NCBI RefSeq assembly: GCF_024713945.1
Contig: NC_134677.1
Span: 4,281,001-4,345,000, forward strand
Reading direction: 5' to 3'
DNA length: 64,000 bases
From: Dermatophagoides farinae
Lineage: Eukaryota; Arthropoda; Arachnida; Sarcoptiformes; Pyroglyphidae
Below, piece by piece: positions 1-64,000 of this stretch. Within the stretch, counting starts at the first letter, position 1, and each line of letters begins with the position of its first letter. A model generated the notes under the pieces. It was not told the DNA's origin. It worked only from the letters and a program-made list of their open reading frames with translations, and made no database searches. The translations under genes were made by a program, and so were the position numbers.

Positions 1-420
1 AAAAAGTGAAAAATGCATGATTGAACAATGTGAACGATGATGAAAATATTGAAGCTGAACTTTTTTTTGGGTGAAAGTTCCTTCGTTTTTTTCTCTTTTG
101 TTTTGTTTTGTTTCAAATGTTCATTTTTTTCCAGCCAAATTATTGTTGTTCCATAATGTTAAATGTTCATCTATCACAATGATTATGACAATGAAAGTTT
201 TTTTTTCATAATGCCATCATGTCATCAATGTTATTCAATGTGTATGTGTAGAATGTGTACACTAATTATAGATTTACAAAGTACAGATACAATAAACAAT
301 ACACTTTGATATGAAAGAATTTCCAAAACGGCTACTTGAATTTTCTTTTTTCTTTTTCTGATTCTTACAATGATGATAATTATCCATTATGGACAGTCAT
401 CATAATAATAATTGTTTACC

Positions 421-443
421 ATCATCATCATCATCATCATCAT
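421..443. repeat. (ATC)n microsatellite
   Basis: About 7.7 uninterrupted ATC units, read as poly-Ile in one frame. Confidence 0.9.
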
Positions 444-3400
444 AATCGGTTTCTGGGTTAAGAGAAAAAAATGTTTGTCATTTGAGACATATTACGAACA
501 GCTTAGAGGAAAAAAACTGGTCCAAACATTGATGACATGCGACGACAATGACGACGACGATGATGACGATGATGACACGAGCCATATAATTCATCAAGCC
601 GGAATAAATTGTTTTCTAAGCTATGCTAAATGAATTTATAAATATAAGAATAGAGTAAAGAATTCAAAGCTAAAACTTTAGTCAACAAGCAAGAAAAAAA
701 ATAATGTTTCCTGAAAGTTAAACTAACTGTACTTGGTACCACATACATGGCCGAATGATCGAAACATCAATGATGATGATGATGATCACATTCATTTCAT
801 TTCTATACTGGACTTTTCATTGACATTTTCTGATTCTATACGGAAACTAACTATTAATAATAACAATTCATGTGTATGAAAAAAAATAAAACAAGAACAA
901 TGAAATCAGAAGAAAAAATAAATAAATATATAGCAAATATAAAGGCAACCATTTTTTGCCATTAACGATACATAAATAATTTTAACAATGAACACAATCA
1001 TACAATGAATGACTTGTTCGTAGAGAAAGAGACAGCAAAAAAAAATGAGATTGTTGGATTTAGTTGTCAAATAATTATGTTTCTGGAACGCAAAACAACA
1101 ACAACAATTGTCGTTGTCAACAATGTCATCGTTGACAATTTTCAAACAATAATAATAATGACAACATCAAAAACGAGAAAACATATAAGTATAAATCATA
1201 TTATACATGTGGCATAAATCAGAGTCGGAAGAAATTTTCATGCTTGTTTTACCGATTATAACTTTCTTTCTAAAACGATAATCGTAATGGAGAAAATAGG
1301 AATGCCAAAAAAAAAATATGAAAAAGATTTACAGAAATCACTTATTTCAGGAAATAGTAACATCACAGAAATACAGTTTCGTGAATTTTGGTTAATTGAA
1401 ATCTTTTCTATACTGTATGGAAAATATATGGAAAAAAATCTAAAATTTGAACAATAATTTATCAAAAAAAAAAAAAAAAAAACAGAAACGATTTTCGGTA
1501 TCTGATTATATTCATTTATTTTCTTATATAAAATTCATTTCAATTCATACAAGAGTTTTTTTAAAATTATTTTTTTTTCTGCTAGAATGGCAATGAATTA
1601 TGATCAACATTTGAACATTATTATGGCGTCCCCATCATACACGATCTTTACAAGGTGAAAATTAGTTTTTCTTTTGAATACCTTTTTGATGTGTGGGTCT
1701 TGCTTTTCATACGAATAATATGAATGTTCATCATCGTCATTTTTTTTAATATTATTTTTTTTCGACACACACACACACACATGTACACACGCCCGATGAG
1801 ATCGTACATTGCCATCGAATTGAACGAATATCACGACTGAACGATTCATTCATTTGATTCTATTTGATGATAAATGCCAGAAAAATTAGCCCGTTCAACA
1901 TTCAACAAATCAAATTCATTCACACACACACACACACGATAAAGACACTGTGGAAAAACCTGTTCATATTTTTTTTCTTATTTTTCAATCATTTTTGGCC
2001 CATGTTCATTTTTGAGATTCATGTTCGGTTGATTGGTTGGTTGGCAAGCGGCAATGTTTTTCCTCTATTCAAGATTGTACATGTGTGTGCATGTTTGAAT
2101 ATTTTTTTTTGTTTTTCTTACCAGGCAATGTCTTGTAAACCAGCCTAGTTTGTTGTTGTTGTGTATAGGCTGCTGTAGAACTATTAATCATAGATGAAAG
2201 ATGGCCAAAAAAAAAATATATTTTTTTTTATTTTGTAAAATGCACCTGTATTTGCATTCAAAAAAATATTTTTGATTTCTTGTATCCAAATGATTGGCTG
2301 ATTGATATGTTGTTATTCATATATACACACATATCAAAAAACATGGTTTTATTTTTTATTTTTGTAGGTTTTTTTTCTCTCTCTTTCTCTATTATCATTA
2401 TTATTATTCGGTAGTTACCATTTGTATTCACAAATTATTAGTCAATAACTTTGACAGCAACGACAAAATGATTGAATCGTATCGAAATATATAAAGAAGA
2501 AGAAAAAATACACCAAACAAACATTAATAATTTGTCGATGATGATGATGATGAACTTTGATGATACGAAATCTGTAATTATTGAAGCTGGCTTCCAGCCA
2601 CTTATCATCATCATCATTTTTTTCAGATATAACAACGAATTATTCATGGGGTTATTCGCGGTCAATTGTTACCATATTCAAATTGTTCTGATTATTGTAG
2701 ACAACAAAAATTTTTATGAATAATTGATGGAAATGAACATACAGGAAAAAATCAAACAAAGGAAAAAATCAAATTTCCTGGATTAAGGCAAAAACAGTAT
2801 GAAAATTATTTTCCAATACATGCCAAACCAATCAAACAAACAAACAAAAAAATAATCCAGAACCGTTATGATAGTTTCAAAAGTGTTTATTATATATGAA
2901 TGACGCCCGTACACAATTACTATATATAAAAATATACGACAATCCACTATGCGCATGTTAAATTTCATAATTCATAAATTCATAACAACAACATATACAT
3001 GATAATAGCCAGATATGAGATACAGTAGAAAAAAAGGAGTGTCCTCTCGTCGATTTGACCTCGCCCCATGTATATACAAAGAGAAATATGTAATTCATAA
3101 TTATAACCAAACTATGTGTATGATGATGATTATTATTATTATGATGGTGGTGGTAACAGGCTATAGTTTGTGTTGGTTGTGATTATGATTGTTAGAGCCC
3201 ATCCCTCCTGACCTATGATTGTGTTGTGTGTGTGCACATTTCTTGTCGTGTCACAAACACAAAAGCCAATCGTTCAACCAAGCAAAACCACACACACACA
3301 CACGCACAAACATACATAAATCGGGTTTTATCTTTCTCCAACGACAAATTACAAGAAATGATAATGGTAACCTGTGTATCGGTTGACGAATAATCATTTT

Positions 3401-4757
3401 CATCATCATAATGGGAATGGATTGTTGATGTAGCCTTAAAAAACTCATACACAGCTTGTTGTTGATTGCTAATCGATTTTCTGGTCAAAAAATTTAAAAT
3501 CTGTGCATGTAAAATGTGCGGTACCAAAGACGAAAACAATAACAAAAGAGTTAAAAATAGCACAAAAATGAAAACGACCAAACAGGCGTGACATTTAGCT
3601 TTGCTATTATTATTTTTTTTTCTCCGAAAAAAAGGTAGATTGTCATCAGATATATTTTTCAATTCATTTTGTGGTTCATTTCAAATTAATCAATCATTGT
3701 AAGATAGAAGAAAAGAAAAGCTAAGAAAATATTCTCAGCATTGTATTCGTAAAACTAATTAGTTGAACGAAAATTTAATTCAAAATGTAGAGAAAAAAAT
3801 TTACATAAATTATTATAAACCTACAGCATTAAGCAAATGTATGACCACGAAAAACTATACGACCAAATCGTAAGCTGTCCACACATGGACACCCTCATCG
3901 TTCAAATGATAAATCAAATAGAATTCGTACAAGAAAAAATTCAAGCGAAAATCACCTGCAATCTATAACATGACAAAACAAATGATTTTTTTTTCAATTT
4001 TGAAACTGAAAAAAAATTTCCAAAAGAAAAAACATCCAAAGCTGCATGAAAATGAGATAAGAAATGAATTCATATCTTAGAAGCTTTAAGATTTTGGAAT
4101 AACACAGTTCCATACATTTGAAATTCAGTAAGTGAAAACCACTATCGTCGGAAAGATTAATTGATGATCATCCTCAAAAAAAACTATGAAAAATAGAAAT
4201 CAAACAGAAAAAAAAAATGCAGTGAATCAACCAAAAGATACAAGGTGGTGGAATAAAATACATTTCATCAACATGTATCTAGTATATGAAAATTCATTCA
4301 TTCAATGAAAAATAAAAATCATAGGTTGAACGACCGAATTGAAATTTTTTTTTTTTTTGATGCTTTCATCATTTTCATTTAAAACACAATGATGGCCAAC
4401 CCATCATAACTAGAATTTGGTGCAATCGAAACAACAACAACAACAACAAAAAAATGTACAATTCTGTTGAAAAATTAAAAACATCGGATCGAAAAAGAGA
4501 AGACATCGGACCGAAAAAAATTCGCACTTATATGCAATATAATTTTTATTTTCCATCGTTCGTAAAGAAAAAAAAATGAAAAAGAATAAATCCGAATATA
4601 AAGATCATCACAAAATATTTTATAAAATGATGACAGGATGATGGTAATAAATATTTTCTAATACACAACATACAAATTGATAAGAATCTTTTTTTTTTTG
4701 ACTGAAAAAAAAATCATTCAACTGATTGTGGTTGATGCCCAAATCCAGGCAGAAGCA

Positions 4758-4775
4758 TTTTTTTTTTTTTTTTTT
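4758..4775. repeat. Poly-T tract (18 nt)
   Basis: Uninterrupted run of 18 T in non-coding sequence. Confidence 0.9.
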
Positions 4776-4875
4776 GTTATGCATTAAGTATGATTAATAA
4801 TATCTACACAAATTTCCAATATAAAAAATTTACTATTAATCAAAATTACAAAGTGTAAATTTGACTCAATGGACA

Positions 4876-4899
4876 TGTGTGCGTGTGTGTGTGTGTGTA
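4876..4899. repeat. (GT)n microsatellite with one GC interruption
   Basis: GT dinucleotide run with a single GCGT interruption near its left end. Confidence 0.85.
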
Positions 4900-5252
4900 T
4901 ACATCACAATGAAAGATACGATCTATCTGTTGGAATCTGATTGCCATTTATATCATCAACAACATCATGATCAACAAGAATGACAACCGAAAAATAAATT
5001 CATTTCAGCCAACCCCCCACTCGTTACAATTTGGTCAATCTCATCTGCATTTGTTGTTGTTGTTTGAAAGACCAATAAATCTTTTCTATACATTTCTATA
5101 AATTATGATTTCATGTATAATAAATGAATCTGATTCTATAAAAAACAAGTTTTTTCTTCTTTGATAAATAAATCTTATCAAAATTCATGTATGTTGAAAG
5201 AGAGAAACATAGAAGAAAAGAACAAAAATCTGATCATTTAATGACAGATAGT

Positions 5253-5275
5253 GATCATCATCATCATCATCATCA
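5253..5275. repeat. (ATC)n microsatellite
   Basis: About seven ATC units, followed about 45 bp later by an AC run. Confidence 0.85.
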
Positions 5276-6180
5276 AATATAATACATATATATTTTATAG
5301 TACAGAAAAAATATGTTCGATTCACACACACACACACAAACAGACAAAATCTGAATTTTTTTTCGATCTGCTCATTGATCATTGTAGTAGTTGCCAATTT
5401 TTTTTCATTCCGTTGTCGGTTTTTAAAATAAATGTTTTAACGACAACAACAACAACAATGATATTTGTTTGTTGCATAGCTTTTTTATCCCACATTTTTA
5501 TTCTGGTTTGGTCAGCCAATCATTGATCTTTTCAATTTAGCCATCTGAATCACTACGATAAATAATCGGCGTATCTAAATATGATATTATACAACATTTA
5601 CCTATAGTGATTGTATATGTATATCAAAGGATAGAAAACAAAATAATAAAAACCATGGTCAATGAACATTGAGAGCATTTCAAATCATAACTTCACACAA
5701 ACTTTATTGAATTCGATCAATTCGATTCATTTTACTGAATGAAGGAGCGTTTGATAACCCCCTACCCTCCCCCCAAAAAAGAAATCGTCGTTTTCCTACG
5801 GTTTTCAAATAGAAATTTATCAAAAAAAAAAAATATCTGACAGATATACTATAAAATGGACAACAACAACAAAAATTCATTTTATATCCAGTCAATGGTT
5901 TACACACGAAAAAATTGAATAAATTTGGAGAGAATCAAAATTGGAACATAAGTAAACGAGTCACTCGATGGCCAATGAACCATATGTGCCAACAAACAAC
6001 AACATCAAACCATTTGATTTTTGTGATTTGAATATTTTTTTTTGAAAAAACCTTGGCTCCGACCATACAAAAAAGCAAGGCTAATATTTTTTTTACGTTC
6101 ATCTTCGATTTTTGACTTTTTGACCAAGTGAAAACAAAACAAAAAATTTTTCATCCAAACTGACCAATAGTTTTGAGCTC

Positions 6181-6182
<2 letters not shown>

Positions 6183-6252
<70 letters not shown>
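6183..6252. repeat. (AG)35 microsatellite
   Basis: Seventy uninterrupted bases of AG, the longest pure dinucleotide run in the window. The plus strand is all purine, a composition able to form intramolecular triplex (H-DNA). On the minus strand it reads as alternating Ser-Leu, so the 73-codon frame spanning it is an artefact. Confidence 0.98.
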
Positions 6253-6259
<7 letters not shown>

Positions 6260-7362
6260 AAGAAGAAAAACCGACCAGATTGCTGCACCGTCCCATCATA
6301 AAAGGCAAATTTATTGGCACATATAATATCTTGACAGAAGTCAGTCAGAAAAGACGTGTTAGGCTATTTTTTCTGTCGTAGAAAAAATTATTTTGAATTT
6401 TTTTTTGTCTGTTTGAATGAACAAACGTATATCTTTCTGATCACAAGAGGATGGATGAAAAAACGATAGAAACTCACACACAAACATATAAATACAAATA
6501 TGAGAATGATCGATATAAATACGGACCAAAAATAAAGGTCATTCGTTTTATGATAATGACAACTGGTGCACATGAATTTTTTTTTCATGTCCCTTATTTT
6601 CACATTCGGGTTCATTAGTGGTTCGATACTATGAGTCTTCATATATTGATGAAATGTTAAGACACTCAACATTTGAACAAAAGAAAGAGAGAAACAGAGT
6701 ATAGATGGGAAAAAGAGGGGCGTAATTTTGACATATAACTCGGAAATTTTCTCGACATTTTTTTTTTTTTTGGTATTGCGTTTTTGTTTTTTTTTCTTCA
6801 CATTTTTTGAGTTTTCATTATATTATTATAGGACGGCAACTGACCTGGCAAAATAATATTTCATATATGCATAGACACATTATTTTCATACTCATAATGG
6901 CAACAAACAAAAAAAATGGCCTTGATAACACTAAGACACTATAATGTCGAATGATCATGATCATGATAATGGGCCATTAGCATAGATACAAAATGGACAG
7001 CGAAAAAAATTTTTTTTTATGATCGAAACATGAAATGAGAAATTTTTATTTTACGATGAACACGAATTCAAAAAATTTTTTCACCATTGGTTGGTGTTGT
7101 TGTTGTTGTTGTTGTCAATCAAAGATTTTAAACAATAATAATTACAACTTACCAAATGAGCTCTAAGATTTGGTTGCCTTTTTCTTACACTCGTTTTACT
7201 TTTTCTCGAGAATGAAATGTGACACTTTTCATGTTTCGTATAATAAACAATATAATATTCGAAAAATGAAGCGACAATGATGACACATAAACATGGCCAT
7301 AAACATCATCATCATCATCATCAAATACGACAAATGATCATATTTTAGGTCAATATTCTACG

Positions 7363-7379
7363 TTTTTTTTTTTTTTTTT
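7363..7379. repeat. Poly-T tract (17 nt)
   Basis: Uninterrupted 17-T run. Confidence 0.9.
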
Positions 7380-7619
7380 GGAACATTTGTGACAAGGATT
7401 TGTCAAATTCAAAAGATGGTGATTTGATGATGGCCACAAGAAAAGTTGTATTTTTCTTTTATGAGAATAGGAAAAAATCTCTTCAATCAATGTCTATGAT
7501 GATGATGATGATGATCCCAGGAAATCATGAACAAGATCAAAATACATACGACATGAACAAAATAGACATTGACCAAAACGAAAAGCGAATGATCAATGAA
7601 ATGAAAAGATTTATTGGTC

Positions 7620-7643
7620 CACACACACACACACACACACACA
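7620..7643. repeat. (CA)12 microsatellite
   Basis: Pure CA run, read as Thr-His in the plus-strand frame that crosses it. Confidence 0.95.
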
Positions 7644-7855
7644 ACTGCGACGATAGCCATAGAAAAAAAAATATTAACAAAAACAAAAAAGAAAAGAAAA
7701 CGAAACTAAATTTCATGTCAATGTTAATTATTTATGATAACGATTTTTTTGACCAAAAAAAAAATAATCAAAAATTTAACATGAACATTTTCCTTTAGTT
7801 TTACAATTACCAGTTGTCTTATACCAGAAAAGAAAAAACTTTAAATCCAACAGTA

Positions 7856-7881
7856 ATCATCATCATCATCATCATCATCAT
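7856..7881. repeat. (ATC)n microsatellite
   Basis: About 8.7 ATC units. Confidence 0.9.
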
Positions 7882-9523
7882 AGCCTGTCAATTGTTGTTT
7901 TGTTATTGATAATAATAAACAAATGGATCACACACACACACACAAGCCTATGGATAGACAGGATAGATTTCTCGAGCAAAGAGAAAAAAAATTTCCCGTA
8001 GGCTAACGATTCTTGGAAAAACAAAAATCTGATTCAATTTTTAAAATTTTTTTTTAAAGCCAACTTGAAGCGTTTATACAAAGTGAAAAACAAAATTTTT
8101 TTTTTTTGGTTCAAAAAAAAGAGAATTTAAAATCCTATTGAACATAGTTGACATTGGAAACTTGGTTTGAATAGCTACATGAGTTTTTTTTTCTTGATTC
8201 TTATGCTTATGTTTATCATTAAAACGCTGAAAATACATATAGAATGATTTCTTGAATGTTATTTATAAATAATAATAATAACTTGAATGGTTTGATTGGT
8301 TGTTGTATGGTAATTAATGAAAAAAAAACGAATATATGTCTGTCAAATCAATGTCCATCACAAGTCTTTTATGTGTCAAAAAAAAAGTTTTAGCAATCAA
8401 AACATGAATCAACAGCAAAGAATCAGGAAAATATATCAATCTCATCATAATCATCAACAATTTTTCTTTTTCTTTTTTTGTTGTTCTCAATCCAAATCAC
8501 AGCAACAATTTTCAATAAAATAGAAATCAAAATTTATTTTTCTGTATTGATTTCAAATTTATCGACCACCTAAGAATGATTATTTTGTTGTCAGAATTTT
8601 TCAATTGTTTTGCTTGTCTAGTTATCTCATATACCAAATAGGAAAAAATATCATTTTTTTAATATAAAAAAAAACGACAAATATTGCACCTTGTGAATAA
8701 TATAAATCTCATCATTTTGATTCTATTGTAATGTATTGTCATTTTTTGTTTTGTGTTTTGTTTTCGTGTGACAGTAAAAGAAATAAAAAAAAAACAGAAA
8801 AAAATTCTCAACAAAAACAAATTTTTTCATCATCATTTCACTCATCAAAATATCGAATGAAGAGATAGTGACAATTTCTCAAATCATCGAAGAATAAAAT
8901 GCTTCTGAAAAAAAATGTCAACGTATTTTGAAGGCAAATTTTTTTTGTCTTTTGCTTTATTTTGTTTTGTTATGTTCGTTTCTATTGTTATGGCTATTAT
9001 ATCTGTGACAATAATAATAACAAGAAGAAAATAGAAAGAAAGAGAGAGAAAGAAATAAAAAACTATTTCACACATTGATGAATTTTGGTTCCGTTCTTAT
9101 GAGATAGTTTCATCGAAGTATTTTGATGCCAACACTATTATAATACCACATAAACATGCACACACACACACACGGTCGATTGGTCATCATCACCATTCTG
9201 AAATGGTGAGACTCTGTTGTTGTTGTTGTTGTTGATGATGACATAGGATACTATACGGATGGCGTATATATGGTGTTAATTAGAGCACAAAACATATACA
9301 GATGACATGTTCATACGAGAATTCTTCCAAACAACAAAATTCTTTCAAACATTTTTGTTCAAATTAATTATGAAACGTTTTTTCTGATCACCCAAATGAA
9401 TCAAAATATTTTCCAATAACATCTTATTGTGATCGAAAACAGTATTTGACATACACACACACACAAAAAGACAGACAGATTTGACACACCTACTTCCTTC
9501 CTCAAGTATTTTGCCAATGTCAA

Positions 9524-9543
9524 TGTGTGTGTGTGTGTGTGTG
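9524..9543. repeat. (TG)10 microsatellite
   Basis: Twenty bases of uninterrupted TG. Confidence 0.9.
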
Positions 9544-12392
9544 TTTGTGAGACCACAAAGAAGAAGTAAAAGCATAATTACTACTTATGCCGATGAATAT
9601 ATCGGTAAGAAAAAAAGAAAAATTTCAGGTTAGTTTAGATTTGATTCGTTATTATTATTATTAATTTTTCGTTTCGTATAAATCAAAATAATAATACAAT
9701 GATAAGTCTTAACAAGCGAATATAGTTAAGATATGTAAAGAAAGAATATTTAGAGAGAATTTTTTCACAAATTGAATTCAGTGTGGACACAAACACAAAA
9801 AAAAACAAATATAATCAATCAACATCAAAAATGATGATCATCATAATGAAATCTGGTGTGGTCTTTTTTTTTGCTCATCACTAATTTCTCCCTTTCATAC
9901 TTGATCTAAAAACTCGTAGAATTCTTACATTAATTTTTCTTTCATTCTTTTTTCAGAATTTTTTTTTATATTCATTCTGAAAAATATCTGGCATCAATCA
10001 AACAAACAGCAGCAGCCAGCCATTGAATATACAACAAAGCAAAAGAAATACAAACACAGTCAGTCATGCAGAATAAATACCAAACACTAACAACAACAAC
10101 AACAAAAACAACAACAAAGTCTATTGCATTTGGGTGGCCATAGTTCACTCATTTTCTTGATTCGCAAAAAAAAAATTACAAGCATCAGTATTATGCTAGT
10201 AACCCGATCCATGCCATTTCACCAGCAAGTGTGCATCCATCATCTCATCAATTCATTCTAATCCACTATATATACCCCGGTAGGCATCCCAGAATACATA
10301 TTATAATGGTGAAATCGAAATGAATCCAATATTTTTACCACCCAAAACGAATCGAAACAAGCTGCTTCAAAATTTTTCTCCTACTTCTCATCATCATCAT
10401 CATCAGACGAAATTCATCATGATGATGATTTTCAATGTTGACAGGTTCAATACTGACATCGAGAGAAAACAGAAAAAAATAGCATTGTTTTTGTTTCAGA
10501 ATTTACATGACAGTTTGACTATACGAAAAATTTGTGAATTGATAAAATTAGAATAGAAAGATATGAGAAAAAAGAGGAAGACAGGAAAAAATCGTTCCAA
10601 ATTGATTGTACCGGGTTCGCTCATTTATTCATTCATTCAGTTCGGACTATTAATCGATATATATTATGATTACTGCCACTGAATCCTCATGTCAATGTAC
10701 AATTGAATAACGAGGTAAGTGAATTTTCAATCAGGAAAAAAAATGAAACTTGACATGACATAACGATGAAAAACCTCTAGCCAAGGTACAAAAAGTTTCA
10801 TTAAAATGACTATTAGCTTTCAAAAAATGAATAAATAAAGCATTTGGTGAAAATGAAAGAGAGAGAGAAAAAAAACATGGAAATGGAAATGAAATTTTCA
10901 TTAATTAATTAATTATTATTACGATTCTTCAACTATTACTACCACCATAATCAACATGACGACAACAACAACAACGAAAACGTCAAATATAAAATTCACT
11001 CTCAAAAATGGAAATTAAAAAAAAAATGAAGGGAAAAATGGGGAAAATAAAATTAACTTTTTCGTTTTCATCTTCGTCATCAACATGGTGAATGATCAAA
11101 AATGACATAAACACAAGTAGAGTGATGATGATTCCAATATATATCAGCCAAATGAATTTAATTCGTTTGTCAACTACAAGGTCGATTACATAAATTATAT
11201 AACCGAAAAAAATTGTAACATAAACAAGAGAAAGAGAGAGAGAGAGTGAAACAACATTGAACGATGATAAACTTGAAAATGAAAATTTATTTTATTTTTT
11301 TCCTTTTTCTTTTGACTATATTCATAGTATATTTGAATCAAAAAAAAAAATGTTGGATACACAACAACGATGGTGTATTTTTCATCATCCACATTCAAAA
11401 GGTCAGATAGATAAGACCAAGATACAAGCTTCCTTTCTACATCGGATTGTCTATGATGATGGTTCATTCTGATGGTGTTATCATATGAACCATCATTCAA
11501 AGCATTTATCATGATGATGATTCGTGCTTGTTGATTCGTTTTATTTTCATTATTCAATAATCATACTTTTATATTTCATTTTAGTTTGTCTCTGTTTTTT
11601 TTTTAATAAATAGAAAAAAACTATAGACCATTCCAAATGACCACAAAATAAAAAAAAACAAGAGGCTAGTTTAACAAAAAAAAAATTTCATCATTCATTT
11701 TGGAAACTTTGACCCACAAGTTGCTGTTGTTGTTTATTTGTCTTGGTGTTATTATTGTGTTCATCATTAATTCATCTCTCATCTAATCTATCGTTACGAA
11801 TGAATGAAGAAAATATAAAATAAAACAGCTGAAATGAGATGAATATATATATACATATGGGAGGGGAAGACGTGACCAAATTAAATTGAATCAAAAGAAA
11901 AAACAAGAAAAATTTGTTGAGTATGAAAGAAAAGAAAAACCAAAATGGAAAAAAAGCCAGTAGGTGGAAAAATCATTGCATTTCTCAATACACATTCAGC
12001 CGATTTGCAATGTATGTATCAATACATAACGTCAATGGACAATGGTAATAATATTTTTCATTTTTGTACAGCAAAAAAAGCAGGCAATATTCTTGCATAC
12101 AACTTGTAAATTTTTGTTATGCGTGTGTGTGTTTGTGTGTGAATTTTTTCCTATCTATCTATTATTCTTATAATATCCATCTATCTTTCCATCTTTTTCT
12201 TTCTTTTGGAAAAAAATGAATGCTATATATCTGCTTGTCTGTGTGTGTGTTTGTAGATTTCTGATCTAAGTCTTGGTTTTATCCAAAAAAAAGAGAGAGA
12301 AAGAGAAAGAGATTGAGAAGAAAATCAAAAAAAAAAAAAATGTTTGGGCGAAAAGCATAAAGACTACACCTCTTCGCTAATCATACACATAA

Positions 12393-12418
12393 ACACACAC
12401 ACACACACACACACACAC
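12393..12418. repeat. (AC)13 microsatellite
   Basis: Pure AC run. A GT run on the same strand at 12521-12538 follows about 100 bp later, so the two could pair as an imperfect stem. Confidence 0.95.
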
Positions 12419-12520
12419 GCTCACATATTATTTATGATCAGAATTAATCGAATTCAAATCTTCCAAAATCATTGAAATATATACATGTGATAAGTACAAA
12501 AAATAGATGATATATATTGA

Positions 12521-12538
12521 GTGTGTGTGTGTGTGTGT
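12521..12538. repeat. (GT)9 microsatellite
   Basis: Pure GT run, the reverse-complement partner of the AC run at 12393-12418. Confidence 0.9.
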
Positions 12539-14107
12539 ATGTGTTGAGAAAATGAATCAGCCCAAAGATAGAGGAGGGAAATGGAATCAAGAAAAAAAAA
12601 GAAAAAAATGTAATGCTAAATGACATGATATTCTTATGGTGCTTGTCAAATGTAGAACCAGGAAAAAAAAAGATATGAGCATAATTGAAAAAGATGAAAT
12701 GATGATGGTAGAAAAAAAAATTTTTTTCTAAAAAACGAAGAAATTAAATTTTAAAGCTGTCATGAAAGACATCATCGACAAATCATGAAAATGGACAAAA
12801 AATCAAGAAAAAAAAACGAATTCATGATTTCATTTCTGATTGGAACTTTCAGCAAACATCTCCTATACTTTTTATGCCTCTATTTAATTGAAGTTAATCA
12901 TCAGAATTTTTTTTTCCAAAATTTTTAATTTAAATTTCAATGTTCTCAATATTTAATTACATAAAGAAAGAAAGATAGAAAGATAGATTAACAATAGAAA
13001 GAAATCCAGAGTATTTAGTTGATTTTATCATTGGGAAAAAAATAAACTCAATATAAACAGACAAGTGGAAAAATTCAAAACATCAGGATATAGATGATGT
13101 TGATTGATGGTGTTTGATCACATAGTAGTTCTGTATCTCATTTTATAATTCGTTGTTTGATAACTTATGTTGCCATCAACCTATCATCTTTTTGATTGAA
13201 CGAGTTAGGTTCATTGTAATCTATATACATGTACATCGATATTTGTGCAGACATCTACACATCTGGAAAGATATATAAGCAAAGAAAAACGAATGATCAT
13301 TTGATGATAATGATGATGATAATCATCATCATCGTGATGAAAATCCACCCAAATCAAATTGATTGATTCATTTGAATGTGAATAATTCAAAAAACAAGTT
13401 GAATTTCAAACAATCATAACTCTTTTTTTGCCACACTATTATATAAAGGATATATGGATGATATGCTGATAGTTTCATAATATGAATCAAAAAAAAAAAT
13501 ATGATGATAAATTATCAATTGTCAATGGCATTTTTCCATATATAAAATTATTAATTGATAAAAGATTTTATCACAATATAGTGGCCGGCACTACTACTTG
13601 ATAGTTCATATTTAGTCAGCCATTAATGCAAAAAATTGTTACAACAACAAGAAAAAAAAAATGAAAACTTAAAATTGAAATATATTCGAAATGATATCAC
13701 TTATTATTGATCGTTGTTATAATGGGCCCACCATCATTGATGTATTTTCAATATAATCAAAATCAGATTAGAATAGCAAAAAAAAATGAAAAGAAAAATA
13801 CACACATATACAGGTGAAACAGGTGGAAAATTTACTTATTATCGCTCATCTGGCCAAAAAAAGTGCATTGAAAAAAGTGAAACACCAATAAGAAATGGAT
13901 CATATGAAGCTAGAATATATTAATTTATAATTAAATAATTTTCTTTCAAGAGTGGGCCACTTAGTTTTTTAAAAAAAAAAACTTTGAAATAATATGATAT
14001 CGTTGACAAGAAAAAAGTCTATTTGCTGGTATATATTACGATGAATGGATATATCACAGTAGCAAATAGTAGTGTTGGTTGAAAAATGAATTTTAATTCA
14101 ATCAATC

Positions 14108-14125
14108 AAAAAAAAAAAAAAAAAA
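14108..14125. repeat. Poly-A tract (18 nt)
   Basis: Uninterrupted run of 18 A. Confidence 0.9.
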
Positions 14126-17100
14126 GAATTCGGCAAAAACACACATAAAAAATTGATGATAGCGATGGTGGCGGCGGCGGTAGATAGGCAAAATTCTTTC
14201 ACTGAAATCAAAAAGACAAAATGTAAAACAAAAAAAAATGACAGAAAAATAAACAAAAATTTTTCCATCATTCACTTTGCTTTGCGAATATTTTTTTTCC
14301 ATACATCAGATTGATAAATTTTTATTCCATTTATGAAATGGATTTTTGTTTTGCATTCAAATATACGTAAGTTGTTGTGTTGTTGATGAAGAAAAATTTC
14401 GGTTCATACACCACCATCATCAGACAGGTTCCATTACACATTCTCAATCAATCAAATTCTATGTTGGTATGTGGCAGCCAAAGTTGTTTGTATATAATAA
14501 ACATAGTTGAAAGGTGTTTGAAGAATTTGGGGATAGAGAATATTTTTTTGTTTTTTTTTGAAACAAATCATACAGTGAAAGAAATTTACCCATGAATAAA
14601 ATTGAAGAATTATCGTTTGGATAGGCCAGAATTCAATGTATAACTTTTGTCAAATCAGATGTTGTCGTGCCATCGTAGTTCAACGTTTTCTTAACTAGAT
14701 AAATAAAATTCAAAATTCTAAATATTTTACTTCAATTAATCATTTTGTTCATACACATACACATAATACAAAACACATGGTTGAAAGCATCAAATCATCA
14801 TTGGCGTATTAACAGTGAACAGATTCTTATTGCAATAATAATTATTTTTTCATAAGATTCTTCAATTTTTTTATGCTGAGATTTTCATATTGAAAATCAA
14901 AACAAAAAAAAATGAACAAATGTCAACAAATATCAAAGTCAAAGAATAATTCTTTAGTCAAAAAAAAAATTATTATATTTACATTTCGTTTGCATAAATT
15001 TTTTTTTTTACATCATTAACATTATCATCATCATCATTATTATTATTTCTGTATGACGATCAAAAAAAATTCACATAATCAAAAATGGATGGCATACGTA
15101 TGCGATCATATTATCACATCATTAACATCATCATCATCAATGTAATATATTCGAAACAAAAAAAAAAATAAAATAAAATAAGAGGAATGTGTAAGCAAGA
15201 CAAAACAGAAAAATGTCATTTCATTTTAAATTATTAAAAACAATAACATGTATATCATCATTATGATGATCATCATAATTCTATTTCATGTTCAAAGTTC
15301 TAGAAATGAAACAGAAGAAGATGAAGAAGAAGAAAAAAATATGACACAGACAGAATGACAGATATCATATGAATGAAAATGGAATGTTAAAAAAGATTGA
15401 ATTAGATTCGGATGAAGAGATCATTTTTATTATGTGTGTGTGTGTGTGTGGTGAAGAATTTTCAATTTTTTTTTGTTTAGTTTGCGTGTGTTTATTATCG
15501 TTGTCGCTTCAGGCTGTGTGAATATCAAGATTTTCTTTTCTACTGTTTTTATATATCATGCACCAAAATGTATCCAAAACATCATCCAAGGATACATATC
15601 TCATAAATGAATATGATGTGTGTGTGTGTGGATGTGTGACAAAAATATATTTTTAGATTGTCTTGTGTATTTTGGTTTGTTGTTAGAGTCATTCATTCAT
15701 TCATTCATTTTTTTTCTTGTCAACTTAAATTTCTTGTTGTTTAAAGTGTCACACAATTATATTATATATATTAATATTATATTCAATCCAAAGAATCCGT
15801 GTAAACTGAATTTTATTTCATTTTTTTTTTTGCCATCATCATCATGTTCATTATATTTTATTTTTTGAATTTGAATATATAGATAATGGTTTTGCTAATA
15901 ATAACATATCATTTATAAATATGATGATGATGAATCTAATAGTTACATGTGGAGCCATATTTCATACTTTACATTTATTTCAAACGACAAACGATGTGAT
16001 GATAATATAACACACACATACACACACACACACACACAAACACAATTATATAGAAAGCTCGAGGCTAATCAAAGTTTGTCATCATCATAATCATCATTAT
16101 GATGATTGAAAAGATACGCTGATGAAGCTTATTCATACGGAATTCATATACACACGCGTACAAGCGTTATTGTATTTATTTTTTTTTGTCCTTATTCTAA
16201 ATCGTCAAATACATATTTTTCAATTGTCTAGCAAACACGTGCTTTGAATATTGAATATATATATTGAACAATAAGAAAATGGAAAAAAATTAGCTCAAAT
16301 TCAATCTAAAGAGAAAAAAATTTGATGCTTCGAATTATATGATGATGATATTATATATAATCTAAGCACAATGTTTACCAACATTTCTTTTTTTTTCTTG
16401 TCCATAAATAGAAATTGTTATGACAATAATTGAAATAACGAATAATGATGATGATCATCAAGCTTATATTATTCTTGCAATTTCATATATGGTAAATAGA
16501 AAAGTTTTCTTATTTTTTCATTTTTTTTTTCTTTGTTCATTCGTTATTGACACGCGACCAAAACACAGAAAGATTCATAAAACACATAGAGAATCGAGAA
16601 CATTGTTTTTCGTTGTTGTTTTTTTTGTTGTTACTCTGCTGGACCAAAAGACATTTCACGGTCTAGACACGTGTGTGTAGCATACATTTACACCACTGCC
16701 ACCGTTACGGCTAAATGGATCTACATGGATCTAGAAATAGAATGAAAATGGATAAATGGACGTATGATTCAAAATAAATAAAATATTCTTATGAATTAAT
16801 TAACAAAAAAAATAGATAAATTGAGAACGGATCTTTTCCCAGAAAAAAAGAAGGAAAGTTGTGTAACTCTCTATATCTCTCAGTCACTTTCTTGTTCATT
16901 CTAATGAGAATTTTTTTTGAGACTCTAACATGAAAGATAAAAAAAGACCGTCTTAAAAGTGCAAAATACAAAAAAAAAGTTTTCACAAACAAAGATATAT
17001 TTGTTGTTCATTTTGTTGTTTTATTTTCATTATGAATGAATGACTAAATCTATTCATTCACAATATCCAACTTGTGCGGCCACAGAACCACACACATGAA

Positions 17101-17565
17101 CACGTACTAAAAAAAAAACAAAAAAAAATTGATTCCATCTTCCATATGTGTGGTAGTCGAACATCTTATATTTTGGTCTATTTTATTGCAAATTAATCGA
17201 ACAAAACCAGATGAAAAAAAACCAAGATATCAATGAATATTGAACAAAAAAAATGTGCAACTAAAATGCTTTGGTGAATTGGCGGTTACGATCAATTGCA
17301 AAAAAAAACACACACACAAAAATGGTTCTAAAAGACCCACAAAGATATAAAGATGAAACAGTCCGGAACATGACGACATGATCCAAACAGAGTTATAAAC
17401 AAAATATATATTTAAAAAATGATACACAAATAAATATCGCTTATAACTATGATTTTGAGCTCAGGATAGATTTTTTTTTCTTTCATATCACTTTTTATAA
17501 ATGTCGGTATCTTTTTCATTCCATTCGGTTTTCTATCTATTTCTAATTCATGTGGTTGTGGATGC

Positions 17566-17588
17566 GTGTGTGTGTGTGTGTGTGTGTG
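17566..17588. repeat. (GT)n microsatellite
   Basis: About 11.5 GT units. Confidence 0.9.
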
Positions 17589-17701
17589 CCCGAATCTCGG
17601 CTTCGGCTTTAACATCATAGACAGATTTTTGTTTGTTTGTTTGTTTAGTATCAAACAACCATGCAAACATACATACTTTTATCCTCTAAATTCAATCTTT
17701 A

Positions 17702-17719
17702 TGATGATGATCATCATCA
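17702..17719. repeat. 18-bp perfect palindrome of GAT/ATC units
   Basis: TGATGATGA is followed directly by its reverse complement TCATCATCA, with GATC at the centre. Confidence 0.9.
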
Positions 17720-17866
17720 AATAATAACCAAATGGATGGATAAATGAATGTAATGAATAAAATGAATAGGAAACAATTTTTATCATTTTTAATTCAACAA
17801 CCGACAATGGCCAACATATATAAATATACAAAAAATTCAATGACAACGACTACTAAACATGATAAA

Positions 17867-17928
17867 GATGATGATGATGATGATGATGGCATTCGGTTTA
17901 TTCATCATCATCATCATCATCATCATCA
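17867..17928. repeat. Inverted trinucleotide pair (GAT)n then (ATC)n
   Basis: A run of about seven GAT units (17867-17888) is followed after a 13-bp spacer by about nine ATC units (17902-17928). The two blocks are reverse complements and could fold into a stem of about 20 bp. Both reading directions give poly-Asp, poly-His, poly-Met or poly-Ile frames, which explains the cluster of spurious ORFs here. Confidence 0.9.
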
Positions 17929-20140
17929 ACATGACGAGATTTCTTTGGGGACCCGACAACATACACACACACACACGAACGACCACAATGTATGAAAAAA
18001 AGCTTTGCTCACTCAGCAAAATTAATTCTTGTCTCTTATATATGAATATGTGTGTGCCCACATTTAAGAGAATCTTATTTGGGTATCCATACACACACAC
18101 ATCAGTTATTTGCCCAAGTCACGCTGGTCGATTTGCTTGTTTCTTTCTTCTTCTTCATCATTTTCATATTCAAGAAAACTTTTTCCAACTTATGTTTCAT
18201 TGATGACAAAGAAGAAAAAGAAAATTCTATCATTCGTATGATGATAATGATGATGATATGAATGAGATGAATATTTGAAAATAAAATGAGGCGTCAAAAA
18301 AAATTAGCTTAGCTTCCATTAGAAATTTTCATGCAATTTCAAATACAGTCAATTACACATTTGAAAAGGCAAAAGAAGAATTTTTTTGTTACAAAAATAA
18401 AATTTAAAAAAATTCTCCATTGGGGACCATTGGCCATGAAAATATGACGACTATGGATTATGGATGATGATGATTATAATAATAATAATAATAAACAGCA
18501 TTTGAATATAACTGACCTAAGCAAAAAAAAAAATGAAAATGAAATTGAATATCATTATGATTAAGACATTGTATCATTTGTTTATCAATTTTCTTTTGAA
18601 AAATGGTTCGATTTTTTTTTCGTCAGAATTCCTTTCCATAAAAGTGGCCATTTCATTTTCATCACCATCATATGTGCAGCATGAAAATGTAAATCCAATT
18701 ACGACATGACATTTTATATTCCATTTCTGTTTAGAAAAAAATTTTTTTTTATCCCCATTGAATAAACAGTGAATAAAGCATTATGGATGGCTATGAATCA
18801 TAACAGAATAATAATAATAATAATAACTTGAGGAAAAAAACCATCATCACAATAATCATCATCATCATCATCATCGACAACGATACTATTATTTTTGATT
18901 TTAGAAAACCCGATTCCATTCTCCGTTTCAATTTCATCATACAAAATATCAAAATAAATCAAATGTCAACGCAAAATTGATACTAGCATACACACACACA
19001 CACAGACTGGCAAAGTATTAAATTATTGTTATTGCCTGAAAAAGATAATCTGCTTTTGTATATATACACTAGTCGGACAAAAAAAAAGATTCCATTTACC
19101 AATGAAGCAATCATAATCGTCAAAAATAAGTTTCATAATGCACACGACCCAAAAAAAAAAAAATAGAATGCAAAAACCATCAAGAAAAACAAATCAAATT
19201 CTAACCATTACAGACACTCACCAAAATTTAAGCCTAAAATGAATAACAAAATAAATAAGAATAATATGACAAGTTGCTTGGAATTCAAAAACTGAAAGAT
19301 AAATATTAATCAATGTCATGGAATTTTACTGGCAAAAAAAAAAATCTCCACTTAACCAAGCAAAAGTTATTTTGACACTTTAATAAAATAAAATAACAAG
19401 ATCTTTTGGCACTAGAACCAATTCAAATAAATAAAAAAAAATGAATTATTTAAAATTATTACTGAAATTTGCACACATGGAATCCCAATTTGATCTATTT
19501 GAATGAAATACTGTAGGTCAAAGTTGAATCAAGTCAAATAGTATGTACACAGTTTATTCAATAAAAAAAATGAAACAAAAACAAATACACACAAGCAAAG
19601 AGAGAGACAGATACATGAACAATATGGACCATTTTACATGATGCTGCCAATCGAATTCCCAGTTATGTTGCTGGTTCTCATGAGAATCACACTACAATTC
19701 TTTGCTTTCGTTAATTTCAATCTAAAACATCGAAACAAAACAAAACAGGAGGGGTGAGTCAACATAAACATTATTATTATTATCATAACTATAAATGATA
19801 AAAAAATTCATTTGTTCCATTTTTCTCTCCACTTTCTTATTATTGGACCCGAATCGTTTTTCTATTATTATTCATTGTTTTCATCATTCATTCAGATGCA
19901 AATAATGATCGAACCAAACAAACATATTTTTTACTATACTGGAAGCTAAAAAATTCTACTATCTGTATTATATGATCAAACATACATCTATTTTTTTACG
20001 TAAATATAGATATGAGAGGCAATAAACAATGAATGAAAAAAAAACAACTGACCAATGTCCCATTTGATGAATTTGAATCTGGATTTCGACAACAACAACA
20101 AAAAAATAAAAAATGACTGCGTGGGTGATAGTGGGAAAAC

Positions 20141-20156
20141 ATATATATATATATAT
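20141..20156. repeat. (AT)8 run
   Basis: Sixteen bases of alternating AT. Confidence 0.85.
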
Positions 20157-21412
20157 TCGACACGTTCTACTTAAAACACGTGCCATGGACGTTATTTTAT
20201 GGTATTTATTGTTCAAGATGACTAATTGGAAACCATTAAGAATTTTTTTTTGATGTTTACTGCAAAAAAAACCTACAAACAAATACTTTACACTATTTCG
20301 GATACACAAACATTGTTTTAAATCTTGACTGAATTCACTGACCGTTGGTCAATCAAAATGGCCAAATGTACCATTATTACAAAAAACAATACATTCAAAA
20401 TGATGTAAATGGTAGGACAATTATGAACAAACATTCAATGAAAATACGAACAAAAGAAAGAGAGGTTTTTTTCAAATTTAAAACTACACACATATATAGT
20501 ACCTTATTCAATTCAATTTAGTTCAATTTTTATTTTTATAATGAAAAAAAAACGGTTTCTATTTATGTTTCTATGGCCAGTTCTCCATTACAATAACATG
20601 ATGAAAATAACGAAAAAAAAGACAAAGATTGTATGATGAAAAATAAAAACTTTTAAACAATAAATTATTATTTTGACTGAATAAATGAATGTAAAATAAA
20701 TTGTGAAAGGAAACGGAAACATTTTCTTCATTCGATGATAAAAATGGGAAAAAAAATCTGTTCCTACATCAATTGAGATGTCAGTAACTTGTCAAAATAT
20801 TAACTCTGTGTCTGGATATAATAATAACAATAACATAATAAAAAAAAAATCTTCCAAAACGATATTAAAATAGTTTCTACAGAAAAAAAAACAATCTCAA
20901 ATTGCAGAAGCATCGACACAAGGCAATCAATCATTTTTGCCATTCATTGACCTTTCACCTTATATGATCCAAATCAGAGATATATGAGAGACATACGACC
21001 GTTCATTCATTTATTCATCAATGATGACGATCATCAGTGATTGTTGCCATCATTCGTCTATTTTTTTCTCTTAAATGAGTCTATTAAATGACAACGTCAA
21101 AAAATGAACAGTTTAACTATGATGACAATCATTGATCGTATAGGATAGAAGTGGATGTAAGATTTGATCAATATACAATATTCCGTCAATCATATATATT
21201 AATAGATGTCATAATAATAATAATAAAAATGATCAAAATGAATATATATGCCTGCTACACTTATTTTTGCAACAGACACACAGGATTCAATAGTGTTTGA
21301 CCTTTTTTCCAGGACCCAGTGGATTTAGACAAAAGATGAAAAAAAAATTGAACGATAAATTGAAATATTATTATAAAAGAGAAACGATGAACAAAAAAAA
21401 AATGAACAACAT

Positions 21413-21456
21413 ACACGCGTACACATTTATATATGATGCACGTGCACGAGGCACGT
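21413..21456. promoter_or_regulatory. Possible regulatory cluster: ACGCGT and E-box palindrome
   Basis: An ACGCGT site (21415-21420) is followed by the perfect 10-bp palindrome TGCACGTGCA (21437-21446, E-box CACGTG at the centre) and a further GGCACGTAC. These CpG-containing motifs stand out against the AT-rich intron. Binding by bHLH or bHLH-PAS factors is inference from the core motif only. Confidence 0.2.
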
Positions 21457-23084
21457 ACATCATCAATTCTAAACGTTTTAAATTTATAAATCATTCAAAC
21501 CCAAACACACACATAGAAAGAACTTAGATGGTTAAATCGGTTAAAAATTTTCAAGAGTAAAATTTTTGAAACCGTGAAAACTAAATCGTTAAGCTAGATT
21601 AGAAATATAGCTTGATAAAACTATCAAATGGGTTGCATAGAAACAAAATGGATTTTGACAACAACAACAACAACAAAAAAAATTAACATTGGATAACAAT
21701 ATTCCACACTGACCATCAGAATAACTCACTATCAATAATAACGAGTAACCGGTCAACATTTGGTCAATTTAAAGAAAAAAAGGGTAACGGTAACTATGTC
21801 ACCATAACTGTCATTTTCAATTTAAATTAAATATATATGGAATCTAGAAATGAACATTTTTTCTTTTCATTCAATCAATTAAATTCCCAATTGGATTTAT
21901 ATGTGATGACCATTTTGATGATTCATAGAGGTCAATCGAAAAATGAATAGACAGTGAAAAAAAAATTGTACGTATTCATACATTTATGCATGTGATTTGA
22001 TGTATTTTCATCGAAATTATAAAATGAAAAATATACGATACTTTTTGTGAACAGGATTGAATTTCATCATCATAATGCTGTAATGCTATGGTAGCTAGTT
22101 AGTATACTATACACTTGTCAATACAATGTATTATGAATTTATTTTATGGATCAATTTGTTTGAAAAAAAACTTTCAAACAACAAGACAGACAGGCCTAAA
22201 TCATAAGCTTTGATGTATTGTGCATTTTGTTTCTGCACAATTAATAATTATAACTTATGAGATTATAGACAATTAAAGTTAATAATAATAATTTTTTTTT
22301 TTTGCTCTCCAGGATTTTGTTTGGATATTATTAATTAGAAACAAAATGAATTGAGAACCAGATCACCATCATTCAAACAGAACAGAACAAAACGAGGTTG
22401 ATAATATGAAAAAAAAGAAAGAGAGAGAAAAAAAAACAAAAAAAAACCTAAACTTGTGATATTCAGTGATTTTTTTTTTACTTTCTCATCATCCGCCACC
22501 ACCACCACCACTGTTTTCTATCGGGTTCTGTAAACTGAGCATCCATATATCATCTACAACCAAGTATATATGATAGAGCGGTAGAATTTGATCCGATCTC
22601 TAGTTTCTACTATTTTTTTTTTTTGTTGTTCGGAAGCAAAAATATTCTGTTGCCTTTACAATGTATTTATCATCAGCATTTTGATGATGATAGTATTGAA
22701 TCGAAAAAAAAATCAAAGTCAATTTAATTTTAGTTTATTTCTATTATCATTTTATGATGATGATGATGATGTTGAAGAGATGATCTTTTTTTTAGACCGG
22801 GGCGTCGGCAGCATATTGGTGAACGTGAACGAAAAAGTTTGTTGTATGAAAAAGTTTTTCTCTGTTTGTGTGTGTGTGATGTTCGGTTATTCTGTTTGTT
22901 TATATATGTATGTATATGTAATAATAATGTACCCGAAAGACAATAAATTATTTAGGGACTATGAAAAAAGAGAGAGAGAGAGAGTAAGAAAGAAAAAACA
23001 GCTTTTGGCTGCTTGATGTGTATATGTTTGGTTATAATATTATATTAATAATAATAATATAAAACAACAATAACTGCTACTACA

Positions 23085-23105
23085 AATAATAATAATAATA
23101 ATAAT
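23085..23105. repeat. (AAT)n microsatellite
   Basis: Seven AAT units. Confidence 0.85.
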
Positions 23106-23851
23106 GAGAGAAAACCAGAGCAAGTAATGAAACAGGAAAAAAATCAGCTTATGATCCATTCAAACAGACCTGGCAGAAAAAAAAACTTGTATGAACCAAA
23201 AAAAATGGTATGAAACATATATTTTGTCCCTATTTACAATGGAATGAAATCTGGTTTGTGATGATGATGATGGAATCATAACTTTTTTTCTATTATTATG
23301 GAATCAGATTTTCGATCCAAAAAAAAAACAATCATCATCGATAAAAACAAAACAAAAAAAAAATAGCAGAAAGTTTGTTAATTATTCATCAAAAAATCAT
23401 AAATTTTTTCTCGTTCGAGAGATTATATATTTATCAACTGGACATTTTTTTTATTGGATTTGAAAGCCAAATATTATTGGGTTTTATTGATTATATGATG
23501 ATACCTGATGATACCCTAAATATTTGGGCAATGTGTTACTTTGGTATGAATACCGGTTCGATAATTAACTATGCAATTCAGCAAAAAAAAACAGAAAAAA
23601 TGAAAATCATGAAATAAATTTTTTTTTTTAGTTATTATCATCATCATCGTGTAAAGACCACCATCAGCGTGAAACAGATTTCATTTCAATTTTTTTCTGG
23701 CAAATCAACAACAGTAATAATGATGGAAACACAATAACTTGATTGGAATTCTTTTTTTTGTTGTTATTATTCATTTAGCATCATATATTATGAAAAAAAA
23801 TAATTATCGATTACGATTGAAATGATTTATAGAAATTAATCGAAGAAAAAT

Positions 23852-23871
23852 ACACACACACACACACACAC
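23852..23871. repeat. (AC)10 microsatellite
   Basis: Pure AC run. Confidence 0.9.
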
Positions 23872-24500
23872 GAGTTCTCATGTACATTTCACTGGCTATA
23901 ATAATCATCATCGTCGTCATCATTTTCTCATTATAAAAAGACAAGATTACCAGTGAATAGTGAATAAAAAAAAACAAGTTATTATTTCATACAAAATCTC
24001 AAAATAGAATGTGACTTTTTTTCACAAAAAAAACTTTTTCATATATATGAATCATATGGGCATCATAAAATTTATTGGTTCCTTTTTTCTATTTAAAATT
24101 TTTGAACGAAGAAAAAAAAAGAAAAAGAAAATTCAAAATAATGAAACTGAAGTGTACTGGTTTTTTTCATTATTCAAATTCAATAAATAATATTTCAATT
24201 ATAAACATGGCATGAAGCCAAAAAAAACAAAAACAAAACAAACAAAAAATCATCTAATGAAGAGAGAAGAGGTAAAGTTGTGGAGACAAATAAAAAAAAA
24301 GTAAGAAAAACAAAAAATTTATTCATCGATATCAAATATGACTGTTGTTGTTGTGATTTGATTCTTTTAACCAGTGGATATAAATTTTAAAAAAATGTTT
24401 GTGGAAATACAACACAGAGAGAGAGAGTTGTGTGTCATGTGTCATCCATGACATATATATCATTTATGTTATGATGGCAAAAAAAAATACATGGCTCGAA

Positions 24501-24547
24501 TATCATCATCATCATCATCATCATTGATATTGAATGATGATGATGAA
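24501..24547. repeat. Inverted trinucleotide pair (ATC)n then (GAT)n
   Basis: About eight ATC units (24501-24524) face about five GAT units (24533-24547) across a short spacer, a potential hairpin of about 15 bp. Confidence 0.85.
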
Positions 24548-24783
24548 GTTTAATTATTGTTCACGCATCAAACAAAAAAAAAGAAAGATTTTTTATCTTT
24601 CTTGTTCTCCATATACGAAAAAAAACTAACATTCAAGTGAAATGAAATGAAATTCTTGCCATCATCATAAATGAACAATTTGTGAACGAAAAAAAAGGCG
24701 TCCATTGATTTACAGCTCAAAAAAAAATGAAATTTTCCATCAAAAACAACACTGAATATGTATCTTGTGATTATAAAAATATT

Positions 24784-24808
24784 TGTGTGTGTGTGTGTGT
24801 GTGTGTGT
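24784..24808. repeat. (TG)12 microsatellite
   Basis: Pure TG run. A block of AAAAAT/AAAT-type repeats follows at about 24870-24920. Confidence 0.9.
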
Positions 24809-25376
24809 TTATATGACAGGTATATAAAAATTATGACAAGTGAAACAGGCATATGCAGTGAAAAACATGAGTAAAAAAAATAAAAAATAAAAATAAAAAA
24901 TAAATAAATAAAAATAAAAATTTCAAAAAATGAAACCAAATGAATATTTTTTTCGATTTCAAACATAAGATAAAAAAAAATAAACATGGTGGATGTATGG
25001 AACAAGATTGGCAACATTTCAGCCATCATCATTATGGGCATGACAAAATATTATTTTTTGAAATAATTTATGCTATTGTATTTTTGTCATTTCGTTTGTA
25101 TCATCATCATCATAGTTGTTGATTATGATAGCGATGGTGGTGATTACCATCAAGATATTGATGAGAGGCAAAAGTCAACTTATTATAACCATATTTTATC
25201 ATAAATTATTTTTCAATATATGCAACTAAAACAAAGTGAAAAAAAAATACTAAAATTAAAATGCCCAATCCTCATATACTAAAACTAAACTTCTTACATG
25301 GATTTAGGATAGATTTACTTGATTTGAAATATATAAAATTATTAAATTTTTAGCAAGAAAACAAAAAAATCTGATA

Positions 25377-25384
25377 GCACTTAC
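25377..25384 (-). promoter_or_regulatory. Splice donor of the SALL-like exon 1
   Basis: Minus-strand GTAAGTGC directly follows the last exon base at 25385. It matches the GTRAGT donor consensus at all six positions and leaves the reading frame in phase 1. Confidence 0.8.
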
Positions 25385-25592
25385 CAGAATTATTTTGTTG
25401 TTGTAATGACTGTTGTTGATTATTAGAATCACTGATTATAATATTGCTGCTATCCTTATTGTTGCCGATTTTGTCACTATCAATGTCGATATCGATATTT
25501 CCGTTAACTTTATTTATCTCACTCTGTTCGTCTTCTTCGTCTTCGGATGTTGTAGCGTAATGTTTTGGCCGAGGCTGTTTACGACGTGACAT
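25385..25592 (-). CDS. First coding exon of a SALL/Spalt-like zinc-finger transcription factor (partial)
   Basis: The exon encodes 69 codons plus one base (phase 1). The N-terminus MSRRKQPRPKH matches the short basic motif at the extreme N-terminus of SALL, FOG and BCL11 proteins. In those families MSRRKQ binds RBBP4/RBBP7 and recruits the NuRD co-repressor in the nucleus. Next come an acidic patch (SEDEEDEQSE, about residues 16-25), an Ile-Asp repeat (NIDIDIDSD, about 31-39) and a Gln/Asn-rich tail (NNQQQSLQQQNNS, about 57-69). The start is the only ATG in any frame in the 118 bases upstream to 25709, with A at -3. The exon ends CTG/GTAAGTGC, a consensus donor, and continuing past it gives only seven more codons after Gly-Lys before a stop. 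Codons are more GC-rich than the flanks. Vertebrate SALL genes also have a short first coding exon with this motif and an acidic stretch, so SALL is my first choice, BCL11 or FOG second. Zinc fingers are not in the window. Confidence 0.82.
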
Positions 25593-25709
25593 TATCAAAA
25601 TAGGATCAACACTTAATGAATGTGTATTTTTTTTGTTTTGTTCTGTTCCTGTGTGTGTGTATCTTGCAGATTGGTGAATTGAATGTGATTGATGTTTAAA
25701 TGTCAACAA
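25593..25709 (-). promoter_or_regulatory. Probable 5' untranslated leader of the SALL-like gene
   Basis: The 117 bases upstream of the start codon contain no ATG in any frame, as expected of a leader. The reading frame stays open here but has no methionine. A possible 3' splice site (ACACACAG/GAAC, about 25643-25656) could mean the coding exon is preceded by an upstream non-coding exon. No TATA box or clear initiator was identified. Confidence 0.4.
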
Positions 25710-26479
25710 TTTACCGTTTGTTGAATAAAATGATCAAAATTATAATCTATATCATCATCATGATCATAGAAGTTGATTGTATGATTAAATTTATTGAATT
25801 AACTGTCATTCAATTGTTGAATTTATTCCATTTGATGATGATGATGATGATGAATATACCTGAACAATGGAAAGAGAAAAATAAATAAAATCATTTAAAA
25901 AAACATTAAAATATTTTCTTTCTAGTCAGAAATGAAAGAGCAAAAATCAAACAAAAATTTCATAAAATGATCATGATCGATGTTTATGATGATGATGGAG
26001 ATAGAATATTGACGATGAAAAACAAAGGAATGCATGTAAGATGATATAGTCTTCTATACAATCAATCAATAATATTTATTAGATATTTTTCAATCATAAA
26101 GAAATGGCAGAAAAAAAAGTTAACACATAAGCGTGATATTGAATTTTAAATGGAATGATGATGAAAAGAAATGAAAAAATACATGTGGCAAATGTAATAT
26201 GTTTATGATTGCTGTTTTCCTTTTTTTTTTTTTTGACTGACAAAATAAAAATTTTGTGGTCGGTAAATATTGAATTTTTTTTCAAATAATGAATAAATTA
26301 ACAACCAGCAGCAATATAGCTGCTGTAATCGATCCATAATATGTGTGTGTGTGAGTGTGTTTGTGTACCCAGGAAAATTACCTTGTCCATGGAATGTTTG
26401 CACATTTGTGAATGTGAATGTGAAACACGTGTAATAAGTTCGACAAAAAAAATTTCCATTGTCTATTTTTTTCAATATC

Positions 26480-26511
<32 letters not shown>
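26480..26511. repeat. (ATG)n microsatellite, about 10.7 units
   Basis: One of the longest pure trinucleotide runs in the window. Confidence 0.95.
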
Positions 26512-26838
26512 CAAGATAATTTCACTTGAAATAAAAATAAAATAAAATTTGAATGTAAAAATTGATGAAGGCAACGAAAAAAAAATCAATGATAAAACTT
26601 GATTAAAGTATGAGAAAAAAAGAAAATTAAATAAAATTTCCGTCAAATTTCCATGTGTCAAAACTACCACCCCCCAATCATCATCATCATCATCAAATAG
26701 CGGGTGTAATAAGCATTGAATCACACTTATTATTACAACATGGAAACAACGGAGTGAAAAAAAAAATTCCACTTTTTACCGATTATTAAATTGAAATTTT
26801 TCTTTCCCTCTATTCACTTAATGATCAAACTGGTGACT

Positions 26839-26863
26839 ACACACACACACACACACACACACA
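26839..26863. repeat. (AC)12 microsatellite
   Basis: Pure AC run. Confidence 0.9.
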
Positions 26864-27510
26864 AAACTGTTTTAACAATTAGTGATAAGCAAGAAAAACC
26901 CAAAATTGAAATTCAAAGAAAAAAAAATATAAAAAACCAAGTTGAATAATAATGATGAATATGAATAACTGTATTTAACCATGAAATAATCAATAAAATT
27001 ATTCAATTTTAGACATATACACAAACACATTACAATCAGAATGAAATGAAATTATCACCTTAACCAAAAATTAATAACCAACATGCAATAATGACAATTT
27101 TTGTTTACTTAATATATCATAATGTTGTTATCATCCCTTGATCATAATGCAAATCTTTATCATTTATGGATGTTGATAAGAATTAATAATAATAATAATA
27201 ATAATCAAGAACAAAATACATATCATACAACGTTTCCATTTATGTCACAAAAAAAAAATAATTAGCCAAACATTTTAAATATATACTGATACAGATTGAA
27301 TGGTTGACCATATATTACAAAAAAAATTTTCTCCAAATTTATATTTTAAAATTCAAAATACACACACACACATAACATCAATGCTCATACATTCTAAGGA
27401 AAATGGAAATTACTGTCTTTGTATTTGTGTGCACAGAACCGAAAAAACACACTATGTAGTATGAGGTCCAAAAAAAAACCAATGGCCCCTTAATAAAAAA
27501 AAAACCTACG

Positions 27511-27535
27511 CATTCATTCATTCATTCATTCATTC
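27511..27535. repeat. (CATT)6 tetranucleotide repeat
   Basis: Six perfect CATT units. Confidence 0.9.
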
Positions 27536-27940
27536 GGAAGAGAAAATAAAAAATGAAAAAACTATCACCAATTCATACGATAATAGATACCTATCACAAT
27601 CAACATTTGGATGCATTCCGAATCTACAGGTAAGTATAAAATGATGGCGACGATGATGACATGGTTCCGAACATTATTATCATCTATATTATCATCATCA
27701 TATACAATTATGGACTAATGGAACATTTAATGCACACACGCACACACATACACACACACAAACAAAAGACAAATGTTTGACACACAATTATGGACAGGAA
27801 ATTGTAAAAAAATGATGATCATATGGAGACAGTGAAAACACTAAAAACACACACACACACACTTGTATCAAAATTATTTTTTGATTTCTCAAGAAATTCA
27901 AGTGAAAAATATACTTCTTTTTTCTGCTCCATTCAACATA

Positions 27941-27958
27941 TGTGTGTGTGTGTGTGTG
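27941..27958. repeat. (TG)9 microsatellite
   Basis: Pure TG run. An AC run at about 27847-27862 lies roughly 80 bp to its left in the complementary sense. Confidence 0.9.
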
Positions 27959-28252
27959 CCTACTACATGTGGTTATCAATGAATCGATCATCATAAAGTC
28001 ATCATATATAAATAAATGTTGATAATGACAGACAACAAAAGAGATAGGAAGAAAAAACAAAAAAAAAATAATAATAACTACACCAGAGAATTTCTTATTG
28101 AATACATATTGCACATTTATTATTATTCCAAATAAACACACATCATCATTGTGATTTTTTACATTTTTTTTTATAAGCTGAAACCAATATGATAACTGGT
28201 ATGATTATTACATTTTTTGCTGATACATATGCTACAATAAGAGATTATGATT

Positions 28253-28302
28253 ATGATGATGATGATGATGATGATGATAGAAAACGTTTTTTTTTTTTTT
28301 TT
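28253..28302. repeat. (ATG)n followed by a 16-T tract
   Basis: About nine ATG units (28253-28279), then AAAACG and 16 T (28287-28302). Confidence 0.9.
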
Positions 28303-29245
28303 GGTGATCAAAACATGATTAGACAGTCCAGACAGGTAAATAAATGTAAATACACACGGAATACACGCTCAATATTATTATTATTGTTGTTGTTGTTGTT
28401 TTTGTTGTCAATATTGATCGAATGATCGATCATTATTGTTCGGAGTAAAAAAAAAAAATTTTTATTCATGAAATACCATCATCAACATTCGATTAATAAT
28501 CGATAATTTTTCAACTCCATAAATAGACGATGATGATGAGGAAAAAAAAAGATGGATAGAAATTCCTGGTGCAAATAGAAAGGAAAAAATTATAATAACC
28601 ATCTAATGATCTGTCATATTAATCGCTTTATGAATGATGATGATGATGATGATGGCAATTGGCTAAAAAACAAATAAATCCACCAACAAATAATACAATC
28701 TCGATCATCATGATAAGAATAACAAAATAGTGATAGGAAAAAATGTAATCAAATTGACTGAAGAATGTATGCATAAGGTTCAAACAAACAAATAAAATAT
28801 GTAAGATGTGCCATCATGAATGTATGGATCAATCGATGAGGATCAATTGTTGATTCGATCCAACTGATGATACTACATACAGGAAGATGATCATAACGAT
28901 GATGATGAGAGGGAGAAAAATTTTTTTAATACGGTGGTCATGTTTGATTTTTTTCATCTGACCATTATTTTGTTTTTTTTTTGCATCCCTATGTTATGAA
29001 TATAAATACATACATTTGCAAATATCATCACCATACATTTGAAATATCATTCATATTATATAAATGAATATTATGATGATGGGAAGAAAAAAAAATATCG
29101 GGAATGATGGAGATAAAAAAAATAAAACAAAACAAGAAAAAAAAAGCCGAACCATACCCGTCTATATTAATATTCATAATGATGAATATTTTTTTTTTAC
29201 ATCATCGCTGTGGCATATCAAGCAAGCCAACAAGTGATTAAGCCC

Positions 29246-29273
29246 GAGAGAGAGAAAGAGAGAGAGAGAGAGC
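29246..29273. repeat. (GA)n imperfect purine tract
   Basis: GA repeats with one AAAG interruption. Confidence 0.85.
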
Positions 29274-29670
29274 GAAAAACTCAAGATGATAAACAGATGA
29301 CTGTCAGTTAGCTAATTTCAAGAGACATTTTTTTTTTGGTCTCTTGTTTTTCGTTTTTTTTTTTTGTAAATTTTCCATAATCATGTCTTTCTCGTTTTGT
29401 GTCTTGGTTTTTATTTATTCGGGTTAGTGTCTTGTATATTACTGATCATTAATGCTAAGAATAGATTTATATCCATATGCATGCATTTGTGTGTGCATGC
29501 ATTATGATTGAGTTGAATTCACTACATTCATTATAATGTCAATTGATTAATGCAATTTACTATGTAACCATATAGTAAACATTGGACCAATATGGAAAAT
29601 GAAAAATCATATTCCGAAAAAAATGTACACACACACAAACATAGAAAAATTTCAATTGACAAGATTGAAA

Positions 29671-29694
29671 TATCATCATCATCATCATCATCAT
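29671..29694. repeat. (ATC)8 microsatellite
   Basis: Eight ATC units. Confidence 0.9.
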
Positions 29695-29789
29695 TTTATT
29701 TACACCAATGATTACAAACAATCTTATTATGTATATATGATAATGGTGATGTTGTAAATTATTATATCACACATATTATTGACATTGAA

Positions 29790-29815
29790 AACACACACAC
29801 ACACACACACACACA
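29790..29815. repeat. (AC)13 microsatellite
   Basis: Pure AC run about 1 kb left of the fold-back element. Confidence 0.9.
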
Positions 29816-30792
29816 TACGCATTCCAAACCGAAAAATGAGAATATGACTATTCTTGGCGACGAAAGCCGCGACATTTTTTATTTTATATTTTTTGACAGC
29901 CAAAAAATATGGCCTCGAATTTTTTTTTTCGTTTGCTAGTCAAGAAGTAAAATTTTTGACAATTTGGCCACACACAAACACCGAGAGCCAAAAAAAAAAT
30001 GAAAACACCGGACACGATTTGCACCGACCTGCAATAATCATCATAAATATAGAAATCAGAAAATTGTTGACGAAAATCAAAACTTGAAGAAAAATGATTG
30101 CAATAATAAAAAAAAACAAAATCTCTGGGTCATATTTTTTATTTTGTTTTTTTTTGTTTCACCATTTTTAAACAAAAAATACCAATCAAGTTATCATTTT
30201 TCAGTTTTTTTTTCATTTCACTTAAAATAAATACAGGAGCTATGGGTTTGTTCCTATGTATAAAATATTGGCTCGCGAATTGCTATGAACCATTTGTTTT
30301 GTTTGTTATGGTTCAAAAACATTTTTTAGCTCCATTTTTTTTTATTTCATTGCTCTTAATGGCCTGGCTAAATGTTTGAACAAAACGGTCATTTACATAT
30401 ACATATGATGATAAGAAAAAGCTAGGACATTGCCGATGAATTCAGGGGCCATAAACAATTAGTGTTTGTGTGTACCGAAGACATTTGGTGGGGTCCAAAA
30501 AAAAACGAAACATATTCCAAACTGTATGAGTAGATTAGACCATAAATTGTCAATGGTCATAGATATCAACTACACACACACAGACACATTAGATTCTATT
30601 GGTAAATTCGACACTTGACAATCAGCAACAATTTAAATGACAAATCACTTGCCGTCAAAAAAACAAAAATGAAAAGAAAAACATTTATGACAAGTCTAAT
30701 GTCATAAATGGTAAATATGAAAAAAATTGTATAAACAATAACGAAAAAATTATTGAATCACCAAATAAAGAATGGGTGATCGGTAAAACAAA

Positions 30793-30801
30793 GAAAAAAA
30801 C
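30793..30801. repeat. Left target-site duplication of the fold-back element
   Basis: GAAAAAAAC directly abuts the left terminus and is repeated exactly at 32256-32264. The match cannot be lengthened on either side. The A-rich core lowers its statistical weight, but the G and C ends agree and both copies sit exactly at the ends of the inverted repeats. Confidence 0.85.
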
Positions 30802-30815
30802 GGTTCTATAACAAT

Positions 30816-30887
30816 TGGTCGAACACAAAATGGTCGAACACAAAATGGTCGAACACAAAATGGTCGAAAACAAAAAGGTCGAAAACG
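30816..30887 (+). repeat. Outer short tandem repeats of the left arm (GGTCGAA x5)
   Basis: Five copies of a 15-16 bp unit of the form TGGTCGAACACAAAA. The first three have GAACAC and the inner two GAAAAC. The mirror block in the right arm has the same number and nearly the same order, so both were present before or homogenised after arm inversion. Confidence 0.92.
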
Positions 30888-30890
30888 TGG

Positions 30891-31402
30891 ATAACGTCAG
30901 TGTTGGCTTTTTCCCTTATTCAGTGTGGATAACGTCAGTGTTGACTTTATCGCTTATTCAATGTTCATAACGTCAGTGTTGACTTTATCGCTTATTCAAT
31001 GTTCATAACGTCAGTGTTGACTTTATCGCTTATTTAATGTTCATAACGTCAGTGTTGACTTTATCGTATTCAATGTTCATAACGTCAGCGTTGACTTTTT
31101 CGCTTATTCTATGTTCATAACGTCAGTGTTTACTTTTTCCCTTGTTCAGTGTTCATAACGTCAGTGTTGACTTTATCGCTTATTTAATGTTCATAACGTC
31201 AGTGCTGACTTTTTCGCTTATTTTAAGTTCATAACGTCAGTGCTGACTTTTTCGCTTATTTTAAGTTCATAACGTCAGTGTTGACTTTTTCGCTTATTCA
31301 ATGTTCATAACGTCAGTGTTTACTTTTTCCCTTATTCAGTGTTCATAACGTCAGTGTTGACTTTTTCGCTTATTCAATGTTCATAACGTCAGTGTTGACT
31401 TA
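30891..31402 (+). repeat. Left-arm tandem array of 38-bp units (13 full and 1 partial)
   Basis: The unit begins ATAACGTCAGTGTTGACTT. Twelve full units are 38 bp, and the fifth is 36 bp because CT is lost after ATCG. Variants include a TTTACTTTTTCCC type (units 7 and 12) and a GTGCTGAC...TTTTAAG type (units 9 and 10). The fourteenth unit breaks off at about 31402, where the core begins. Confidence 0.95.
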
Positions 31403-31503
31403 TTATTGTCAAATTTTCTGAGACAAAAGTGTAAAGCACCGATGAACCAATTTATAGTATTTTAGACTTTGCACCTAGATTGTTTGTCAATACAATAGTT
31501 TTC

Positions 31504-31532
31504 TCCAAACCTCACCGAAGGTGAGGTTTGGA
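31504..31532. repeat. 13-bp perfect hairpin with GAA loop in the element core
   Basis: TCCAAACCTCACC (31504-31516) and its exact reverse complement (31520-31532) are separated by GAA. The stem is GC-rich against the background. It may be a transposase-binding or subterminal fold-back structure, or a degraded inner inverted repeat. The function is unknown. Confidence 0.9.
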
Positions 31533-31554
31533 TTAATCTAATGAACCGAGACCA

Positions 31555-31579
31555 CCTAACCTAACCTAACCTAAACTAA
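31555..31579 (-). repeat. Internal telomere-like (CCTAA/TTAGG)4 run
   Basis: Four perfect CCTAA units (31555-31574) are followed by a degenerate ACTAA and a run of A. TTAGG is the ancestral arthropod telomeric unit. Here it lies inside a transposable element, far from any visible chromosome end. Confidence 0.85.
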
Positions 31580-31627
31580 AAAAAAAATAAAGTAACAGAC
31601 ATGGTGGTACGGTGAAAAGAAACGACT

Positions 31628-31633
31628 TTTATT
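31628..31633 (-). terminator. Possible polyadenylation signal AATAAA
   Basis: Perfect AATAAA hexamer on the minus strand downstream of the 61-codon ORF. In AT-rich DNA this hexamer is common, so spacing to the ORF is the only support. Confidence 0.3.
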
Positions 31634-31653
31634 TTAAGAAAACAAAAGACAAT

Positions 31654-31839
31654 TTACAAAAACAACAACACTCCATACATCTCCAAGTGACGTCTCTTCA
31701 CCATTCGTTCTTTTTCCTCGTTCCGTTCAAAGAGAACGTTACGATTGTGGTAGCAATAAACATTTTTGGCCCTGTGAAGACTTTTCATAGCATTGAATGC
31801 TCCTGGTACAATTTTAGTAGATTGTGAAAAAGTTGACAT
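31654..31839 (-). CDS. Small ORF of unknown function in the element core (61 codons)
   Basis: It runs ATG to TAA, with the start just inside the right-arm junction (ATG at 31837-31839) and an in-frame stop about 10 bases upstream. The protein is basic and not low-complexity, with segments such as VPGAFNAMKSLHRAKN and ERMVKRRHLEMYG, unlike the repeat-derived frames elsewhere. An AATAAA lies at 31633-31628, about 21 bases past the stop. I do not recognise the family. It may be the 3' end of a captured host gene, a transposase remnant, or chance. The A-rich tract beyond it is in the wrong orientation for a retroposed poly(A) tail on this strand. Confidence 0.35.
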   Translation of the reverse strand: MSTFSQSTKIVPGAFNAMKSLHRAKNVYCYHNRNVLFERNEEKERMVKRRHLEMYGVLLFL

Positions 31840-32166
31840 TGAATAAAGTCAACACTGACGTTATGAACTTAAAATAAGCGAAAAAGTCAGCACTGACGTT
31901 ATGAACATTAAATAAGCGATAAAGTCAACACTGACGTTATGAACACTGAACAAGGGAAAAAGTAAACACTGACGTTATGAACATAGAATAAGCGAAAAAG
32001 TCAACACTGACGTTATGAACATTGAATACGATAAAGTCAACACTGACGTTATGAACATTAAATAAGCGATAAAGTCAACACTGACGTTATGAACATTAAA
32101 TAAGCGATAAAGTCAACACTGACGTTATGAACATTAAATAAGCGAAAAAGCCAACACTGACGTTAT
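31832..32166 (-). repeat. Right-arm tandem array of 38-bp units (8 full and 1 partial), inverted
   Basis: Read on the minus strand from the outer end, the units repeat the left-arm series. A GGC-type outer unit, two TTTAATG units, the 36-bp unit with the same CT deletion, a TCTATG unit, the TTTACTTTTTCCCTTG unit, a TTTAATG unit and a GTGCTGAC...TTTTAAG unit follow in the same order as left units 1, 4 to 9. The innermost unit is rearranged. Confidence 0.95.
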
Positions 32167-32169
32167 CCA

Positions 32170-32240
32170 CGTTTTCGACCTTTTTGTTTTCGACCATTTT
32201 GTGTTCGACCATTTTGTGTTCGACCTTTTTGTGTTCGACC
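32170..32240 (-). repeat. Outer short tandem repeats of the right arm (GGTCGAA x5)
   Basis: Five TTCGACC copies, mirror image of the left outer block. Confidence 0.9.
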
Positions 32241-32255
32241 AATTGTTATAGCACC

Positions 32256-32264
32256 GAAAAAAAC
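32256..32264. repeat. Right target-site duplication of the fold-back element
   Basis: Exact second copy of GAAAAAAAC, abutting the GCACC end of the right arm. Confidence 0.85.
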
Positions 32265-33725
32265 ATTTTAACTGGGTGCAACAAACAAAATTAAATAATT
32301 TGTTCAATTTCAATATTGTTGTGAAAACAGTGACAAAATACATGGAAAATTCAACTACTATAGATGATGATAATGAAAATAAAGATGTAAAAAAGGGATA
32401 AATCTTCATGTGGATAACTTAATTTATAGCTTGGACCATCATCATCATCATTATCATCACCATAAACTTATGTGATTACTAGAGAATGAAACAAATAGAA
32501 ATTTATTTCCATTTTATCCAAAAAAAAAAAAATTCTACATGTCAAACAAATTTAAAGGTAGCAAGAACAATCTTGCTGATTTTCATCTTATTCATTTTCC
32601 ATTTGGCCAAAATGGTCATGAAATTATTAGGAAAAAAAACACAACACATAACACACCTGTGTGTACAATGATGACAACTTTCAATTCTATACATAAAGTT
32701 TGAAGTGTAGAAAAAAAAATCGACAAAATGTCAAAATAGTTTTTATGACCACCAAAAATTTTCGGGTAGGAAGAGAGAGAGAAACATTCATGAAAGAATG
32801 AAATTTGATTGCCTCAGAAAAATTGAACAAACACAAGCATTTCATCAACGAAAAAAAAAGATGTCATCAATTTTTTGTTTTGAAATAAAAATTTGTTTGT
32901 TTTCAAATTAATTAATTGTCAATATCTAAATGCCATTATCATAGGTAAATTTTTTTCTTTCTTTTTTTGATGAACGCAATGTCTGTGTCAATGAGCCTTA
33001 ATCAAAATAATAACATATATGAAGTGAATATGATGAAGACGACGGTATTTAAAAACGATAATTCAATGATCATGATGGAGCCATATGATAAGAACCCGAC
33101 GGCATGACGTCGCATATTTAAACACACACACACACACACAGACATTGGAACATAAATGGTATTATGAATTTTTTTTTCTGATTTTAAAAATCCAAACCAA
33201 TCATATATAGTATAATAATATTGTTGTATATAAAAGCATGATGTTCTGACTTATCATTTCATTTTTTTGGCCATCTGCAACTAAGAATCTTATGGCCTGA
33301 GAAAAAACAATTTTTATTATTATGATTAAATTAGAAATTTGATATTTGATAATCAATTTGTTTTTTTTTTGGTGATCATTAATTGTCAGTAAGTATAATC
33401 ATATTGATTATTCTTTTCGATAATATGAGAATGGGGCAAAAAACTTTAATTTTGTCGCCGCTACCATAGACCATTGATGATTATGATCACCATCATTCGA
33501 TAAATGGTAAAGACAAGATTCATGTCAAGACAAAAAGGGAAAAACAAATTTTTATTTTTACATCTACAAACACTACTCTAGTGAAATAGTTTGTAGAAAA
33601 AGATTGATTTGATCGATCGATTGACCGACAGGATATAAGAAGCGAAATAATAAGAATAATATAATCCCAGTGTGTTAAATCCTACAAGTGTTGTCTTTTG
33701 TTGTTTGAATTTTCATTATTTTATT

Positions 33726-33743
33726 CACACACACACACACACA
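33726..33743. repeat. (AC)9 microsatellite
   Basis: Pure AC run. Confidence 0.88.
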
Positions 33744-33926
33744 AAAAACAAAAAATAGTTTGAATATATACGGTTAGATTTTTTTTTCTTGGATTCAAAT
33801 ACAACGAATTTTACGAAAATGAAGCCAACAACAAAGTCTTGGCGTACCGCCGGTACATTGAAGGCTAAACAAAAAATTTTCTTTTGTCGGTATTTTCTCA
33901 AAAGGCTAGACAGATATTACTTATAT

Positions 33927-33949
33927 CATTATTATTATTATTATTATTA
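33927..33949. repeat. (ATT)n microsatellite
   Basis: About seven ATT units. Confidence 0.88.
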
Positions 33950-34769
33950 GTAAGTGTATAATGATCACATGTGAGAAAACGAGAGAGAAAAAGAAAGAGG
34001 ACCCCCAATTTTCTGGATAAAATGAACGAATAACTGAACCGAATTTAACCATATCAAAAAAACAGTGGTTTTTTTTTAATTTTCAGATGGTTGATTATTA
34101 TCATCATCATCAACCAAGTAGCTATGGATAAAACGAAAAACATGGCTAACCCTCAATGGACAAAAAAAAATTTATATTCCATTTAGTTACAATCCATATC
34201 TCATATATGATTGAAACAAGAAGCGTTCGAGCGTCAAAACGCGACATATATACAAAGATAAAATTGTATAGTTTGCTGTATGCGTGTATGTTTGTGTTTT
34301 GTTGGTATAAATCTATACAAACAAAAATATAATTTTTCGTTTATTGGCCAAAATGTAAATTGAAATATTAAAAAAAATGAATAAATCTTTACATTTTACA
34401 GTAAAAAAAAACCTGGAATGGAATGAAAGACAAAACGGAAAAGAAATCTGATAAAAATAAAAATTATTCATCCATATTTTTACTGTTTCAATATTGTCCA
34501 CTTATCAAATTAGAATAAAAAAATTTCTAATATCAAGTGTGACAAATGTTTATGTCATCTGTATGTGTTTGTATATTTTTGAAAATGTGTTCATTTCATA
34601 TCCATATATCTCGGTTCATCATAACGATCATCTATCCATCCATCCATCCTTATGATATGATGATGATAATGATGGCAATCAAATAAAATAATGATTGACC
34701 TCAAAAAAAAACATCATTAAACACATAAAATTGTGTCTGGAATTTTGTCAGGTATTTTCTTCTTTTTTT

Positions 34770-34793
34770 TTCTCTCTCTCTTTCTCTCTCTCT
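34770..34793. repeat. (TC)n pyrimidine tract
   Basis: TC repeats with a TTT interruption, preceded by a run of T. Confidence 0.85.
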
Positions 34794-37520
34794 TGCTCTT
34801 TTCATTCACCCAAAAGTGATTAATTGAAAAAAATATGATTGAAAATATAAAATGTTTATGGTTTAAACGAAAAAAAAAACAAAAAAAAAATGAGAAAAAT
34901 CAATCATAAAATAATGATGATAAAGAAAAAAAAACGAAACAAACTCAAAAAAGATTCATATATATTGATTAGCATCTAAACAAAATGCAATCAACCATAT
35001 ATAATATAAATTCAGGTAGCAGAAAGAAAAATAAAATAAATTCAAACAGTTGCTACTGCTCCTCTCAATGATGATCATTTTGTGCATACATCATCATATT
35101 ATCATTATCATTACTATCATCATGATCTTCATCTTGATTCAAATCAAATTATTATTCACTGAATAATGGAAATGAAAGATTTTTTTTTGTTTTTTGTTTT
35201 TCATTTTCTTATTTCTAAAACCCGAAAAGCATATGTAAGACAATGATAAAATTAAAATTTACAATCAAATCGATTTAGATTAGATTGTATATAAAAGCAA
35301 CAACAACAACAACAAAAAAATATATAAATAGGTGGGGAATAATGATGATCATAAAATATTGTATATACACGTCATTCAATGATCATCATCAAGAAAACAT
35401 TGATGGACAAACAAAAATAAACAACAACAAAATTATTGAGAGCAAAAAACAAAAATTAAAAAAAAAAATGCCAACAGGTCATTTGTGTGTGTGTGTGTGA
35501 TGGTATTAAATGGATTATTAGTATTAATTCAACTGGTTATGTTAGACATGAATAAGTTTTTCCCTCCCACTTTTGTGGTCATGGAATAACAGATGAATTG
35601 TACATGCAAACATACAAAAAACGATGATGATGATTGAATGATCTGTTCATAGAGAATTGGAGCCGGTGATGATTGACCACCACAACCAAAAAAAAAAAAA
35701 AAACAACAAATTATTGGTTTCATCATTATCATCATCATGTCTGTATAGTTAATGTGTTTAGTCTTGTATAAAGCAAAGTAGAACGACAAATGTTTTTTGT
35801 CCATTCTTGGTTAGACAAGAGAAAAAAAACCAAAACCAAACCTGAAAAAATGAACCGAAACTTTGAAAAAAAAATAATCATCATCATTTTGGATGGCCAT
35901 TTTTTTCTGTGGTTGATTTATATATTTACATATAAAAACATAAAGTGGATATATAATGATTTTCATCATTTTTATCATCATTGCTTATTAATAATATGAA
36001 ATATACATGCAATTTATATATACAAATTGAATCGAATCACATACACATAGAGAAATATAACGTAAGTAACAGGAGAAAAAAAAACGAATAGCATTTTTTT
36101 TTTGCTGCATGTAATAATAATTTGCATATACGCAACATAACTATGCTTAATTATTAGTTTTGATTATGATCATGATGATGATTCGATCCTATGAAATTGA
36201 TGATGGCAAATCGTCATCATCGTGTTGAAAATCCAGTTTTTTTTTGTTTTGGATCAAATATACACGAAAACATAAGGACAATTAGATTATGATGATGATG
36301 ATGATGATATCGAAATCGAATAATAATAATAATAAAAACAAAAATTACCCGGCAGAAAAATGTCTCCAAACTATCGACTATGAATGACTAGTTTCCTACC
36401 TTTATTTTCTGGTTAATATTCATAAATGTATGAGAATCAAAAAAAAAAAAAATCATTATACATCTCTCGCTTTTTTTTAAATGGCCTCGAGTATATTCAT
36501 TATTCTCTAGGTCCGTGAAATAGCTATGCTAAGAAACAAAAAAGCAATTTAATTGTGGTTTCTTTTGTATCTGGTGCCCATGTATGTGTGTGTGTGTGCG
36601 TGTTTAAATGAATAATATTCAAATCACATAGACACAAAAAAAACCAACAATGGATGAAAAAGAATGGTATTTTTTTTTTGTTTTGTTTTAAAACATCAAA
36701 ATTATGGGTCAAATGTCTGTGGAACGATGATAAATTTTTTTTTCAGTTCAAATATAATGCACATGTTAAGGAAATGAATCTAATTTGTCATTTGGTTTTT
36801 TTTTGTGTATTTGTGAATGTGAAAAAAAGAGCGATTTAAGATGGCATAGAAAAACACAAGAATTTTATTAGTGAAACATTTTTTTAGCAGGTTTTAAATG
36901 AAAAAAAAAATGAAGAAAACAAAATTCGCATAAACACACACACAGACGAGAACTAAACTCACTTGTTTCAATTTATTGATGATGAGATTTTATTTTTTTT
37001 AACGTTATCTTAATTGTTGTTGCCAATGTTGCTGTTGATCAAATGAAAACGTGATTCAAAGATGCATTCGAAATTGTCATAGTGATGGGGAATATCAAAG
37101 GTAAAAAGAAAAAATAATAATTTCCATCGGAAATGATTTTAATAATCAAACAATCAGGAAAAATTTTCGTTTTTACACACAAAAAAATGAATGAAATTCA
37201 AATGATGATGAACAAATCGATTTGATAAACAAAAACAAAACAATGATGATTCTCGTCTAATGGAGAAATGATTCATTCATTCATTAAATGAAAACTTTAT
37301 CGATAAGACAAAAGAATTTTGAAACATATTTAACAATCACAGAACTAAACACACAAAACACAGACAACAACACACAAATGAATCATGAATCAGAATGAAT
37401 TGCTGTATATCAAATACAAACACATGAATGTATTTTAATGTACAAATTTGAAAAAAAAGAATCGTAACTCTTTCAATGATTAGATTCACAAGACGAATAT
37501 GTGATGGACAATATAACAAT

Positions 37521-37555
37521 CGATGATGATGGTGATGATGATGATGATGATGATT
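37521..37555. repeat. (GAT)n microsatellite with one GGT interruption
   Basis: About eleven units, one changed to GGT. Confidence 0.88.
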
Positions 37556-37755
37556 GAATAAGGAATTTAGAAAAAATTAAAAAACCAAAGAATCTCACTG
37601 GAATTTTGCTGAAACAATGCACTGTAATACACACACAAAAAAAATTGAATTGACAATGTTCGCGCGCGTCTTGTCTTCTAGGTAAGGTTTTTCAAATAAA
37701 ACTGATAAACAGACTTCAACTTCTTCATCGAATAATAACATACAGGAATGAGAGA

Positions 37756-37779
37756 GGATGATGATGATGATGATGATGA
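37756..37779. repeat. (GAT)8 microsatellite
   Basis: Eight uninterrupted GAT units about 200 bp from the previous GAT block. Confidence 0.9.
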
Positions 37780-39439
37780 ACCATAGACAAAAACCGAGAC
37801 TGCCCAATTCAACCAATCAATGTTCACTATTAGAAGCCACTCCTATTAACCATTTAACATTGATTAATGCTACTACCAAAATTTGAATATGTATTTCTTT
37901 TTCTCTTTTTTTTCTACTCTTTTTTTTACACATTCATTTGTATGTTTTATCATCATTCTTGTATATATATTATATTATTATTAATAATAATTCAAACAAG
38001 AGAGAAATAAAGATAATTGTGAGAAGGGAAATGGGTGATGATGATGATGATGAGAACACGATGGATGGTTTTTCCCCATTGACTACTGTATATTATAAAT
38101 ATAAAGAAAAAACAAAATGGTAAAAATGAATGAGGAATGAAAGAGAAGACGAATCATAAAAAAAATGATTTCTACTTTTCAAAAAAAAAAAAAAAAATTC
38201 ACAAACATAGACAATAGATAGATTTGAAGAGGATGATGGTGGTGGTTATGACGATGTTAACTAAGTTACTGCCCCTGCTTCAACCATTTCATATATATAT
38301 ATGACGCCTTCATCATCATCATCATCATGTCCAGCTTGAACATGGAATTTTCATTTTCTAAATAAAAAGAATTTCGACGCATGGCTACATGTCATAATGG
38401 TATGTTCGCCAATCATTTTCCATCCGATATTTATTTATTCTAATAATATAGCTACATACATACTTCTACTACCCTTTTTCAAAAAAAAAAAAAAAAATAT
38501 TGCGAATGAAAACGGATACCATATATTATTATTGCTTAGTGTTATTTCCTCTTTATTTCTGTATTCTCCATTTAATACAAGAATATATGTGATGAAGAAG
38601 TGTATGAAGAAAAACAATGTTGATCGATTTAAGAATAATATAACCAACCAACAATGCCATCTAGTTGAATTAATCACAATCAAATTAAAAAAAATATTCA
38701 AAGTCATTTTTTTAATCATCATCGTTTCATCATTTGAATTGCTTACAACATTGGAAAACAAATGATAAAAAAAAATTTCCCAAAAATATATTGCCATTAA
38801 ATTTTATGATTAATGCAGATTTTTTCTACATGATGCAGGTAATTTTTTTTCGCAGGGAAAAAATATGATGAAAAATTAATTTTTTTTCTTCATAAATTCC
38901 TTGAAATTAATCATTTGAATGATTTAATGTGATTATATAGAAATGACATTGACAGCGATTTTTAGCAGTGTATTTTTTTTATTGTTATAGTATATTGCTC
39001 TTGTATTGGATAATTCTGTCATCAAACGTCATATTAATAATAATTTTGATCGTTTTAGATTTTTTATATATCCACAATATACGATCACATATCCAATATA
39101 ACGAACATCGATCATATTGATGATGATGATGATGATGAGAGAAATTCATATCATTATTACATTGGATAATTGGTAATGAAAAAGTACGAATGAAACCTTC
39201 ATATCATTATTATCAATCTATTAATAAGAAAGAAACAAAAATCAAATAGAAACCTCATAATATTATTTTTTATTGTCAAGTTGTCGATTATCGTTTTTTT
39301 TTTGAAAAAAATTTTCCAATTTCAAACTGATTATGATGATTAATTTGAAATTCAATGAAAAAATTTGATGAAAAATGCGTAATAATTGTTTGAATCTTGT
39401 TTTCGATTAAAACAGTCAATATATAAACATGATTATTTC

Positions 39440-39458
39440 AAAAAAAAAAAAAAAAAAA
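39440..39458. repeat. Poly-A tract (19 nt)
   Basis: The longest pure A run noted in the window. Confidence 0.88.
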
Positions 39459-40801
39459 CAAATAAAACGAATCGAAGCGACAATCTTTTCAATCAAACAT
39501 AGAATTGAAACAAAAAAAATATATGCATGTTTAATGAATTCTAATTATAAGAATCTCAAAATTCAAGACAATACACAAAAAAATATGCAAAAGTAAACAA
39601 GAGTTAAATAGATACAGTAAGTATTTTTTTTCAATTAAAATCTCAAATAATTGTCATATATGAACAAGTTGACGTTGAAAATTAGAATTTTGATTTGAAA
39701 ATAATTTTAACATTGATTTTATCATTATTATCATGATAGAGATAGAGAGAGAGAGAGATCAGATCATCATCATCATTAATGTTCATTCATGTTATTATTT
39801 CCAATATACACAAACATTCAAACTAAATTTCTTGATTTTTTTTTTACCATTATCATTAATTGATAATGAGAACGATGACGATGATGTTGTTACAGGTAAA
39901 TTGAATAAAAATCAAATTCAAGCAAAATAAAAAACAAAACAACACGAAGTGATGATGATAAAAAAAATAAGTGAAAAAAATCATTTTCTAGTACAGAAAA
40001 CAAAAACACGATTTGATTTGCATTTTCGAATATTTTTTTTTCTTTTTGTTTTTTGTTTTTTGTTTGCTGCTAATTGTTAGGTTACAATAATGAAAATAGA
40101 GATAGGAAAAAATTACTACCCGAATGTAACATTTGTTATGAATAAAATGAAATAATTTCTAAATCATTCATGCTATTGTCATCATCATCATCGTCATCAT
40201 CATCAGTGGAGGTATGAACCGAACAATTTAAAATTGTTTTTTGTTTTTTTTTTGTTTTGTTTCAATCATTATCAATAATAATGGAAAACCATCATTATTT
40301 ATGTTCGATGATATCATCATCATTATCAATAAGATTTGTATCGTTTGATTGATTTTCATTCTATTCCATATATAGAAACTGATGATTTATATATTATATA
40401 TTGAAAATTGTAGATGAAAAAAAAATCGATTACAATCATAGAAATGAAAGAAACAAAAAAAGAATCAATTCAATGATTTTTTTTTTCTTTACATGTGCTC
40501 CTCCTTTTCATTGTCTTGTTTATCAATTTTTTTTAGTTCGTTTTTTTTTGTACTAATTTCAAAAACGAATGAGAGCGAAAAAAATACCTTCAAGATGCTG
40601 GCCAAAAAAAAAATTGATGATTTTCAATGATGATAATGATGATGATATAGCCTATCCTTGTCTAGCTTCAATATATACGTATTATATTGATATTCTCCAC
40701 CCCATTTACCAAACACAAATGGTAGACTTTAATTAGTCGTTGATTTTTTTTTCATTTTATAAAATGAGAAAATTTAACAAGTACTAGAAAATCTATTGTG
40801 T

Positions 40802-40878
40802 ATTGTTGTTGTTGTTGTTGTTGCAAAGTTATAACCGGGGTAAAGTTACAACCTTCATTGTTTTTTTTTTTTTTTTTT
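40802..40878. repeat. (TTG)7 run and an 18-T tract
   Basis: TTG units at 40802-40823, then a mixed segment, then 18 T at 40861-40878. Confidence 0.85.
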
Positions 40879-42334
40879 GTTTAATAAAATTATTTTCATC
40901 ATGTTCATCTCAATAATAATAATCATTGTCATTGATGTGGTTTTAAAGATTGAAAATTATCTTCTGTAAAAAAAAATTTTATCTCATTCAGTTTGTGTCG
41001 TTGAACGTTGAAAAACCTTGAACCTTTCGCCTGAATGACCACATGAAATAACAATTTGTCGACCACAATATGATGTTGATGATGACCTAGACCAAATGAC
41101 CATCAAATCTGGTCAAAAGTCATCGTTATGATTATTGGTCATCCGTGAATTATGAAAAAAAAGACATGGAACCAGAAAAAAAATCAACATCATAAAGAGA
41201 TCATTAAGAGAAAATTTCATATTATATGGAAATAATAATGTTCTCATGAAAAAGAATTTCATAAACCAAAGAAAAATAATATTCGTTTGGACTTTTATTT
41301 TTTTCTATACATGTGTATGTGTTGTTTGTCGGTCAAAAGAAAGTCATTTATTAAAAATAGATTATCAATGACATTGTTACAAGCACGAATTTTTTTTTCA
41401 CAATTCACTTTTTCACGTGGTCTCATCATCATCATCAATAATGACGGAAATAATGAACTTTTTGGCCTCTCTCGAAAAAAAAAATGCTGGGCGGTTACCA
41501 TAAGCTTGGGTGTGAACGATGACGGCGACTGTGACGATCATCATAAAAAAACCCAATGCCTATTAAAAACATATTAACCATAACTATTTTTGCCAAGAAT
41601 ATTATATTGTTTGGCCCAGAAAAAATCTGGATCATCACCATTACCATCATCATCGCTGGCGGTGGATAAAAAAAAACCATATGGCATCGTCGCTTGAATT
41701 ATATTTATGTTTTTTCTATACTGATGACAAATACCAATCAGTTCCGGATCTGTTCATTTGTGTTGCATTTTTTTTTTTTTTTTTATTTTTTTTGATAAAA
41801 AAATGTTTAAATTCCATTCTCATTTTAGTATAAATCAATTTCCCTCAACAACAGCAACAAAAAAAGATTAAATCAAGTCAACTTTGAAATTGATTTCGAT
41901 CATTTAACACTGAATCAATGGAATCCAATTGAATTTTTTTGATATTTTTCATTGAACAAAATAATTGTTGCTTACAATCAAAAACACACACACTTTCACA
42001 AACATCTTACTGCTGTCCACATAAATTCAAACACAGTACAAAAAAAAGACACATGGCTATGATTTTGTCATCAGAAAACTTTAATTAACTTGATAGAATG
42101 ATGACAATGACGAGCAATCATTGAATATGGTATGATGTTAACCAAATAGGTGCATCGTAAATGATGATGATGATGATGACGATAACGGAATCACGCCCTA
42201 AGAAACTTGTGGCATTTGAATTTTTTTTCTCTTTTTTGGCTATAGTCGGCATCTTTTTCATCAACATCATCTTTAAATTATTTGATATAACAAAGAATGT
42301 AATTGTTAGTTTTCGAAATAATCGAAAAAAAACT

Positions 42335-42356
42335 TGTGTGTGTGTGTGTGTGTGTG
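42335..42356. repeat. (TG)11 microsatellite
   Basis: Pure TG run, followed about 45 bp later by (ATC)n at 42403-42422. Confidence 0.9.
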
Positions 42357-43500
42357 CAAGAATCATATATGTGTGTATATCATATATCGCATCCATCCAT
42401 CATTCATCATCATCATCATCATTCACCAGTAATTGATAGACGGCACACGAACGGCATTCAGCCATCGAAATCAACCAACACAAAATTCACAGATTGGGTC
42501 ACTTGTATAATATGAATCAACGACATTCGAAACATATAGAAAATCATTCAAGCAAAAATAAGAGAAGCCGCTTGAATCAAATGTAATGAACGAAAAAAAA
42601 ACTAGGCGGTAGGTCTTGATGATGATGTTCCATTGCTTAAGACTAATTTTTTGCACAGTGGAACATATTCTTGATTGAATTTTCAATTGAATTCTTTTGA
42701 TGAATAATACGTACTTTTATATACTTTCAAAGTATTTGCAATCAATTAATAATTGACCTATCCGGTTTTTCTTTTGCATAAATTCAATATACAATGAATG
42801 ATTATCATACTAATATTAATTATTCATTCTGATCACAAACCAGCTCTTTCTCTCTCTCTCTCACAGACACAAACACACGAAAAGACAATGATATCTTTTC
42901 TAGGTACATTCATTAATCGATTTTTCATTCTCTCTAAAAATACTTTAATGCAAAGATGGATGACCATCTATTAATCGATCTATAGGAAAAAAAATTGAAT
43001 CATTCCCAACATTGTAAAATCATTCGTGGAACAAACAAAACAAATGAAAAATTGGAATTTTGTTTCTGAACATTTCAAGGTTTTTTTTTATTTTGTTTGA
43101 ATTATCCAACATTAAACCAACCGAATCCCACACACACACACCTATTTTTTGTATTGAAACAAACAATAATAATAATAATATGACAATAATAAATTCTATC
43201 TACCCAAATGTAGATTATTCCCAGAGCTTTCATAAAAATTTGTTTGGTTGTATCATACACAAACACACACACACATACGCATATATGAAGAAATAGAAAA
43301 AGCGAAAGTGAAAAACAAGTAAAAGAACCATTGAATGTACTGACCATTGTTCTTGTTCTTGTTCTTGTTACCAGACAAAAAAAAATCGATCCATGTCCAA
43401 TTGGGAAATGAGATGTTGATTATAGCAATGATGATCATTTTCTGTATTTGACCTTTATATATAGTTTTATCTATTGTAAATGTGTGTGTGAGCGTGTGTG

Positions 43501-43521
43501 TGGGCGGTGGGGGGGTTGGGA
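43501..43521 (+). other. Putative G-quadruplex motif
   Basis: G runs at 43502-43504, 43509-43515 (seven G) and 43518-43520 satisfy four tracts of three G with loops of 1 to 4 bases. A GT run lies immediately to the left (43481-43501). Such G density is exceptional in this AT-rich window. Folding is predicted from the pattern, not shown. Confidence 0.7.
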
Positions 43522-44070
43522 GTTGGTTATGTTTAAATAAGGTTTATCGTTTTGTTGTTCACCCTTGTATCACATCAATCACTAGATTCTTTCAGTAAGA
43601 AAAATGAGAATGAAATTTTTTTTCTCTCTAAATTAAAATTTTGTACAAATTTTCAAAAAAAAATTCGGTGGTCAGGAAAAAAAATTAGATTTCAATTTTA
43701 TCCAATTTCCATAATGTATTGTTGGTGGTGTGGTGACCTTTTTTTTGTTGTTAGTGGTGATCATACAATAATAATGTACAACAGTCACATTTGGTAATTT
43801 ATTTTCAATTAATAAAATTATAAAAATCTGCAAATGAACAACAATAATGACGTCCTGGGTCAATGGACAAAATCAATATCGTGTGTGTGTGTATGGAACA
43901 AACCAATTCTAAAATTCAGATCAATGTAGATGGATGAACCAAATGCTTGTGTATGGATAATTGGCATGATCCATCTTTTGAAATAAACAAACAACAATTC
44001 TAACGAACAAATAACACCAATACTGATTGACCAAAGACCAGGTTGGTCATTTTTTCCGTTGTCTTCTTGT

Positions 44071-44092
44071 CATTATTATTATTATTATTATT
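44071..44092. repeat. (ATT)7 microsatellite
   Basis: Seven ATT units. Confidence 0.88.
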
Positions 44093-47000
44093 TGGTTGTT
44101 ATGTCCCCATTGGAAACATTAATTGATTTATACATTATTTGTTGTTTGTCCATCGTGTGTGTGTGTCACACGTTTGTTCATTTTTCGAAAATAAAGACAT
44201 TAAGATCAAATTCAATTTTTTTTGATTTCAAAATTTTTTTTTTTTGGGTGCAGATGCAATTGGTAAATTTTATTTTCATTTTTACAAACACATTGAAAGT
44301 GTATTGTGTATTTTTGTATATATATTATTTTTAGAGCTCACCGTGTGATCAATTATGATTTTCGATTTTCGGTTCCGAGAAAAAAAGGGACATCTGCTCT
44401 CACTCTCGCTTTTTCTCGCTCAATTTTTTCTATCGATCAACAAAAACAACAACAACAACAACAACAAAAACAACAATCCTGTGAATGAAAATTTTGTTAA
44501 CCCCAAGGACATGTACAAAACTGACAAAATCGAAAGAAAAATTTCATCTAAACAAGACCCAAAAAAAAGGATTTAATTAATAAATCTTCCATTCGGCCAT
44601 TTTTTTCGCCATCATCATTGTTTAGCCTAGATTCAAGTATTCGGACAAAAAGGAAAAAATGGCAATTTTAATTTGCATATCATTTCACACTGGAATGATT
44701 CTTTTGACATTTAATATGCAAACATATACAAACACTCAGACTCAGGAATCTATTCTCGATCAAATTGATTATATTTATTTGTGTAGGAAAAAAAAATATT
44801 TTCAGAATTTTTTCGCTCTATTCACTCGATTCATAATCAGATCATCAATAATGTCTGGTACGATTAAAATGTGTCACTAAATTATTAGTGACCTTTCACC
44901 TCTTTTTATTTGTGTCCGATTGATGATGATAATTATTATGATCATCATGTCATCATCATCATGAACATTATTATGGCCATTATGATCATAATAAATATAT
45001 TGCAAAATTCATGACACGTGTGCGAAATATTATAAATCAACTAAGCATGAAATAAAACGATTCATGCATATCCCGTTTTAATGTGTTCATGAACGGTGTA
45101 GTACAATATATATAAAGTATTAAACGAAACACAACATATTTAATATTGTCTTTTCGCACCATAAAGTTTTCCTGGCAATGTTTTCAATTAGTTTTTCAAT
45201 TGCTACCTATGTAAGAAAAAATTCATATTATAATCATGTGTAATGATATTCAATGATAATCATTACTTTTTTAATGAATTTTTAATTTCTTTAGAATTTT
45301 TTTTTCTTGAAAATTTTTATTGTTAAGATCGATTTTAATTTGAAATGGAAAAAAACAATATCAAATCTCTTAATGAATGAATAATCATGAATAATTGTCG
45401 CAATCACAAAAACAATTGTCAACTTGTCACAAATTCATGAATTATAATCAGGCTAAATTGAATTTGAAATTTTTTACTAATTAACAGAAGAAAAAACATT
45501 TTCTAATTTCAATTTCAAGAATCTCATTTACATTTTTTCCTTAAATGAATTTAATTTATGTTGAATGTGTTGATTATTGATTAAATGAAATTTGTTTTTG
45601 ATGAAAATATCTTGTGCATGAACCATAAAAATATCGTATACTAATCCGTTAATCTCATCATCGTGTTATGAGGATTTTTTGTTCTTTAAATTCAATTTTA
45701 TTGATAATGTTGATGACACAGGAATTTTTTCCGTTGAAATCTTGCCATTAGGCTGTAACCAATTCATCCGATAATTTTATCATCATTTGAATTAATGTCA
45801 ATGAATCAAATAGAAAAAATCCATAAAATAAATCATTTACATTTAGACATATACCAATCCTTTGATTTACCAGAAAAAAAGAATTTGCTTCTTTTCTGTT
45901 TGATTGTTGCAGATTTTCAATTTTTTTTCTATTTGCTATCCACTGAAATTTTTAATGAACAAAGAATTAGAAATAAAAATAAAATGAGGAAAAACGGACC
46001 ATTTTATTCTGACAACAATTTGTTTTGATTTATTTGTTCCAATTCAGTCTTACGATCGATTTTAAAAATATAGATAAAAGAAATGAAAAAATTTTCCATT
46101 GACATGCATCTCGGAACAATTTTGTGAACCTAGAAAAAAAATTAGCATAATTGACGTTCATTTCTTTTATTTTGTAGTCTCGACATTTTATTCCAACTTC
46201 ATCTTCATTTTAGATCTGATATTAATTTAAATTTACAATTTTTCATCAAAAAAAAAAAAAAAACAGTCACTACTGAAATCAGAATAACATGAATTTGCAC
46301 GAAAAAAGAAAAATAAAAAGAGAAATATTAGCAAATGATTATACTAATTTGTTCCAATAATGGTATACGAGGCAACCATCATTTGCTACTATTTTCGACA
46401 ATGTTTTATCGTAAAAAAAGGGGATGAGAAATGGAAGCAATCATCGTCATCATCATCATCATGAATTTGAAAATCGAAATTTGCACATAATAATATGTAC
46501 AATTTAAATATCATAAACATCCGTTATTTTTCTTTGCAATAAAAAAAAAATTCAACTCTTCTCTATCGTTCACTTGAATCACGATGACTAAAATATTCAT
46601 CGTCATTATCAATTTTGATTAAAGTATTTTGTGCTGTTTTTTTCTGGTATTGTTGTTTCCAATTTGAATCTCAAATCTGTACATTTAGAGATGAAACAAA
46701 ACAAAACAAAATGAAAAAAAACGGATGGAAAAAAATTTATTTGAAAATGGAAAAATGTGTGTTTCAACCGATATTCTCTTTGCCTCGTCATTTCATCGAA
46801 AATGAAAGAATGTATACACTAAAATAATTGCCATTTCTTTCTAATGATGATACGACGTTTTTTTTGCTATGTATCCTTGATCATCATTATTACTGAATCA
46901 ACAACATTTACCATCTTTAGATGAATGGATTGAATAAATGATTCCAAAATAAAATAAAAAAAAAACGAAAATGAGTCAGACTTCGTCATTGTCATCATGA

Positions 47001-48566
47001 ATTTGTGCTCGAATTGTTTGTTAGTTTGATGATTGTTCATTGTCTATTCATTCAATACAAATGAATATATGTGACATTGATGATCGAAATTCATCGAGGG
47101 AATTTTTTTGTTTCATTTCTCGATTAAAATTAATGATAAACAGAATTTCGAACCCGAAAAAAAATTTGTCTACCTTAATGGAATGAAAAATCATTGAATG
47201 AATTATAGAAATAAACGATGATTTGAGATTGAAATTCTTATACTTTTCTTGGTCCTCCTTCCCGAAAAAAATTTTTTTTTATAAACTAAGCAATGAAAAT
47301 GCTTGCATTATTTTATGACTAAACAACAGCTGCATTGTGTAGCCATCATCGATAATTGATCATCATAATTTAGAAAATCAACATTGATGAACAACAACTT
47401 ATAAAGACATTTGGTAGACGTTTAGCTTTTTTTACTGTACGATCTGATTTTGATATTCTCTCTCTCTCTTTTCATTGGTTTGATGATTTGGTTCCCAAGT
47501 AGATTTCATTATTTAATAAAAAAAAGACCAATAAAATACACATTTAAAGAGCATAGAAAAAAAAATTCCATTCAATTCAATTTGGTGATCAGCAGCTTCA
47601 TGATGATGATCAGTGAAGAGACAACGACCGATTATATTGATTGTCCAGCTATGAAGGTATGGAATAGTAAAAAAGATTTGAAATATCATAACCCGTTCGA
47701 TAATATGATAGAGAAAGAAAAAAAATTAAATTATCACATCAAATCGGCGACATATTTTTTTTAGACAACCAACATGAATTCTCACAGGTTTTTCTTTATA
47801 TATATCTCTCTCTCCAAAGATTAAATCAGATTATTTTATTGTCGCGACAGTTTCTTATTCTAATTAATTTGTTTTGATTTTGATTTGTTATCATCATCAC
47901 TAGTTTTTCGGGAATGATAGAGCGAAAAAATTTCGAAATGAATTTATATGTTTATCAAATATAAAAATGAACGACTGAATCAAAGAATGTTCCATTTGAT
48001 TTGATTTTCATTTTGATTTTATGTTTATTGCATTGAATTTTTCTTTCGGCTCATCATTTGTGGCCTGAAATTTGAAATTGCCATCTTTTTTTTCTACTTT
48101 CGTATATATAAATGTACATACATACAAACATATATGAAATAAACATGCAAACAAACAAAACAAAACAAAAAAAAAATCAATTTAACTTTATCGTTTATCA
48201 CTCATCATTTCTTGTTTTCATGAGAAGGACCGAAAATCAAAAAAAAAAAAAAAAACCTACGATATGCACAAAAAAATGCTATAACCTGGATCTACATTGG
48301 CTGACTGTATTTGTGTTGTGTAGAAGCACACAACTAAAAAAATTTGAACGAAAGAAAAATTTTTCTTTTCTTTTCTTGTCCAAGTTCAGGTTTTGGTATA
48401 TTCAAAAGAACGAATATATATATGGTCATAAAAGTTAAAACTTGGAATCGACAAACAACAACAAAATGAAAACTCTCTTGGCAAAAATATAGTCTCGATT
48501 GAAACGAAACGAATTGCATAAAAATAAATCAATAGTATTGACCACCATTCTTGTTAATATTATCTT

Positions 48567-48594
<28 letters not shown>
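48567..48594. repeat. (CA)14 microsatellite
   Basis: Twenty-eight bases of pure CA, among the longest CA runs here. Confidence 0.93.
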
Positions 48595-48599
<5 letters not shown>

Positions 48600-50114
48600 T
48601 CCCTGCATATCCACTAAAATATGGCCTTTAATGCATTCATATTGGACATATTGGACAACAACAAAATTTTGGACTTTTTCTTGTTTTCACAACATGATCT
48701 AATAAAATTAGAAAATCAAAAGAGAGAGAAAGAAAAAAAAATCGAATTTTTATTTATCGATATCCGACCGATTTTTTATGATTATTATTATTCTTTGGAC
48801 AATATGATAATACATTTGATAGGTCAAATTTGCAAAAGTGATTGACATTAATGACAATGAAAAAAAAGAAAAAATGCTTGATGTCAATTGAAATTGATTC
48901 GGCGAAAAAATTGTCATAATTTTCGCATTCAATTTGACAACATTTCTTATTCTCCATAGCTTCAATTCACGATTTGGATCAATATTTCAAAAGAAATTTA
49001 AATTTCAACTTGATCACATCACATCATAATCATAATCATCATCATTGCCCGAGGGTTAACATGATATGGTCCAAAAAAAACCATGAGAAAGCTGTTAAAA
49101 AAAATTAAACACCAATAACAAAGCAAAGATTATCAAAGAAATTTTTTTTTCTTGTTTTTTTAATGTTTTTTTTTCTTAATTCAATTCGATATATGAACAA
49201 ATAAATATAAGAACCTGTAGTGTCAATATAAATGAGCTGTATATTTCTTTAATAAATGATGATATGTCATATAAAATCTGGATATTAAAATGTAGATGAT
49301 GATGAAAGAAAATCGTAAAGAATCGGTAGAGAAAAAAAATATTCTTGTTCTTGCATTTTTTTTTCGGTGATGATTGCAACAAAGTTATGGCGATTGATCG
49401 ATTGATTGAAGGCAAAAAAAAAAGAAATGAATTTCTTTTAAAGAAGAGGAAAATAATCGTAGATTAAAAAAAAACTCAGGAATGTATGAATAAAGAAAAT
49501 TCAAAATGTATGCATGTATGGCATTATTTGTTGTCAACGTAATACACATCTATACTTATATAATAATAATAATAATAATAAAATAGCAAAGAAAAAGTCA
49601 TAAAAATCTATTAAAGAACGAAGAATATCAACCAGAAAAAAAAAACAACAACAACAAACAAAAAAAAAAACTTTCAACATATTGATGGCTATAAAATTAT
49701 TTTCTTTTTTTTTGGTTCAACAACTTTTTTTTCAATTCAACGTTCATGAACATTATTATCATCATCATCTTCATCTAATAATGGAATGATTTCCATTGAA
49801 AAATCAATGCCATTGATATACATGAGCATGATATACTTTCCATATATATACGATGATAGATCTGAAATCAATGCACAAACAACAGCGACAAAATAAAAGT
49901 ATGATGCTCCATGATTCAATAATTATATCATCTGTAATTGAGTAAGAAAGAAATGGAGAGAAAGATAGGGGAAACCTTTTTAATTTGGAGTTCAACGATG
50001 AAAATTTGTTCAAGAAAAAAAAAGATAGCAAGTGTGATCCATCAGGTAGGTCGCCACAAAAACTTTAATTATAATATAATTTTCAATCATCATTGTTATC
50101 TTTGTTAGACAATT

Positions 50115-50136
50115 GTTATTATTATTATTATTATTA
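50115..50136. repeat. (TTA)n microsatellite
   Basis: About seven units. Confidence 0.88.
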
Positions 50137-51964
50137 CCATTGCTTTTGTTGTTGTTGATGTAATTTTATTTTTAGACCAAAAAAAATCAATCAAAATGAA
50201 TCATGACATGATAATGATGATGACGATTAAATTTTATCTTTTTTTCATTTCATAGAATGTAAAAAAAAGTTTTGCTTGATTTAACTTTCAGGAAATTTTT
50301 TTTTTTGTTATCTTCACTAAAGAATAAAAGGATTTCTATTGTATGAAATAACAAAAAAAAAATCAAAGTCAAAACACCATCATTCATGATACAATGTTTG
50401 ACAATATTATCGAATATTCGATATCGATAAAGTTGATTCCGATATCATCATCAATATCATGCTCAATCATTCAGTCAATTTAATTTTATTCAATTTTAAA
50501 TTGGCCATTCATCGAATCATCATCATCATCATCGTATGTCCAGAATCATCACATCATGTCATATCATCATAGTCAGTGTTTTTTTTTAGTTTTCAACTAA
50601 CATCATCTTTCTCACTCATGAAAAAATGACTGCTTTTTTTCGATTCCCGCCTTACATATAGTTTTGTTTCTATTTCAATCACTTGAGGATGTATGATTAT
50701 TCTCTCTTTCTCTCCATACAGTCTATCTACTATATAGAGCCGTATATTATTAATATTTTTGCGGTTTTAATAACTGCCTTTATCCAGTTAATGTATACTC
50801 TCTCACACACACAAAAATAGAAAAAAGAATCAAGACCAGTGCCCAAAACCAGATATAACATACACACACACGCAAACTCATAATATTGCGGTTTTGAAGG
50901 AAGGCTGTGCTTATTGGTTTTATTTTATTTTATTTTTTTTTTGATATAAATGCAGAAGCCATCTGTTGTTATTGTATTGCCATATCATATATATGAATTA
51001 TGATAATATCGATTATAGAGTCCATATATATATATATGTGTGTGTATACCTTTTGACAATTTTTATGATTAATGATGATTAGTATTTCATAAAAGGTCAT
51101 GTATTAAATCTGTGGTTTTTTTAGGTGGTTACATTTCATGTTTAAAAAGGCGTTTTCATATTTCAAACAAAAAAAAATCATATTGCATACAAAGTTATGA
51201 TTGAAAACCACAGGAAAAAAATATGACGGCCAAACGAATAATTGAATACACAGGAAAATGATTTGGCATAGTTGTTGAATGCCAATAGAGAAATAAAGAA
51301 ACTTCACAACCAACCTGACAGCACCATTCCAACATGTAAATAAAGTTGCCAAAAAATAAAACAGAAAGACTAACAAAAAAAAATGAAATGAAAAATGACA
51401 AATGTCCCACATGCATAAAGTTCATGAATGTGAATGAATAAAAAGAGAAAAAGAGAGGAAACAACAGTGAAAAAAAAATGTCTACCTATCCATAACATAA
51501 TCTAAATGAATGCATATTTTTTTTCATGTGAATTTTTTTTCCTAGAAAATCTGAAATCTAATATCGAAAATTGATGACATTGACAACCGAAACGGCAAAT
51601 ATTGTAATAACAAAAAATAGAAATAAAGAAAGAAAACCAGAAAAAAAACACCAACCAGTGGCAATGACTATTTGAAAATGCAGAACGAATACAGTGTGCA
51701 TAGTTAATGTGAATGAATAGTTGATTAACGTGAAAGTCAAAAAAAAAAATATCGATATTCAAACACAAGTAAAGTCAACTATGAAGACAACAACGATGAA
51801 TTATAGTTTTACGATATATCAAGGCGACGCCAGTCTTTTCAGTTTTTTTCTTCTCATTTTTTTTTGACAGGTATATATGGCTATATCATTGGTCGAACCT
51901 CGAATAGAGAAAGAGAAATGGAAAAAAAATTGAACTAAATAGTTGAAAGTTTAACTCATTTATC

Positions 51965-51992
51965 TCTTTCTTTCTTTCTCTCTCTCTCTCTC
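51965..51992. repeat. (TTTC)n to (TC)n compound pyrimidine repeat
   Basis: TTTC units pass into TC units, all pyrimidine on the plus strand. Confidence 0.85.
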
Positions 51993-52599
51993 CATTCCAA
52001 TGTATCAAGATTATTATTATAGCATTATGAAATGAAAATAAATATCAAGACAAAGTCATTTCATTTTTCTGTTATGGTGTGAAGCGTGTAGAGAAAAAAA
52101 AATGAAACAAACTAACCAAACCACCGGGCTTATTTTTTCTTGCCACCTTTCTTTCGAATATCGATCAGTAGATTCATCAGTGTTTTCATTTCCAAAATAA
52201 AAAGAAAAAATCTATGAAAATCTAAAAAAAAACACGAAAGAATTCAATTTTTTAAAAGCACAGAAGAATTTTTTTTTCTCTATACTGATATTGACAAAAC
52301 AATTAGTGAGTTTTTCCTGATAACTTTCATCATTTTTTTTTCTCAAAATTAAACGATTTTTTTCAACGATAATATAGACAATATCTTGTATGTAAATTGT
52401 AGTATCATAATAAATCAATCAATCAATTGATATCAGTATGGACGAGAAGCAAAGAAAAAAAAATATTTTTTATGAATAGTTCATTTTGATCGATATCAAT
52501 TATCACAGTGTTCGTAAGAAACTAAAAAAAAAAAAATCCATCTAACAATAATTTTGGTTATTAATGCTCAAATGATTCTGTTGTATACGGAAAATATAA

Positions 52600-52616
52600 A
52601 CACACACACACACACA
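52600..52616. repeat. (AC)8 microsatellite
   Basis: Pure AC run. A compound AAC to GAC repeat follows at about 52640-52665. Confidence 0.85.
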
Positions 52617-53644
52617 TAAAAATATTTTGCCTGAACCTAACAACAACAACAACAACGACGACGACAATGACAAGATTTCGCTTTTTTGAAGCATAAATAA
52701 TGTTCATAGTCATCAAATTAGATCACCGGTTGTTTGCAATGTCGACTAGTGTACTAACAAAACATACACACACACACAGATGGTACCGATCTCACATAAA
52801 CACACAAAAACAAGAAAAAAAAATTCTATCACCATCATCATCAAATTGTTATTTGCGCCATCTTGATCATCATCAATAGAGGTGCACCTCCATCTCTATA
52901 ACTACAACACGATTCAGATCACTTGCTGTGATCGGTATGATGAAAAAATTTATTTTTCATTTTCATTTCGCTTCAAATGATTTGAAATGCAGTATACATA
53001 AAAATATAGCCAAAAAAAAAAACAATCTTTGCATTCATAAATCTAAATATATATGTTTGAGATTGAATGAGATTAAAATTTAAAATTAATATAATATTTC
53101 TATGACAAATGTTCATATATGATTTGATATCACTATATATATACGAATATTTTTATTAAAAACACCGTGTCAGGATTTATATGTGTGTCTCATAGGGATT
53201 TGTTTGTGACAAACATTATGATGGTACAAATCACACTGGCGCGACCTTGTTTTCTTTCCTCTAACATATTTACCAGATTTGTATTCACCACCACCACCAC
53301 ATACACATCAAATTTATATTAGAAATAAATGAAATCCAGTGAAAATCATTATATTGTTGTGAATCATCCAACTTGAAAGGATTATCTTTTTTTGTCTGGT
53401 AATATCAAACGATTCACCACTATTCACAATCACAGTAGTTTTCTCCCCCTTCTTCCCAAAAAAACCATATATATTTCGGAAATGAATGAAACAGTTCCAT
53501 AAAATTTTTCTCCCTTACTTTTTGTGTGAAGGAACAAAAAAAAATTGATGGCAGATGCATTTTCCAACAACAAAAACCACACACATCACAAAATTTCATT
53601 CATACATGAATTATAAGGTCTATACGGTGGTCAAATGTCTATAT

Positions 53645-53721
53645 GTCACAAAAATACGTGACACTAAGGACATCTACTGGATTTAGAAAAACTTTTACAA
53701 TTTGTAAAATTGTAAAAGTTT
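53645..53721. repeat. Two adjacent inverted repeats (hairpin pair)
   Basis: The left hairpin is GTCAC and GTGAC around an 8-base loop (53645-53662). The right one has a 15-bp perfect stem (53689-53703 with 53707-53721) and a GTA loop. The right stem is AT-rich but not a simple repeat. No ORF is associated. It could be a transcription-related structure, a small element terminus or chance. Confidence 0.8.
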
Positions 53722-56700
53722 CAGAAATTCTATAAATCAGTTGAAAAAAATTTGTGGTTAACACAAATGGCCGTACAATCAATATAATCACGTATCTGGT
53801 TAATACATTTCTACTCCTTCCAAAAAAAAAATTTTCTCATTTTCTGGTCAATAAATCATCATCCATCGGGAATCGTCAACGGAACTCTAATACATAATCT
53901 AAAAATTACCGACAATAAAGGCAGATTCACCAATAATTCGACAGTTCAAAACCGAGAAAAAAAATAGCAATTACCCAAACAGAATGAAATGAATGAAAAA
54001 AAAAGAATACGATTTAATGGCAATTCATGGTATTATATTATTATATAAAGCAAATGTAGTCTGTTTTTATTCTGGTTTATGAACGACCAGAAAAAAAACC
54101 GAATATCACAGATTATAGCAATAACATCAATAGCAGTAGTATTTGGTTTCGCCGTATCCTCTGGTTTTTAATCGACATGGTTGGTTTTTTTTATCATCGT
54201 TGCTCTGCTTTAATGAAGCCATTTATTTCATTTCATTTCTATTTTCATTTCATTCATTTGCCAACAATAGTCGAATGCTAATATGGATGATGATGATGAT
54301 GATGATGAGTTTAGGGACCAACAATATTGCAACAATGATTACAAATACGAATTGAGAATGGACTAAGGGGAGGAAAAAAATTAATATACGGTTCACCACC
54401 ACCACCACCACCATCACTGCGAAGATGAAACCAAAAATGATGTTTAGAGGATGTAAAACATAATTGAAATCCAAAAAGGAAAAAGAGACACAAACCAGGA
54501 TCAACGTTGAATTCAATTTACTTGTACCGTTTGTGTCGTACAATATTTACTGCTCATCATTATGACTGAAAGGAAACAAAACAGAAAAAAAAGACAAACA
54601 GCAAAGATGAAAATTTCAATTTCAAATTGATGCTAGATGAAAATTGTCATATTCGTTTCAGTGTTATTGATCATTTATATGGATTCATTTGAAAATGTGA
54701 ACACAGATGGATTTATTTGTCAATGATGTACCGCCTTTTCATTGTGTCCATAATTAATTATAAACATGAATGTTTCATCTAGAGCAAAGTAAAAGAAAAT
54801 TTCTTCTTTTGTATCCATGTATAAAATACAAAGCTATTTTTTCAATTTAAATGACAATATATCTATTTTTATATATGGTATTCAATCATAACCATCAAGA
54901 ATCGAGCAGAATGTAAAGCCATTAATTACAAATCGATTCGTTTTTTTTTCTCTTTCTCTCTATATGGCTATATATTTTATTGTAAATAAAAAAGGAGAAA
55001 AAAAAATTTTTCTTTTGTATATTATTTGAAAAGTCAATAACGCATCATCGTATGGCGAATAAAATCGAGCAAAAGTTTATATCGAATTCGTAATCGTGGA
55101 AGTGATTTTTTTTTTCGTTTGTTTCGAATATTTGTTCAAATCAGGGCATACTATTTTTTTATTTTGTCACCAAATGTCTCAAGAGATTTGTCATTTTTTT
55201 TTCTGTATTTTTTTTCGCTTGAACAATTGACCAACAGGCAAATGGTCATTTCATAAACAATACACAAATGGATGAAGCGAATATTATTTTTTGTTTTATT
55301 ACATTGATCGATCACAATGTCATAGATGATATTTGACTATAAATTCATTGATATTCAATGTATAATGATAAAAGTTAATGCTGAACGTGAATTTCTATTC
55401 ATCCAAAACACACATGAACATTAAATGATTTTTTTTTTCATCATCATCATTGATTCTTGAATTCTTCATCTATGATTCAATTAACTTAATATAAATCGGC
55501 ACAACATTGACATAATATTTTTTTTCTCTTTTCAGTTATATTATATGAAAATTGTTTATTTTTTCCTATCTTAGTCATGTTTTCATTGTTGTTCAAATAA
55601 TAAAAATAAGATAACAACAACAAGAATCTTGAATGTGGACAATGTCCAGCTATAATAATTTATTAGAAATTCATTGATCACGAACACAATGATGATGATG
55701 ATGATGATTAAACCAAAGTCCATACATTTTCAAATTGATTCAATGAATAGAAAAACAATATATTTATACAGGATATATGTTTTTGTCATAGATGTATAGA
55801 AATGAACATTTCGTAAATGAATCGTAAAACGAGTTGATTCTTATAATGATGATGATGATGATGATAGAAGAATGTATGTTCATTGCAACATGCACGTACC
55901 ATCACACGCCCATCAATTGTATATTGTATAATATATGTACCGGACATTGTTATCATTTGTGAAACATATACCATAACCTTCTTTAGAATCAATTTCATTC
56001 ATCGTCATGATACTGCAAAAAAGGGGGTAGTCAATCTTTTCTCTATCTCCATTCTTTCCAATATATATGAAGGATAAAATGGACAATGTCCACTTAATTG
56101 GAAACGCTTAAAATATCCTTCCTAAGTAACAATAACTTTTTTTCTTTTTTTTTGCTAATCAAACGATGCAGATCAGTGGTCGAAAAACGGTCACATACAT
56201 AAACATAATCGAAGCTGGGTCCATTTTTTCTAATCACTTGCAAGGTCTCAGTTGTATGTGTATGTGTAGTCGATTATATACAAAAGTGATAGTGGTAATC
56301 AATTCTTACTGATGAACACACACACACATTCACTTTACTATCGACATTTATATATCGAAATTGGTAAAATATTCTGGACAAAAACCAACCAACAATTGGT
56401 ATTATCAGTGAATATACGAATTTTTTGTTTCTTTCTTTTTTTTCCTAATGTGATTAATGATGCATATAGGATTGATCTTTTTTCTTCGTTCGTTTTGTTT
56501 GTTTGTTCGTACGTTCACCATTTCCACATTTCCATCCCTTTCACATTGATGGTCCTATGAATTCCTGGCATTTGAGAAACCCTTATTACTTATTTGATCA
56601 TCAACAAAAGCAACAACATCTCATCATCAAAAGGCAACGTTTACATATATAAAGACCAGCATCAACATATTTATTTATTATTAATACAAGATGGATGTAA

Positions 56701-56928
56701 CATTCAGTTGCCAGTGTGTTTTTGTGTGATATTAATGGTTTTGTCAGCCATATAATATAAAGGCTACATTCTACAGAATAATAATAATAATAACAACAAC
56801 ATGCAAAACTAATTATTTTTCATCCACATGAATGTCCACTAAAAATTTGCGATAGATGAAAATAACCGAAGAAGAAAAAAAAATAAAATGGGACAAATCA
56901 AATTTATTCAGCAGCTTCAAGCTACTCA

Positions 56929-56953
56929 TTGTTGTTGTTGTTGTTGTTGTTGT
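56929..56953. repeat. (TTG)8 microsatellite
   Basis: About eight TTG units. Confidence 0.9.
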
Positions 56954-57841
56954 AAAACTCTTTTTGAATAGTAATTAAGACAATCTAAAGAAAAAAAAAT
57001 TCCGTTTGTTTATATTTTGGAGTTTAAAACAGCGATAGAGATAGAGATAGTTTGATTGAAATCGTAGTTCAATAGATGATGAAGAAAATTTTTCTTCATT
57101 CAAACAATTATATCATGAAATTTCAACTATGTGTGAATAATTGAACATACATACTAGTACTACAGACAGAATAATAAGAACCTGTATATATATATCGTAG
57201 TCATTCAATATCCAATTCTTATTTTATTTCAATCGATATTTTGAAATAATCGGCCACACACACACATACACACATAAAAACGCATATATTCACATTGCAT
57301 TCTTTGTATGTGTGATATGAAATTCTGTACAATCCATGTCTAACCGAAACACTATGAGTATTAAATGAATTTATTAGATCAACAATTTTTATTTGTCATC
57401 AAATGAAATGTAGCGAAATATTTTGAACAACAAAAGGGAATGAAAGAAAAAAAAATTTTTATGTATGTATGTGAATGATGTGACAGTTTTTTTTCCTAGT
57501 TCACTGTCCGAAACTTTGTGTATTGGACAACTGTCAAATGATTGCCTCTTATTTATGGCCGTAAACTCACACTGCCCTCATACATTTTTTGGACATTTCA
57601 TTTTCCACTTTTTTGTTATTGTTTTCAAATAGATGTGAATATGGATGCACAAAAAAAAAATTCATTCACATACAAGCACGTCTTACACACAAACAAAACA
57701 CTCTGATGACAAGAGAGCCAATGAGAGAATGGGAGCGAAAAAAAACGTAAATTTTCCAAGCCAACTAATTTAGATAAAAACTATATATATAAAAAAGACC
57801 TTATATATTCACCATTCAATTTAGAACCCTGAAATGTGGAT

Positions 57842-57862
57842 ACACACACACACACACACACA
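57842..57862. repeat. (AC)10 microsatellite
   Basis: Pure AC run, with a second (CA)n at about 58029-58047. Confidence 0.9.
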
Positions 57863-59069
57863 ATTCCGGGGGCATTTGTGCAATGGTTTTTTCTTCTATC
57901 GGCGTTATTGTTGTTGAAAAGCAAGAAAAAAAAGAAAGCAAAAAAAAAATTTTTCTTTGTTGCACAACATAAATTTTATTTATAGAAAATGACCATTCTT
58001 GAACATTCTGTAAGTGCTCATTTTGGATCACACACACACACACACATCGATGTTGTTGATGTTCGTTTCATTAATTCTCATTTATTACACATATATACAC
58101 AAACATATATATAAAATTGGTGAAGAATATTCTTTTTTTTTCTCGGAGATGAAAATGGACATTTATGTCGATTTTTTATGGTACAACCAAAAATAAAAAT
58201 AATAATGATAATACGAACAACAACAATAGTCCCTTAATATTAAAGAATCCTTTCATTGATATCTATCCATTAGATTCATAGATTAAAACATATATGGATT
58301 CTATAGTGAATAAAGTAAGAAAAAATAATTAAAATCTAGTTCCTGGTAATTTCTGGTACATGGAGCAGGATTTTTTTTCCTGATATGCTAACACTTTAAT
58401 GCTTATGTTTGTTTGCATGGTGTTGGTGATTAAAAGTCTGAAATATCTACAATAATACTCGAGCCAACTTTTTGACCACAGAAAACAATGTCCAGATTTT
58501 CCATAGTCGGATTTGTTCGACTAAATTTTTTTTTTATTGTTATTTTATTTTCAATCATTTCATGCACCCACACACATACACACGAATCATACCCATATAA
58601 CTATGAAAAAAAATCTCCAGCAATAAGGTATCCAACACGTATTTTTTTAGGTTAAATATGATACCATCCATCTAACAAAAACAACAACGAAAACAATGAA
58701 AACAAAATTTGTTTCGTTTGTTTGTTTTCACAATTTCAATTCTGATCGATATGTTTTTTTCATTCCCTTGTTATGAATAATAATGATATTGATGATTAAA
58801 AAAAAGAACGGGATAATCGGAGTTTTTTTGTTTCCAAGTGTTCAAAGTTTTTTTTTGCATTTGTGTATTTTCATTATTGTTTTTATAACACGTTCACTAT
58901 GTATAAATTCGAATAAACTTTATCAAAAAATCTGGAATGAACAAAAAAAAATAAAACAAACAAACAAACCCGGATCAGGAAACAAACATAAACATTATGG
59001 ATGGATGGATTGTGAAAATTATTATGTCGTATATCAAGGGAAAAATGAGCTAATCTTGTTATACACAGA

Positions 59070-59091
59070 TACACACACACACACACACACA
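59070..59091. repeat. (AC)11 microsatellite
   Basis: Pure AC run. Confidence 0.9.
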
Positions 59092-59234
59092 TACATATAT
59101 AAAGTGGACAGTGGACAGTATCAAAATCAAACCGATCGGACCTCATGATGAACGAACAAAAACAAGACCGATGTTAAATGAATAAAAATATTGGCTACAA
59201 TGCTGAAACATTGATCACACACACACACATACAT

Positions 59235-59279
59235 AAACAAACAAACAAACAAACAAACAAATAAATAAATAAATAAATA
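59235..59279. repeat. Compound tetranucleotide repeat (AAAC)n to (AAAT)n
   Basis: Six to seven AAAC units change directly into five AAAT units. Confidence 0.92.
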
Positions 59280-60292
59280 GACACGTTCACTCATTTGTTC
59301 ATTCCTTCATTCATTTTAGTTCATGTACGAGACAGATACATGAGAATAAAACATTGAATCAAATTCAAATATTGCATCTAGAAAATAAAAATAAAAATAG
59401 AAAAAAAAGATTAGCTCGATTTATTTATTAAACATAGAAAAAGAACGAATAAATGAGAGTAAAATAAAATAGAGAAAACAAAAAAAAAAAGAAGAAAAAC
59501 TGTCTCTGCGATAAGAGTTCCAAGATATGGAACTACGTTCCAATGAGAAAAAAAAGTGTCCCTTACGTGTGGGTGTATACGATTAATATATTTTTTTTTT
59601 TCATTGTGCAATAATAATACTCATCAATTCTAATAATAAATCCATACAATGAATATCCAACGTTATTATCATATATATCGAGAAAAAAAAAACTAAACAA
59701 CAAAAATCGTAAATGAATGAGATTAATCCATTCAAATTTTTCTTAATTTCTTTACATTTATTTCGTTCATTTTGAAATAATGATTGTGCATAAGTCCGTG
59801 TATATATAAATTATTCAATGAATTCTTTTTATTTTTTTTTCTTCTTTCTTCTGTCCATCGTTGTACTGGGATAATCAATGATGTTGGCAAATTTATTAAT
59901 TTAATTACAAAGACAGAAAAAAACATCATGATCATCATATGATCAGTAAAAATCGATATTTTTTTCTTTGAAAAATAATGAAAAAAAAGACAACACAGAA
60001 AAAAAAACTAATCAAACAATTGAGTATCGAAAGGATAGAGTCATCATTGAATTATCGAATTGTTTGAAATTAATTATTATGCTTACTACTATTTGATAGT
60101 CCATAGTTTGTTTTATTCCAGCAAAAAAAAACAAATTGTCATCCATTTTAATCTAAAAAGATAGAAAAGAAAATGTACAGTCCATCCCATCTATGAAACT
60201 TTAACATTTTTTTTTGTTTTTGTCTATCTCTTTACTTCTCTGTCTTATTCTTTGACTTGTTTTTATTAAATATCATACTGGAAGGAGGATCC

Positions 60293-60325
60293 TCATCATC
60301 ATCATCATCATCGTTGATGATGATG
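60293..60325. repeat. Inverted trinucleotide pair (ATC)n then (GAT)n
   Basis: About seven ATC units meet about four GAT units with almost no spacer, a potential near-perfect short hairpin. Confidence 0.85.
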
Positions 60326-60514
60326 GCCATATTTATAATTGAAAAACTGGTTTTTTCAATACACACTCACATATACTATCTAAGGTATACACACATCTAT
60401 GACGCCAACAAAAAAAATGTATGTATGAATTTGAGTATATAAAGAAAATTTTTTATACCCAAAAATGATAACCATATATACTACTCATATTAAAGAATAT
60501 TATTATAAACTATA

Positions 60515-60760
60515 CATAGTACAGATGTACCAACATCGAGCGCATTCGCGGGCGCCAACGCAACCCACAATTCTGTGTAGTCAATAGTATGTGTGAATAC
60601 ATATCTAGCTGAATACATATCTTTGTATAGGCCGTTGTTGTATATACCATAACGATGAACACTATTCGTCGACGATGAGATGTTAAAAATACATAAACCG
60701 CCTTCTCATAAGGTTCAAAGAAACTATGATGGCTCCTCCTGCTTTATGCTTCTCATTTCA
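60515..60760. promoter_or_regulatory. Non-repetitive CpG-containing island, possible cis-regulatory element
   Basis: About 245 bp free of microsatellites with several CG dinucleotides, including GCGCATTCGCGGGCGCC (about 60540-60556) and ATTCGTCGACGATGAG (near 60665-60681). It contains GGGCGCCAA (60550-60558), which is repeated at 61078-61086, and a direct repeat of GAATACATATCT about 16 bp apart. There is no ORF. A regulatory role is inference from composition and motif recurrence. A divergent gene remnant is also possible. Confidence 0.3.
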
Positions 60761-61824
60761 TTCCGTTTTGTATGGCATTTTTATTTCCATTTTCCATCAT
60801 CCGTGTAGTTCTTTTTTTATATTCTTCGATGCTATTGTCTTTTTTTTGTTGGCCATTGAACGATTGCCCAACAAAAAAAAATATTGCATTCAATGAAACA
60901 AACACAAAAGGATTCCTGCTTTATTTTGAATATTACGAATATAATAAATATTGTTTATTTATAGATACATAGCGCATCGGCAATGTTGATCAGAATTCTT
61001 CATTTATTTTAGTGATGATCATGGCAGTTAGAAAAAGAAAAAAAATTACGATATAGTTTTGTTTGTAGTAATATATTGGGCGCCAATCATATACACAAAC
61101 ACACTCGTGGGCTATGGGTGCGCTCAATATCTATAGTTTTCCATATTCACATACGAATTCACACTCACACATATTCAAAAGAATCGGCCAATACAATTTT
61201 CATCATCATCATCATCATCATCACTATCAAACGCTATGACCATCATCATCATAGTCATTGTGAAGAAAGAAAAAAAATGTGGGGAAAAAAACAATACACA
61301 TTGAATTCCATTTGGACACACACATAAACATTCAATGCACACACCCATCTATGTCCATAGAATCATTCATCTTGACCATCATTCTGGTATTCCCCTCATC
61401 TTCCCAATGGAATATGTAGAAATCTATTGATGTATAGAATGGACACACACAGACTATGAAAAGGATATATTGGAATTGGATTGATCCAATAACAGCAGAC
61501 AAAAAAAACGAAAAAGAAAATGAAAAAGATCATTTCATATAAACAAACAAAAACAGATGAATTTGGCAATCTCAAAATGATTGAAAATGAAAGAGGAAGA
61601 AAAAAAATTATTGGTCAAATCACAAAAGGCCAACCAACGGAAAAGACTGATTTTTCTTGTTAGGTTGTCATCCATTTGGATAGGGGTATATGTCAAAAAC
61701 AAAAGTTTGGTCTCATTTATTTTTCTTGTTCGTGTGAGAATCATTTTCAAAATCGAATATCGAACAACAATAACAAAAACAGAATCGATAAATGACAACT
61801 TTGAATCTTTATCTACTGGAACCG

Positions 61825-61851
61825 TCATCATCATCATCATCATCATCATCA
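61825..61851. repeat. (ATC)9 microsatellite
   Basis: Nine uninterrupted units. Confidence 0.92.
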
Positions 61852-62796
61852 TTGATAGATAGATGTTATTAGAATTAGTATATATAATGTAGAGAAAACC
61901 GAACCATTCATCTAATAGGATGACTGCAAGTGACAATTTAAAAATTGAATTCACTTATCCCTTACACTTTGGAACATACATCTGCAGCAACAATAACAAT
62001 GACATCATTTAAAAATTTAAAAAAATCCAAACCGAATGTTTGATTGCTATATATAAAGTTGAAAATGAGAACATAAATGGAAAAAAACGATTTTTATTTT
62101 TGACCACAGAACCAACTAAAGACGACCCGCACACAATACACAACACACACACACACACACAGACAGACAAACAAAGAAACAACATTGGGAGACGATTGTT
62201 TGTTTGGTTGGTAAGTTTCATTCTGAAATATTTTTTCTTTGAAAAACTTGAAAACAAAATTTCATTGTAATGATTGTTGTGGTCAACAACGAAAACAGGG
62301 AAAAAAGCAGGGAGAAAAACAAAAGAATGTAAAAAAACGACCACACATTTCTAAATTTGGTTCCTGATTCTGTAAACGTTTTTTATTTTTATTTTTATTT
62401 TGTGTTTAATTTAATTTCAAATTGATTTACCGTTTTTTTTCTACAAATTTTTTCCGATGAGTAACAAATGGAAAATTTATTTTCCTTTATATGTATCATC
62501 AGAATTTTAAGTCATTTAATCATTATTTGATTTTTTTCCAAACAAGTTTTTCTTTCGGATGCATTATATAAAAACATAAACAAAACAAAACAAAACAAAA
62601 AAAATAACTGCCAGAAAAAACATACATATATGATTTTGGGATAAATTATCAAATTGCCAGGATCTATCGCCAATGATGATGATGATGATGATAATGATAA
62701 TAACGGCAAATGACACGTTCTTTCTTTGCCTATGGGATTCTCATCAGTTTTTTTTACTTTCTCGCTATTCTCGTTTCAATGGAACAAAACTACCAT

Positions 62797-62816
62797 TTAT
62801 TTATTTATTTATTTAT
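62797..62816. repeat. (TTTA)5 tetranucleotide repeat
   Basis: Five TTTA units. Confidence 0.88.
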
Positions 62817-63170
62817 ATTTATAACATTTATTCATTTCATTTTATTCATGAATCACTAATCGAATCAAATGATAAACGAATCGGATAATAATAATAATAA
62901 TAATGGTTTTGAAAACGAAGAAAATCATCGTTTTACCATTATATTTCATTCATTTCGATCGATTCATTTTCATTCATTTTGCAAGCCTTGCTTGCCCCAC
63001 TCTAATTTAATATGGGCATATAAATGTGTGTATATTTTTCATTTTTCAAGTTTATTTTTTTTTTGTTCATTGCTGCTTCGTTTTCTTCTCTCTTGTATAT
63101 ATAAATTGAACGACAATTTATGTTCGTAAATTTGATACATATATTGAAACGTGTGAACTATTATTGATCA

Positions 63171-63196
63171 ACACACACACACACACACACACACAC
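63171..63196. repeat. (AC)13 microsatellite
   Basis: Pure AC run just left of the CpG-containing patch. Confidence 0.92.
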
Positions 63197-63214
63197 CAGT
63201 ACATGCACACCATA

Positions 63215-63365
63215 CCGAATAACGACGCGTGTCGTCATAGTGAACCCTGAAAATAAGCAAATACAACAACTAAAATCAAGAATCGGGTGAATATATATAA
63301 AAAACGAAGGCGATACACGCGTCATCATCATCATCCTATGGCACGTGGCACGTTGTTTGGCGTCA
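63215..63365. promoter_or_regulatory. CpG-containing patch with inverted GACGCGTGT sites and an E-box
   Basis: GACGCGTGT (63224-63232) has its reverse complement ACACGCGTC at 63315-63323. CACGTG lies at 63342-63347 inside GGCACGTGGCACGTTG. Recurrence of CpG motifs in AT-rich DNA suggests a transcription-factor cluster, but no gene or start site is visible nearby. Confidence 0.25.
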
Positions 63366-63500
63366 TCATCAAACCTATGATGATGATGATGAAGAAAAAT
63401 AAATGTATGGCCTTCTTTTCTTAATTTTCTTTATTTATGCGGATAAATGGTCCGGAATCATGGAACAATATCGAGTGTGAAATTGTTGCCGGTTATTGTT

Positions 63501-63542
63501 GTTATTATTATTATTATTATTATTATTGTTGTTGTTGTTGTT
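63501..63542. repeat. Compound (ATT)n to (GTT)n repeat
   Basis: About eight ATT units pass into five GTT units, read as Tyr then Cys runs in one frame. Confidence 0.92.
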
Positions 63543-64000
63543 CGCATAAATGCTTACGGTTGTTTTGCATTACAATTGAAAATACGAATGAACCGTCTCT
63601 AATCTATGAGGTCATAATAATCTTATGCGAATAATTTTAGTTCATTTTGAATCATCATTCAATATGTTCCATAATCATACAACCATACAACACTCGTGTG
63701 CCAAATTGTTTGGCATTAATTGATTGGACATGGAAACTTACAGTACTCATTCAGATTCATTCGTGATTCACTGACTCATCCCTTATTTTTATGCATCAAA
63801 TAAATGAATAATTCTAGACAAAAAAAATTCTTTTTTCTTGTTTTTATCGATTTTCGTGGCTCAACTCTATCCATTTGATTCAACATTTCATATCAGCAAA
63901 GACCAATGGCCGTTCATATCGAGACTGACCATACACCAGACAGAGTCGATTATAATCATTTTTTTCTTTTTGCTTCTTTTTCATAGAAAATAATTTCATT

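Follow-up and report, generated by a model that had tools for sequence, protein, structure and literature searches.

The analysed window is a 64-kb stretch of the genome of the American house dust mite, Dermatophagoides farinae (C1:4281001-4345000; 62,435,336 bases in 22 contigs). One fragment of this genome matches a protein named as D. farinae at 100% identity, over 37% of its length. Coordinates of the element follow the numbering of the window, and other loci in the genome are written as contig:position (C1, C2, and so on). A complete foldback element of 1454 bp was found at window positions 30802-32255, with GAAAAAAAC on either flank (Table 1). An earlier note on this stretch had drawn the element from 30793 to 32264; both of these flanks are real, and the exact 9-bp duplication that it described is present in identical form on the two sides, so that the drawn extent included the target duplications and the element proper lies between them. 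The ends were fixed by the GG...CC termini common to 15 two-ended copies in the genome, 14 of which adjoin a target duplication, either 9 or 8 bp long. Neither an Rfam nor a tRNA scan of the 64-kb window gave a match. It was also noted that a perfect (AG)35 microsatellite occupies window positions 6183-6252.

Table 1. Features of the foldback element, in window coordinates.
Feature	Position	Strand	Details
Left target site duplication	30793..30801	+	GAAAAAAAC, 9 bp, exact match to right flank
Whole foldback element	30802..32255	+	1454 bp, subfamily A ends
Left terminus	30802..30818	+	GGTTCTATAACAATTGG
Left 15-bp tandem units	30816..30883	+	TGGTCGAACACAAAA, 4.5 copies (Tandem Repeats Finder)
Left 38-bp tandem array	30891..31401	+	13.5 units, one unit of 36 bp
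Core part common to subfamily B cores	31411..31591	+	89-92% identity
Extra core segment	31592..31760	+	not in the aligned B copies
Second core part common to subfamily B	31755..31804	+	92-94%
Right 38-bp tandem array	31845..32166	-	8.5 units, inverted, variants in left array's order
Right 15-bp tandem units	32174..32241	-	4.5 copies
Right terminus	32239..32255	-	reverse complement GGTGCTATAACAATTGG
Right target site duplication	32256..32264	+	GAAAAAAAC, 9 bp

From the outside inward, the element is layered into a 17-base end, 15-bp units, 38-bp units, and a core of approximately 440 bp. The fold-back structure proposed from the first inspection was confirmed, with the inverted termini GGTTCTATAACAATTGG and GGTGCTATAACAATTGG differing at one base in 17, and the arms of 38-bp units in opposite orientation were likewise recovered, as arrays of 13.5 and 8.5 units. 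Complementarity between the inverted arms reaches 98% over 326 nt and 96% over 228 nt. Having long inverted arms composed of tandem subrepeats, the element belongs to the foldback structural class.

A search of the genome for other copies, which the earlier note had named as its own check, revealed a family with 9-bp flanks. The first 98 bases of the element (target duplication included) matched at least 29 places, the repeat counts from this genome search being lower bounds. A degenerate 21-base end pattern, scanned across the whole genome with up to 2 mismatches allowed, hit 47 places (34 exact and 13 with 2 mismatches), compared with 3 for the reversed control pattern. The 34 exact ends comprise 15 two-ended copies and four single ends, and the family is found on seven contigs, with two-ended copies on C1, C2, C3, C4, C5, and C7 and a one-ended copy on C6. 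All four single ends (C1:2205384, C2:673980, C4:1949844, and C6:1417567) belong to copies resembling subfamily B that are shortened or rearranged within the stretches examined. A B-like arm without a matching end was also noted at C10:2214676 (86%).

Among the 13 inexact places, two were fetched and are not ends, and three more carry the same 21 bases as those two. These five places, which share GGTTGTGTAACAATATGTCTG and lie near the ends of C1, C3, C4, and C7, were considered as a third subfamily and rejected on the basis that the two C4 places fall inside a repeat, within its long open frame, and that this repeat does not match the elements. The repeat lies at C4:11500-16000 and C4:22000-25500, with the same 21 bases recurring at C3:11529, C7:18885, and C1:9145514. 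It is subtelomeric, and its two copies, approximately 10 kb apart, are 98% identical. It holds a frame of 626 aa with what we take to be CCHC-like knuckles, as well as a frame that we take to be endonuclease-like, and by the look of it this repeat near the contig ends is a non-LTR retrotransposon.

The target duplications among the 15 two-ended copies were exact at 9 bp in 11 cases and exact at 8 bp in three, with none in the remaining copy and no duplication of 7 bp in any of the 15. When the left flank of each copy was paired with the right flanks of the other copies, 0 of 210 mismatched pairs agreed at 9 bp, 0 at 8 bp, and 1 at 7 bp. Because the elements' own flanks match at 9 bp in 11 of 15 copies and such mismatched pairs never do, a chance match of flanks is excluded. 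For one of the 8-bp cases (C4:1318431), the ninth base is the same as the last base of the element. The other two have runs of one base within the duplication, and the loss of a base from a 9-bp duplication is therefore possible in these two. In 14 of the 15 copies, the difference between the two ends of one element is constant, the exception being C5:2853285, where both ends are alike and there is no duplication. This copy (C5:2853285-2854955) is a B copy of 1671 bp whose core contains a 50-bp tandem repeat.

Tandem arrays in opposite orientation could also arise as a local inverted satellite array with no mobile element involved, and the arms by themselves would suit that reading. The fixed ends, the target duplications at 14 of 15 copies, and the dispersal over seven contigs make it exceedingly improbable. 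A search for an empty site within this genome assembly, using the joined flanks, returned matches only to this locus and to two 33-base pieces on C7.

We found that the copies fall into two subfamilies. Subfamily A, with ends GGTTCTATAACAATTGGTCGAA / GGTGCTATAAC..., consists of four copies, namely the studied element and those at C2:3183570 (2481 bp), C4:828690 (2386 bp), and C5:2408359 (2266 bp), whereas the 11 remaining two-ended copies, of 886 to 1671 bp, form subfamily B with ends GGTTCTGTCACAA... / GGTTGTGTCACAA.... The two are distinguished by how their ends start (GGTTCT/GGTGCT in A, GGTTCTG/GGTTGTG in B) and by their arms, which are built of 38-bp tandem units on both sides in A and of 15-bp units in B. 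The three long A copies share 97.7-99.7% identity, the value for the C4 and C5 copies as wholes being 99.7%. Pairwise identity within B is 97.5-100% across nine of the 11 copies, the two longest being left out. The ends of the studied element are 96-97% identical to those of other A copies over 70-92 bases; against B ends, the identity is just 76-80%. When a fixed stretch of 89 bases is compared, the studied element agrees with the two ends of the C4 copy at 74/89 and 82/89, a lower match that is put down to differing numbers of 15-bp units.

Three B copies (C2:1407398, C3:4113851, and C4:3130229) are one identical string over 928 bp on three contigs, from which we infer that the family moved recently. 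The earlier note had called the insertion recent; the 98% identity of the arms, the intact target duplication, and the three identical B copies agree with this at the level of the family.

The core had been described as unique, which did not hold, since approximately 180 bp of it resembles the cores of subfamily B. An extra stretch of approximately 169 bp, missing from the two B copies aligned, is flanked by AATAAA at 31586-31591 and 31755-31760 and has relatives at C1:7901851 (73%) and C6:960771 (70%). Two smaller features of the core are also present in the two aligned B cores: a sequence that can form a hairpin with arms of 12 bases (31505-31531), and a run of CCTAA (31555-31574), which resembles the arthropod telomere repeat. 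The three long A copies carry a different core, which includes a disrupted fragment of Ty1/copia reverse transcriptase (RVT_2; one open piece at E 3.8e-15, the next at 4.9e-6 and under the cut-off) with relatives of 89-90% identity at C6:5009742 and C8:1433458. This fragment is no part of the studied element. The three long cores also hold two 51-bp units from another, much more abundant repeat with inverted halves, and they keep a 47-bp edge that is 85-87% like B. The cores may be exchangeable cargo. The abundant repeat itself consists of tandem units of approximately 51 bp with plus and minus halves up to approximately 5 kb apart; at least 338 matches to the whole query were counted, and it was located at C4:2737900-2738500 and at least 24 other loci (e.g., C5:121777-126079, C7:934743-937216, and C3:6567388-6569243).

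This pattern of cores raises the question of whether the studied element is a recombinant, in which A ends and arms were placed around a B core by gene conversion or template switching. Its core is 89-92% identical to B cores even though its ends reach only the 76-80% given above, and the other three A copies differ from it in core. However, an ancestral core kept both here and in B, together with faster-evolving arms, would fit the same values, and the B-like edge retained in the three other A cores also speaks against an exchange. We regard recombination as a real contender at somewhat less than even odds.

We then compared the arm arrays of the two subfamilies by scanning the 15 copies on both strands for 33 bases of the 38-bp unit by edit distance, allowing up to 10 edits. 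Unit arrays were found on both sides in all four A copies, with 5-14 units on the left and 7-9 on the right. Among the B copies, nine of 11 possess 2-3 units, all on the left and along the inner margin of the inverted arm, and the other two possess none; the edit-distance scan found no right-side unit in any of the 11. No unit was found in 15 shuffled B sequences that served as a control. Two histories would explain this: a one-sided array may have been extended into both arms in A, or the right array may have been lost in B.

The left and right 38-bp arrays of the studied element agree at 279 of 284 aligned bases, compared with 213/280 and 258/319 between its arrays and those of two other A copies. 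The right array also repeats the order of variant units in the left array, the 36-bp unit included, at a cost of 5 edits; shuffling the right units gave a mean of 14.7 edits, and 57 of 20000 shuffles were as good as 5. The alikeness of the arms fits intra-element repair in which one arm was copied from the other, with the repair step itself conjectural. At C4:828690, the copy's own two arrays agree at 233/251, below the 99.7% identity of the C4 copy to the C5 copy. Arm copying is seen in the studied element only and is not general in the data. If B is ancestral, the subfamilies may record the growth of foldback arms, an internal segment having been copied into the opposite arm in reverse, after which both were amplified and homogenised, a proposal that we consider doubtful and clearly the less probable side of the question.

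Having characterized the structure of the family, we assessed whether any of its members could encode the enzyme that moves it. The earlier note had suggested looking for a copy with a transposase, and the stop-to-stop frames of the 15 two-ended copies reach 103 aa at most; no transposase with the family ends was found among these copies and the four single ends. The interpretation as a non-autonomous foldback insertion, put forward in the same note, holds because 14 further two-ended copies with independent flanks exist and no open frame exceeds 103 aa in any of the 15. Taken as a whole, the best explanation is that the element is a non-autonomous foldback DNA transposon (probability of about 0.9).

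Profile searches were extended to the whole genome. The sole match to PF10551 (MULE), at C3:1397048, scored 26.5 bits, under the cut-off of 27.6; scored alone, the piece reached 27.7 bits, and a piece preceding it has a FLYWCH finger (E 4.8e-9). A partial copy of the MULE-type piece, 98% identical, lies at C3:1393146, and a weak match was recorded at C8:495491 (E 0.07). The C3 match was not accepted as the moving enzyme, as the family ends are absent from the 7.3 kb around it. The stretch in question (C3:1391464-1398727) contains a FLYWCH and MULE remnant that is partly duplicated at 98%. After the remnant comes a frame whose match is a D. farinae protein model carrying a LEM-3-like GIY-YIG domain (PF22945), and beside the remnant lies a frame that we take to be a BEL/Pao-like reverse transcriptase. 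The Merlin-type DDE profile (PF12762) gave 0 genome matches, with the positive control detected in 1 of 14; the P-type profile (PF21787) gave 0 in the genome and also 0 in 14 controls; and a ZSWIM-type domain search, run with no positive control, gave 0 matches. An open frame of 250 aa (C2:672399-673151) beside the single B end at C2:673980, open at the edge of the stretch, was rejected as the moving enzyme, given that approximately 490 bp separate it from the homologous part and no Pfam family matches it. Inspected by eye, this frame resembles a membrane protein. The enzyme would then be in another strain, lost, or missed by the profiles used.

Drosophila FB makes 9-bp target duplications and Galileo makes 7-bp ones, the family differing from the latter in that its duplications are mostly 9 bp. 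Close likenesses were noted with Tm1, a Mutator/Foldback family of root-knot nematodes, which as described in PMC3169594 has 9-bp duplications, composite inverted arms with 13-15 bp tandem units of varying number, asymmetric outermost bases, and short MITE-like copies beside others. In contrast, the ends and the unit TGGTCGAACACAAAA are, by eye, unlike the Tm1 motifs A1/A2 and the 14-bp Motif C, and the arms of the dust mite family add a further layer, made of 36-38 bp units. Tm1 also has members with a MULE-like transposase, which was not found in the dust mite family, and the same account gives it a purine-rich stretch and a histone hairpin (PMC3169594). Rehavkus, treated as an outgroup or a member of the MULEs in PMC6446971, is similar in its 9-bp duplication, its TIRs of 26-400 bp, a minisatellite adjoining the TIR, and hosts that include arthropods; it is defined by a transposase with a PHD finger. 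The duplications of the dust mite family fall within the range of 8-11 bp listed there for the MULE superfamily (PMC6446971).

Other foldback elements share parts of this architecture. Drosophila FB/Foldback, likened here by description only, has inverted arms of short tandem units and variable arm length (PMC3169594, PMC4079207); the dust mite family differs in that it has no coding copy. Tetris of D. virilis is a non-autonomous foldback element with tandem units in its TIRs, duplications of 8-10 bp, and a partner reported as not found; however, its units are approximately 220 bp and also form satellite arrays (PMC4079207), whereas all of the at least 29 matches to the 38-bp units lie inside family members. 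Galileo, a foldback element of the P superfamily, likewise has long, internally repetitive inverted arms (PMC3573991).

Given the 9-bp duplication and the composite arms, as compared with Tm1 and the MULE table, the moving enzyme would most likely be of the MULE or Rehavkus type. Alternatively, the same kind of element could be moved by an enzyme from some other superfamily that makes duplications of 8-9 bp (Merlin, hAT, P-like, or one yet to be described), with the foldback shape having arisen independently. Galileo demonstrates that this shape can arise in the P superfamily (PMC3573991, PMC4079207), three copies have exact 8-bp duplications, and no MULE with the family ends was found. Nevertheless, 9 bp is the commonest duplication (11 of 15) and no Merlin-type domain was detected in the genome, the control being found in 1 of 14. 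We hold another superfamily to be unlikely. The moving enzyme could also be of a lineage that has yet to be described.

A working model for the movement of the element can be proposed from these features. A transposase made elsewhere would bind the ends of the element, probably at the repeated 15-bp units that contain GTCGAA, excise it, and paste it into a staggered 9-bp cut, which would leave the direct repeats. The ends would stay fixed because the enzyme must recognise them. The inner 38-bp arrays may change length through unequal exchange or slippage. As for the arms of the studied element, repair would have made them alike by copying one from the other. One copy (C2:3183570-3186050) bears what looks like a scar of repair or excision, in which GGTTCTATAA, matching the ten bases that open the left end of the element, directly adjoins the right duplication TTTTTTTGT on its outer side. 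In this single case, it is possible that repair slipped from the right duplication to the left one and copied ten bases before the strands were rejoined.

The family is an ordinary kind of thing that is well demonstrated here, a non-autonomous foldback transposon family. We found no report of it in this mite in the open-licence literature, and the main text of a 2026 survey of arthropod MULEs (PMC13359780) contains no word beginning with 'mite' or 'Acari'. The lack of literature reports fits a family that is possibly undescribed. In the published repeat table for this genome, DNA transposons are credited with just 0.09% (PMC11074847, Table 2), and a recently active foldback family may therefore have been missed there or classed with the simple repeats.

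According to a published report, the piRNA pathway is missing from house dust mites, which counter their transposons by a siRNA-like pathway that depends on Dicer (PMC5805368). An element whose transcript is predicted to fold into a long hairpin would be a natural test case for this siRNA-like pathway. With A and B side by side in a small genome, the origin of foldback arms can be put to the test, and if B is ancestral, arm growth would be stepwise, repair-driven, and readable from the present copies. The value of the family lies in this graded series of arm structures within one small genome, in a host reported to be without piRNAs.
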